The notes beneath the pieces were generated by a model that was given only the letters and a program-made list of their open reading frames with translations, did no database searches and had not been told where the DNA came from. From NCBI GenBank assembly GCA_003212295.1, contig QCQC01000006.1:1-45099 (forward strand): a stretch of DNA of 45,099 nucleotides, given 5' to 3'. Below are positions 1 to 45,099 of the stretch, piece by piece (the stretch's first letter is position 1; each line of letters begins with the position of its first letter). This stretch comes from Pelagibacteraceae bacterium AG-447-E22 (GTDB lineage: Bacteria; Pseudomonadota; Alphaproteobacteria; Pelagibacterales; Pelagibacteraceae). The translations under genes were made by a program, and so were the position numbers.

Positions 1-64
1 AATATTCTAAATATATTAGATCATTTCTAACACTAGAAAACTCTGGCCTATTAATTTAACCAGC
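1..64. other. Window edge downstream of mrp; no gene seen
   Basis: A+T-rich sequence following the mrp stop. A 7-bp stem CAGCTTA/TAAGCTG (61-78) overlaps the mrp stop codon but is not followed by a T-tract on the minus strand. Nothing else visible. Confidence 0.6.
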
Positions 65-889
65 TTAAAGATAAGCTGACTTAATTTTTTTTGCAAATTC
101 TAAATATATTTTTGAAATTTCGTGATCAGGATGTGCCTCCACTATTGGCTTTCCTAGATCACCAGATTTTCCAACCTCAGGGTCAATTGGTATCTCCCCT
201 AAAAATTCTTTTTTAAACTCATCTGCAGTTTTTTTAACCCCTCCATCCCCAAAAATTTTATATCGTTTGCCATCATCTCCAACAAAATAACTCATGTTAT
301 CAACTAAGCCTAAAATTTTTACTCCAAGTTTATCGAACATTTTAATTCCTCTTTTTACGTCTAAGAGTGCTACTTCTTGTGGTGTTGAAACAATTATTGC
401 ACCATCCATCTTAATTTCTTGTGAGAATGTCAATTGAGTATCCCCAGTTCCTGGAGGCATATCAACAATTATAAAATCTAAATTTTTCCAGTTTACTTTT
501 TGAGTAAAAGTTTTGATTGCACTTGTCACCATTGGTCCGCGCCAAATCATAGGAGTTTGTTGATCTGCTAAAAAACCTATGGACATACATTGAACATCGT
601 ATTTAGTAATAGGATCTAATTTTTGACCATCACTTTTAGGTTTTTCATTTATATCAAACATTTTTGGGACTGAAGGTCCATATATATCAGCATCCAATAA
701 TCCAACTTTACAACCACTGTTTTTGAGCGCTAAGGCGAGATTTGTTGCAAAAGTCGATTTACCAACACCACCTTTTGCGCTTGATATAGCTATTGTAAAT
801 TTAGTTCCAAGTATTGGATTTTTTTTAAAAACCTTTGGTTCTACCTTACTTTTTATTGCGGCACTTAGTTCGGGTTTTTTATCAGACAT
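65..889 (-). CDS. mrp: Mrp/ApbC-family iron-sulfur carrier ATPase, short form
   Basis: A 274-residue P-loop NTPase of the Mrp/NBP35 family, cytosolic proteins that carry and deliver Fe-S clusters. Visible: a deviant Walker A SAKGGVGKST at residues 37-46, DADIYGPSVP around 67-76, and DMPPGTGD near 143-150, all typical of Mrp. The N-terminal MIP18/DUF59 domain of many long Mrp proteins is absent; only about 30 residues precede the ATPase core. The CxxC motif that normally follows NMSYF is also missing: residues 199-214 read NMSYFVGDDGKRYKIF. Loss of CxxC is, as I recall, common in alphaproteobacterial Mrp. The gene is divergent from hflK across 50 bp and has no obvious Shine-Dalgarno sequence. 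The family call is firm; the cluster-carrier role is inferred. Confidence 0.93.
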   Translation of the reverse strand: MSDKKPELSAAIKSKVEPKVFKKNPILGTKFTIAISSAKGGVGKSTFATNLALALKNSGCKVGLLDADIYGPSVPKMFDINEKPKSDGQKLDPITKYDVQCMSIGFLADQQTPMIWRGPMVTSAIKTFTQKVNWKNLDFIIVDMPPGTGDTQLTFSQEIKMDGAIIVSTPQEVALLDVKRGIKMFDKLGVKILGLVDNMSYFVGDDGKRYKIFGDGGVKKTADEFKKEFLGEIPIDPEVGKSGDLGKPIVEAHPDHEISKIYLEFAKKIKSAYL

Positions 890-903
890 AATTTGATCTT
901 AAC

Positions 904-933
904 TTGTTTTTAGTAAATAAGACACTATATAGA
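904..933 (+). promoter_or_regulatory. Candidate promoter of hflK (-35 TTGTTT, -10 TATAGA)
   Basis: TTGTTT at 904-909 and TATAGA at 928-933 are separated by 18 bp in the 50-bp divergent mrp/hflK interval. The predicted start of transcription falls at or just before the hflK ATG (940), so the mRNA could be leaderless; no Shine-Dalgarno sequence precedes this ATG. A+T-rich sequence makes chance matches common. Confidence 0.3.
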
Positions 934-939
934 TAATGT

Positions 940-2040
940 ATGTCTGATGATTTTCAACAACGAGGAGGAAGTCCGTGGGGAAGCCCTCCAGGAGGTGGAA
1001 ACGGATCTGGAAAAGGTCCAACACCACCAGATGTTGAAAAAATTATTAGAGATCTTCAAGATAAAATAAAAAAATTTTTACCAGGTGGCAGTTCATCTGG
1101 CGGCAAACAAGCATTTCTAGTTTTAATTATTTTAGGCTTTGTTTGGCTGGCAAGTGGACTTTATAGGGTATTGCCTGATGAGCAAGGAGTTGTTCTAAGA
1201 TTTGGAAAATTTATAAAGACAACACAGCCAGGATTAAATTATCATATTCCTTTCCCAGTGGAGTCAGTTCTTACTCCTAAAGTAACAAAAGTTAATAGAA
1301 TAGATATTGGTTTTAGATCTGAGAGAGATAGTGGATTTTCTTCATCAGGAGGAGTAGCTGATGTTCCTCAAGAAAGTTTAATGCTCACAGGAGATGAAAA
1401 TATTGTTAATATAGATTTTTCTGTATTTTGGGTAATTAAGGATGCAGGAAACTTTTTATTTAAGATTCAAGACCCAGAAGGAACTGTAAAGGCAGCTGCG
1501 GAAACTGCAATGAGAGAAGTAATTGCAAGATCAGACATTCAACCAATTTTGACAGAGGGAAGATCACTTATAGAAACAGACACACAAGAAATTATTCAAA
1601 AAATTTTAGACGAATATACCAGTGGTATTCAAATTACTCAGGTTCAAACTCAAAAAGCAGACCCACCAGATCAAGTAATTGATGCCTTTAGAGATGTGCA
1701 AGCTGCAAGAGCAGACATGGAAAGATCTAAGAATGAAGCAGAGGCTTATGCAAATGATGTTATCCCAAGAGCACGAGGGGAAGCTGCAAAAATATTACAA
1801 GCTGCAGAGGCATACAAAAAAGAAGTTGTTGCTAAAGCAGAAGGTGAAGCTAGTAGATTTTTAGCCATCTATAATGAATATAAAGATGCAAAGTCAGTTA
1901 CACAAGAAAGAATGTATTTAGAAACAATGGAAAAAGTTTTAGCTGATATTGACAAGGTTATTATTGAAAAAAATGCGGGCTCGGGAGTAGTACCATACTT
2001 ACCTTTACCTGAGTTACAAAAAAAGAAAGCGACCAACTAA
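940..2040 (+). CDS. hflK: HflK, subunit of the HflKC (FtsH modulator) complex
   Basis: A 366-residue SPFH/band-7 protein. With HflC it forms the inner-membrane cage that surrounds FtsH and modulates its proteolysis (family knowledge). Visible: a Gly/Pro/Ser-rich cytoplasmic N-terminus (about 1-55), one membrane segment at about 58-76, the SPFH core starting near VLPDEQGVVLRFGK (77-90), then a charged Ala/Glu/Lys-rich helical region at about 260-310 typical of the cage wall. The stop is followed two bases later by hflC, so the two are co-transcribed. Length is slightly below the roughly 420 residues of E. coli HflK. Confidence 0.95.
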   Translation: MSDDFQQRGGSPWGSPPGGGNGSGKGPTPPDVEKIIRDLQDKIKKFLPGGSSSGGKQAFLVLIILGFVWLASGLYRVLPDEQGVVLRFGKFIKTTQPGLNYHIPFPVESVLTPKVTKVNRIDIGFRSERDSGFSSSGGVADVPQESLMLTGDENIVNIDFSVFWVIKDAGNFLFKIQDPEGTVKAAAETAMREVIARSDIQPILTEGRSLIETDTQEIIQKILDEYTSGIQITQVQTQKADPPDQVIDAFRDVQAARADMERSKNEAEAYANDVIPRARGEAAKILQAAEAYKKEVVAKAEGEASRFLAIYNEYKDAKSVTQERMYLETMEKVLADIDKVIIEKNAGSGVVPYLPLPELQKKKATN

Positions 2041-2041
2041 T

Positions 2042-2911
2042 ATGAATATGGGAAAAGTAATAACAGGAATAATTGTTGCACTTGCTGCAGTAGCATTTTT
2101 TTCAATCTTTATAGTAAAAGAAGTAAATCAAGCAATCGTTCTTCAATTTGGTGATCCTAAAAGAATAATTACAAAACCAGGTTTAAATTTTAAGATTCCA
2201 TTTATTCAAAACGTAGTGTTTTTGGATAAACGAATTTTAAATTTAGATACTCCACCAGAAGAAGTAATTGCTTCAGATCAAAAAAGATTAATTGTAGACG
2301 CTTTTGCTAGGTTTCAAATTGTTGATCCTTTAAAATTTTATATTTCAGTTGGAAATGAGAGAGTTGCAAGATCAAGATTGGCGACCATTATAAATTCAAG
2401 AATTAGAAATGTTTTGGGTCAACAAGAACTTCAAACACTTTTATCAGAAGATAGAACAAAACAAATGGCTTTAATTCAAGAAGGTGTAAACAATGAAGCT
2501 GAAAACTTTGGAATTAAAATTAATGATGTAAGAATAAAAAGAGCAGATCTTCCTCAAGCAAACAGTGATGCAATTTTCAGAAGAATGCAAACAGAAAGAG
2601 AGAGAGAAGCAAAGGAATTTAGAGCAAGAGGTGCTGAGATGGCAGTAACTATTACTTCAACTGCGGACAAAGAAGTCACTGTAATATTAGCAGATGCTCA
2701 AAAAAAATCAGAAATAATGAAAGGGGAAGGTGATGGTAAAAGAAATAATATCTTTGCTAGTGCTTTTGGACAAGACCCTGAATTTTTTGCATTCTACAGA
2801 GCAATGCAAGCTTATGAGAAGGCTTTGATTGGAGGTGAAACTTCGTTAATATTGTCACCTGATAGTGAATTTTTTAAATTTTTTGGAAATATAAAACCTA
2901 AATCTCAATAA
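2042..2911 (+). CDS. hflC: HflC, subunit of the HflKC complex
   Basis: A 289-residue SPFH protein, partner of the upstream HflK. It has one N-terminal membrane anchor (about 5-25), then the signature VNQAIVLQFGDPKRIITKPG, the band-7 core, and the characteristic RMQTEREREAKEFRARGAE helix followed by DPEFFAFYRAMQAYEKAL near the C-terminus. All are close to canonical HflC. It lies between hflK and a DUF2065 gene with gaps of one and five bases. Confidence 0.96.
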   Translation: MNMGKVITGIIVALAAVAFFSIFIVKEVNQAIVLQFGDPKRIITKPGLNFKIPFIQNVVFLDKRILNLDTPPEEVIASDQKRLIVDAFARFQIVDPLKFYISVGNERVARSRLATIINSRIRNVLGQQELQTLLSEDRTKQMALIQEGVNNEAENFGIKINDVRIKRADLPQANSDAIFRRMQTEREREAKEFRARGAEMAVTITSTADKEVTVILADAQKKSEIMKGEGDGKRNNIFASAFGQDPEFFAFYRAMQAYEKALIGGETSLILSPDSEFFKFFGNIKPKSQ

Positions 2912-2916
2912 TATTT

Positions 2917-3102
2917 ATGAAAGAATTGATCATAGCACTTGGTCTGTTCTTATTCATTGAAGGCATTTTATATGCCATATTTCCAGCAAAAATGAAAAGT
3001 ATGTTAAAAAAAATAGAGTTAATACCAACTAGTCAATTAAGAACTGGGGGATTAATTTTTGCAATAATAGGATTTATTATTATTTATTACGCTAAAAATT
3101 AA
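2917..3102 (+). CDS. DUF2065 small inner-membrane protein (YjeT-like)
   Basis: A 61-residue protein with two hydrophobic segments (about 2-20 and 42-59) joined by a basic loop containing PAKMKSMLKKI. This matches the DUF2065 family, whose E. coli member YjeT also lies directly after hflC. Function is unknown; conserved position suggests a link to HflKC. The start is 5 bp after the hflC stop and the degP-type gene begins one base after its stop, so it is inside the operon. Confidence 0.85.
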   Translation: MKELIIALGLFLFIEGILYAIFPAKMKSMLKKIELIPTSQLRTGGLIFAIIGFIIIYYAKN

Positions 3103-3103
3103 A

Positions 3104-4513
3104 ATGATAAAATTAAAAACAGTTTTTTTTTCTTTAATATTTATTTTAAGTTTTTCTATAAAATCTAATGCGCAAAATATTCCATCCTCATTTGCAGATT
3201 TAGCAGAAAAATTAATGCCATCAGTGGTAAATATTTCAACCACACAAACAATAGTCACTAGAAGCAATCCTTTTCCAAATTTTCAATTTCCTCCTGGTTC
3301 ACCATTTGAGGACATGTTTAAAGAATTTGGCACACCTCAAGAAAGACAAACCTCAGCTTTAGGTTCAGGTTTTATCATTGATGAAAAAGGAATTGTTGTA
3401 ACAAATAATCATGTCATTGAAGGTGCTGAAGATATTGTTGTTCAAGTAAACGGAGAGAAAAAATTTAAAGCTAAAGTTATTGGTGCAGATCCTTTATCAG
3501 ATATTGCAGTTTTAAAAATTCAGACAAAAGAAGAGTTTACCCCTGTAAAATTTGGTGACTCGGATAAAGCAAGGATTGGTGATTGGGTAATTGCCATAGG
3601 AAATCCATTTGGTTTAGGAGGCACGGTAACATCAGGAATTATTTCAGCAAGAAATAGATCGATAGGTTTGTCTAGATATGAGGACTATATTCAAACAGAC
3701 GCTTCTATTAATTCTGGAAACTCTGGTGGACCACTATTTGACATGAAGGGAGATGTTATTGGAATTAATACTGCTATTCTAGGCAGAAGTGGAAATGTTG
3801 GAATTGGTTTTTCAATTCCATCTAACAGCGCAAAACCAATAATTAATCAATTAATTGAATTTGGTGAAACAAAAAGAGGATGGCTTGGTGTAAGAATTCA
3901 GGACGTAACAAAAGAAATAGCAGATGTTGAAAAATTAGATGAACCAAGAGGAGCACTTGTAGCAAGTGTTGCTCCAAACAGTCCCTCAGAAAAAGCTGGT
4001 GTAAAAGCTGGAGATATAATTTTAGAATTTAATGGAGAGAAAATTGGTGAAATGAAAGAACTTCCAATAATAGTTGCTAGAACCGAAGTTGGAAAAAAGG
4101 TTAAAGTTAAAATTTGGAGAAACAAAAAAGAAATAGAAAAAAATGTTATTCTCGGAAGATTAGAAACCTCAGAAGATTTTAAAGTTGCGGATCAAGAAAA
4201 AAAACCTTTAGAAACAAAAATTGATGAATTAAAGATAACAGTAAGAGAAATAACAAGTGAAGAAATCAAATCGAGAAAATTACCCAATCAAACCAAAGGC
4301 TTAGTCATAACAAATATAGAGGACAATAGTCCATTAAAAAATTCTATTGAATTAGAAAGTATAATTTTAGAAGCTCAAAAGAAGAAAGTAAGAAATGTAA
4401 ATGATTTAAAACAAGCAGTTAAACAAGTTTTAAATAGTAATCAAAAAACAATCTTATTAGTTATATTTAATAGTGAAAACCAGAGAAGATATATAGGTGT
4501 AAAACTAGATTAA
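3104..4513 (+). CDS. DegP/DegQ-type periplasmic serine endoprotease (Do family)
   Basis: A 469-residue HtrA-family protease that degrades misfolded envelope proteins. Domains: signal peptide with likely cleavage near SNA-QN (residue 23), a trypsin-like domain with catalytic triad H103 (NNHVIEG), D133 (DPLSDIAVLK) and S207 (GNSGGP), then two PDZ domains at about 255-345 and 370-465. The second PDZ is degenerate and Lys-rich, as is common. Directly after the hflKC-DUF2065 genes, consistent with a shared envelope-quality-control transcript. Which Do paralogue (DegP, DegQ, MucD) cannot be decided from the sequence alone. Confidence 0.95.
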   Translation: MIKLKTVFFSLIFILSFSIKSNAQNIPSSFADLAEKLMPSVVNISTTQTIVTRSNPFPNFQFPPGSPFEDMFKEFGTPQERQTSALGSGFIIDEKGIVVTNNHVIEGAEDIVVQVNGEKKFKAKVIGADPLSDIAVLKIQTKEEFTPVKFGDSDKARIGDWVIAIGNPFGLGGTVTSGIISARNRSIGLSRYEDYIQTDASINSGNSGGPLFDMKGDVIGINTAILGRSGNVGIGFSIPSNSAKPIINQLIEFGETKRGWLGVRIQDVTKEIADVEKLDEPRGALVASVAPNSPSEKAGVKAGDIILEFNGEKIGEMKELPIIVARTEVGKKVKVKIWRNKKEIEKNVILGRLETSEDFKVADQEKKPLETKIDELKITVREITSEEIKSRKLPNQTKGLVITNIEDNSPLKNSIELESIILEAQKKKVRNVNDLKQAVKQVLNSNQKTILLVIFNSENQRRYIGVKLD

Positions 4514-4516
4514 ATT

Positions 4517-5440
4517 ATGGATTTAAAGTCCAAAATTATTTTAATCTATGGACCAACTGCCTCAGGTAAATCAGTCTTTTCTGTAAAATTAGCCAGAAAA
4601 GTAAATGGTGAAATAATTAATGCTGATAGCATGCAAGTTTATAAAGAATTAAGCATTCTATCTGCTAGACCTCTAAAAAAAGATTATCAAAAAATAAAAC
4701 ATCATTTGTATGGTTTTATCAGTGTAAAAAAAAATTTTTCATCAGGTGATTGGCTTAAGTTAGTTAAAAAAAAAATTTTTGAGATTAGAAAAAGGAAAAA
4801 AATACCAATTCTTGTTGGTGGCACAGGTTTGTATTTTAAAGCTTTGACTAAAGGATTAGTAAATATACCAAATATTCCTATTAAATTTAGAAATAAAATA
4901 AGATCTTTGAATAAAAATCTTGGTTCAAGGAAATTTTATACCAAACTATTGAAACTAGACCCTTTGGTGAAAAATCAAATTAATATTCATGATACTCACA
5001 GAGCTATTAGAGCTTATGAAGTAAAAATGTATACAAAAAAATCTATATATGAATGGTTTAAAATGACTAAGTCAGACTTCGAAGATAATGATTTTTATAA
5101 AATCCATATAGATTTCCCAAGAGACAGATTGATAAAAAGAATAAGTGAAAGAGCAATTATGATGTTTAAAAAAGGGGCAATTAAAGAGGTAAAAAAGTTT
5201 ATTAAAGTTAAAGTTCCCAATGCTAAACCTGCCAATAAAGCAATTGGTATCTCAGAAATAAGTGATTACTTGAATGAAAAGTTACAAAAGGCGCAAGTTA
5301 TTGAAAAAATATCAATCAAGACAAGACAATATGCCAAAAGACAGGCTACTTGGGCAAGAGGGAATATGTCGGATTGGAAAAAAATTGGTCCTGATGATCT
5401 AAATAAATTTTTAAAAAAAATTTATATATCTCGTACTTAG
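4517..5440 (+). CDS. miaA: tRNA dimethylallyltransferase
   Basis: A 307-residue MiaA, which transfers a dimethylallyl group to N6 of A37 in tRNAs reading UNN codons. Visible: P-loop GPTASGKS at 12-19, NADSMQVYKEL at 35-45, VGGTGLYFKAL near 95-105, and the conserved C-terminal region ending RQYAKRQATWARG. Gene start is three bases after the upstream protease stop. In E. coli miaA also lies in the hfl neighbourhood but at the opposite end and with hfq and hflX between, which are absent here. Confidence 0.95.
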   Translation: MDLKSKIILIYGPTASGKSVFSVKLARKVNGEIINADSMQVYKELSILSARPLKKDYQKIKHHLYGFISVKKNFSSGDWLKLVKKKIFEIRKRKKIPILVGGTGLYFKALTKGLVNIPNIPIKFRNKIRSLNKNLGSRKFYTKLLKLDPLVKNQINIHDTHRAIRAYEVKMYTKKSIYEWFKMTKSDFEDNDFYKIHIDFPRDRLIKRISERAIMMFKKGAIKEVKKFIKVKVPNAKPANKAIGISEISDYLNEKLQKAQVIEKISIKTRQYAKRQATWARGNMSDWKKIGPDDLNKFLKKIYISRT

Positions 5441-5442
5441 CC

Positions 5443-5472
5443 TTGACCAATTAGCACAACTTCAGCTAGATT
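5443..5472 (+). promoter_or_regulatory. Candidate promoter of the ilv genes (-35 TTGACC, -10 TAGATT)
   Basis: TTGACC (5443-5448) and TAGATT (5467-5472) are separated by 18 bp in the 38-bp gap after miaA. The predicted start lies at or near the ATG at 5479, so the transcript may be leaderless or nearly so; no Shine-Dalgarno sequence is visible. Sequence match only. Confidence 0.35.
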
Positions 5473-5478
5473 GGATAA

Positions 5479-7245
5479 ATGTCAAAATTATTTACAGGTG
5501 CTGAAATTGTATTTAAATGTCTTGAGGATCAGGGAGTAGAATTCATTTTTGGATATCCAGGTGGTGCAGTTTTGCCAATTTATGATGAATTGAAAAATCA
5601 TAGTTCAATAAAACATATTTTAGTTAGACATGAGCAAGGTGCTGGACATGCTGCAGAAGGTTACGCAAGATCATCAGGTAAGCCAGGTGTAGTTTTGGTT
5701 ACTTCAGGACCTGGTGCAACAAATGTTGTAACAGCTTTAACAGATGCATATATGGACTCGGTTCCATTAGTATGTATTTCAGGACAAGTACCAACACATT
5801 TAATTGGCACAGATGCTTTTCAAGAATGTGACACAACAGGAATAACTAGACCATGTACAAAACATAATTGGTTAGTAAAAGATATTAAAGATTTATCCAA
5901 AACTCTTCATGAAGCTTTCAGAGTTGCAACTACTGGAAGGCCAGGACCAGTATTAGTTGATATTCCAAAAGATATCCAATTTGCTAAAATAAGTTATTCA
6001 AAACCAAAAGTTAAAAAAAAATTAAATGGTAAATCATTAAATCAATTTTCCCAAAACGAAATCGATGAATTAATTAATTTAATGAATAAATCAAAAAGAC
6101 CTATAATTTACTCGGGTGGTGGTGTTATTAACTCAGGACCTGAAGCAAGCGAAGTATTAAGAGAACTCGTTGAGTTAACAGGTTTTCCAATTACATCTAC
6201 ATTACAAGGTTTAGGTGCGTACCCAGGAGATGATAATCAATTTTTAGGAATGCTTGGAATGCATGGAACTTACGAAGCTAATAATGCGATGCATGATTGT
6301 GATTTACTGATTAATATTGGAGCAAGATTTGATGACAGAATAACAGGAAAGATAGATGAGTTTTCTCCTAAATCAAAAAAAGTTCATATTGATATAGACC
6401 CATCATCAATTAATAAAATAATTAAAGTTGATTTATCACTTGTAGGAGATGTTAAAGATGTTCTTAAAAGCATTAATACTACGCTTAAAAGAAAAAATAT
6501 AAATTTGAATAAATCAAACAAACAACAAACATCAAACTGGTGGGAACAAATTCAAAAATGGCGAACAAAAAATTCATTACATTTTAAAAACAGCGATGAA
6601 ACAATAAAACCACAACATGCAGTTCAAAGACTTTATGAACTTACTAAACATAAAGATACATTTATAACAACAGAGGTTGGTCAACATCAAATGTGGGCAG
6701 CACAGCATTACAAATTTAATAAACCAAATAGATGGATGACATCTGGCGGTTTAGGAACAATGGGGTATGGTCTTCCAGCGGCTGTTGGTGTGCAGATAGC
6801 ACATCCTGAAAAATTAGTTGTTGATATAGCGGGTGAAGCATCTGTTTTAATGACGATGCAAGAAATGTCGACTGCCGTACAATATAATCTACCAATTAAA
6901 ATTTTTATTCTTAATAATCAGTATATGGGAATGGTAAGACAGTGGCAGGAATTACTTCATGAAAAAAATTATTCTGAGAGTTATTCAGAGGCATTACCAG
7001 ACTTTATCAAGTTAGCAGAAGCATATGGTTGCAAAGGTATTATGGCTGAAAAACCAAGCGAACTTGATGAAAAGATTAATGAAATGGTTCAATTTGATGG
7101 ACCAGTTATTTTTGATTGTCGTGTTGATCCGAATGAAAATTGTTTTCCAATGATACCTTCAGGTAAACCACATAATCAAATGATATTAGGGCCATCCGAA
7201 AAAGAAGAAAATAAAATTACTGGCAAAGGTAAAGCTCTAGTTTAG
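5479..7245 (+). CDS. ilvB: Acetolactate synthase, large (catalytic) subunit
   Basis: A 588-residue thiamine-diphosphate enzyme making 2-acetolactate or 2-aceto-2-hydroxybutyrate, the first common step of valine, leucine and isoleucine synthesis. Visible: the catalytic Glu in RHEQGAGHAAEGYARSSG (E52), a central FAD/transhydrogenase-like domain, and the C-terminal ThDP domain with GGLGTMGYGLPAA and LNNQYMGMVRQWQ. In the cofactor motif the usual GDG/GDA reads GEA (residues 452-454), so the Mg-binding Asp is Glu. The small subunit follows two bases after the stop. Could equally be named ilvI or ilvG. Confidence 0.96.
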   Translation: MSKLFTGAEIVFKCLEDQGVEFIFGYPGGAVLPIYDELKNHSSIKHILVRHEQGAGHAAEGYARSSGKPGVVLVTSGPGATNVVTALTDAYMDSVPLVCISGQVPTHLIGTDAFQECDTTGITRPCTKHNWLVKDIKDLSKTLHEAFRVATTGRPGPVLVDIPKDIQFAKISYSKPKVKKKLNGKSLNQFSQNEIDELINLMNKSKRPIIYSGGGVINSGPEASEVLRELVELTGFPITSTLQGLGAYPGDDNQFLGMLGMHGTYEANNAMHDCDLLINIGARFDDRITGKIDEFSPKSKKVHIDIDPSSINKIIKVDLSLVGDVKDVLKSINTTLKRKNINLNKSNKQQTSNWWEQIQKWRTKNSLHFKNSDETIKPQHAVQRLYELTKHKDTFITTEVGQHQMWAAQHYKFNKPNRWMTSGGLGTMGYGLPAAVGVQIAHPEKLVVDIAGEASVLMTMQEMSTAVQYNLPIKIFILNNQYMGMVRQWQELLHEKNYSESYSEALPDFIKLAEAYGCKGIMAEKPSELDEKINEMVQFDGPVIFDCRVDPNENCFPMIPSGKPHNQMILGPSEKEENKITGKGKALV

Positions 7246-7247
7246 TT

Positions 7248-8832
<1,585 letters not shown>

Positions 8833-8859
8833 ATTAGCACTTAAAAGTTTATAAATATT

Positions 8860-8887
8860 TTGCAATTTCTAACAGAGATTGTAATAT
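8860..8887 (+). promoter_or_regulatory. Candidate leuA promoter (-35 TTGCAA, -10 TAATAT)
   Basis: TTGCAA (8860-8865) and TAATAT (8882-8887) with a 16-bp spacer lie in the 77-bp ilvC-leuA gap, placing +1 about 15 bases before the leuA ATG. I see no terminator in this gap, so readthrough from ilvC is also likely. Confidence 0.35.
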
Positions 8888-8909
8888 AGATTTTCATAAA
8901 TTTTTAGTT

Positions 8910-10484
8910 ATGGCTAACAAAGATAAAGTATTTATATTTGATACAACGATGCGTGATGGTGAACAATCACCAGGAGCATCAATGAGTCTTGAGGAAAAAA
9001 TTCAAATTTCTAGAGTCTTTGATGAGCTAGGTATTGATATTATAGAAGCAGGTTTTCCAATTGCATCCCCAGGTGATTTTGAAGCAGTATCTGCAATCAG
9101 TAAAGTTTTGAAAAAATCTATTCCTTGTGGGTTAGCTAGGCATTCAAAAAAAGATATAGACAGGTGTTATGAAGCTTTAAAGCATGCTCCAAGATTTAGA
9201 ATTCATACTTTTATTTCTACAAGCCCACTTCACATGAAACATAAACTTAATAAGACACCCGAACAAGTTTATGAGTCTATTAAAGAGCACGTAACTTATG
9301 CAAGAAATTTAACTGATGATGTTGAATGGTCTTGTGAAGATGGAACAAGAACTGATATGGACTACATGTGTAAAACTGTTGAACTTGCAATCAGATCAGG
9401 TGCTAAAACAATTAATATTCCTGATACAGTTGGATATACGGTTCCATCAGAATTCACTAAAATTATTGAAACGTTATTAAATAAAGTTCCTAATATTGAT
9501 AAAGCAATATTATCTACACATTGTCATAATGATTTAGGTTTAGCAGTTGCAAATTCGTTGGCAGGAATCCAAGCTGGCGCAAGACAAATTGAATGTACAA
9601 TCAATGGTATCGGCGAAAGAGCTGGTAATGCAGCTTTAGAAGAAGTTGTAATGGCAATCAGAACTAGAAATGATTTAATGCCTTACGAAACAGGGATTAA
9701 TACAACATTGTTAAGTAAAGCATCAAAATTAGTTTCAAATGTTACAGGTTTTCCCGTTCAATTCAATAAAGCAATAGTTGGAAAAAATGCTTTTGCTCAT
9801 GAGTCAGGTATTCATCAAGACGGAATGTTAAAAAATAGAAACACTTATGAAATAATGACACCAGAAAGTGTTGGGGTTAAACAAACATCTTTAGTGATGG
9901 GTAAACACTCAGGCAGACATGCCTTTAAGGATAAATTGATAAGTCTTGGATATGCTGATTTAACAGATGATGTGATTGAAAATGCATTTGGAAAGTTTAA
10001 GATTTTAGCTGATAAGAAAAAACATATATATGATGAAGATATTATAGCTCTAGTAGATGATAGTTTAGTGCTAGATAACAAGGCAAACACAATAGTTTTA
10101 AAATCATTAAAGGTATTTGCAGGCACAGGAGAACCTCAAAAAGCAGATATGACTTTAGATGTTAATGGACAAATTAAATCAGCAACCGAGACAGGTGATG
10201 GACCTGTTGATGCCATTTTTAAATGTATTAAGAATTTGTATCCACATGATGTTAATCTTCAATTGTATCAAGTACATGCTGTGACAGAAGGTACTGATGC
10301 TCAAGCAACTGTAAGTGTTCGTATTGAGGAAAACGGTAAAACAACTGTTGGTCAGGCTGCGGATACAGATACATTAGTTGCGTCAGCAAATGCTTACATT
10401 GCTGCTTTAAATAAAATGATTTTAAAAAGAGAAAAAACTGCTCCTGCAATGGAACAAGAAAAAGAAAAAATGAGAGGTATTTAA
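8910..10484 (+). CDS. leuA: 2-isopropylmalate synthase
   Basis: A 524-residue enzyme condensing acetyl-CoA with 2-ketoisovalerate, the committing step to leucine. Visible: FDTTMRDGEQSPGASM at about 10-25 with the catalytic Arg/Asp pair, the metal-binding HCHND at residues 204-208, the GIGERAGNA motif, and a full C-terminal allosteric LeuA dimer domain (about 385-510) with VNGQIKSATETGDGPVDA. Presence of that domain implies leucine feedback control. The next gene, mreB, starts on the base after the stop codon. Confidence 0.96.
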   Translation: MANKDKVFIFDTTMRDGEQSPGASMSLEEKIQISRVFDELGIDIIEAGFPIASPGDFEAVSAISKVLKKSIPCGLARHSKKDIDRCYEALKHAPRFRIHTFISTSPLHMKHKLNKTPEQVYESIKEHVTYARNLTDDVEWSCEDGTRTDMDYMCKTVELAIRSGAKTINIPDTVGYTVPSEFTKIIETLLNKVPNIDKAILSTHCHNDLGLAVANSLAGIQAGARQIECTINGIGERAGNAALEEVVMAIRTRNDLMPYETGINTTLLSKASKLVSNVTGFPVQFNKAIVGKNAFAHESGIHQDGMLKNRNTYEIMTPESVGVKQTSLVMGKHSGRHAFKDKLISLGYADLTDDVIENAFGKFKILADKKKHIYDEDIIALVDDSLVLDNKANTIVLKSLKVFAGTGEPQKADMTLDVNGQIKSATETGDGPVDAIFKCIKNLYPHDVNLQLYQVHAVTEGTDAQATVSVRIEENGKTTVGQAADTDTLVASANAYIAALNKMILKREKTAPAMEQEKEKMRGI

Positions 10485-11519
<1,035 letters not shown>

Positions 11520-11524
11520 AAGTA

Positions 11525-12751
11525 ATGGCTTCAAGCAGAGATGATTTTGTAATTGCAATTCGATCTGCTTTTTTAAAAAAGAGCACTCAACAAAAGTTTT
11601 CTTTATTAACATTAGTTTTTATTTCAATATTTGTAATAATTTTATCTAACTTGGACTTTAAAGTTATAAGATATTTAAAAATTGGTATTAATGAGATAGT
11701 TTACCGATCTTCATTTGTTGTATCGATCCCTGAAAATTTGGTTAAAAATACATTTACTGAAATCATTGATTATTCAACTTTTTTTAGAGATTTTAAAAAA
11801 AATAGAGAAGAGCTAACTGACTTAAAATCAAAAAATATTTCTAGTCAAATCACGCAATATGAAAATAAAGAATTAAAAGAATTGATTAATGATTATGTAT
11901 CTAGTTCAGATAAAGTACTAGCAAAAATTATTGTGGATCATGACAGCCCTTTTTTAAAAAGTATAATAATTAATAAAGGTAGCAAAGATAATATAAAGAT
12001 TGGAACTAATATCTATGATCAATCTTATTTGGTTGGAAGAGTAATTGAAGTAAATTATAAAACTTCTAGAGTTTTGTTGTTATCTGATTTGAATTCTAAT
12101 GTCCCAGTCACTATTGCACCACAAAATGTACAAGCAATTATAACAGGAAGTGATGATAATACTGCGCAAATTAAATATATGAAATCTGGAATCACAAGTG
12201 AATTGACTGACAAAAGTATTGTTTACACCTCTGGTACTGGTGCAATTTTTAAAAGCGGAATTCCAATTGGTAAAATAAGAATTAATGAGAATGATAAATC
12301 AAAAAAATTTAAAGTCGAATTTTACAGTGATTTTTCTCAGTTAAAGTATGTTTTTGCAGAAATAATTACAAAATCGGAACTTGCTAAAGGAAATCAAGAA
12401 GAGGAAAATTCAGCTAATAATCAAAAACCAATAGATGCTAAACTGCGGATATTAGAAGACGAATTAGAGATAATCGAGCAAAGTAATTTAAAATTTAAAA
12501 ATGAAAATGAAGATTTAAAATCTAAAATAAATAATTTGAATAATAAAATTTTAGGCTTTCAAACAGAAATTTCAAAACAGAGAGAAAAAATTAATCAATT
12601 TGATATAGACAAAGGAGAATTAGAATTCCTGAGATTAAATTTAGAATACAGTCACAAATGTCGAAAATCTTTTTTTAATGTTAAAGGTTTTTCTGTTGGG
12701 ACTGAAGATTATAAAAAATGTATTTTAAATAAAGGAAGAATTAATGATTAA
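11525..12751 (+). CDS. mreC: Rod-shape protein MreC, with long C-terminal coiled coil
   Basis: A 408-residue inner-membrane protein with a periplasmic scaffold. Layout: short cytoplasmic tail, one membrane helix (about 24-42), N-terminal coiled coil (about 88-125), beta-barrel core (about 130-285), then an extra segment at 303-375 rich in Glu, Lys, Asn and Leu that reads as another coiled coil, followed by a tail with Cys 379 and Cys 399. The C-terminal coil is longer than I would expect of MreC, whose C-terminus is usually short or disordered. Its last eight bases overlap mreD. Confidence 0.9.
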   Translation: MASSRDDFVIAIRSAFLKKSTQQKFSLLTLVFISIFVIILSNLDFKVIRYLKIGINEIVYRSSFVVSIPENLVKNTFTEIIDYSTFFRDFKKNREELTDLKSKNISSQITQYENKELKELINDYVSSSDKVLAKIIVDHDSPFLKSIIINKGSKDNIKIGTNIYDQSYLVGRVIEVNYKTSRVLLLSDLNSNVPVTIAPQNVQAIITGSDDNTAQIKYMKSGITSELTDKSIVYTSGTGAIFKSGIPIGKIRINENDKSKKFKVEFYSDFSQLKYVFAEIITKSELAKGNQEEENSANNQKPIDAKLRILEDELEIIEQSNLKFKNENEDLKSKINNLNNKILGFQTEISKQREKINQFDIDKGELEFLRLNLEYSHKCRKSFFNVKGFSVGTEDYKKCILNKGRIND

Positions 12752-13250
12752 TTTAAAAACAAAAGGATTTTATTATAAAGTTTATGCATTATTACCAATA
12801 ATTATTTTATTTATTTCTGTATTAAATGAATTTGATTTAAATTATCTAAATCTAGATTATTTTTCTTTTAATTTTCCATTTATTTTAATTTTTTTCTTTT
12901 CTTTGAAAGAATTTAAAAATTTTGATTATCTATTAGTTTTTTTGGCAGGTTTAATTAATGATACGGTTGTTGGTTTACCACTAGGCTTAAGTAGTTTGTC
13001 TTATATGCTTATTTGTATTGCAACAGCTTATTTTAGAAATATTACAATTAGACCGAATCCAATAAAAGATTGGTTTTACTTTTTATTTATTCTTAGTTTA
13101 ATTAATTCATTAAATTACTCTATCTTAACACTATTCTTTTCTTATAATTTGGTCTTAATGAATTATCTTGTAAATACATTTTTTACATTTTCTTTTTATA
13201 TAGTTTTTGTTTCATTATTTAAATTTTATCTAAAAGGCATAAATGATTAA
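12744..13250 (+). CDS. mreD: Rod-shape-determining membrane protein MreD
   Basis: A 168-residue, very hydrophobic protein with about five membrane segments, in the conserved place between mreC and mrdA. Visible: FLAGLINDTVVGLPLGLSS, the semi-conserved Gly/Pro loop of MreD. Sequence conservation in the family is low, so order in the operon carries much of the weight. Overlaps by 8 bp with both mreC and mrdA, indicating translational coupling. Confidence 0.88.
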   Translation: MINLKTKGFYYKVYALLPIIILFISVLNEFDLNYLNLDYFSFNFPFILIFFFSLKEFKNFDYLLVFLAGLINDTVVGLPLGLSSLSYMLICIATAYFRNITIRPNPIKDWFYFLFILSLINSLNYSILTLFFSYNLVLMNYLVNTFFTFSFYIVFVSLFKFYLKGIND

Positions 13251-15117
13251 CTCTTCAAGTGACAATGTAAAAAAATTAAATTCTATCAACAGGAGAATGT
13301 TTATAACAGGATCCCTGAAATTTCTTATAATGATTGGCATCGTGACTAGATTGTTTTCTTTACAAATAAGAGAAAACAAAAAATATCTTACCCTTTCCGA
13401 TAAAAATAGAATTAGAGAGTGGAAACTAGCACCTGTGAGAGGAGAATTTCATGATTATTTTGGAAATGTAGTAGCAGGTAATTTTGAGTCCTATCAACTC
13501 CACATTATTCCAGAACAAGTTGAAGATTTTAGATATGTTATTTATCGGGTAAAAGATTTACTAGAATTATCAGATAAACAATTCAAAAAAATTTTAAAAA
13601 AAAAGAATGAAATTAAACCGTGGGAAACTTTAATTGTATCGGATAATTTAAGCTGGAAAAAATTTTCAAAAATAAATAATCATTTATATGATTTAAATGG
13701 AGTAAAACCTGTTATATCTATTTCAAGAAACTATCCTTACAAGGAAAATTTTACTCATTTAATTGGATACGTTAGCCAAGCAAATCAAAATGATATTGAT
13801 ACAACAGAAGTAATTAAAAAGAATTTTGTTCCAGGTCTTAAAGTTGGAAAAGTTGGTTTAGAAAAATCATTTGAGAATGAATTAATTGGTAGTAATGACA
13901 TCGAAAGGTATGAAGTCAATGCTTATGGAAGAAGAATTAGTCAATTAGAGTTCCAAAAAGGAGAAAAGGGAAAAACTTTAAGACTAACAATTGATACAGA
14001 AGTTCAAAAATTAACCAATGAACTTTTAAAAGACAAAGCTGGATCAATTTGTGTTATGGATATTTATACTGGTGAAATTATAGCAATGCATTCCTCTCCT
14101 TCATTTGATCCAAATTTGTTTGTATTTGGAATTAGTAAAGATGAATGGCAATTAATTCGTAATGATCCAATGAAACCTTTGGTTAATAAAACATTACAGG
14201 GAAATTATTCTCCAGGTTCAACCATCAAACCTTTAGTAGCTTTATCAGCTTTAGAAAATGGAATTATTAATACAAATTTTACCGTCAAATGCACAGGTAA
14301 GACAGAAATGTATGGTCAAACATATCATTGTTGGAAAAAAAAGGGACATGGTTTTGTTAGTCTTAGAAATGCTATGAAACAATCTTGCGATACTTATTTT
14401 TATGAAATCGCTCGTAGACTTGGAGTTGATAGGTTGAGCGAAACAGCAAAAAGATTTGGCCTAGGAGAAAAAGTTTTTGGAGATTTGTTTAGTATCGAGA
14501 AAAAAGGTTTAGTTCCAAATACTCAATGGAAAAAAAATGCACTCGGTCAAGGGTGGCTGCTAGGAGAAACAATTATTACTGGAATCGGTCAAGGCTATAT
14601 TCAAACAACACCAATACAGCTATGTTTGATGACTGCTCAGATTGGTAATGGAGGTTATAAAATATATCCACAAATAGTTGTTAATGAGAAAAATTTAGTA
14701 CCACCTGCTGATAAATTTACTCCATTATTTGAAAATTCAAAAAATATTAGGATCATTCAGGATGCAATGTTTGGTTCTACAAATGAAGTTATGGGAACAT
14801 CTTATCGTTCTAGAATTGATAACCCTAAATATCAATTTGCTGGTAAAACTGGAACATCGCAAGTTAAAAAAATTACTGAACAAGAAAGAGAACTTGATCT
14901 TAAAACTTTTGAAATACCATATGAACAAAGAGATCATGCTCTTTATGTAGCTTATGGTCCCTATAAAAATCCAAAATATGCTTTGAGTATAATTGTTGAG
15001 CATGGGGGAAATGGAAGTACTACTGCAGCACCTATGGCTAAAAAATTATTTAAACTTATTATTGACAGAGATAAATTAAGAAAATCAATTAATGACAAAA
15101 AATATTTAGAGATTTAG
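13243..15117 (+). CDS. mrdA: Penicillin-binding protein 2 (elongasome transpeptidase)
   Basis: A 624-residue class B penicillin-binding protein that cross-links peptidoglycan with RodA during side-wall growth. Visible: one membrane anchor (about 19-40), the PBP dimerisation domain starting near REWKLAPVRGEF, then the transpeptidase domain with SxxK at S326-K329 (PGSTIKP), the SxN-equivalent SCD in MKQSCDTYFYE, and KTG at 535-537 (FAGKTGTSQV). SCD instead of SxN is usual for PBP2. Directly upstream of rodA with no gap. Confidence 0.96.
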   Translation: MINSSSDNVKKLNSINRRMFITGSLKFLIMIGIVTRLFSLQIRENKKYLTLSDKNRIREWKLAPVRGEFHDYFGNVVAGNFESYQLHIIPEQVEDFRYVIYRVKDLLELSDKQFKKILKKKNEIKPWETLIVSDNLSWKKFSKINNHLYDLNGVKPVISISRNYPYKENFTHLIGYVSQANQNDIDTTEVIKKNFVPGLKVGKVGLEKSFENELIGSNDIERYEVNAYGRRISQLEFQKGEKGKTLRLTIDTEVQKLTNELLKDKAGSICVMDIYTGEIIAMHSSPSFDPNLFVFGISKDEWQLIRNDPMKPLVNKTLQGNYSPGSTIKPLVALSALENGIINTNFTVKCTGKTEMYGQTYHCWKKKGHGFVSLRNAMKQSCDTYFYEIARRLGVDRLSETAKRFGLGEKVFGDLFSIEKKGLVPNTQWKKNALGQGWLLGETIITGIGQGYIQTTPIQLCLMTAQIGNGGYKIYPQIVVNEKNLVPPADKFTPLFENSKNIRIIQDAMFGSTNEVMGTSYRSRIDNPKYQFAGKTGTSQVKKITEQERELDLKTFEIPYEQRDHALYVAYGPYKNPKYALSIIVEHGGNGSTTAAPMAKKLFKLIIDRDKLRKSINDKKYLEI

Positions 15118-16245
15118 ATGTATCAATACAAAAGATTTTCAAACGATAATTTTGGTTTTATTCAAAAATTTAGAAATTTTGACTACATTTTATTAATTTG
15201 TATCTTACTATTAGGGTTAATAAGTCTTGCTACAATGTATTCAACAGATGGTGGTAAGATTTTATTTCACACAAAGAGTCACTTTACTAAACTAGTTGTA
15301 TTTACGATTATGATGTTAATAATTTCTTTTATAAATATTAAGTATTGGTTTTCAATTGGTTATATTGGTTACTTAGTTGTTGTTGGACTTTTAGTTTGGA
15401 CCTATCTATTTGGCATAACTTCATCAGGTTCACAAAGATGGATTAATTTATATTTTATTAATTTGCAACCATCAGAACTGATGAAAATTTTCATTATTTT
15501 ATGTCTTGCAAAATATTTTCATAGAATGAAGTTAGAAAATGTTAATTCAATCTACACTATTTTAACTTCATTAATTATAATTTTATTACCTATGGGACTT
15601 GTAATTGTACAACCTGATTTAGGAACTTCTTTATTAATTGCTATTAGTGGTATAGCAGTTTTGTGGTTTGCCGGAATTAATTATAAATATTTTATTTATA
15701 CTATGCTTGGTTTTTTGATTTCATTACCTTTTATCATTGCATTTTTAAAACCATATCAAAAATTAAGAGTTTTAACTTTTTTAAATCCAGACAAAGATCC
15801 ATTAGGGGCAGGTTATCAAATTATACAATCTAAAATAGCAGTTGGTTCTGGCGGAATTTTTGGAAAAGGTTTTTTGAAAGGCACACAAAGTTATTTAGAG
15901 TTCTTACCAGAAAAACATACTGATTTTATTTTCACACTATTTTCAGAAGAATTTGGATTTGTAGGTTCCGCTTTTCTCTTAATAATATATGCCATAATTA
16001 TTTATAGAATTGTTGCAATTGGTGCCAGCTCTAGAAGTTATTTTGCAAAGATTTTTTGTTATAGTTTTGGCGCAGCAATATTCGTTTTTATTACAATTAA
16101 TATGAGTATGGTTTTAGGGTTGCTACCCATAGTAGGCTCTCCATTACCAATAATGTCTTACGGAGGTTCCTCAATGCTAGCTACTATGATTGGTCTAGGA
16201 ATAGTAATGAGTGCAAAAGTTCATAATCAACAATTAATTGCTTAA
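15118..16245 (+). CDS. rodA: RodA, SEDS peptidoglycan glycosyltransferase
   Basis: A 375-residue SEDS-family polytopic protein polymerising lipid II into glycan strands together with PBP2. About ten membrane segments. Visible signatures: GSQRWINL, QPSELMKI, VQPDLGTSLL, the extracellular loop motif LPEKHTDFIFTLFSEEFG carrying the catalytically important Asp, and LPIVGSPLPIMSYGGSSM near the C-terminus. The ATG follows the mrdA stop directly. Last gene of the shape block. Confidence 0.96.
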   Translation: MYQYKRFSNDNFGFIQKFRNFDYILLICILLLGLISLATMYSTDGGKILFHTKSHFTKLVVFTIMMLIISFINIKYWFSIGYIGYLVVVGLLVWTYLFGITSSGSQRWINLYFINLQPSELMKIFIILCLAKYFHRMKLENVNSIYTILTSLIIILLPMGLVIVQPDLGTSLLIAISGIAVLWFAGINYKYFIYTMLGFLISLPFIIAFLKPYQKLRVLTFLNPDKDPLGAGYQIIQSKIAVGSGGIFGKGFLKGTQSYLEFLPEKHTDFIFTLFSEEFGFVGSAFLLIIYAIIIYRIVAIGASSRSYFAKIFCYSFGAAIFVFITINMSMVLGLLPIVGSPLPIMSYGGSSMLATMIGLGIVMSAKVHNQQLIA

Positions 16246-16252
16246 GTATAAT

Positions 16253-16281
16253 TTGTCGCTTAAGTTATTTTAGATTTTAAT
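16253..16281 (+). promoter_or_regulatory. Candidate promoter of the DadA-like gene (-35 TTGTCG, -10 TTTAAT)
   Basis: TTGTCG (16253-16258) and TTTAAT (16276-16281) have a 17-bp spacer in the 49-bp gap after rodA. The same gap holds two copies of GCTTAAGT (16240-16247 and 16258-16265) that bracket the -35 box. The predicted start is only a few bases before the ATG at 16295. Confidence 0.3.
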
Positions 16282-16294
16282 TATATAAAGTTTT

Positions 16295-17536
16295 ATGTCT
16301 GAATCTTTAAAAATTGGCATTGTTGGAGCTGGTATTCAAGGAATATCAAACGCATTATTTCTTCAAAAAAAGGGTTTTAACGTAACAATTTTTGATAGAG
16401 ATGATCCTGGTAGTCCAGCTGCTTCTTATGGCAACGCAGGTCATTTTTCTCCATATGCCTCTTTATCATTGAATAGAACCGATGTACTTGCTGATGTTCC
16501 TGCAATGTTGTTAAGTTCAACTGGACCTTTGGCATTAAAATGGAACTATGTACCCAAAATGATTCCTTGGTTCATAAAATTTATTTTAAACACTTCAAAA
16601 AATAAAATGATGCATACTGCAAAAAATATGCATCAAATTTTAGATTTAGCATTGCCTGCTTATGATGAACTATTTGACGAAATTGAATTAGATGGGTTAG
16701 TTGAAAATAAAGGAATTTTATATATTTGGAATGATAAAGATTTAAAGAGTAGAGATTTAGAAATTAAAGTAAGAGATGAGCTTGGTGTTAAACAACAATT
16801 AGTTTCCAAAGATGAAATTCATGATTTAGAGCCAAACATCAAACCATTCTATCATGGAGGTGTTTATTACCCATATGCGAGACATGCTAGAAATCCTAGA
16901 AAAATTTTATTAAAGTTTTTTGAGTTATTTTTAAAAAAAGGTGGAAAGTTTCAAAAGAAGAATATTAATGATATTCAATTTATTAATGAGAAGCCTATCT
17001 TTGTATCTGACAGTGATAAGTACGCTTTTGACAGAATAGTAATCGCTTGTGGAGCCTTTTCAAAAAGACTAACAGATAACTTAGGTGAAAAAATACCACT
17101 TGATACTGAAAGAGGTTATCACGTTCATTTTAAAAATTGTGATCATCTTTTAAGTAGACCAGTAATTTTTTCTAACAGAGGTTTTGGTATTACTCCAATG
17201 GAACAAGGTTTAAGAGTAGTAGGTACAGTTGAATTTGGTGGTTTAGAAAATCCTTTGTCAAAATCTAGAATAAAAAATTTAATAGCTAATGCAAAATATA
17301 TGCTGGGAGATCTTCCAGAACATGAGGATGAATGGTTAGGTTTTAGACCAACACTTCCAGATTTTCTTCCAGTCATGGGACCATCTAAAAATCATAAAAA
17401 TGTATTTTATTGCTTCGGTCACCATCATTTGGGATGGACTTTAGGACCAATATCTGGAAAGATCGTTTCCGGAATGATAGCTAAAGAAAATACCAATTTA
17501 AATCTAGACCCTTATAGCTCAATAAGATTTAATTAA
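16295..17536 (+). CDS. DadA-like FAD-dependent D-amino acid dehydrogenase/oxidoreductase
   Basis: A 413-residue member of the DAO superfamily. Visible: N-terminal dinucleotide-binding motif GIVGAGIQGISNALFLQKKG with an acidic residue closing the second strand (FDRDD), then SYGNAGHFSPYASLS, and the C-terminal GFRPTLPDFLPVMGPS and GHHHLGWTLGP, all as in DadA-like enzymes. These oxidise D-amino acids or similar substrates to 2-oxo acids and pass electrons to the respiratory chain. The substrate cannot be read from sequence. A D-2-hydroxyacid dehydrogenase and a DMT transporter follow closely. Confidence 0.88.
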   Translation: MSESLKIGIVGAGIQGISNALFLQKKGFNVTIFDRDDPGSPAASYGNAGHFSPYASLSLNRTDVLADVPAMLLSSTGPLALKWNYVPKMIPWFIKFILNTSKNKMMHTAKNMHQILDLALPAYDELFDEIELDGLVENKGILYIWNDKDLKSRDLEIKVRDELGVKQQLVSKDEIHDLEPNIKPFYHGGVYYPYARHARNPRKILLKFFELFLKKGGKFQKKNINDIQFINEKPIFVSDSDKYAFDRIVIACGAFSKRLTDNLGEKIPLDTERGYHVHFKNCDHLLSRPVIFSNRGFGITPMEQGLRVVGTVEFGGLENPLSKSRIKNLIANAKYMLGDLPEHEDEWLGFRPTLPDFLPVMGPSKNHKNVFYCFGHHHLGWTLGPISGKIVSGMIAKENTNLNLDPYSSIRFN

Positions 17537-17539
17537 TTC

Positions 17540-18433
17540 ATGCAAAACATCAAAGCATATATAATGCTGGTTTGTGCAACATTATTTTGGTCTGGTAACT
17601 TTATAGTTGGAAAATTAGCTTTCTTGGAAAATATTCCTCCATTGTCATTAGTGTTTTATAGATGGTCGCTCGTATGGTTTATATTGCTTCCTTTTACTTT
17701 TAAAGAAATATTAAAACATAAAGAAATAATTTTAAATAATTTACCCATATTATTTTTTTTAGGTTTTACAAGTGTTGGTTTGTTTAATTCTTTTACTTAT
17801 TTATCTTTAATTCATACTCAAGTTATAAATTCAACTCTTTTCAATACAGCAATTCCAGCAGTAATAATTTTATTGTGTTTTTTATTTAAAATTGAAAAAA
17901 CTAATAAATTTCAAATTTTAGGATTAATTATCTCAGTATTAGGAATTATATCAATTATAACCAAACTTGATATTAAAATTTTTCTTTCATTAAATTTTAA
18001 TAAAGGTGATATTATAATGATAGGAGGAGTTATTACCTGGGGTATATATTCAACTCTTTTAAAGAAAAAAAAATTCACACTACCACTTCTCACCTTAGTT
18101 CATGTTATATGTACTTTTGGATTAATTTGCGTATTTCCCCAGTTCTTTTATGAATTTTCACAAGGACAATTTATAGAATTTAATACTAATTTATTTTATA
18201 TTCTTATTTTTCTAGCTTTATTTCCTAGTATAGGATCTTATTATTGTTGGGCAGGAGCTGTTTCTATTATTGGAGCTAACAGAGCTGGAATTTTTTTATC
18301 TTTAATACCCTTATTTAGTACAATAATGGCAATATCCTTCTATAAAGAACAATTTCAATTTTTTCATTTGATTGGAGCAATTTTAATTATATTAGGTTTA
18401 TTTTTATCAAATAAAGAAATTAAAAATGCTTAA
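17540..18433 (+). CDS. EamA/DMT-superfamily transporter
   Basis: A 297-residue membrane protein with about ten hydrophobic helices in two EamA repeats (about 5-140 and 155-290). Visible: LFWSGNFIVGKLAF at the first helix and the repeat-2 equivalent WAGAVSIIGANRAGIFLSLIPLFS. Such proteins usually export amino acids or other metabolites. It starts three bases after the DadA-like gene and overlaps the next by 8 bp. Substrate unknown. Confidence 0.88.
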   Translation: MQNIKAYIMLVCATLFWSGNFIVGKLAFLENIPPLSLVFYRWSLVWFILLPFTFKEILKHKEIILNNLPILFFLGFTSVGLFNSFTYLSLIHTQVINSTLFNTAIPAVIILLCFLFKIEKTNKFQILGLIISVLGIISIITKLDIKIFLSLNFNKGDIIMIGGVITWGIYSTLLKKKKFTLPLLTLVHVICTFGLICVFPQFFYEFSQGQFIEFNTNLFYILIFLALFPSIGSYYCWAGAVSIIGANRAGIFLSLIPLFSTIMAISFYKEQFQFFHLIGAILIILGLFLSNKEIKNA

Positions 18434-19376
18434 AGTTGCAATTTTAGATGATTATCAGAACGTTTCTCAGCAATTTGTTGATTTAGAAAAGTTATCTGGA
18501 AAATACGAATTTAAAATATTTAGTGAACCATTCATTGATGAAGCTGATACACTTGAACAATTAGCTGACTTTGAAGCTTTACTCATTATGCGTGAAAGAA
18601 CTCCAATGACGAAGAATATCATAGAAAATTTAACTAAATTAAAATTTATTATAACTAGTGGATTAAGGAATAAATCAATTGATTTAGAAGCTGCGAAAAA
18701 AAGAAAAATTATAGTCTGTGGTACAGAAATAAATATTCATCCAACTCCAGAATTAACATGGGCATTGATATTGGGATTAGCGAGAAATTTAAAAGAAGAA
18801 ATTGATAATATGTATCAAGGATACTGGCAGACAACCGTAGGCGTAGAGCTAAAAGGAAAGATTTTAGGATTGATCGGTCTTGGTCGGGTTGGTTCACAAG
18901 TTGCTAAGATAGGAAAAGCATTCGGAATGCAAGTTATGGCTTGGAGTGAAAATTTAGATTTAAATAAATGTAAAGAATTAGATGTTTTACCATGTAGCAA
19001 GGATGATTTAATTACAAATTCAGATTTTTTATCTATTCATGTCCAAGGTGGTGACAGATATAAAGACTGCATTACTTTGAAAGAATTAGATAAAATGAAA
19101 AAAACTGCATTTTTAATAAATACTTCAAGAGGACCGATCGTTAATGAAGATGATTTAATTATAGCTTTATCTACGAATGAAATAGCTGGAGCAGGTCTTG
19201 ATGTTTATGAGAAAGAACCTCTTCCAGAAAATAATAAACTAAGATTTTTACCCAATGCTTTACTTACTCCACATATTGGTTATGTCACAGCTGAAAATTA
19301 TACAACTTTTTACAATCAAATGATTGAGGCCTTAGAAGCTTGTGTAAATGGTAAACCTATCCGTGTAATAGAGTAA
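18426..19376 (+). CDS. D-isomer-specific 2-hydroxyacid dehydrogenase
   Basis: A 316-residue NAD(P)-dependent dehydrogenase. Visible: nucleotide-binding motif GLIGLGRVGSQVAKIGKAFGM, the catalytic Arg in NTSRGPIVNEDDL, the catalytic Glu in AGLDVYEKEPLP, and the catalytic His in LLTPHIGYVT. After the second strand the sequence is AWSENL, without the usual NAD-selecting Asp, so cofactor choice is open. Substrate unknown; phosphoglycerate dehydrogenase (SerA) is less likely because there is no ACT domain. Tightly placed in a run with the DadA-like and HDAC-like genes. Confidence 0.9.
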   Translation: MLKVAILDDYQNVSQQFVDLEKLSGKYEFKIFSEPFIDEADTLEQLADFEALLIMRERTPMTKNIIENLTKLKFIITSGLRNKSIDLEAAKKRKIIVCGTEINIHPTPELTWALILGLARNLKEEIDNMYQGYWQTTVGVELKGKILGLIGLGRVGSQVAKIGKAFGMQVMAWSENLDLNKCKELDVLPCSKDDLITNSDFLSIHVQGGDRYKDCITLKELDKMKKTAFLINTSRGPIVNEDDLIIALSTNEIAGAGLDVYEKEPLPENNKLRFLPNALLTPHIGYVTAENYTTFYNQMIEALEACVNGKPIRVIE

Positions 19377-19378
19377 AA

Positions 19379-20272
19379 ATGGATTTATCTGTTGTAAATC
19401 ATAAGGATTACTTTGCTAAAATTGGTGATGATCATAAATTTCCAATTAATAAGTTTAGTGAACTTGCTAATTATTTAATAAAAGAAAAAATTGTAAAAAA
19501 ATTTCATACACCATATCCTTGTTCTGAAGAAACATTAAAAAAAGCTCATTCTGAAAATTATATAAAAAATGTGAAAAATAAAACTTTAGATGAAAATACT
19601 ATAAAAAAGATTGGTTTCCCACTAGTTGATAGTGTTGTTCAAAGATCTTTAGTGGCTACAGGAGGAACTGTGCTAGCCTCTAAACTTGCAATTAGAAATG
19701 GTGTGGCTTGTAATACAGCAGGGGGAAGTCATCATGCAAATTTTGAGGGCGGTGCTGGTTATTGCGTATTTAATGATGTGGCTGTGGCCGCTCACTATTT
19801 ATTGGATCGAGGATTAGCTGGTAGAATTTTAATAGTTGATTTAGATGTTCATCAAGGAAATGGAAGTGCTGATATTTTTAGAGACAATAGAAATGTATTT
19901 ACTTTTAGCATGCACTCAAAATCAAACTATCCAGCTAAAAAATCCTTGAGTGATCTTGATGTAGAACTTGATGACAATTTAGAAGATGCCCAGTATATAA
20001 AAATTCTTAAATTTTACTTAAATCAATTAAATGAAGAAAATTTTGATTATGTATTTTATATTGCAGGAGTGGACATACATTTTAATGATCGTTTAGGAAA
20101 ATTAAAAATTACAGATGATGGAATAAGAAAAAGAGATGAAATAGTAACACAAAATTTTTTCTCAAAAGGAATCCCTCTTTGTGGAGTTTTAGGTGGCGGA
20201 TATAATAAAGATTTTGATAAACTAGTAGAATTGCACTCTATTTTGCACCAATCATGTGCTAAATTATTATAA
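19379..20272 (+). CDS. Histone-deacetylase-superfamily deacetylase/amidohydrolase
   Basis: A 297-residue zinc hydrolase of the HDAC/acetoin utilisation (AcuC/AphA) fold. Visible: tandem catalytic His in GGSHHANFEGGAGYCVFND (H118, H119), zinc ligands D156 and H158 in VDLDVHQGNG, zinc ligand D232 in AGVDIHFND, and the Gly-rich GGGY with Y275 near the C-terminus. The complete active site indicates an enzyme. Bacterial members act on small acetylated amines such as polyamines or on acetylated proteins; the substrate here is unknown. The start is two bases after the dehydrogenase stop. Confidence 0.9.
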   Translation: MDLSVVNHKDYFAKIGDDHKFPINKFSELANYLIKEKIVKKFHTPYPCSEETLKKAHSENYIKNVKNKTLDENTIKKIGFPLVDSVVQRSLVATGGTVLASKLAIRNGVACNTAGGSHHANFEGGAGYCVFNDVAVAAHYLLDRGLAGRILIVDLDVHQGNGSADIFRDNRNVFTFSMHSKSNYPAKKSLSDLDVELDDNLEDAQYIKILKFYLNQLNEENFDYVFYIAGVDIHFNDRLGKLKITDDGIRKRDEIVTQNFFSKGIPLCGVLGGGYNKDFDKLVELHSILHQSCAKLL

Positions 20273-20276
20273 ATAA

Positions 20277-20648
20277 ATGAGTAAAAAAAATCCAAATCTT
20301 ACAGCTGAACAAAAACTAGTAATGTTTGAAGATGGCACTGAACCTCCAGGAACTAGTGAATTGAATAATGAAAAAAGAAACGGAAGTTATCATTGTGCAA
20401 ACTGTGGAATTAAGTTGTTTGAGTCAGAAACTAAATATGAAAGCGGTTCTGGTTGGCCATCTTTTTTTCAATCATTACCAGATGTTTTTGAAACAAAAAC
20501 AGATCATTTACTAGGTTATGCTCGTACAGAATATCATTGTAAAAGTTGTGATGCTCATCACGGTCATATCTTTGATGATGGTCCCAAACCAACTGGTAAA
20601 AGATATTGTAACAATGGTGTCTGTTTAGTTTTTAAACCAAAAAAATAA
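20277..20648 (+). CDS. msrB: Peptide methionine-(R)-S-oxide reductase
   Basis: A 123-residue MsrB repairing the R-epimer of methionine sulfoxide. Visible: zinc-binding CxxC pairs C40/C43 and C88/C91, SGSGWPSFFQ (56-65), GHIFDDGPKPTGKRYC, and catalytic C111 within RYCNNG. A further Cys at 116 could serve as a resolving residue. Close to the minimal length of the family. Its stop codon overlaps the start of the next gene. Confidence 0.95.
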   Translation: MSKKNPNLTAEQKLVMFEDGTEPPGTSELNNEKRNGSYHCANCGIKLFESETKYESGSGWPSFFQSLPDVFETKTDHLLGYARTEYHCKSCDAHHGHIFDDGPKPTGKRYCNNGVCLVFKPKK

Positions 20649-20989
20649 TGATAATTAAGTATATAAGTTTTTTAATTGGAGTTATATGGTCATACTCAAT
20701 AATAAAAACTCAATCGGTTTTCAGTAAAAAAGCTGGATTAATCTTTAAAATATTTATAACAAAAGTTTCCTGGTTTACTTTAATTGCTGCTTGTTACTTC
20801 GGTTATAAAAATTTTTCTGTTAAATCTACTATAATTGGTGTTATTATTGCTATTTTGTTAGTTAATATCGGATTTTATTTATCAAAAAAATTTATTGTCC
20901 AAAGGTTTGAGGAAAAACAAATTACAATCTATAAAAGTTTTTTTGAATATACTTTAATTTTTTGGGTTATTTATTACGTTTTATTTTAA
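20648..20989 (+). CDS. Hypothetical small membrane protein
   Basis: A 113-residue protein I do not recognise. It has about four hydrophobic segments (roughly 1-18, 30-48, 55-76 and 95-113) separated by short Lys-rich stretches, and no signal peptide cleavage site. The ATG overlaps the msrB stop (TAATG), so translation is probably coupled. Its 3' end overlaps the 3' end of the convergent glutaredoxin gene by 9 bp. Codon use is like that of its neighbours. No function proposed. Confidence 0.7.
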   Translation: MIIKYISFLIGVIWSYSIIKTQSVFSKKAGLIFKIFITKVSWFTLIAACYFGYKNFSVKSTIIGVIIAILLVNIGFYLSKKFIVQRFEEKQITIYKSFFEYTLIFWVIYYVLF

Positions 20990-21235
20990 AAGATCTTGTA
21001 ATTTATTTTCTTTTTCTAATGCCCTTACTTCATCATAGCCACCGATATGCTGATCATCAAAAAATATTTGTGGTATTGTTCTTTTCCCATTTGCTTTTTT
21101 AATCATTTCATTCATTGCACCATCAACAGTTGCAATATTAATTTCATTATAAGGGGCGTTGTTTCTAGTTAATAATCTTTTAGCTGCATCACAATAATTA
21201 CAAAGTGGACCTGTATAAATTGTAATTTTTTTCAT
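20981..21235 (-). CDS. grxC: Glutaredoxin 3-type dithiol glutaredoxin
   Basis: An 84-residue thioredoxin-fold oxidoreductase using glutathione. Visible: N-terminal KITIYTGPLCNYCDAAKRLL with active site C12-N-Y-C15 (the usual motif is CPYC), the cis-Pro region RTIPQIFFDDQHIGGYDE, and the short GrxC-like C-terminus. The Pro-to-Asn change in the active site should alter the redox potential. It follows the DUF2805-type gene by three bases on the same strand. Confidence 0.93.
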   Translation of the reverse strand: MKKITIYTGPLCNYCDAAKRLLTRNNAPYNEINIATVDGAMNEMIKKANGKRTIPQIFFDDQHIGGYDEVRALEKENKLQDLLK

Positions 21236-21238
21236 ACT

Positions 21239-21538
21239 TTATAATAAATAATCACTTTTTTTAATTTTACTAGATATAACTTTTCGAGAGTATTCAAACT
21301 TTTTTCTATGTTTGATGCTTTTTTCATGAACTCTTTTTCTCCATAATCTAAATGATGATGGTTTAAGACTTCTTCTCATAATTTTGATTACATCAGATTC
21401 TCGATAACCGGTTTTTTTTTCAATTTCTTCAAAAGTGACCCTGTCAGCCCAAGCAGCCCATATGACCCAATCTGGATCCTCAAGATTTGGCTCTGGATTT
21501 TTGACTTTGGTAACTGGCCTGTGACCTTTTTTTTTCAT
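21239..21538 (-). CDS. DUF2805/TIGR03643-family protein
   Basis: A 99-residue basic protein that I recognise as TIGR03643 (DUF2805) from LEDPDWVIWAAWADRVTFEEI, YRESDVIKIMRRSLKPSSFRLWRKRV and KHRKKF. The family has a helix-turn-helix-like core and no established function. The C-terminal tail after residue 80 is variable. It lies upstream of grxC in a two-gene transcript, with an AAAGGA ribosome-binding site before its ATG. Confidence 0.85.
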   Translation of the reverse strand: MKKKGHRPVTKVKNPEPNLEDPDWVIWAAWADRVTFEEIEKKTGYRESDVIKIMRRSLKPSSFRLWRKRVHEKSIKHRKKFEYSRKVISSKIKKSDYLL

Positions 21539-21545
21539 AAATCCT

Positions 21546-21620
21546 TTATAATTGAAAAAAATCGATAATGCATTTTTTTTGGGATGTGTTATATTTGTCT
21601 AGATAGTCCTTCTTAGCCAT
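21546..21620 (-). CDS. Possible 24-codon small ORF upstream of the DUF2805-type gene
   Basis: On the minus strand an ATG at 21620 opens a 24-codon frame ending in TAA at 21548-21546; the peptide starts MAKKDYLDKYN and ends IIDFFQL. A GGGAG Shine-Dalgarno match lies about eight bases before the ATG, better than for most genes here, and the stop is seven bases before the ATG of the DUF2805-type gene, so it would be the first cistron of that transcript or a leader ORF. I do not recognise the peptide. The ribosome-binding site and ATG sit in the loop of the inverted repeat at 21601-21649. It could equally be a chance frame. Confidence 0.3.
   Translation of the reverse strand: MAKKDYLDKYNTSQKKCIIDFFQL
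21587..21595 (+). promoter_or_regulatory. Candidate extended -10 element (TGTTATATT) before the hairpin leader
   Basis: TG-N-TATATT at 21587-21595 resembles an extended -10 promoter with +1 near 21602, exactly where the inverted repeat begins. No good -35 box is visible at the usual distance. If real, it would start a transcript of about 57 bases ending in the T-tract just before the LysE-family ATG. Confidence 0.25.
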
Positions 21621-21657
21621 CTTTAGCTCCCGGTTTTTAAGGACTATCTTTTTTTTT
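21601..21657 (+). terminator. Hairpin plus T-tract abutting the LysE-family start codon (terminator or attenuator)
   Basis: AGATAGTCCT (21601-21610) pairs perfectly with AGGACTATCT (21640-21649), and one more T-A pair extends the stem inward. The loop is 28-29 bases. Nine T residues (21649-21657) follow and the ATG of the downstream exporter is at 21660. An intrinsic terminator so close to a start codon suggests transcription attenuation of the exporter, a small RNA with its own terminator, or simply insulation. The unusually large loop argues against a plain terminator. Confidence 0.55.
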
Positions 21658-21659
21658 AT

Positions 21660-22274
21660 ATGCTCCCTTTAGATTTTATCCTTTTTTTACAGATTATAAT
21701 TTTTCTTTTTATAACACCTGGCACACCAAGAGTGGTAATTGTTTCTTATTCCATGAATTATGGAGTTCAAAATTGCGTTTGGACTGCTTTAGGAGATATT
21801 ACTGCTAATTTTATTCAAGCAACTTTAGTAATATTTGTTTTAGGAAGTTTTTTTTCTGACAACTCAACTTTTTTAAATTTTTTTAAGTGGATTGGTGTAA
21901 TTTATTTACTTTATCTAGCTTATGATGTTTATAAGTCTTCACCGAAAGATATAAATTCAAAAATAATTACATCAAAAAGTTTTTTTTCTTTTTTTAAAGA
22001 TGGTTTTTTAGTTGCAGGCACGAGTCCTAAGGCTTGGTTGTTTTTTCCTTTAATATTTCCACAGTTTATTGACTTTAATTCAAATTATATTGTTCAATTT
22101 TTTATTTTAATAACAACTTATATAGTTTTAGATTTTTTATCTTTGATTGGTTATGCATTGCTTGCACAAAAATTAATTCTATGGATAAAAGCAAATCCAA
22201 AAACAATTAATACAATCTCAGCGAGTGTTTTAGTTATTATTGCTGTTATAATTATTGTTACACAACAATATTAG
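21660..22274 (+). CDS. LysE/RhtB-family amino acid exporter
   Basis: A 204-residue membrane protein with about six hydrophobic segments. Visible: FITPGTPRVVIVSYSMNYGVQNC (the PGP-type motif of LysE/RhtB), the GDITANFIQA segment replacing the usual G-x-x-x-G helix, and AGTSPKAWLFFPLIFPQF typical of repeat two. The family exports amino acids or homoserine-type compounds. The start at 21660 is chosen because the hydrophobic first helix begins there, although the T-tract of the upstream hairpin leaves no room for a ribosome-binding site. Substrate unknown. Confidence 0.85.
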   Translation: MLPLDFILFLQIIIFLFITPGTPRVVIVSYSMNYGVQNCVWTALGDITANFIQATLVIFVLGSFFSDNSTFLNFFKWIGVIYLLYLAYDVYKSSPKDINSKIITSKSFFSFFKDGFLVAGTSPKAWLFFPLIFPQFIDFNSNYIVQFFILITTYIVLDFLSLIGYALLAQKLILWIKANPKTINTISASVLVIIAVIIIVTQQY

Positions 22275-22299
22275 AATAACTCTGACGATGTTTTGCCAC

Positions 22300-22328
22300 T
22301 TGAAAAGTATTTAATTTCTTTATTAAAT
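22300..22328 (+). promoter_or_regulatory. Candidate promoter of the first LIV binding-protein gene
   Basis: TTGAAA (22300-22305) and TTAAAT (22323-22328) are 17 bp apart in the 89-bp gap before the binding-protein gene. +1 would lie near 22335. Match is moderate and the region is very A+T rich. Confidence 0.3.
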
Positions 22329-22352
22329 CAGCCTTTAATTAATTAATTAACC

Positions 22353-22358
22353 AAAGGA
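22353..22358 (+). promoter_or_regulatory. Strong ribosome-binding site with a complementary upstream CCTTT
   Basis: AAAGGA lies five bases before the ATG at 22364 and fixes that start. CCTTT at 22332-22336 could pair with it across the TTAATTAATTAATTAA tract, which would hide the site. If transcription starts near 22335 as the promoter match suggests, the pairing strand would be mostly absent. Confidence 0.5.
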
Positions 22359-22363
22359 ATAAA

Positions 22364-23602
22364 ATGAAACTAAGTAAATTATTTTTGAGTTTTATTTCTG
22401 CGATAGCAATTTTATTTTCAACTTCTGTTGTATCTTTTGCAAAAGTGGTGGGTGATAAAATTGTTTTAGGTGCTGCAATTTCATTAACTGGAAAATATTC
22501 ATCTAATGGTGTTCACACTCAAAACGGATATAATTTAGCTGTTGAGAGAATTAACGACATGGGTGGTGTAAAAGTTGGTGGAAAAACTTATAAGTTTGAC
22601 ATTATTTACTATGATGATGAATCAAACCCAAAAAGAGCAGCTCAATTAGCAGAAAGATTAATTTCTCAAGATGGTGTTGAGTTTATGCTTGGACCATACA
22701 GTTCAGGATTAACAAAAGCGATTGCACCTGTAACTGAAAAATACGGTGTACCAATGGTTGAAGCAAATGGTGCTTCTAGATCTTTGTTTACTAAAGGTTA
22801 CAAATATCTATTTGCAGTTTTAGCTCCAGCTAATTTATATCTTGATGTAGCCATTGAAACAGCAGTAGAGTTAAATGGTGGAAAAGGTGTAAGAATAGCA
22901 CAAGCATTTGAACAAGATGCATTTTCACAAGACGTGAGATTAGGTATTTTAGATGCAGCTAAAAGAACTGGATCTGAAATCATAATTGACGATAAGCTTC
23001 CAAAAGAGCTTAACGATATGGCAGCTACATTAGTTAAAGTTAAACAAATGAAGCCAGATGTTCTTGTTGTATCAGGTCATACAAAAGGTGCATTAACAGC
23101 GATAAGACAAATTGCTGAAATGAAAGTAGACGTACCAATGTTAGCGATGACACATTGTGATGCTGCGAAATTATCAAAACAACATGGTAAAAACTCACAG
23201 TATGCGCTTTGTGCTTCACAATGGCATAAATCATTAACTTACAAAGATAAATTCTTTGGAACAGGAATGAAGTATGCAAAAGACTTTGAGAAGAAGTTTA
23301 AGTACGATCCGCCTTATCAATCAGCAGAATCATCTGCAGCTTTATTGGTATTTAAAGATGCTTTTGAGAGAGCTAATTCTTTTGACAAAAAGAAAGTAAG
23401 AGATGCTCTTGCTGCAACAAACATGCAAACATTCTATGGAAACATTAAATTTGCCCCAGGTGGTCAAAATGTTGATAAGCCTATGGTTCTTTTCCAAGTA
23501 ATGTGTGATGGCTCAGGAAAATGTGAAAACAAAGTTGTTGCTCCACTTAAGTGGGCTTCGGCAAAGTTAATTCACCCAATTCCTAAGTGGTCTGAAAGAT
23601 AA
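22364..23602 (+). CDS. LIV-type ABC transporter substrate-binding protein (system 1)
   Basis: A 412-residue periplasmic binding protein of the LivK/type I fold. Signal peptide with cleavage near SFA-KV (residue 26). Visible: LGAAISLTGKYSSNG, GYNLAVERINDMGGVKVGG, the DDESNPKRAAQLAERLI hinge-strand motif, and GPYSSGLTKAIAPV. Ligands of this family range over branched-chain amino acids, amides and other small organics and cannot be assigned here. It has a strong ribosome-binding site and is followed by an intrinsic terminator before the permease genes, consistent with high expression. Confidence 0.93.
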   Translation: MKLSKLFLSFISAIAILFSTSVVSFAKVVGDKIVLGAAISLTGKYSSNGVHTQNGYNLAVERINDMGGVKVGGKTYKFDIIYYDDESNPKRAAQLAERLISQDGVEFMLGPYSSGLTKAIAPVTEKYGVPMVEANGASRSLFTKGYKYLFAVLAPANLYLDVAIETAVELNGGKGVRIAQAFEQDAFSQDVRLGILDAAKRTGSEIIIDDKLPKELNDMAATLVKVKQMKPDVLVVSGHTKGALTAIRQIAEMKVDVPMLAMTHCDAAKLSKQHGKNSQYALCASQWHKSLTYKDKFFGTGMKYAKDFEKKFKYDPPYQSAESSAALLVFKDAFERANSFDKKKVRDALAATNMQTFYGNIKFAPGGQNVDKPMVLFQVMCDGSGKCENKVVAPLKWASAKLIHPIPKWSER

Positions 23603-23615
23603 TAACAAATCTATA

Positions 23616-23649
23616 AATACCCCCTAAACTCTAGGGGGTATTTTTTTTT
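23616..23649 (+). terminator. Intrinsic terminator between binding protein and permease (system 1)
   Basis: AATACCCCCTA (23616-23626) and TAGGGGGTATT (23632-23642) form an 11-bp stem with a 5-base loop, followed by an unbroken run of T to 23649. It lies between the binding-protein gene and livH, so it is an intra-operon terminator that would let only part of the transcripts continue. Confidence 0.9.
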
Positions 23650-23661
23650 AAAAGGTAAATT

Positions 23662-24555
23662 ATGGATTTCATGGTTTTTCAATATCCTATGATTACAATT
23701 CAAGCATGCTTGGATGGAATTCTTTTAGGTGTATTGTTTGCATTGATAGCTTATGGAATGGCTTTGCAATGGGGAGTCATGAACATCATTAATATTGCAC
23801 AAGGTGATTTAGTTATCCTTGGAGGATACATTGCATACTTTATGTATCTCTATGGAATTCATCCCGCATGGGGAGTCATTGTATCACCAATCATAATGTA
23901 TTTTGTTGGTGTTGGAATTTACAAACTTGTAATAAATAAAGTTGTGGATCGAGATTTATTTATCTCAATTCTTGCAACTTTTGGAATAAGTATTTTATTT
24001 ATGCAGCTAATGAACTTTGCATTTGGTGCAGATGTTGTTTTAGCGAATTCAGGTTATGGAACAACTTTTTTGTTTGATAGCAATGTTGTCTTACCAAATT
24101 CAAAAATATTTTCCGCATTTGTAAGTATTGTATTTGCCATATGTTTAGTAATCTATATGAAGAAATCTAAACTTGGTCGTGCGATTAGAGCTACAGCTCA
24201 AAACGCTAGAGCTGCAAAAATTTTAGGTGTAGATACAGAAAAAGTCTATGCTGCAACTTTTGGAATAAACGCTGCTCTATGTGGTGTAGCGGGAGCATTG
24301 ATATCAATAACATTTACAATTCATCCTTATATGGGATTACCATACACAATAAGATCTTTTATGATTGTGATTGTTGCTGGATTAGGAAATCTTCCTGGTG
24401 TTGCATTATCTGGTATGGGTTTAGGAGTTTTTGAAGAATTTGCTGATTATATATTAGGTACAGAATTTAGAATTGGCTCAGTATTTTTATTATTGGTTTT
24501 AATTCTTGTTTACAGAAGATTTAAGCTATCAAGAAAAAGAGAGTACTTAAAATAA
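23662..24555 (+). CDS. livH: LIV-type ABC permease LivH (system 1)
   Basis: A 297-residue inner-membrane permease with about eight hydrophobic helices. Visible: LDGILLGVLFALIAYGMALQWGVMNIINIAQGDLVILGGYIAY at the N-terminus (LivH signature), the cytoplasmic coupling motif SKLGRAIRATAQNARAAKILGVD, and GAALISITFTIHP-like helices. The symbol refers to subunit type, not to proven branched-chain amino acid transport. Its stop overlaps the livM start by one base. Confidence 0.92.
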   Translation: MDFMVFQYPMITIQACLDGILLGVLFALIAYGMALQWGVMNIINIAQGDLVILGGYIAYFMYLYGIHPAWGVIVSPIIMYFVGVGIYKLVINKVVDRDLFISILATFGISILFMQLMNFAFGADVVLANSGYGTTFLFDSNVVLPNSKIFSAFVSIVFAICLVIYMKKSKLGRAIRATAQNARAAKILGVDTEKVYAATFGINAALCGVAGALISITFTIHPYMGLPYTIRSFMIVIVAGLGNLPGVALSGMGLGVFEEFADYILGTEFRIGSVFLLLVLILVYRRFKLSRKREYLK

Positions 24556-25604
24556 TGAATAAAAATTTAATCTTATATACTGGAATTTTGATTTTCGGAT
24601 TAGCTGCTCCATTTATTTTTCCTGCATTTAAAGTTCAATTATCTATTCTTTGTGTACTAATTGTTTTAGCTACCACTTGGAATATTCAAGGTGGTGAGAT
24701 GGGATATAATACATTTGGAAATATTTTATTTTATGGTTTGGGAATGTATTTATGTGCCTCTGTTCAAGTTGGAATGTTTTTTCCTTTAGCAGAATGGACA
24801 GAAAGTGGAGGAGAAAAAACTTTTGTACATACGCCTGCTCAATTTTTTCAAGGAATGGCAGCTGGACTAGTCGTTGCTGCAGTAATTCCAACTATTGTTG
24901 CTGGGTTAATTGGTTATGCTATTTTAGGATTAAGAGGACATTATTTTGCAATTTGTACTTTAGGCTTGGGTGTTGCAGCAGGAGAAATTTCTGGAGGTAT
25001 AGAAATTATTGGAGCTGGCCAAGGTTTTACAACTCCACCTTTTCCTAATGTGGGAGGTTTAGAAGCTAGAGGAGAATTCTTTTATTTTTTAAGTTTTGGT
25101 GCACTTGTATTAACATTCTTGGCTGTTAGAGCAATCTACTCAACAAGATTTAAACTAATTCTTAATGCGATTAGAGATAATGAAGACAAAGCTGAAGCTA
25201 TGGGCATTGAAACGATGAAATATAAAATCATTGGTTGGATGGTATCAGCATTTTTCTGTGGTCTTGCCGGAGGTATCATGGGAGGATTAGTTGGGTACAT
25301 TGATTCAACAGACGTTGCTTTTGATGGAAGAGAGATGGGTGTGTTCATGGTCTTGATGGCAATCTTAGGTGGTAAAGGAACTTTATGGGGTCCTGTAATT
25401 GGCGCAACTGTATTTCATGTTTTTAAAGAGGGGTTTTGGACATTCTTTTTGGGATGGCAATACGTTGCTTTAGGAGTTTTGATAGTTGTGATTGTGATTT
25501 ATTTCCCAGAAGGAATTATGGGATGGTTAAGAGAAAAATATCCAGAGAGATTTGGTGAGGTAGTAGATGAAGCTGATCGTAAAGCACAGGTAGAATTGAA
25601 ATGA
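24555..25604 (+). CDS. livM: LIV-type ABC permease LivM (system 1)
   Basis: A 349-residue permease partner of LivH. Visible: TTWNIQGGEMGYNTFGNILFYGLGMYL (LivM signature with an extra helix-loop after it), GLRGHYFAICTLGLGVAAGEI, the coupling helix NAIRDNEDKAEAMGIETMKYKI and the terminal YFPEGIMGWLREKY. It contains a roughly 25-residue loop (TESGGEKTFVHTPAQFF) not usual for LivM. Overlaps livG by four bases. Confidence 0.92.
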   Translation: MNKNLILYTGILIFGLAAPFIFPAFKVQLSILCVLIVLATTWNIQGGEMGYNTFGNILFYGLGMYLCASVQVGMFFPLAEWTESGGEKTFVHTPAQFFQGMAAGLVVAAVIPTIVAGLIGYAILGLRGHYFAICTLGLGVAAGEISGGIEIIGAGQGFTTPPFPNVGGLEARGEFFYFLSFGALVLTFLAVRAIYSTRFKLILNAIRDNEDKAEAMGIETMKYKIIGWMVSAFFCGLAGGIMGGLVGYIDSTDVAFDGREMGVFMVLMAILGGKGTLWGPVIGATVFHVFKEGFWTFFLGWQYVALGVLIVVIVIYFPEGIMGWLREKYPERFGEVVDEADRKAQVELK

Positions 25605-26341
25605 GTATTTTAGAAGTCAACAATGTAAGTAAATCTTTTGGTGGCGTAAAAGCTAACGTAGATATTTCTATGTCAGTAGAGAAAGGAAAAATATTTGGTT
25701 TAATTGGCCCTAATGGCTCAGGAAAAACAACCTTATTTAATTCAATTGTGGGAACCTATCCTATAGATGATGGTTCTATTAAATTTAATGGTAAAGAAGT
25801 ATCTGAATTACCTGTTCCAGTAATTGCTAAACTCGGATTATTAAGAACTTTTCAACAAACTAGAATTTATGGAAAACTAAACTGTGTAGACAATATGCTT
25901 ATCAGTCACAAAGGAAGTGATGAAAGTATACTAAAGATATTTTCTAAAATACCAAAAGATTTAACAGAAAAAGCAGAAAACCTTTTAAATTTTGTTGGGC
26001 TTTATCAAAAAAGAAAATTAAGAGCTGGAGACTTATCATTCGGGCAACAAAAATTATTAGAACTTGCAATGGCTTTAATGAATGAGCCAGAAATGCTTTT
26101 GTTAGATGAACCAACAGCAGGTATAAATCCAACTTTAATAAATGGAATTATTGATAGATTAATAAAAGTAAACCAAGATTTTGGAATTACTCTTTTGGTA
26201 ATTGAACATAATATGAGAGTTATCATGCAATTAGCAGAGAGCATTTATTGTTTAGCTCATGGAAAAATGCTTGCAAACGGAACACCAGATGAAATCAAAA
26301 ATGATAAACGTGTTATCGATGCTTATTTGGGGGCTCAATAA
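25601..26341 (+). CDS. livG: LIV-type ABC ATPase LivG (system 1)
   Basis: A 246-residue ABC ATPase. Visible: Walker A GPNGSGKT at 36-43, LLRTFQQTRIY Q-loop region, signature LSFGQQKLLELAMALM, Walker B MLLLDEPTAGINPTL, and H-loop VIEHNMRVIMQLAE. The GIN-type D-loop and C-terminal DAYLGAQ are typical of LivG. Overlaps livM by four bases and livF by one base. Confidence 0.93.
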   Translation: MSILEVNNVSKSFGGVKANVDISMSVEKGKIFGLIGPNGSGKTTLFNSIVGTYPIDDGSIKFNGKEVSELPVPVIAKLGLLRTFQQTRIYGKLNCVDNMLISHKGSDESILKIFSKIPKDLTEKAENLLNFVGLYQKRKLRAGDLSFGQQKLLELAMALMNEPEMLLLDEPTAGINPTLINGIIDRLIKVNQDFGITLLVIEHNMRVIMQLAESIYCLAHGKMLANGTPDEIKNDKRVIDAYLGAQ

Positions 26342-27126
26342 TGGCTAATCAATATGAAGTATTAGGAAAAGCCCCAGGTGCAGAAGATTTAAAAAAACTT
26401 TCTCCCAATAATATTCATCTTACAATTAAAAATATGAATGCAGGTTATGGGAAAATGGAAATTTTACATAATTTTGATCTTTTTGTAAGTAAAGCACAAT
26501 CACTTTGTTTGATTGGTCCAAATGGTGCTGGCAAATCAACAATACTTCATTCTATTTATGGATTTACAAATATATTCTCTGGACAAATAGAAATTGATGG
26601 AAAAGAGATTACAAATCTTACACCTGCTGAAAAATTAAGATCTGTTGGTATAGCTTACATACTTCAAGATAACTCAGTTTTTCCAGACATGACTGTAGAA
26701 GAAAATTTACTAATGGGTGGATTTATTAAGGCAAAATCAGAGGAATCATATCAAGAAGCAGAGAGAATTTTTGAAAAGTATGAAAGGTTAAGAAATAGAA
26801 GGAACCAGCCAGCAAAAGTATTGTCAGGTGGTGAAAGAAGATTGTTAGAAATTTCTAGAGCATTAGTAATGAAACCTTCAGTATTATTAGTAGATGAGCC
26901 GTCAATTGGGTTAGAGCCAAGATATATAGATATGGTTTTTGAGATTTTAAGAGATCTTCAACAAAATGAAAAAAAAACAATCATCTTAGTTGAACAAAAT
27001 GCAAAAAAAGGTCTTGAGTTTGCGGATATAGGTTATGTCCTTGTTTCTGGTCAAACAGCGATTGCTGGAAAAGGAGATGATCTATTAAATAATCCAGATG
27101 TTGGTCGCCTATTCTTAGGTGGTTAA
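26341..27126 (+). CDS. livF: LIV-type ABC ATPase LivF (system 1)
   Basis: A 261-residue ABC ATPase. Visible: Walker A GPNGAGKS at 59-66, Q-loop AYILQDNSVFPDMTVEENL, signature LSGGERRLLEISRALVMKP, Walker B VLLVDEPSIGLEPR, and the LivF ending LLNNPDVGRLFLGG. It carries an N-terminal extension of about 25 residues ahead of the usual start; an internal ATG near residue 32 lacks a better ribosome-binding site, so I keep the overlapping ATG at 26341. Confidence 0.92.
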   Translation: MANQYEVLGKAPGAEDLKKLSPNNIHLTIKNMNAGYGKMEILHNFDLFVSKAQSLCLIGPNGAGKSTILHSIYGFTNIFSGQIEIDGKEITNLTPAEKLRSVGIAYILQDNSVFPDMTVEENLLMGGFIKAKSEESYQEAERIFEKYERLRNRRNQPAKVLSGGERRLLEISRALVMKPSVLLVDEPSIGLEPRYIDMVFEILRDLQQNEKKTIILVEQNAKKGLEFADIGYVLVSGQTAIAGKGDDLLNNPDVGRLFLGG

Positions 27127-27830
27127 TGATAGACACTAAATATTTTTTTAAAGGTTTTAAATCTATAAAGGGAGTTGGAAGTCCAGCTATTGCCTTAGGT
27201 GCAAGTTTTATTGCAATTGGTGCGTTACTTAAAAATTTAGGTTTCTCAATTCAAGAAAGTATTTTCTCAACTTTTTTAACTTATGCATTACCTGGATCAT
27301 TAGTGATGGCAGAGTCGATGTTAATTGGAGCTTCTTTAATTAATATTTTTATCGCTGTATGGCTAGTTAATGCAAGATTGTATCCAATGACTGTAGCATT
27401 GATGCCATTATTGATGCATAAAAATCAACCAAGATGGAAATATTATTTGTCATGTCATTTTATTGCAGTTTCATCTTGGTTAATTATGAAAGATAATTAT
27501 GAGAATATTGAAAAAGAAAATAGAATAGATTTTTGGATAGGAATAGGCACAGCTACTTGGTCTGTTGCAATTTTTGCTACGGTCATAGGTTTCATAGCCT
27601 CCGATTTTTTAAACAAAGATATGCTTATTGGACTAGCGATAGTTAATCCAATTTATTTTATATGTATGATGATAGGCGCAATGAAAACAATACAGATAAG
27701 TGCATCAGTTATATTGGGAGCAATTCTTGGACCCGCTTTTTATTTTATTTCTCCTGAATGGTGTATTTTATTTGGTGGCTTCATTGCAGGCACAATTGCT
27801 TATTTGCTAGGAGAAAAAAATGGCAACTAA
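27126..27830 (+). CDS. azlC: AzlC-family branched-chain amino acid exporter, large subunit
   Basis: A 234-residue membrane protein with about eight hydrophobic segments. Visible: GLGAS-like ALGASFIAIGALLKNLGFS, the conserved LVMAESMLIGASLINIFIAVWLVNARLYPMTVAL of AzlC, and WRLGIGTATW-like helices. AzlC with AzlD forms a two-component exporter (BrnFE type) for branched-chain amino acids and related compounds. The ATG overlaps the livF stop, placing an exporter inside an importer operon. Overlaps azlD by 11 bp. Confidence 0.85.
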   Translation: MIDTKYFFKGFKSIKGVGSPAIALGASFIAIGALLKNLGFSIQESIFSTFLTYALPGSLVMAESMLIGASLINIFIAVWLVNARLYPMTVALMPLLMHKNQPRWKYYLSCHFIAVSSWLIMKDNYENIEKENRIDFWIGIGTATWSVAIFATVIGFIASDFLNKDMLIGLAIVNPIYFICMMIGAMKTIQISASVILGAILGPAFYFISPEWCILFGGFIAGTIAYLLGEKNGN

Positions 27831-28143
27831 TATAATTATCGTAATTTTTGTAACTTCTTTTGCAACATATTTATCTAGATTTTTAGGAGTTGTAAGCTCA
27901 GAGAAGATTAAAGAAACCTCAAAGATGTTTAGATGGTTCAATTGTCTTGCTTATTCTACTCTTGCAGCATTAATCGCAAGAATAATAATTTTTCCCTCAG
28001 GATCTTTATCTGAAGTTGATTATTCAATAAGATTTATTATAGTTTTTTTATCTATAATGGTTTTTTATCTTACTAAAAAAAATTTAGTTTACCCAACAAT
28101 TTTCTCTGCTATCATACTATCAATTTTTAGTAGTTATTTATGA
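27820..28143 (+). CDS. azlD: AzlD-family exporter, small subunit
   Basis: A 107-residue membrane protein with about four hydrophobic segments, paired with AzlC. Visible: SFATYLSRFLGVV at the first helix, the WFNCLAYSTLAALIARIIIFPSG stretch and a final hydrophobic helix, matching the AzlD family. Overlaps azlC by 11 bp and the following dioxygenase by 4 bp, so all three are translationally coupled. Confidence 0.85.
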   Translation: MATNIIIVIFVTSFATYLSRFLGVVSSEKIKETSKMFRWFNCLAYSTLAALIARIIIFPSGSLSEVDYSIRFIIVFLSIMVFYLTKKNLVYPTIFSAIILSIFSSYL

Positions 28144-29054
28144 TTGAAAAAATTCATGGACTTGAAATTTATTTTAATGAAAAATCTAAAAGGATAATTA
28201 ATATTGATATAAATGATGAAATATTAAATAAATTGATTTTTCCCTTTAATAAATTCGATATTACAGCTCTTGAATATAAACCATTTACTAGATTTACTAT
28301 TGCCAAAAGTTTAGATGATTTAACTAATAATGAATTATCAAAATTTATAAACAATGTTATAAGAGATAGAGAAACTGGCTGTTTTATCATTAAGCCTAAA
28401 AATTTGATTTCCAAAATTGATGATAATTTTTTAATAAAACTTTCAACAGCAGTAGCACATTTGATTGGTATACCTAATCACGATGCAATGGCAGGAAAAT
28501 ATTATGCGAGATTTCATGTGAAGCACGAAGATAAAAGCGACTCCTACTTAAGAAAAGCCTATATTAATATGGATCTACATACTGATGGGACGTATGTAAA
28601 AGAAAAAACTGATTGGTTGTTAATGTCAAAATTAGAGGAAAAAAATGTAGTAGGTGGCGAAACAGCAATGTTGCATCTTGATGACTGGGAACATTGTGAT
28701 GAATTATTTAATGACCCTGTAGCTAATGAGGACTTTATTTGGGGATCACCAAAAAGTAAAAATATTGATTATAAAGTTGAACATTCTGTGTTCTCAACTG
28801 ATAAAGATGGAAGACCCCAAATTTCGTATATAGATCAGTTTCCTGAACCCAAAAATATGAGTCAGGGAGTTTTTTTACAAAAATTATCCGATAGTTTGGA
28901 GGAAAGTAAAAATAAAATAATTATAAAACTTTCAATAGGATCCTCAATTATAGCTAATAATTATTTTTGGCTGCATGGAAGAAGAGCATTTAAGGAAAAT
29001 AAAGAGCTTAGCAGAGAACTATTAAGAATTAGAGGTTCATTTTTCAACACTTAA
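28140..29054 (+). CDS. glaH: CsiD/GlaH-type glutarate 2-hydroxylase (Fe(II)/2-oxoglutarate dioxygenase)
   Basis: A 304-residue non-haem iron dioxygenase. Close to E. coli CsiD/GlaH in GKYYARFHVKHEDKSDSYLR, MDLHTDGTYVKEKTDW, LHLDDWEH, DGRPQISYIDQF and NYFWLHGRRAF. The facial triad is H147, D149 and H279, and R298 matches the 2-oxoglutarate-binding Arg; spacing to E. coli residues is constant. GlaH hydroxylates glutarate to L-2-hydroxyglutarate in lysine catabolism. The usual partner lhgO is not in the window. Its start overlaps azlD by 4 bp, so it is the last cistron of the LIV-1 operon. Confidence 0.9.
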   Translation: MIEKIHGLEIYFNEKSKRIINIDINDEILNKLIFPFNKFDITALEYKPFTRFTIAKSLDDLTNNELSKFINNVIRDRETGCFIIKPKNLISKIDDNFLIKLSTAVAHLIGIPNHDAMAGKYYARFHVKHEDKSDSYLRKAYINMDLHTDGTYVKEKTDWLLMSKLEEKNVVGGETAMLHLDDWEHCDELFNDPVANEDFIWGSPKSKNIDYKVEHSVFSTDKDGRPQISYIDQFPEPKNMSQGVFLQKLSDSLEESKNKIIIKLSIGSSIIANNYFWLHGRRAFKENKELSRELLRIRGSFFNT

Positions 29055-29213
29055 TTGAAAACAGCCAGTATATAGGTATTATTGTTGTATTTTTACAACA
29101 GTTTAAGATTATTATTATATAATGCCATTTTAGGTTTATTCTAGCTTTAGTATATTTCAAAATATGTTAAAAAGTGGACTTAAATTATAATTTAACGAGT
29201 AAGTAGGGAAAAT
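29055..29213 (+). promoter_or_regulatory. 159-bp intergenic region before the beta-barrel-like gene
   Basis: The longest gene-free stretch in the window. It holds a hairpin TGTTGTA-TTTT-TACAACA (29083-29100) without a T-tract, two TATAAT boxes (29118-29123 and 29186-29191) without convincing -35 partners, and a ribosome-binding site AGGGA shortly before the ATG at 29214. A promoter for the downstream gene is expected here but I cannot fix its position. Confidence 0.35.
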
Positions 29214-29849
29214 ATGAAAAAAGTATTTATAACAATTGTTGCTTTTTTATTTGTTACTGGAACTGCATTTGCAAACGTAGGTATATCTGTTCAAGGTTTA
29301 TACTTTGATGCAAGTGGTACAGAGACATTGAAAGAGTCTTCAAATAAAACCAGCAAGGATGAATCTGGTGTTGCACCTATCGTATCATTATTTTTAGAAG
29401 GTGAAACAGATGGAGGTCAAACTTTAGGTTTAGAAGTAGTACCTTATGGTGCTAAGCTTGGTGATGGTGGAATGACTAGCGATGATGACGCAGAAACATC
29501 AGGAACCAATACAGTTGATGTTAATTTTAAAAATATGATTTCTCTTTACTTAGAAAATCCAGTCGACACAAATCTTGATGGTTCTTTTATTAGAGCTGCA
29601 GTTACTCACGTAACTTTAGAAACTGATGAGACAGTAAGCACAGGTTCAGAGTACGGTGATGAAAATTTACAAGGTTTAACACTTGGCTTCGGAGTAAAAA
29701 GGGATATGCCAACTGGTGATGGTTTTTATAAAATCATAGGTGAGATATCTCACTTTACTGGCGCAACTTTTAATTCGTCTAATACAGCTAACAGCATTGA
29801 GTTAGATGATTTTCAAACAGCTGCAGTAAGAGTATCAGTAGGTTTTTAA
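29214..29849 (+). CDS. Putative small outer-membrane beta-barrel protein
   Basis: A 211-residue exported protein I cannot assign to a named family. Signal peptide MKKVFITIVAFLFVTGTAFA, then alternating hydrophobic and polar strands, Gly/Ser/Thr/Asp-rich acidic loops (for example SDDDAETSGTNTVD) and a C-terminus VRVSVGF ending in Phe, the usual signal recognised by the BAM insertion machinery. Length fits an 8-stranded barrel. It is a monocistron bounded by a 159-bp leader region and a strong terminator. Function unknown. Confidence 0.7.
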   Translation: MKKVFITIVAFLFVTGTAFANVGISVQGLYFDASGTETLKESSNKTSKDESGVAPIVSLFLEGETDGGQTLGLEVVPYGAKLGDGGMTSDDDAETSGTNTVDVNFKNMISLYLENPVDTNLDGSFIRAAVTHVTLETDETVSTGSEYGDENLQGLTLGFGVKRDMPTGDGFYKIIGEISHFTGATFNSSNTANSIELDDFQTAAVRVSVGF

Positions 29850-29870
29850 TATTATCAAAACAAAAATCTT

Positions 29871-29908
29871 AAAACTCCAACAATTTATAATTGTTGGAGT
29901 TTTTTTTT
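29871..29908 (+). terminator. Strong intrinsic terminator after the beta-barrel-like gene
   Basis: AAAACTCCAACAATT (29871-29885) and AATTGTTGGAGTTTT (29889-29903) make a 15-bp stem with a 3-base loop, running into a T-tract to 29908. Confidence 0.92.
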
Positions 29909-29933
29909 GTTCATTATAAAGTAAAAATCCAAT

Positions 29934-30701
29934 ATGAAATTAGGCTTTATAGGAACCGGTAAGATTACCTCTTCAGTTATTACAGGTATTTGTAAATCAA
30001 ATATTTCATTTGAAAAAATTTTCATATCACAAAGAAATAAAAAAATTTCTAAACAATTAAAAAAGAGATTTAGGAAAATTATTATCGCAAGAAATAATCA
30101 ACAAATAGTTGATAATTGTAATTGGATTTTTTTAGCAGTTACACCTACAGTTGGTAACAAAATTATTAAAGATTTAAAATTTAAATTAAATCAGACAATA
30201 ATTAGTTTCATTTCCACCATAACAATTTCAGAATTAAAGAAAATGATAAAAGTTAAAGCAGAAATAGTAAGAGCAATACCGTTACCACCTATATCTCTTA
30301 AAAAAGGACCAGTACCAATATGCCCTCCAAATAAAAAAGTAAAAAATTTTTTTGATAAAATTGGTTCAACTGTGGAAATTAAAAACGAAAAATTATCTAT
30401 TAATTTTTGGGCAACATCCGGAATGATGGCTTCATATTATGAAATATTAAGAATCATGACTGAATGGTTGGTAAAAAAAGGAGTAAAACGACTTGATGCA
30501 CAAAAATATATAACCACATTATTTTTAGCTTTATCTGAAGATGCTGTTGTTAATTCAAAAAAAGAATTAAAATATTTAGTGAAAGAGTCTCAAACACCAA
30601 AAGGCTTAAATGAACAGGGATTGAGTAAAATGATTAAAAAAGGTACTTATAGAAATATAATAAAAACATTAGATGTTATTCATAAAAGATTAAACAAATA
30701 A
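29934..30701 (+). CDS. Divergent pyrroline-5-carboxylate reductase-like protein
   Basis: A 255-residue protein with an N-terminal Rossmann motif GFIGTGKITSSVITGI and a helical C-terminal domain as in ProC. The diagnostic ProC region RAMPNTP reads RAIPLPPISLKKGP here (near residues 115-130), so the substrate site differs. The C-terminal segment VKESQTPKGLNEQGL keeps the order of the ProC dimerisation motif (typically TPGGTT). It may be a ProC variant acting on another imine or 2-oxo compound. It is three bases upstream of the second LIV transporter and probably co-transcribed. Confidence 0.7.
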   Translation: MKLGFIGTGKITSSVITGICKSNISFEKIFISQRNKKISKQLKKRFRKIIIARNNQQIVDNCNWIFLAVTPTVGNKIIKDLKFKLNQTIISFISTITISELKKMIKVKAEIVRAIPLPPISLKKGPVPICPPNKKVKNFFDKIGSTVEIKNEKLSINFWATSGMMASYYEILRIMTEWLVKKGVKRLDAQKYITTLFLALSEDAVVNSKKELKYLVKESQTPKGLNEQGLSKMIKKGTYRNIIKTLDVIHKRLNK

Positions 30702-30704
30702 TTA

Positions 30705-31490
30705 ATGTCTGAAAATATTTTAGAAATAAATAATTTATCAAAATATTTTGGAGGACTAGCAGCAGTATCAGAATGCTCACTTAAAGTTAAAAAAGGAACC
30801 ATAACTGGAATTATTGGTCCTAATGGATCTGGGAAGACTACTTTATTTAATTTAATTGCCGGAAATTTAAAGTCTTCTGCAGGCAGTGTTATGTTTAATA
30901 ATGAGAATATTACTAATATTCCATCCTATGAATTATTTTCAAAAGGATTACTGAGGACTTTTCAAATAGCACATGAGTTCACAAATCTATCTGTTTTAGA
31001 AAATTTAATGATGGTTCCAGGAAATCAATCAGGAGAAAAATTAATGAATGCTTTGCTCAAACCTTCATTAGTTGCAAAAGAAGAGAGCCAGATTAAAGAA
31101 AAGGCTATGGAGGTTGTAAATTTTCTTAATCTTGGTCATTTAAAAAATGAATTAGCGGGAAATTTATCTGGTGGACAAAAAAAATTATTAGAACTTGGTC
31201 GAACAATGATGGTTGATGCAAAATTAGTTTTGTTAGATGAGGTGGGAGCGGGTGTTAATAGAACTTTGCTAAAAGATCTAGGAACAGCCATTCAAAAGCT
31301 CAATAAAGAAAAAGGTTACACTTTTTGTATGATTGAACATGATATGGATTTTATAGGAAGATTATGTGATCCAGTAATTGTAATGGCAGAAGGTTCGGTT
31401 CTTTTTGAAGGTTCAGTTGAAGATGCAAAAAAAGATGAAAAAGTTATTGAAAGTTATTTAGGTAGAGGTTCGAAATTAAAAGATAATTAA
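30705..31490 (+). CDS. livG: LIV-type ABC ATPase LivG (system 2)
   Basis: A 261-residue ABC ATPase. Walker A GPNGSGKT at 38-45, RTFQIAHEFTNLSVLENL Q-loop, signature LSGGQKKLLELGRTMM, Walker B LVLLDEVGAGVNRTL in which the usual Pro after Asp-Glu is Val, and H-loop CMIEHDMDFIGRLCDP. It is first of the transporter genes, three bases after the ProC-like gene and one base before the second ATPase. Confidence 0.93.
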   Translation: MSENILEINNLSKYFGGLAAVSECSLKVKKGTITGIIGPNGSGKTTLFNLIAGNLKSSAGSVMFNNENITNIPSYELFSKGLLRTFQIAHEFTNLSVLENLMMVPGNQSGEKLMNALLKPSLVAKEESQIKEKAMEVVNFLNLGHLKNELAGNLSGGQKKLLELGRTMMVDAKLVLLDEVGAGVNRTLLKDLGTAIQKLNKEKGYTFCMIEHDMDFIGRLCDPVIVMAEGSVLFEGSVEDAKKDEKVIESYLGRGSKLKDN

Positions 31491-31491
31491 G

Positions 31492-32199
31492 ATGGCATTT
31501 TTTGAAGGTAATAACATGACTGGTGGGTATGGTAATGGACCAGATATAATTAATTCTTGTTCTGTAAATGTTGAAAGAGGAGAAATAGTATCGATCCTTG
31601 GACCTAATGGAGCTGGAAAATCTACAGCGATGAGAGCGATGTTAGGTTTGTTAAATCTAAAATCTGGGTCAGTAATTATTGATGGCAAAGACATTTCAAA
31701 ACTTTCTCCACAAGACAGAGTTAAAGAAGGTATTTCATTTGTACCTCAAACAAAAAATGTTTTCGCAGGTATGACAGTGGAAGAAAATTTAGAGATGGGT
31801 GCATTCCTAATTAATACTGAATTTAAAGAAACGATTAATGAAATTTTTGATTTGTTTCCTATTTTAAAAGAAAAAAAAGATCAATTAGTTGGTGAGTTAT
31901 CTGGAGGACAAAGACAACAGGTAGCATTAGGCAGAGCACTCATGATTAAGCCTTCTGTATTAATGTTGGATGAACCAACCGCAGGTGTATCACCCATTGT
32001 GATGGATGAATTATTTGATCATATCGTAAAAGTAAAAAGAACTAATGTGGCAATTTTAATGGTCGAGCAAAATGCAAAACAAGCATTAAATATTTCTGAT
32101 AGAGGATATGTTTTGGTAACTGGTGAGAACCGGCATTCTGGTACTGGGAAAGAATTATTAGAAGATCCAAGAGTAAGAAGCTCTTTCCTAGGTGGTTAA
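31492..32199 (+). CDS. livF: LIV-type ABC ATPase LivF (system 2)
   Basis: A 235-residue ABC ATPase. Walker A GPNGAGKS at 37-44, Q-loop FVPQTKNVFAGMTVEENL, signature LSGGQRQQVALGRALMIKP, Walker B VLMLDEPTAGVSP, and the LivF ending LLEDPRVRSSFLGG. The 3' end overlaps the permease start by 8 bp. Confidence 0.93.
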   Translation: MAFFEGNNMTGGYGNGPDIINSCSVNVERGEIVSILGPNGAGKSTAMRAMLGLLNLKSGSVIIDGKDISKLSPQDRVKEGISFVPQTKNVFAGMTVEENLEMGAFLINTEFKETINEIFDLFPILKEKKDQLVGELSGGQRQQVALGRALMIKPSVLMLDEPTAGVSPIVMDELFDHIVKVKRTNVAILMVEQNAKQALNISDRGYVLVTGENRHSGTGKELLEDPRVRSSFLGG

Positions 32200-33211
32200 T
32201 ATGGACTTTGTAAACGCAATTATACTTTTATTAAACTACATTTTTGTTCCAGCTTTAGCATATGGATCTCAATTAGCACTTGGCGCAATTTTTGTAACTT
32301 TAATCTATGGAATTTTACGATTTGCAAACTTTGCTACAGGAGACATGATGTCTTTTGGAACAATGTTTGTAATTCTATTCACTTGGTATTTTCAGTCTGT
32401 TGGAATTAGTCTTGGAGTTTTTCCCACAGCTCTTTTAGCAATTCCTTTTGCAATTATTTTTATGGTTGGTTACATGTTAATAATAGATAAATTTGTCTTT
32501 AAATATTACCGAACAAAAAAAAGTCCCCCTGTACAATTAGCAATGGTAAGCATTGGAGTAATGTTTGTTACTCAGGCGGTGGTTCGTATAATAATTGGTC
32601 CTTCTGATAGAAGATTTTTTGATGGAGAAAAATTTTTAATTAAAGCAGGTGAATTTAAAGAAATGACAGGATTAAACGAAGGTCTTGCGATAAAATCTAC
32701 TCAAGTTATTACAATTATTGTTACACTGATTTTAGTTTCAACTCTGTTTTGGTTTTTAAATAAAACTAAGACAGGAAAAAGTATGAGAGCATATTCTGAT
32801 AATGAAGATTTAGCATTATTATCAGGTATCGATCCAAAAAAAATTGTTATGACAACTTGGGTCATAGCAGGTATCCTTGCTACAATTGGCGGTGCTTTAT
32901 ATGGTTTAGATAAAAGTTTCAAACCATTTACCTATTTCAACAATATGCTTCCAATATTTGCTGCAGCTATAGTTGGTGGCATTGGTAATCCATTTGGAGC
33001 CTTTCTAGGGGGTTATGTTATTGCTTTCTCTGAAATATTGTTAACTTACGCTTATAGAAAATTTTTCATGTATGTTTTACCTGAAAGTATGGAGCCAGAT
33101 GGTCTAGTACAACTGCTCTCTACAGATTACAAATTTGCAGTATCTTTTTCAATATTGGTTATTGTATTACTTTATCGTCCATCAGGCATATTTAAAGGGA
33201 AGGTGTTGTGA
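32192..33211 (+). CDS. livH: LIV-type ABC permease LivH (system 2)
   Basis: A 339-residue permease with about eight to nine membrane segments. Visible: ALGAIFVTLIYGILRFANFATGDMMSFGTMFV (LivH signature), coupling helix KTKTGKSMRAYSDNEDLALLSGID, and the final VLLYRPSGIFKGK. Longer than system 1 LivH owing to an extra loop around residues 145-170. Overlaps livM by four bases. Confidence 0.92.
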   Translation: MVNMDFVNAIILLLNYIFVPALAYGSQLALGAIFVTLIYGILRFANFATGDMMSFGTMFVILFTWYFQSVGISLGVFPTALLAIPFAIIFMVGYMLIIDKFVFKYYRTKKSPPVQLAMVSIGVMFVTQAVVRIIIGPSDRRFFDGEKFLIKAGEFKEMTGLNEGLAIKSTQVITIIVTLILVSTLFWFLNKTKTGKSMRAYSDNEDLALLSGIDPKKIVMTTWVIAGILATIGGALYGLDKSFKPFTYFNNMLPIFAAAIVGGIGNPFGAFLGGYVIAFSEILLTYAYRKFFMYVLPESMEPDGLVQLLSTDYKFAVSFSILVIVLLYRPSGIFKGKVL

Positions 33212-34578
33212 GAAAAAATTTAAACGTAATTGCTGCATACAGTATAATGATGGGTTTAATCATCCTTGTAGGTATATTTCAGTCTTGGAACATCGCGCTA
33301 TCAATATTTAATCTTTGTCTTATTTCAGCAGTGATGACAATGGGTGCTAATATTCAATGGGGTTATGCTGGTCTAATTAACTTTGGGATAATGGGTTTTA
33401 CTGCTTTAGGTGGTTTAGCAGCAGTTCTAATTTCAGTAAATCCAGTTCAAGAAGCCTGGAGTGCAGGTGGGTCTAATATTTTATTTAGTCTTTTTCTTAT
33501 AATTACAATGGTATTGGCTGTTAGATATATCTTAAAAAATTATAAAAAATCAAAAAATAGAACTTACATTGTAGCTGGTATTATAATTTTAGGAATTGTC
33601 ATCATAAGATTTATTTCAGAGCCTGGAATTGAAGCTATTGAGGAAGTAGATCCAGCAAAAACGGGTTTTCTTGGAGGATTAGGTCTTCCAATTATTTTTT
33701 CTTGGATTGTTGGTGCTTTTTTTGCAGGTGGATTAGCATTCGTTATTGGTAAAGTAGCGTTAGGATTAAGAGCTGATTATTTAGCTATAGCAACCTTATT
33801 AATATCAGAAATAGTTATCGCAATTATAAAACATGAGGATTGGTTAACAAGAGGTGTAAAAAATGTAATTGGGCTAAAAAGACCTGCGCCTTATGAGGTA
33901 AATTTACAACAAACAGATTGGTTTATAAATTTAGTTGAAAAATTTAATTTTGGTAAATTAAATTTAATTTCAGATTTAACTGAAAGACAAGCGTCTTTAA
34001 ATCAACTTGTAATCGAAGGATCATCAGTTTTTGTTAAACTTTGTTACTCTGGATTATTTTTAGTAGTAGTAATTATTTTATTAATCTTAACTCAAAAAGC
34101 TCTTTATTCTCCTTGGGGAAGAATGATGAGAGCGATTAGAGATAATGAGGAAGCTGCTAATGCTATGGGTAAAAATGTAGTCAAACAACATCTTTTAATA
34201 TTTGTTTTAGGTTCAGCAATAGTTGGTATTGCAGGCGCAATGTTAGTAACTCAAGATGGATTATTTACTCCAGGTAGTTATAGACCCTTGAGATATACTT
34301 TTTTGATTTGGGTAATGGTTATTGTTGGGGGAAGTGGAAATAATTTCGGCGCAATACTAGGGGGTTTTGTAGTTTGGTTTTTATGGATTGAGGCGGCACC
34401 GATTGGTCTTTACTTGGTCAATTTAACTACTGCTGGACTAGATGATACACATTTTTTAAAAGTACACTTAATTGAAAGTGTTCCGTATTTTAGATTTTTA
34501 ATGATGGGAATAGGTCTTTTGGTAATAATGAGATATAGACCAAAAGGTATACTTCCTGAAAAAATAGAAATAAAATAA
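33208..34578 (+). CDS. livM: LIV-type ABC permease LivM (system 2), extended
   Basis: A 456-residue permease. Translation begins at GTG (33208), coupled to livH by a four-base overlap. Visible: MTMGANIQWGYAGLINFGIMGFTALGGLAAVL, KVALGLRADYLAIATLLISEIV, coupling helix RAIRDNEEAANAMGKNV and the ending MRYRPKGILPEK. It is about 100 residues longer than system 1 LivM: an extra membrane segment near 110-130 and a charged loop at about 215-270 (WLTRGVKNVIGLKRPAPYEV and on) account for this. Confidence 0.92.
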   Translation: MRKNLNVIAAYSIMMGLIILVGIFQSWNIALSIFNLCLISAVMTMGANIQWGYAGLINFGIMGFTALGGLAAVLISVNPVQEAWSAGGSNILFSLFLIITMVLAVRYILKNYKKSKNRTYIVAGIIILGIVIIRFISEPGIEAIEEVDPAKTGFLGGLGLPIIFSWIVGAFFAGGLAFVIGKVALGLRADYLAIATLLISEIVIAIIKHEDWLTRGVKNVIGLKRPAPYEVNLQQTDWFINLVEKFNFGKLNLISDLTERQASLNQLVIEGSSVFVKLCYSGLFLVVVIILLILTQKALYSPWGRMMRAIRDNEEAANAMGKNVVKQHLLIFVLGSAIVGIAGAMLVTQDGLFTPGSYRPLRYTFLIWVMVIVGGSGNNFGAILGGFVVWFLWIEAAPIGLYLVNLTTAGLDDTHFLKVHLIESVPYFRFLMMGIGLLVIMRYRPKGILPEKIEIK

Positions 34579-34582
34579 GCAT

Positions 34583-34654
34583 ATGAAATATATAATTACA
34601 GGTGCAGCAATAGCTTGGGCTTTGTATATGGCAGACAAATATTTATTTTTTTAA
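34583..34654 (+). CDS. Possible 23-residue single-span membrane peptide
   Basis: Four bases after the livM stop, an ATG opens a 23-codon frame with start MKYIITGAAIAWALYMADK and end YLFF, stopping at 34652-34654 just where the terminator stem begins. The composition is that of one transmembrane helix with a charged start and an aromatic end, as in small membrane proteins that accompany transporters. There is no clear Shine-Dalgarno sequence. I do not recognise it. The alternative is a chance frame in a short gap. Confidence 0.4.
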   Translation: MKYIITGAAIAWALYMADKYLFF

Positions 34655-34700
34655 AAAAAACCCCCAACATTATTAAAATGTCAGGGGTTTAATTTTTTAA
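34653..34700. terminator. Bidirectional terminator between convergent livM-2 and binding protein
   Basis: AAACCCC (34658-34664) pairs with GGGGTTT (34684-34690), with inner pairs ACAT/ATGT across a small internal mismatch. An A-run (34653-34660) on the left and a T-rich tract (34693-34698) on the right give U-tracts in both directions. It is stronger for the minus-strand binding-protein transcript. Confidence 0.85.
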
Positions 34701-34708
34701 AGATTAAA

Positions 34709-35902
34709 TTATCTCTGTTTTTTAGTTTTAAATTTTCCGCCTTTTATTTCTTGTTCTAGGAAAGAACCTTCAGCTTCACCGACGCTAGTAAAAGTAACTC
34801 CAGTTGCACCCTCATAGTCAACTTTCTTACCTTTAGCTAATAAGTCTAGAGCTTTTTTAAGTTCACCAGGGTAGATTTTTGTTCCTGGACCATTTGCAAC
34901 ATCCATTACATTTTTTGCAATTGATGCTCTATCCGCTGAATTACCTGCTTGCATTGCTAAAACAATTAAAGCAGCAGCATCATAAGACTCACCTGTATAT
35001 GGGCCAGAACTGTCGATACCAGCAGCACTTGCAACTTTTGAAAATACTCCTGCTCCTTTTCCAGTTGAACCTGGCATTGAACCAAAAGATTTTCTTAGAT
35101 CTTTTCCAAATGCATCAACTAATGATTGTCCGATCATACCATCAGATAAAATAAATTTATCAAATGCACCTGAGTCTAAGGAAGCTTGTATAATTCCTTT
35201 ACCACCTTGGTCTAGATACCCAATTACTGCAACAGCGTCTCCGCCAGCTGATGCTAATGTAGCAACCTCAGAAGAGTAATCAGCTTTTCCATCTTCATGA
35301 GCAGTTACAGTTGTAACTTTAATACCATGAGCTTCTACAGCAGCTTTATAAACATCTGCTAAACCCTTACCATAATCGTTGTTAGTGTAAGTTATAGCAA
35401 CACTTTTAACTCTTCTGTCTTTTGTAATATCTGCAAGAATTTGACCTCCTCTAGCATCTGAAGGAGCTGTTCTAAAGAAATAACCTTTATCATCCAGTGT
35501 AGTTAATCCTGGAGAAGTTGCAGACGGTGAAATCATTACTACACCATTTGGTACAGCAACATTTGATGCAATAGCACCAGTTACACCTGAGCAATCTGCT
35601 CCCATAATTGCAGCTACACCTTGTGCAATCACACCTTCAGCTGCTGCTGTTGCAGCTGCAGAGTCAACACATGTTGAATCTGCTCTTACAGGTTCAATTT
35701 TTTTTCCACCAAGCAATGAACCAGAGTCTGAAGCTTCCTTAAAAGCAAGTTCTGCAGAGGCAGCCATTGCAGGAGTTAGGGACTCAATAGGACCTGTAAA
35801 TCCTAAAATAATCCCCATTTTAATCGAGTGTCCATCAGCCATAGCATTTGTTCCAAAGCTAGAAACAAACATAAATATGGCAATAAATATTTTTCTCATC
35901 AT
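34709..35902 (-). CDS. LIV-type ABC transporter substrate-binding protein (system 2)
   Basis: A 397-residue LivK-type periplasmic binding protein. Signal peptide ending NAMA (about residue 22). Visible: IKMGIILGFTGPIESLTPAMAASAELAFKEA, the CVDSAAATAAAEGVIAQGVAAIMGADCSG stretch with two Cys that may form a disulfide, and AITYTNNDYGKGLADVYK. It is convergent with the LIV-2 genes, so it probably serves that transporter although it is a separate transcript. Two ATGs stand in tandem at the start with GAGGA just upstream. The ligand is unknown. Confidence 0.92.
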   Translation of the reverse strand: MMRKIFIAIFMFVSSFGTNAMADGHSIKMGIILGFTGPIESLTPAMAASAELAFKEASDSGSLLGGKKIEPVRADSTCVDSAAATAAAEGVIAQGVAAIMGADCSGVTGAIASNVAVPNGVVMISPSATSPGLTTLDDKGYFFRTAPSDARGGQILADITKDRRVKSVAITYTNNDYGKGLADVYKAAVEAHGIKVTTVTAHEDGKADYSSEVATLASAGGDAVAVIGYLDQGGKGIIQASLDSGAFDKFILSDGMIGQSLVDAFGKDLRKSFGSMPGSTGKGAGVFSKVASAAGIDSSGPYTGESYDAAALIVLAMQAGNSADRASIAKNVMDVANGPGTKIYPGELKKALDLLAKGKKVDYEGATGVTFTSVGEAEGSFLEQEIKGGKFKTKKQR

Positions 35903-36011
35903 TTTCCTCTATTTGTTAACAATTTATAAAATTTAATTAAATCCTATTTAACAAAAGTTTCAACATGCAAATTATCTTTTTTTTGTGAATAATATCCAGG
36001 TAAAGAAGGTA
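35903..36011 (-). promoter_or_regulatory. 109-bp region upstream of the system 2 binding protein
   Basis: Between the end of the aldehyde dehydrogenase gene and the binding-protein gene, both on the minus strand. It holds a candidate -35 TTGAAA (minus strand, 35963-35958), A+T-rich -10 candidates about 17 bases further on, and a GAGGA ribosome-binding site. No terminator is visible after the aldehyde dehydrogenase, so readthrough from the catabolic operon is possible. Confidence 0.35.
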
Positions 36012-37493
36012 TTAACCCATAGTAAAAGGGTCAGACATTGGTTTGTCAGAGGAATTGTACCAGGTAGTTTTAATTCTAGTGTACTCTTTTATTGACTCTA
36101 TACCTGCTTCTTTCCCATAACCACTATCTTTAATTCCTCCGAATGGCGCCATAGGAGATATTAATCTATAAGTATTTATAAAAACTATTCCAGCTCTAAT
36201 AGCTTTTGAAACCCTAAGTCCTCTTGCAAAATTAGAAGTATAAACTCCAGAAGACAAACCATATTTATTATCATTCATTTTTTCAATAACCTCTTCCTCT
36301 TTATTAAATTTCATAACAGATAAAATTGGGCCAAATAATTCATTTTCAGCTACTGGCAAGTTATGATTTTCACACTCGATAATCGTTGCGGGAAAATAAT
36401 AACCTTTGTTTGAAATTGAAGATCTTTTACCTCCACATCTTACCTTTCCACCTTGCTCTATTGTAGCTTTTATATTTTTTTCTATATTTTCTAATTGTTT
36501 TAAACTATTGAGAGGTCCCATTTGAGCACCTTCTTCCATTGGACTTCCCAATTTTATTTTTTCAGCTTTATCAATTAATTTTTTTAAAAAATCTTCATAA
36601 ATTTTTGTATGTAAATAAAGTCTTGATCCAGCTATACAGCTTTGTCCGCTAGCACCAAATATACCTGCAGTAATTCCATTTAAAGCATTTTCTTGATCAG
36701 CATCATCAAAAACCACTACTGGACTTTTACCACCAAGTTCTAAACTAACTTGTGATAAATTTTCTGCAGAATTTTTAACAATATGTTTTGCAGTCTCCGG
36801 CCCACCAGTGAATGCTATTCTTTCTACAAGATTGTGGGTAGTTAATGCCTTACCACAAGGCTCACCTAAACCAGTAATTATATTTATTACCCCTTTTGGT
36901 AATCCTGTTTTATCAACTAATTTTGCAAACTCTAAAAGAGTTACTGGTGCAAGTTCAGAAGCTTTAATCACAACAGTATTTCCCATTGCTAGAGCTGGTG
37001 CAAGTTTAACAGCTGTTAATAACATTTGAGAATTCCAAGGGATAATTGCAGCCACAACACCTATAGGAATTCTTGTTGTTGTAACCTGCATATCTGGTTT
37101 ATCTATGGGAACAACAGTTCCTTCTACTTTGTCAGCTAATCCTGCAAAGTAATCATAATATTCTGCAATATAATTAGCTTGAGTTTTTGTTTCTCTATAA
37201 AGTTTACCAGTATCAATGGTTTCTATTTTTCCAAGATGTTCTGCATTAGCTCTTAGTTGATCAGCGATTAATTTTAAATATTTTGCTCTTTCTCTTGGAT
37301 GAAGTGTAGACCAATTATTTTCAAAAGCTTTTTGAGCTGATTGAACAGCTTTATCAACATCTTTTTCATCAGCCTCAGGAACAGTTGCCCAAATTTCATT
37401 ATTTTCAGGATTTAATGTTTCAATTTTTTTTCCAGAGGATGAATCTACCCATTCACCATTAATATACATTTTAAAATCTTGAATTTTTGACAT
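36012..37493 (-). CDS. NAD(P)-dependent aldehyde dehydrogenase
   Basis: A 493-residue ALDH-superfamily enzyme oxidising an aldehyde to the acid. The active site is complete: N154 in IPWNSQ, K177 in VVIKASE, E252 in SLELGGKSP, and nucleophile C286 in GASGQSCIAGSR. It most resembles betaine-aldehyde/aminoaldehyde-type and 5-carboxymethyl-2-hydroxymuconate semialdehyde-type ALDHs by length and motifs, but the substrate is unknown. Last gene of a minus-strand operon with the hydrolase, DUF1185 and monooxygenase genes; the start codon directly follows the hydrolase stop. Confidence 0.93.
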   Translation of the reverse strand: MSKIQDFKMYINGEWVDSSSGKKIETLNPENNEIWATVPEADEKDVDKAVQSAQKAFENNWSTLHPRERAKYLKLIADQLRANAEHLGKIETIDTGKLYRETKTQANYIAEYYDYFAGLADKVEGTVVPIDKPDMQVTTTRIPIGVVAAIIPWNSQMLLTAVKLAPALAMGNTVVIKASELAPVTLLEFAKLVDKTGLPKGVINIITGLGEPCGKALTTHNLVERIAFTGGPETAKHIVKNSAENLSQVSLELGGKSPVVVFDDADQENALNGITAGIFGASGQSCIAGSRLYLHTKIYEDFLKKLIDKAEKIKLGSPMEEGAQMGPLNSLKQLENIEKNIKATIEQGGKVRCGGKRSSISNKGYYFPATIIECENHNLPVAENELFGPILSVMKFNKEEEVIEKMNDNKYGLSSGVYTSNFARGLRVSKAIRAGIVFINTYRLISPMAPFGGIKDSGYGKEAGIESIKEYTRIKTTWYNSSDKPMSDPFTMG

Positions 37494-38276
37494 TTAATTA
37501 TTAATAAAATTTTTTATTTTCATATTAACATCATCTGCACATTCTATACTACAAAGATGTTTTCCATTTTTAATTTCAATATAAGTAGAATTAACAAGGT
37601 CTTTTACTAATTCTTTAGACATTGCTGGAGTAGAGCCAACATCATCTGAACCAGTCATTACTAAAGTTTTTCTGTCTATCTTTTTAATGGCTTCAAAATC
37701 ATCATAGTGATTAGCAAATAGCTCATAAGCTTTAAGAAAGTTTTTGTGATCCTTCGGTTCTTTATTTAAGATTTTCATAAACAAATCATAAGTTTTTGGA
37801 TTATCCTCAAGATATTTGTCACTAAACCATCTTTTTAAAGCTTGTTTAGATATTGGTTTATTTAATTTTGCTTGATTATATCTATCTAATACAAGTGATC
37901 TTTCCTCATCAGATCTTTTATATGTAGTGCCAATTAATATAAGTTTTTCCACTTTTTTTTGAAAATGAGATGAAAAATCCAATGCAATCAAAGAACCCAA
38001 AGAAAAACCAATAAGATTTATTTTCTCAACTTCCAAATGATCTAAAATTTCTAAAAGTTGATTAGAAAAATCTCTAAGACTAAGTTTGTCCTTATCACAG
38101 GGTGTTTTTCCGTGTCCTAATAAATCATAAGTTAAAGTTGAATATTCATTAAAGTAATTTGTTTGGTAATCCCACATTTGATGATCAACACCTACTCCAT
38201 GGATAAATACAATAGGTATAGAATCTCTTTTATTAAATAAATAATAATTTTGATTTGGATCAAAATTTTGGAACAT
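37494..38276 (-). CDS. Alpha/beta hydrolase
   Basis: A 260-residue alpha/beta-fold hydrolase. Visible: oxyanion-hole strand VFIHGVGVDHQMWD, nucleophile S92 in GFSLGS, acid D211/D212 in MTGSDDVGST and H240 in NGKHLCSIE. The LLGHGKTP motif is as in 3-oxoadipate enol-lactonases and related C-C or ester hydrolases. The reaction is not assignable from sequence. It sits between DUF1185 and the aldehyde dehydrogenase with gaps of four and zero bases, so it likely handles an ester, lactone or C-C bond made by the monooxygenase step. Confidence 0.9.
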   Translation of the reverse strand: MFQNFDPNQNYYLFNKRDSIPIVFIHGVGVDHQMWDYQTNYFNEYSTLTYDLLGHGKTPCDKDKLSLRDFSNQLLEILDHLEVEKINLIGFSLGSLIALDFSSHFQKKVEKLILIGTTYKRSDEERSLVLDRYNQAKLNKPISKQALKRWFSDKYLEDNPKTYDLFMKILNKEPKDHKNFLKAYELFANHYDDFEAIKKIDRKTLVMTGSDDVGSTPAMSKELVKDLVNSTYIEIKNGKHLCSIECADDVNMKIKNFINN

Positions 38277-38280
38277 TAGA

Positions 38281-38868
38281 TTATTTGGGATCTAATCCCA
38301 TTTCTTTCATATCTTGATATCGATCTCCGGTTCTAGCATGAGCCCTTCCGCTTGATGCACCACCAATTGCAATTACAATTTCATTATCAAAAGGAGCATC
38401 ATGAATAGTAAATTCATGAGTTAAATAATACGGCCTCAAACCAGAGTCCGTTTTATGCATCATAGGAATAGATATCTTAGATCCTGCTGGCCCTCTTGTA
38501 TTTGTAAAACTTAAATATGAAGTACCACCAACAGCGTCTCTAAATTTATTCCCAAATCTTAAAGTATGAATAAAGGCAGAGGCATGTTCTATTTCACCAT
38601 TCAATCCTACGGTGCCAGCTTTTCCATAAGCTAAAATTTTTTCAGGTGATCCAACTTCTTTAATTAATTCTGGTACCAATATATCACCAAGTTTTGGAGC
38701 TAAATCTAAAATGATTGGTTTTAAGTCTTCAACAAAACCTTGTCCAGCCCAAGGATTTTTAAAAACAGCTGCTACTGAAACAAGTAAAACTGGTTCCTTA
38801 GCTTCTTTTCCACCTTCAATAAAAGTTTTATCTACAAACTTTGTAAACTTCCTTAATTCAAGATTCAC
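38281..38868 (-). CDS. DUF1185 ('amino acid synthesis') family protein
   Basis: A 195-residue protein that I recognise as DUF1185 from RKFTKFVDKTFIEGGK, KNPWAGQGFVEDL, LNGEIEHASAFIHTLRFGN, PMMHKTDSGLRPYY and the ending ARTGDRYQDMKEMG. The family name 'amino acid synthesis protein' is historical and no reaction is established to my knowledge. The conserved His, Asp and Arg residues suggest an enzyme. Its first base is shared with the last base of the upstream monooxygenase gene. Confidence 0.85.
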   Translation of the reverse strand: MNLELRKFTKFVDKTFIEGGKEAKEPVLLVSVAAVFKNPWAGQGFVEDLKPIILDLAPKLGDILVPELIKEVGSPEKILAYGKAGTVGLNGEIEHASAFIHTLRFGNKFRDAVGGTSYLSFTNTRGPAGSKISIPMMHKTDSGLRPYYLTHEFTIHDAPFDNEIVIAIGGASSGRAHARTGDRYQDMKEMGLDPK

Positions 38869-40034
38869 TAACTGGCTTTCTCTATATCGTCGTTATCAAA
38901 ATTAATTTTAGGTATTACTTCATCATTAAACAGCTTTATACTTCTCATGCAAGCTTTATGGTCTATACCCGGAAAGTTTGACCAAACTTGTAAGTTTTGT
39001 AAGTTCAATTCTGATTTCAATTCATTAATTTTATTAACTACATATTCAGGAGTACCAAATAATAAATTTCTTTTATGTAAAAAATCATAATTAAGAAGAT
39101 CTAATTTATGCTTTGTCTCTGGCAATTCTTCACCTGGATCCATATGATTTCCTAATCCCCTCCAATGACAAACCCATCTCATATAATTTATGATGTGTTC
39201 CCCAGCTAATTTTTCTGCTTCTTCCATAGTTTCTGCAACAAACATATCTCTTACTAAAGAAATTCCTTCACCTAATGGAACATCTCTATTTTCAGCTTTT
39301 GATTTTGCATCTCTGTATATCTCAAATCTTTTCTTCAAAGCTTTAACAGTAGGTATCCACATTATAGTATTAAGACCATTTTGCGCTGCCCATTCTATTG
39401 ATCTTGCACCATCTACCACCTGCCAAATTGGAGGATGAGGCGTTTGTTTTGGTTTTGGAACAATACTTATTTTTTTTATTTCATTTGTTTTTGTATCTAA
39501 AAATTTTTCACTTGGTGGACTCATGTCATGTTGCCAAACAAAGTTTGGTGATGGATAAGTATAAAATTCTCCTTTGTGACTAAAAAATTCCTCAGTCCAA
39601 GCTTTTTTCATTATAGTCAATGTTTCATCAAATAATCTAAAGTTTTTAGCCTGATCTTTAAGGTCAGCTTCTTTATTCATATTTATAGCTTCTCTTCCAT
39701 AGATGCCTCTGCCAATTCCAACTTCGACTCTTCCATTTGATAATTGATCCAATAAAGCTATGTCTTCTGCTAATCTTATTGGGTTATGGAAAGTGATAAC
39801 ATTACAAGCTTGACCTATTCTAATCTGTTTAGTTCTTGCAGCAGCATCAACACCCATCATTAAAGGGTTTGTGCAAGACTCCATTCCTTCATGATTAAAA
39901 TGATGTTCGGTATACCAAATAGAGTTCCAGTTATTTTCATCACAGTAAGTTGTGATCTCTTTGGTTTCATCTAATAATTGATTATAGGGTTTGTGATCCC
40001 AGTTTGTGGTATTGCAAAAATATCCAAATTTCAT
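38868..40034 (-). CDS. Luciferase-like (LLM class) flavin-dependent monooxygenase
   Basis: A 388-residue TIM-barrel flavoenzyme of the bacterial luciferase superfamily. Visible: EHHFNHEGMESCTNPLMMGVDAAARTKQIRIG, LAEDIALLDQLSNGRVEVGIGRGIYGREA and PHPPIWQVVDGARSIEWAAQNGL. Such enzymes use reduced FMN to oxidise organosulfur, alkane, amine or ring compounds; the substrate here is unknown. No flavin reductase is seen nearby. First gene of the minus-strand operon, with a perfect AAGGAGG ribosome-binding site, indicating strong translation. Confidence 0.9.
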   Translation of the reverse strand: MKFGYFCNTTNWDHKPYNQLLDETKEITTYCDENNWNSIWYTEHHFNHEGMESCTNPLMMGVDAAARTKQIRIGQACNVITFHNPIRLAEDIALLDQLSNGRVEVGIGRGIYGREAINMNKEADLKDQAKNFRLFDETLTIMKKAWTEEFFSHKGEFYTYPSPNFVWQHDMSPPSEKFLDTKTNEIKKISIVPKPKQTPHPPIWQVVDGARSIEWAAQNGLNTIMWIPTVKALKKRFEIYRDAKSKAENRDVPLGEGISLVRDMFVAETMEEAEKLAGEHIINYMRWVCHWRGLGNHMDPGEELPETKHKLDLLNYDFLHKRNLLFGTPEYVVNKINELKSELNLQNLQVWSNFPGIDHKACMRSIKLFNDEVIPKINFDNDDIEKAS

Positions 40035-40039
40035 TCTAA

Positions 40040-40046
40040 CCTCCTT
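40040..40046 (-). promoter_or_regulatory. Consensus ribosome-binding site AAGGAGG of the monooxygenase gene
   Basis: The only full AAGGAGG I noticed ahead of a gene here, five bases before the ATG at 40034 (minus strand). It fixes that start. Confidence 0.85.
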
Positions 40047-40133
40047 AAATTATTAAATCTAAGACGATTGATCCCACTTTCGTATTTTTGATAAATATCG
40101 ACGAGTTATGTATCGCTTAATTCAGACTGTAAT

Positions 40134-40162
40134 TTAACTAGACTATTTAATCAATATATATT
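40134..40162 (+). promoter_or_regulatory. Candidate promoter of the EutA-like gene (-35 TTAACT, -10 TATATT)
   Basis: TTAACT (40134-40139) and TATATT (40157-40162) are 17 bp apart, placing +1 near 40169 and the ATG at 40177. Two copies of an 11-base repeat lie in the spacer and across the -10 to +1 region. Confidence 0.4.
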
Positions 40163-40169
40163 TAATCAA
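40144..40169 (+). repeat. Tandem direct repeat TATTTAATCAA, possible operator
   Basis: TATTTAATCAA occurs at 40144-40154 and again at 40159-40169, start-to-start distance 15 bp. The copies bracket the proposed -10 box of the divergent promoter region, where a bound regulator would block transcription of the EutA-like operon. Confidence 0.5.
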
Positions 40170-40176
40170 GCTTTAG

Positions 40177-40920
40177 ATGAAAGTTACTAAATTAGAACCA
40201 AAATTTATTAAAAAGTCAAACCCTAGAATAGGTTTAATTACTTTAGCAAGTGATTTTAGAATCGAAAAAGACTTTAATAATATTATTTATGGAATGGAAA
40301 TAGATTTGTATTCTAATAGAATTAAATCTTACAACCCACTTACCAATGAAACACTAAAAAAAATGGCTGATGATATCACTGATGTAACTAAAGAAATTTT
40401 ACCAGATCAAAAATTGGATTGTGTTGCTTATGGATGCACTTCAGGAACTATTGCTGCAGGATACAAATCTATCTATGATAAAGTCAACTTAGCTAAACCA
40501 AACACTAAAGTTACAACTCCAATAACATCAGCAATTAATGCATTAAATAAATTAAAGATAAAAAAGTTATCAATATTTACTCCCTATACTGATCAAATTA
40601 ATCAATCAGTTATTGAATATTTCAAAAAAGAAAATATCAAAATATCAGAACTATCTTATTTTGATATAGCATCGGATCTAGATATTGGTAAGGTTGATCC
40701 AAACTATTTGTTTGATATTTTAACCCAAAAAGATTTATCCAGTAGTGATGCATTATTTGTTTCATGCACAGCTTTACCAGTTTTATCAATAATTAAAGAG
40801 TTAGAAAAAAAATTAGGAAAGATAGTTCTATCAAGTAATCAGACATTAATTTGGGATACTCTTAAACAAATAGATTGTAAAAATAAAATTGAAGACTACG
40901 GGGAATTATTTAATAATTAA
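40177..40920 (+). CDS. Asp/Glu racemase superfamily protein, EutA/maleate isomerase-like
   Basis: A 247-residue cofactor-independent two-Cys enzyme. Visible: C87 in VAYGCTSGT and C197 in FVSCTALPV, the pair that acts as catalytic bases in maleate cis-trans isomerase, arylmalonate decarboxylase and Asp/Glu racemase, with IGLITLASDF at the start and LSIFTPYTDQIN in the second lobe. EutA of ectoine-utilisation clusters belongs to this group. It precedes an EutD-like gene by two bases, which favours that kinship, but the reaction is not known. Confidence 0.82.
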   Translation: MKVTKLEPKFIKKSNPRIGLITLASDFRIEKDFNNIIYGMEIDLYSNRIKSYNPLTNETLKKMADDITDVTKEILPDQKLDCVAYGCTSGTIAAGYKSIYDKVNLAKPNTKVTTPITSAINALNKLKIKKLSIFTPYTDQINQSVIEYFKKENIKISELSYFDIASDLDIGKVDPNYLFDILTQKDLSSSDALFVSCTALPVLSIIKELEKKLGKIVLSSNQTLIWDTLKQIDCKNKIEDYGELFNN

Positions 40921-40922
40921 TT

Positions 40923-42092
40923 ATGCTTTTTACTAAAGAAGAATATAAACAGAGACTTGATAAAGTTCAAAAGATGATGCAAGAAAAGGGTATTGAACTT
41001 TTAATTTCTCATGACACTAACAATATAAATTATCTAACTGGATATGATGCATGGTCTTTCTATTATGCACAATGTGCTATAGTTCATGTAAATGCAGAGG
41101 AACCAATATGCTTTGTAAGAAAACAAGATGCTGGAGGAGCATTCATAAAATCATATGTCAAAAAAGAAAATATAATTGTTTATGATGAACATTATATTCA
41201 TACTTGGCCAAAACATCCTTATGATTATTTAGTAAAGATAATTAAAGACAAAAAATGGGATAAACTTTCTATTGGTTTAGAAATGGATGCTCATTATTTT
41301 ACGGCATTTTGTTATGAAAAAATTAAACAAGGTTTACCTAATGCAAAGATAAAAGATTCAGATAGGTTAGTTAATTGGGCAAGGTTAGTAAAATCTGATG
41401 CAGAAATAGCCTATATGAAATCTGCCGCAAAAATTTCTGAAATTGGAATGAAAACAGCTTTTGATGTAATCAAACCTGGGGTTAGACAATGTGATGCCGT
41501 TGGAGAAATACAAAAAGCTTTATTTTATGGAACTCCAGAATTTGGAGGAGAATATTCAAGTATTGCAACATTGCTGCCAACTGGAAAAGGGACTTCAGCT
41601 TCTCACTTAACAGCAACACAAGATGAATTTGTTGAAGGTGAAGCAACTATTGTTGAACTTTCAGGAGTTTATAAAAGATATCATGCTCCGATGGCTCGAA
41701 CTGTTTTGTTAGGAAAACCAGATCAATTGAAAATCGATACGATGAAAAAAACAATAGATGCCTTACAAGCAGGTATTGATGCAACAAAACCAGGGAATAC
41801 AGTAGATGATGTGGCACAAGCATTTTGGAAAATATTAGATAAATATGGAATAGAAAAAACATCAAGGACAGGCTATTCAATAGGGATTGGATACCCACCT
41901 GATTGGGGTGAACACACATTGAATATTTATAAAGGTGATATGACACTTTTAGAGTCCAATATTTGCTTCCACATGATTGCGGTGATGCAATTTGGAGATT
42001 GGGGTGTTGAGGCTTCTGAAGCAGTAAGGGTTACAGACAAAGGAGCAGAATTATTCTGTAATATGTCTAAAGAACTTCACGTTAAAAGCTAA
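40923..42092 (+). CDS. M24 'pita-bread' family protein, EutD/creatinase-like
   Basis: A 389-residue protein with a creatinase N-terminal domain (about 5-150) and an M24 catalytic domain (about 160-385). The metal ligands of true metalloaminopeptidases are not conserved: the DxG...SD region reads ELSGVYKRYHAPMAR, so the first Asp is E245 and the second is Pro; the HG-loop reads YSIGIGYPPDWGEH. That pattern is as in creatinase and ectoine hydrolase EutD/DoeA, where I recall a Glu near this position as the nucleophile. Likely hydrolyses a C-N bond of a small cyclic or amidine compound. Followed 51 bp later by the Pot-type transporter. Confidence 0.82.
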   Translation: MLFTKEEYKQRLDKVQKMMQEKGIELLISHDTNNINYLTGYDAWSFYYAQCAIVHVNAEEPICFVRKQDAGGAFIKSYVKKENIIVYDEHYIHTWPKHPYDYLVKIIKDKKWDKLSIGLEMDAHYFTAFCYEKIKQGLPNAKIKDSDRLVNWARLVKSDAEIAYMKSAAKISEIGMKTAFDVIKPGVRQCDAVGEIQKALFYGTPEFGGEYSSIATLLPTGKGTSASHLTATQDEFVEGEATIVELSGVYKRYHAPMARTVLLGKPDQLKIDTMKKTIDALQAGIDATKPGNTVDDVAQAFWKILDKYGIEKTSRTGYSIGIGYPPDWGEHTLNIYKGDMTLLESNICFHMIAVMQFGDWGVEASEAVRVTDKGAELFCNMSKELHVKS

Positions 42093-42143
42093 TTATTAAA
42101 GGTTGAAATTTATTCTTACAAATGTTTTAAAGTTATTTATTTT

Positions 42144-43229
42144 ATGTCAAAACAAAAAGATTTCGTTAAGTTTGAAAATGTAGATAAAAGTTATGACGGT
42201 AAAGTTTTAGTCGTCAAAAACCTTCAATTAGATATTGCCGAAGGTGAGTTTATCACAATGTTAGGACCATCTGGTTCAGGAAAAACTACATGCTTAATGA
42301 TGTTAGCTGGATTTGAAACTCCAACTAATGGAGAAATTTACTTAGGCGGAAGAGCAATTTCAAGTATACCTCCACACAAAAGAGGAATTGGAATGGTATT
42401 CCAAAACTATGCTTTATTTCCACACATGACAGTTTATGAAAATTTAGCATTCCCATTAAGAGTTAGAAAAATTCCAAAAGATGAAGCTGACAAAAAGATT
42501 GATAAAGCATTGTCTATGGTATCGCTCCAAGGTTTTGCATCAAGAATGCCAGGACAATTATCAGGAGGACAACAGCAAAGGGTAGCAGTTGCAAGATCAT
42601 TAGTATTTGATCCACAGTTAGTTTTAATGGATGAACCTCTAGGTGCATTAGATAAAAATTTAAGAGAAAGTATGCAATATGAAATTAAACATATTCATGA
42701 AAGTATTGGTGTTACTGTAGTGTATGTAACACATGATCAAAGTGAAGCTTTAACGATGTCAAATCGTATAGCAGTATTTAATGACGGAAAGGTTCAACAA
42801 CTCTCAAGTCCCGATGAACTATATGAAAAACCAGTTAATTCATTTGTTGCTGAATTTATTGGAGAAAATAATACATTTAACGGTGAAGTTTCAGATATAT
42901 CGGGTGGAAAATGCAAAGTAAAATTATCTAACGCTGAAATAACTGCTAATCCAATTTCTGTTAAGTCCAAAGGTGAGAGGACTAAAGTTTCATTAAGACC
43001 TGAAAGAGCTTTAATTAATCCTAAAGATAAAATGGACAACATCCATAATGGTAAAATCGAAGAAGTCATTTACCACGGCGACCACACAAGAGTAAGAATA
43101 AATCTTTTAGGAAATCCAGAATTTATTCTTAAAGTCCCTAATAGTTCAGCAAACCTTGACATCAAGCTTGGCAATGAGATCAAGATTGGATGGAATAGTG
43201 AGGATGCTAGAGCTCTTGACCCAAAATAA
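42144..43229 (+). CDS. potA: Pot-type ABC transporter ATPase
   Basis: A 361-residue ABC ATPase of the polyamine/opine class. Walker A GPSGSGKT at 41-48, Q-loop GMVFQNYALFPHMTVYENLAFPL, signature LSGGQQQRVAVARSL, Walker B LVLMDEPLGALDKNLRE, H-loop VYVTHDQSEALTMS, and a C-terminal TOBE domain (about 280-355) with SLRPERALINP. It is the ATPase of the importer whose binding protein and permease follow. The symbol denotes subunit type; the substrate is not proven to be a polyamine. Confidence 0.93.
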   Translation: MSKQKDFVKFENVDKSYDGKVLVVKNLQLDIAEGEFITMLGPSGSGKTTCLMMLAGFETPTNGEIYLGGRAISSIPPHKRGIGMVFQNYALFPHMTVYENLAFPLRVRKIPKDEADKKIDKALSMVSLQGFASRMPGQLSGGQQQRVAVARSLVFDPQLVLMDEPLGALDKNLRESMQYEIKHIHESIGVTVVYVTHDQSEALTMSNRIAVFNDGKVQQLSSPDELYEKPVNSFVAEFIGENNTFNGEVSDISGGKCKVKLSNAEITANPISVKSKGERTKVSLRPERALINPKDKMDNIHNGKIEEVIYHGDHTRVRINLLGNPEFILKVPNSSANLDIKLGNEIKIGWNSEDARALDPK

Positions 43230-43268
43230 GCATCTTAGAATTATTATAGAATAAGTAAAAAAGGGCTG

Positions 43269-43297
43269 TTGACTCTGACCCCTGAAGTTGTTTTAAT
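43269..43297 (+). promoter_or_regulatory. Strong promoter match before the Pot-type binding-protein gene
   Basis: TTGACT (43269-43274), 17-bp spacer, TTTAAT (43292-43297), the best -35/-10 pair in the window. +1 falls near 43304. The palindrome CGTTTAAACG (43311-43320) lies just downstream and could be an operator. Confidence 0.6.
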
Positions 43298-43310
43298 TTG
43301 TTTTTACAAA

Positions 43311-43320
43311 CGTTTAAACG
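43311..43320. repeat. Palindrome CGTTTAAACG in the potD leader
   Basis: A perfect 10-bp palindrome between the predicted transcription start and the GGAGG ribosome-binding site (43320-43324). It could be a repressor site; as RNA it has no loop and would not fold alone. Confidence 0.35.
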
Positions 43321-43328
43321 GAGGAAAA

Positions 43329-44456
43329 ATGAAAAAACTTAGTAAAATATTACTAGCTATTTCTTTTGTACTTTCACTAACTACTTCAGCATTTGCAACA
43401 ACAGTAACTGCAGTGTCTTGGGGTGGGGCTTATACTGAGTCTCAAAAGTTAGGTTATGGTGATCCAACTGCTAAAAAACTAGGCATTAACATTGCTTGGG
43501 TTGATTATTCAGGTGGTTTATCAGAAATCAAAGCACAAAAAGAAGCTGGTAAGATCACGTGGGATATAATCGACGTGTTCGCGATGGATACTATCACTGG
43601 ATGTGATGAAGGATTATTTGTTGAATTTGATTTTGACAAAGACTTCCCACCAGCTCCAGATGGAACTCCAGCAAGTAAAGATTTCTTTACTGCAATGCCA
43701 AGTAAATGTGCTGTAGGAAATATTTTATATTCTTGGAACTACGCTTATAACACTAACAATGTTAAAGGTACTCCAAAGACTATCAAAGATTTCTTTAACA
43801 CAAAGAAATTCCCTGGAAAAAGAGCTATCTACAAAAGCGCTTTAACTAATTTAGAGATCGCTTTAGCTGCAGATGGTATTAAGCCAGGAAAAGGCGGAGC
43901 AAAAATCTATAAAGCTTTAAACACAGAAAAAGGTGTTGAAAGAGCAATGAACAAGATCAAAGAACTTTGCACAGACCCTAACGGTGGATGTGTATTTTGG
44001 TCTGCAGGTGCTCAACCACCAGAACTGTTAGTATCAGGTGAAGTAGTAATGGCTACTGGTTGGAATGGTAGATTCTTCAATGCAGAAATTGGAGAAGGTG
44101 CACCAATCAAACAAGTTTGGGACGGCCAAGGTCTTGACTACGAATATTTCGTACAAGTTAAAGGTGGACCAAACGATGCTAATGGTATGGCTAAAAAAGC
44201 TTTAGCTATGATGACTAGTTCAGAGATGTTAGCAGGAAGTGCGAAATACATCGCATATGCTCCTTGGAGAAAATCTTCTATAGGAATTATGGAAGCAGGG
44301 GAGCCTTGGTATAAAGATGGTAAAACTAATATGGTACCACAAATGCCAACTGCACCAGCTAACACTAAAAACTACTTCTTAGTAGATCCAATTTTCTGGG
44401 CTGATAACGGAACAGAGCTTGGTGAAAAATGGGAAGCTATGAAAGCTGGTCTATAA
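43329..44456 (+). CDS. potD: Pot-type ABC transporter substrate-binding protein
   Basis: A 375-residue periplasmic binding protein of the PotD/PotF type. I place the start at 43329: GGAGG lies just upstream and a clean signal peptide begins there (MKKLSKILLAISFVLSLTTSAFA). The same frame extends back to 43269 but those codons overlap the promoter. Visible: VSWGGAYTESQ, DYSGGLSEIKAQKEAGKITWDIID, SWNYAYNTNN and ARCH-like MPTAPANTKNYFLVD. Four Cys in the mature part may pair. Closest in type to 'extracellular solute-binding protein' of putative spermidine/putrescine systems; the true ligand is unknown. Followed by a strong terminator. Confidence 0.9.
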   Translation: MKKLSKILLAISFVLSLTTSAFATTVTAVSWGGAYTESQKLGYGDPTAKKLGINIAWVDYSGGLSEIKAQKEAGKITWDIIDVFAMDTITGCDEGLFVEFDFDKDFPPAPDGTPASKDFFTAMPSKCAVGNILYSWNYAYNTNNVKGTPKTIKDFFNTKKFPGKRAIYKSALTNLEIALAADGIKPGKGGAKIYKALNTEKGVERAMNKIKELCTDPNGGCVFWSAGAQPPELLVSGEVVMATGWNGRFFNAEIGEGAPIKQVWDGQGLDYEYFVQVKGGPNDANGMAKKALAMMTSSEMLAGSAKYIAYAPWRKSSIGIMEAGEPWYKDGKTNMVPQMPTAPANTKNYFLVDPIFWADNGTELGEKWEAMKAGL

Positions 44457-44493
44457 TTTAAGTTTTATTAAACTTAATTATATATTATAATTT

Positions 44494-44524
44494 AAGGGCG
44501 GTTATTTATAACCGCCCTTTTTAT
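44494..44524 (+). terminator. Intrinsic terminator between Pot-type binding protein and permease
   Basis: AAGGGCGGTTAT (44494-44505) and ATAACCGCCCTT (44508-44519) form a perfect inverted repeat with a very GC-rich base for this genome, followed by TTTTTA. It ends two to three bases before the ATG of the permease at 44527, so it separates the binding-protein gene from the rest of the operon. Confidence 0.92.
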
Positions 44525-44526
44525 TT

Positions 44527-45099
44527 ATGAGCTCAGAAACAAAACAAATTTTAACAACAGACGGAATACCTTTAGAGGTAAGTCTTAAAAAAGCAGAGAG
44601 AAAGAATAAGATCAAAGCTTTCCTATTAGTCGCTCCTTTATTATTTTTTTTAATCATTACTTATGTATTTCCAATAGGTGATATGTTGTTCAGAAGTGTT
44701 GATGATAAAATGGTTACACAAATGCTTCCAAAAACTTTCAAAGCAATGGAAACATGGGATGGAAAAGAATTACCTGATGAAGAAGTTTTTGCTGCTTTTC
44801 ATGAGGACTTTATAAAACTCGTTGAAGATAAACGAGAAGGTAAATTATCTACTCAATTAAATTACACAAAGAACGGCTTCAAAAGTATTATTAAAAAATT
44901 AAGAAGAGCATCTAAAAAATTTGAAGAGGGAAATTATAAAGAACAAATAATGTCAGTGCATAAACGATGGGCTGACGTTGAGTACTGGAGAGCAATTCAA
45001 AGAAGAGCTCCTGAATTTACAGGTCAAAAATATCTAAAAGGAATGGATATGTATGTAAATGAGGAGGGAAAGATAGTAAGTGTTGAGGAAGACAGAAGA
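44527..45099 (+). CDS. potB: Pot-type ABC transporter permease (PotB-like), 5' part only
   Basis: The first 191 codons of a permease gene cut by the window end. Visible: a cytoplasmic N-terminus, a first membrane helix at about 31-50 (AFLLVAPLLFFLIITYVFPIG), the DMLFRSV motif that follows TM1 in PotB-type permeases, then a long charged helical segment (about 55-191) with no further membrane span before the cut. In ordinary PotB the second helix comes much sooner, so this is the subgroup with a large periplasmic insert between TM1 and TM2, which I recall from other alphaproteobacteria. Confidence 0.8.
   Translation, partial: MSSETKQILTTDGIPLEVSLKKAERKNKIKAFLLVAPLLFFLIITYVFPIGDMLFRSVDDKMVTQMLPKTFKAMETWDGKELPDEEVFAAFHEDFIKLVEDKREGKLSTQLNYTKNGFKSIIKKLRRASKKFEEGNYKEQIMSVHKRWADVEYWRAIQRRAPEFTGQKYLKGMDMYVNEEGKIVSVEEDRR

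Follow-up and report, generated by a model that had tools for sequence, protein, structure and literature searches.

A conserved RNA leader, a candidate translational riboswitch, heads an accessory enzyme cassette that is separable from a widespread uptake operon in SAR11 bacteria

The homarine (hom) operon is said to consist of the genes homABCDER, to be present in SAR11 and to require a flavin reductase. A related trigonelline (tgn) pathway in Acinetobacter baylyi, which Perchat and co-workers are said to have described in 2018, reportedly uses a flavin monooxygenase, an aldehyde dehydrogenase and a hydrolase. For homarine, the available excerpts of PMC13390433 cite Ferrer-Gonzalez et al. 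(2026, Nat Microbiol 11:1531). Ectoine eut/doe clusters contain the EutA and EutD families in the excerpts of PMC13188858, and cultured SAR11 carry a so-called polyamine importer, PotABCD, transport by which is still to be validated according to the excerpts of PMC8437039.

Here we compare these systems with a locus of Pelagibacteraceae bacterium AG-447-E22 (contig QCQC01000006.1, positions 1 to 45,099); this whole stretch of 45,099 nucleotides, which takes up the entire contig, is called the window. ORF coordinates and profile searches confirm the gene families, the spacing and the 142-bp divergent gap (40035-40176) given in an earlier sequence-only reading. The minus-arm ORFs are spaced by -1, 4 and 0 bases (LLM/DUF1185, DUF1185/hydrolase and hydrolase/ALDH, respectively). 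The features are as follows.

34709..35902, minus strand: LivK-type binding protein, adjacent to EutA in the cassette-free order of four relatives (empty site)
36012..37493, minus strand: aldehyde dehydrogenase (ALDH) of the cassette (Aldedh, 542.6 bits)
37494..38276, minus strand: alpha/beta hydrolase of the cassette (Abhydrolase_1, 78 bits)
38281..38868, minus strand: DUF1185/AA_synth (PF06684) protein (214.6 bits)
38868..40034, minus strand: LLM (luciferase-like) flavin monooxygenase, gene 1 of the cassette (Bac_luciferase, 153.8 bits)
40040..40125, minus strand: structured RNA leader with P1, conserved internal loop, P2 and alternative Shine-Dalgarno hairpin (model R1, 95.7 bits)
40126..40154, minus strand: putative promoter TTGATT-17-TACAGT, immediately before the leader (read from the sequence)
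40177..40920, plus strand: two-Cys EutA-like protein of the Asp/Glu racemase family (TIGR02990, 189 bits, below the cut-off of 318; Amdase, 70 bits)
40923..42092, plus strand: EutD/DoeA-like M24 hydrolase (TIGR02993, 453.9 bits, below the cut-off of 613)
42144..43229, plus strand: PotA-type ATPase (TIGR01187, 377.7 bits, above the cut-off of 355.6)
43329..44456, plus strand: PotD-type binding protein (SBP_bac_8, 85.2 bits; closest solved chain 8jv1, E 3e-178)
44527..45099, plus strand: PotB permease, truncated by the contig end (ORF; full-length relatives in loci L030 and L031)

The two cysteine motifs ascribed to the EutA-like protein are indeed present (GCTSG and SCTAL). The ATG of PotD lies at 43329, and searches were run from 43326, i.e. 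with one extra residue. The PotB fragment (44527-45099) has no Pfam match.

The sequence-only reading had further joined both arms in a single pathway that takes up a cyclic nitrogenous solute through a dedicated transporter. The minus arm does look catabolic, and plausibly for such a solute. The single pathway is not supported: the two arms occur independently in relatives, which that reading had itself named as refuting evidence. Among 101 genomes, 83 encode a full-length EutD-like protein and 38 encode DUF1185, the minus-arm marker; the EutD-like protein occurs without DUF1185 in 54, DUF1185 without the EutD-like protein in nine, both in 29 and neither in nine. In four relatives (loci L225, L226, L227 and L239) LivK directly faces EutA and the cassette is absent. 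By these comparisons the stretch combines an uptake operon with an accessory enzyme cassette, each a unit that can occur without the other. The former, EutA-EutD-PotA-PotD-PotB-PotC followed by a FadB-like gene, is widespread in SAR11; the latter, RNA leader-LLM-DUF1185-hydrolase-ALDH, lies between LivK and EutA. Counting against full separation, the pairing with EutA is stable in the window's lineage, since 44 of the 52 loci with this type of cassette and a visible upstream side have EutA diverging from it at a distance of no more than 330 bp. For the other cassette type this pairing is seen in one of 18 loci.

The transporter of the uptake operon is probably the so-called polyamine importer of cultured SAR11, and the window operon would then correspond to the PotABCD described in the excerpts of PMC8437039. 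Compared with that system, one PotD-type gene was found in ten of the 12 genomes searched and none in two, and locus L232 has agmatinase and aldehyde dehydrogenase genes close to a window-type operon. PotA scores above the cut-off of the family expected for a polyamine Pot importer. The closest solved chain to PotD, 8jv1, carries a polyamine name, as does 4eq7, which follows it together with a GABA sensor and opine binders. No entry named E. coli PotD or PotF appeared in the structure search at E 10, and a literature search found no paper for PDB 8jv1-8jv4.

A DUF1185 query retrieved 80 SAR11 loci (L040-L119), 69 of which extend at least 2 kb downstream; the ALDH is present in all 69 and the hydrolase in 68. 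This recurrence across SAR11 places the four-gene order beyond chance. There are two cassette types, whose LLMs share about 78% identity; type B has an optional ThDP enzyme. The named isolate HTCC9565 carries the cassette (locus L088). Related operons are found on plasmids, where DUF1185, hydrolase, flavin reductase, LLM and ALDH occur together in 8/8 loci examined, with a nearby GntR gene in six and another HTH gene in two. Next to these operons lie, among others, BCCT, 'cytosine permease', ProXWV or SSADH genes. The window DUF1185 protein is 57-60% identical to Rhizobium and Paraburkholderia plasmid copies; for the operon copies of Agrobacterium and Leisingera the identity is 54% and 56%, respectively. 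Solved relatives (2qtp, 3byq) have no stated function, and its predicted structure (mean pLDDT 55.8) is too poor for use. The ALDH shares 50% identity with that of the Leisingera DUF1185 operon. The hydrolase is 24% and 30% identical to those of two operons outside SAR11, and its closest curated model is the PcaD enol-lactonase (128.6 bits, below the cut-off of 255.85). Another alphaproteobacterium has a flavin reductase-LLM-DUF1185-hydrolase-ALDH set whose LLM is 55-56% identical to that of the window; the SAR11 LLM shares only 26-27% identity with the two plasmid-operon LLMs compared. A Rieske protein lies in the same gene run in type-B locus L092, where the match to the GbcA (glycine-betaine) model is far below cut-off, and one also adjoins the set at L205.

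We take DUF1185, hydrolase, LLM and ALDH to be hom families, and all four are found together in the SAR11 cassette. The hom operon comprises five enzymes and a regulator, the same count as the plasmid operons with GntR and DUF1185-hydrolase-flavin reductase-LLM-ALDH. In contrast, the SAR11 cassette lacks both the flavin reductase and the GntR regulator, and has a distant LLM, an RNA leader in place of a regulator and, in type B, the ThDP enzyme. The window's genome, 67.7% complete, has no match to PF01613 (flavin reductase), and the two plasmid-operon flavin reductases used as queries gave none among the ORFs of the 80 SAR11 loci. The GntR and HTH proteins of those operons, taken as references, were equally without a match among these ORFs. 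With the tgn pathway as reported the cassette has the flavin monooxygenase, aldehyde dehydrogenase and hydrolase in common, a likeness in the kind of enzyme. SSADH genes close to the plasmid operons of Rhizobium etli and Sinorhizobium meliloti are likewise tgn-like, whereas the window cassette has none; to our knowledge DUF1185 does not occur in the tgn pathway. From this, and in part from what is reported of homarine use, we infer that the substrate of the cassette is an N-methylated pyridine carboxylate whose ring it cleaves, with homarine as the most likely candidate. The distant LLM, the lack of a flavin reductase in the incomplete genome and the unlinked SoxG-type genes count against homarine. 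As a marker of homarine use, N-methylglutamate dehydrogenase was rejected, with SoxG matches in 88 of 101 genomes. Second, weak SoxG copies have no evident link with DUF1185 as judged by eye, and the complete genome G012 encodes two sarcosine-oxidase-type complexes, in which N-methylglutamate dehydrogenase and sarcosine oxidase are not distinguishable.

What is new here is a conserved leader element of about 70-105 nt at the cassette start without a match in Rfam 15, neither at gathering nor at E 10 for positions 39950-40250; its novelty is relative to Rfam 15 only. It is present in all 71 of the SAR11 loci L040-L119 that extend 130 nt or more beyond LLM on the upstream side. Of 397 Pelagibacterales genomes 137 carry it, in a single copy in 135 cases. 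In a class-wide sample of 385 genomes, under stricter filters, only the window's own genome had it, and two exact patterns found no copies in viral contigs. LLM lies directly downstream in 30/30 loci (L280-L309) and for 19 of 21 matches in L310-L329.

The fold is supported by compensatory changes. In alignment A4 (72 distinct rows), which was fitted to the structure, the listed pairs are 90.0% paired and 27 cells are changed on both sides compared to 8.8 in shuffles, a value reached in 0/500; in A3 the numbers are 13 and 6.0, and for the Shine-Dalgarno hairpin 21 and 13.6 (reached in 0/500). Other measures are less clear. Pairs with a both-side change were reached by 83/500 (A3), 85/500 (Shine-Dalgarno hairpin) and 16/500 (A4) shuffles, and further pair types do not clearly exceed shuffles (312/500 for A3, 215/500 for A4). 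In A4, four of the seven P1 pairs are broken in 10-19% of rows, and 21/72 rows break the innermost of the P2 pairs listed; the Shine-Dalgarno hairpin slid by +1 is still 79.2% paired. RNAalifold on A3 misses P1 and recovers only P2, with an inner extension, at a consensus energy of -1.27. Columns 84-88 of A3 belong to both P1 and the Shine-Dalgarno hairpin, and the two folds are predicted to be exclusive. In 15 of 33 rows all listed pairs of both folds are kept, with predicted energies that differ by 0 to 1.4 kcal/mol.

How far the locus could be read otherwise depends on the substrate and on the nature of the leader. A single ectoine-like pathway spanning both arms, as first proposed, would explain the presence of the EutA and EutD families and the stable divergent pairing in the window's cassette type. 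The EutD-like protein matches ectoine hydrolase 6twk with 338 bits and conserves the catalytic Glu in this alignment, presumably Glu255 of EutD. Yet the arms are found apart in other genomes, and the two proteins score below the curated ectoine cut-offs, a difference from the eut/doe clusters in the excerpts of PMC13188858. None of ten window proteins scanned matches EutB or EutC. In a search with the DoeB2 model alone, 0/37 same-genus genomes, many of them incomplete, had a deacetylase match above 30 bits, compared to 23/24 of the sister family, in agreement with the earlier view that plain ectoine use is unlikely. With these scores and no DoeB2-like deacetylase in the 37 genomes we reject the ectoine pathway for the whole locus, and consider an ectoine-like variant very improbable. 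That the cassette instead degrades another heterocycle, i.e. a pyridine, imidazole or pyrimidine derivative, is a less remote but still rather unlikely alternative. LLM enzymes open several N-heterocycles, 'cytosine permease' genes adjoin two of the eight plasmid operons, and the two cassette types with their optional ThDP enzyme suggest more than one substrate; the betaine-type transporters (BCCT, ProXWV) and Rieske proteins near related sets argue against it.

It is improbable, though less so than the ectoine-like pathway, that a distant transcription factor uses the leader as a DNA operator. The two strongly conserved blocks of the leader could be protein sites and its single-strand folding is unremarkable (z -1.51 to 0.19 for 8 of 33 leaders), but the blocks are 11 to 40 nt apart in 78 aligned copies, a variable distance that is hard for one protein to accommodate, and P2 pairs change on both sides (in A4, UA to CG in six rows, GC to AU in one and UA to AU in three). 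Furthermore, the 80 loci contain no ORF matching the plasmid-operon flavin reductase, GntR or HTH proteins, the only ones sought. Promoter-like sites point in the same direction. A -10 within 14 nt before P1 is seen in 61% of 74 leaders compared to 32% in shuffles, and in 38/74 it ends 5-8 nt before P1, so that the element would be part of the transcript. The mean promoter score is slightly above shuffles (9.48 versus 9.17). In 18/74 the best match ends 32-33 nt before P1, and the putative window promoter ties in score with a candidate farther upstream, the one picked by the scan; similar positions recur in many loci.

In the favoured RNA reading, the leader is a candidate translational riboswitch with a putative ligand. 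It is a conserved structured element leading a metabolic gene, with transcription inferred from the promoter-like sites. Like the riboswitches of Rfam 15, none of which matches it, it is a short leader by a Shine-Dalgarno sequence, with predicted alternative hairpins. The 3' strand of the outer helix P1 (CUUU) would double as the 5' strand of a hairpin predicted to enclose the beginning, but not the remainder, of the Shine-Dalgarno sequence, so that a ligand stabilizing P1 would free LLM translation. The LLM monooxygenase would open an N-methylated pyridine-carboxylate betaine, homarine in the first place and trigonelline in the second. The ALDH would oxidize the resulting aldehyde, the hydrolase would cut an N-acyl or lactone intermediate and the DUF1185 protein may perform a ring or isomer step. 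On balance we favour this combined reading of two separate units, with the cassette cleaving the ring of an N-methylated pyridine carboxylate under the control of a translational riboswitch. Our more specific suggestion is tentative, conceivable rather than probable: SAR11 may have swapped the protein regulator of a homarine-type operon for a new riboswitch class that binds homarine or an early intermediate and turns on monooxygenase translation.

Among the consumers of such solutes, SAR11 bacteria are very abundant. The cassette would provide a genomic marker of who can use the solute, and the leader is a small RNA element that could report the presence of the solute; with both, tests of uptake and control would become feasible in cultures as well as in the field.

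The genes and families named in the sequence-only reading are found at their places by ORF calls and family profile matches. The window is one entire contig from a source genome that is 67.7% complete, and PotB is truncated by the contig end. That reading had proposed one pathway across the minus-strand cassette (LLM, DUF1185, alpha/beta hydrolase, ALDH) and the plus-strand EutA-EutD-Pot operon; in general this is not what neighbourhood comparison shows. Across 101 genomes (100 relatives plus that of the window; many are incomplete) a full-length EutD-like gene (>500 bits) occurs in 83 and DUF1185 (PF06684) in 38, with 29 carrying both, 54 the EutD-like gene alone, 9 DUF1185 alone and 9 neither. 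Four loci (L225, L226, L227, L239) have LivK directly facing EutA with no cassette between; downstream of EutA come EutD-PotA-PotD-PotB-PotC, then a FadB-like protein of 740 residues (assigned from the match of the L232 copy), and the Liv genes lie on the far side of LivK. In the window the cassette occupies this same junction, which in L022 is instead occupied by glycosyltransferase-like and other genes, in L237 by a gene of 653 residues and in L045 by one of 1505 residues. The stretch thus appears to comprise two units, an uptake operon and a cassette.

On the plus arm, the EutD-like protein retains the nucleophile Glu in alignment. A DoeB2-like deacetylase is present in 23 of 24 sister-family genomes, and none scores above 30 bits in 37 genomes of the window's genus. 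A deacetylase-sized gene lies shortly before EutD in L028, L228, L229, L231 and L240, and is M20-family or DoeB2-like in L028, L228, L231 and L240; these last four sister-family sets represent a fuller ectoine-like set. A Rieske oxygenase was identified with EutD and the M20 deacetylase in L228 and L028, and a diaminopropionate ammonia-lyase-like protein together with EutA also in L028 and L231. At L233:10096-14328 (genome G004) an EutA-EutD pair with no adjoining Pot genes faces a thiolase and also a gene above the DMSP demethylase model cut-off.

In a solved-structure search, the window PotD (43329-44456) matches PDB 8jv1-8jv4 (596 bits), entries titled spermidine/putrescine-binding protein. 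The next relatives are two chains without stated ligand, MotA, a GABA sensor, 4eq7 (labelled polyamine) and agropine and mannopine binders; no entry named E. coli PotD or PotF appeared at E 10. PotD is single-copy in 10 of 12 genomes searched and missing in 2. Near the operon in L232 are an agmatinase (239.2 bits, cut-off 174.3) and an aldehyde dehydrogenase. PMC8437039 attributes polyamine uptake in SAR11 to PotABCD and calls this still to be validated.

A DUF1185 query gave 473 confirmed relatives, of which 80 named SAR11 loci were listed (L040-L119). Of these listed loci, 59 belong to type A (LLM sharing at least 90% identity with the window's, ThDP enzyme absent), 20 belong to type B (ThDP enzyme preceding DUF1185, LLM about 78% identical to the window's where seen) and one is untypable. 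Among listed loci with a visible upstream side, no more than 330 bp separate the cassette from a facing EutA in 44 of 52 of type A and in 1 of 18 of type B. Nine of the 20 listed type-B loci share a similar gene-size series upstream, whose members, read in L092 and L321, include a Rieske protein (L092), a glyoxalase (L321) and an EutQ-like cupin, and further in L092 a type-III glutamine-synthetase-like protein (below cut-off) and a MetX-like hydrolase. Type B cassettes L315, L317, L324, L325 and L326 carry a 209-residue gene between the ThDP enzyme and DUF1185, methyltransferase-like in L317. Upstream of LLM in sister-family loci is a 168-residue gene without Pfam match (L034:13167-13673, minus strand), which adjoins a PdxH-like gene in L035.

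The most interesting feature of the locus is an RNA leader, in a stretch previously placed within the shared control region. Comparison of upstream stretches revealed a shared element before LLM in both cassette types, whether or not EutA is adjacent; the window also holds an Rfam-matched RNA elsewhere:

40040-40125, minus strand: RNA leader, window copy (upstream-stretch comparison)
21584-21666, plus strand: rhtB sRNA (RF01814, Rfam match of 83.7 bits)

The leader consensus is AAAGCGA-UACAUAACUC-(variable-length hairpin)-AAGYGGGAUC-RRUCGUCUUU, with the Shine-Dalgarno region next. All 71 listed loci that extend 130 nt or more upstream of LLM carry it; the other 9 of the 80 could not be judged. 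Searches with model R1, built from 33 leaders (alignment A3), found it under stricter filters in 137 of 397 Pelagibacterales genomes (one copy in 135, two in 2); of the 151 more complete genomes, 48 have it. Among 385 genomes sampled across the class it occurred only in the window's own, and the model search found none in eight plasmid operons, in L205 (a related set described below) or in the four loci lacking the cassette. LLM directly follows the leader in every one of the 30 loci L280-L309 (29 scored by script, L290 by reading) and after 19 of 21 matches in L310-L329; it does not follow a partial copy next to EutA in L311, nor the first of the two copies in L310. Extra or partial copies (L119:8422-8463, L310:2159-2239, L311:1799-1860) are perhaps remains of cassette moves.

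Both predicted leader helices show paired changes in an alignment of 72 distinct rows (A4). In the second helix, P2, UA is replaced by CG in 6 rows and by AU in 3, and GC by AU in 1; in the outer helix, P1, two pairs change from AU to UA (15 rows for one, 1 row for the other), and CG becomes AU in 1 row. In an alternative Shine-Dalgarno hairpin (A3), two pairs are changed on both sides in 10 rows each, and a third pair in 1 row. Some structure results are not above shuffles. P1 and this hairpin have four bases in common and are therefore mutually exclusive. The listed-pair energies of the two predicted folds lie 0 to 1.4 kcal/mol apart in the 15 of 33 rows keeping all listed pairs in both; the remaining 18, as aligned in A3, miss pairs of one fold or of both, and most of them, having one or two folds of positive energy, are little informative. 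Of 74 leaders, 38 have a promoter-like -10 whose last base falls 5 to 8 nt before P1, and 61% have one within the 14 nt before P1, versus 32% in shuffles.

Outside SAR11, 388 plasmid records match DUF1185, and in 8 of 8 places opened DUF1185, hydrolase, flavin reductase, LLM and ALDH are clustered, near a GntR gene in six and a different HTH gene in two. Nearby are BCCT in Thioclava, a 'cytosine permease' in Chimaeribacter and Pantoea, ProXWV in Agrobacterium, an ABC importer with SSADH in Rhizobium etli and Sinorhizobium meliloti, and an amino-acid ABC importer in R. leguminosarum; among the neighbours read in Leisingera no comparably clear transporter or SSADH was noted. Compared with two of these operons, the SAR11 cassette has an LLM just 26-27% identical, while its DUF1185 is 54-56% and its ALDH 41-50% identical. 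The closest set among regions read is L205, ordered flavin reductase, LLM (55% to the SAR11 set), DUF1185 (62%), hydrolase, ALDH; its neighbours are a Rieske protein, a regulator of the LysR type and an oxidase of the DAO family. In S. meliloti, only a few kb separate the pSymA copy from nodL and noeA; the trigonelline catabolism genes of this species are located in the symbiotic region.

Trigonelline breakdown uses a monooxygenase, an ALDH and a hydrolase. According to PMC13390433, which cites the paper on the homarine (hom) operon, Mgd participates in homarine catabolism. N-methylated pyridine carboxylates fit the SAR11 cassette because of its enzyme set, the betaine transporters and the Rieske proteins near related sets. 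We infer that such a compound would be the cassette substrate, and prefer homarine since it is reported as abundant in seawater and the hom operon is reported to occur in SAR11.
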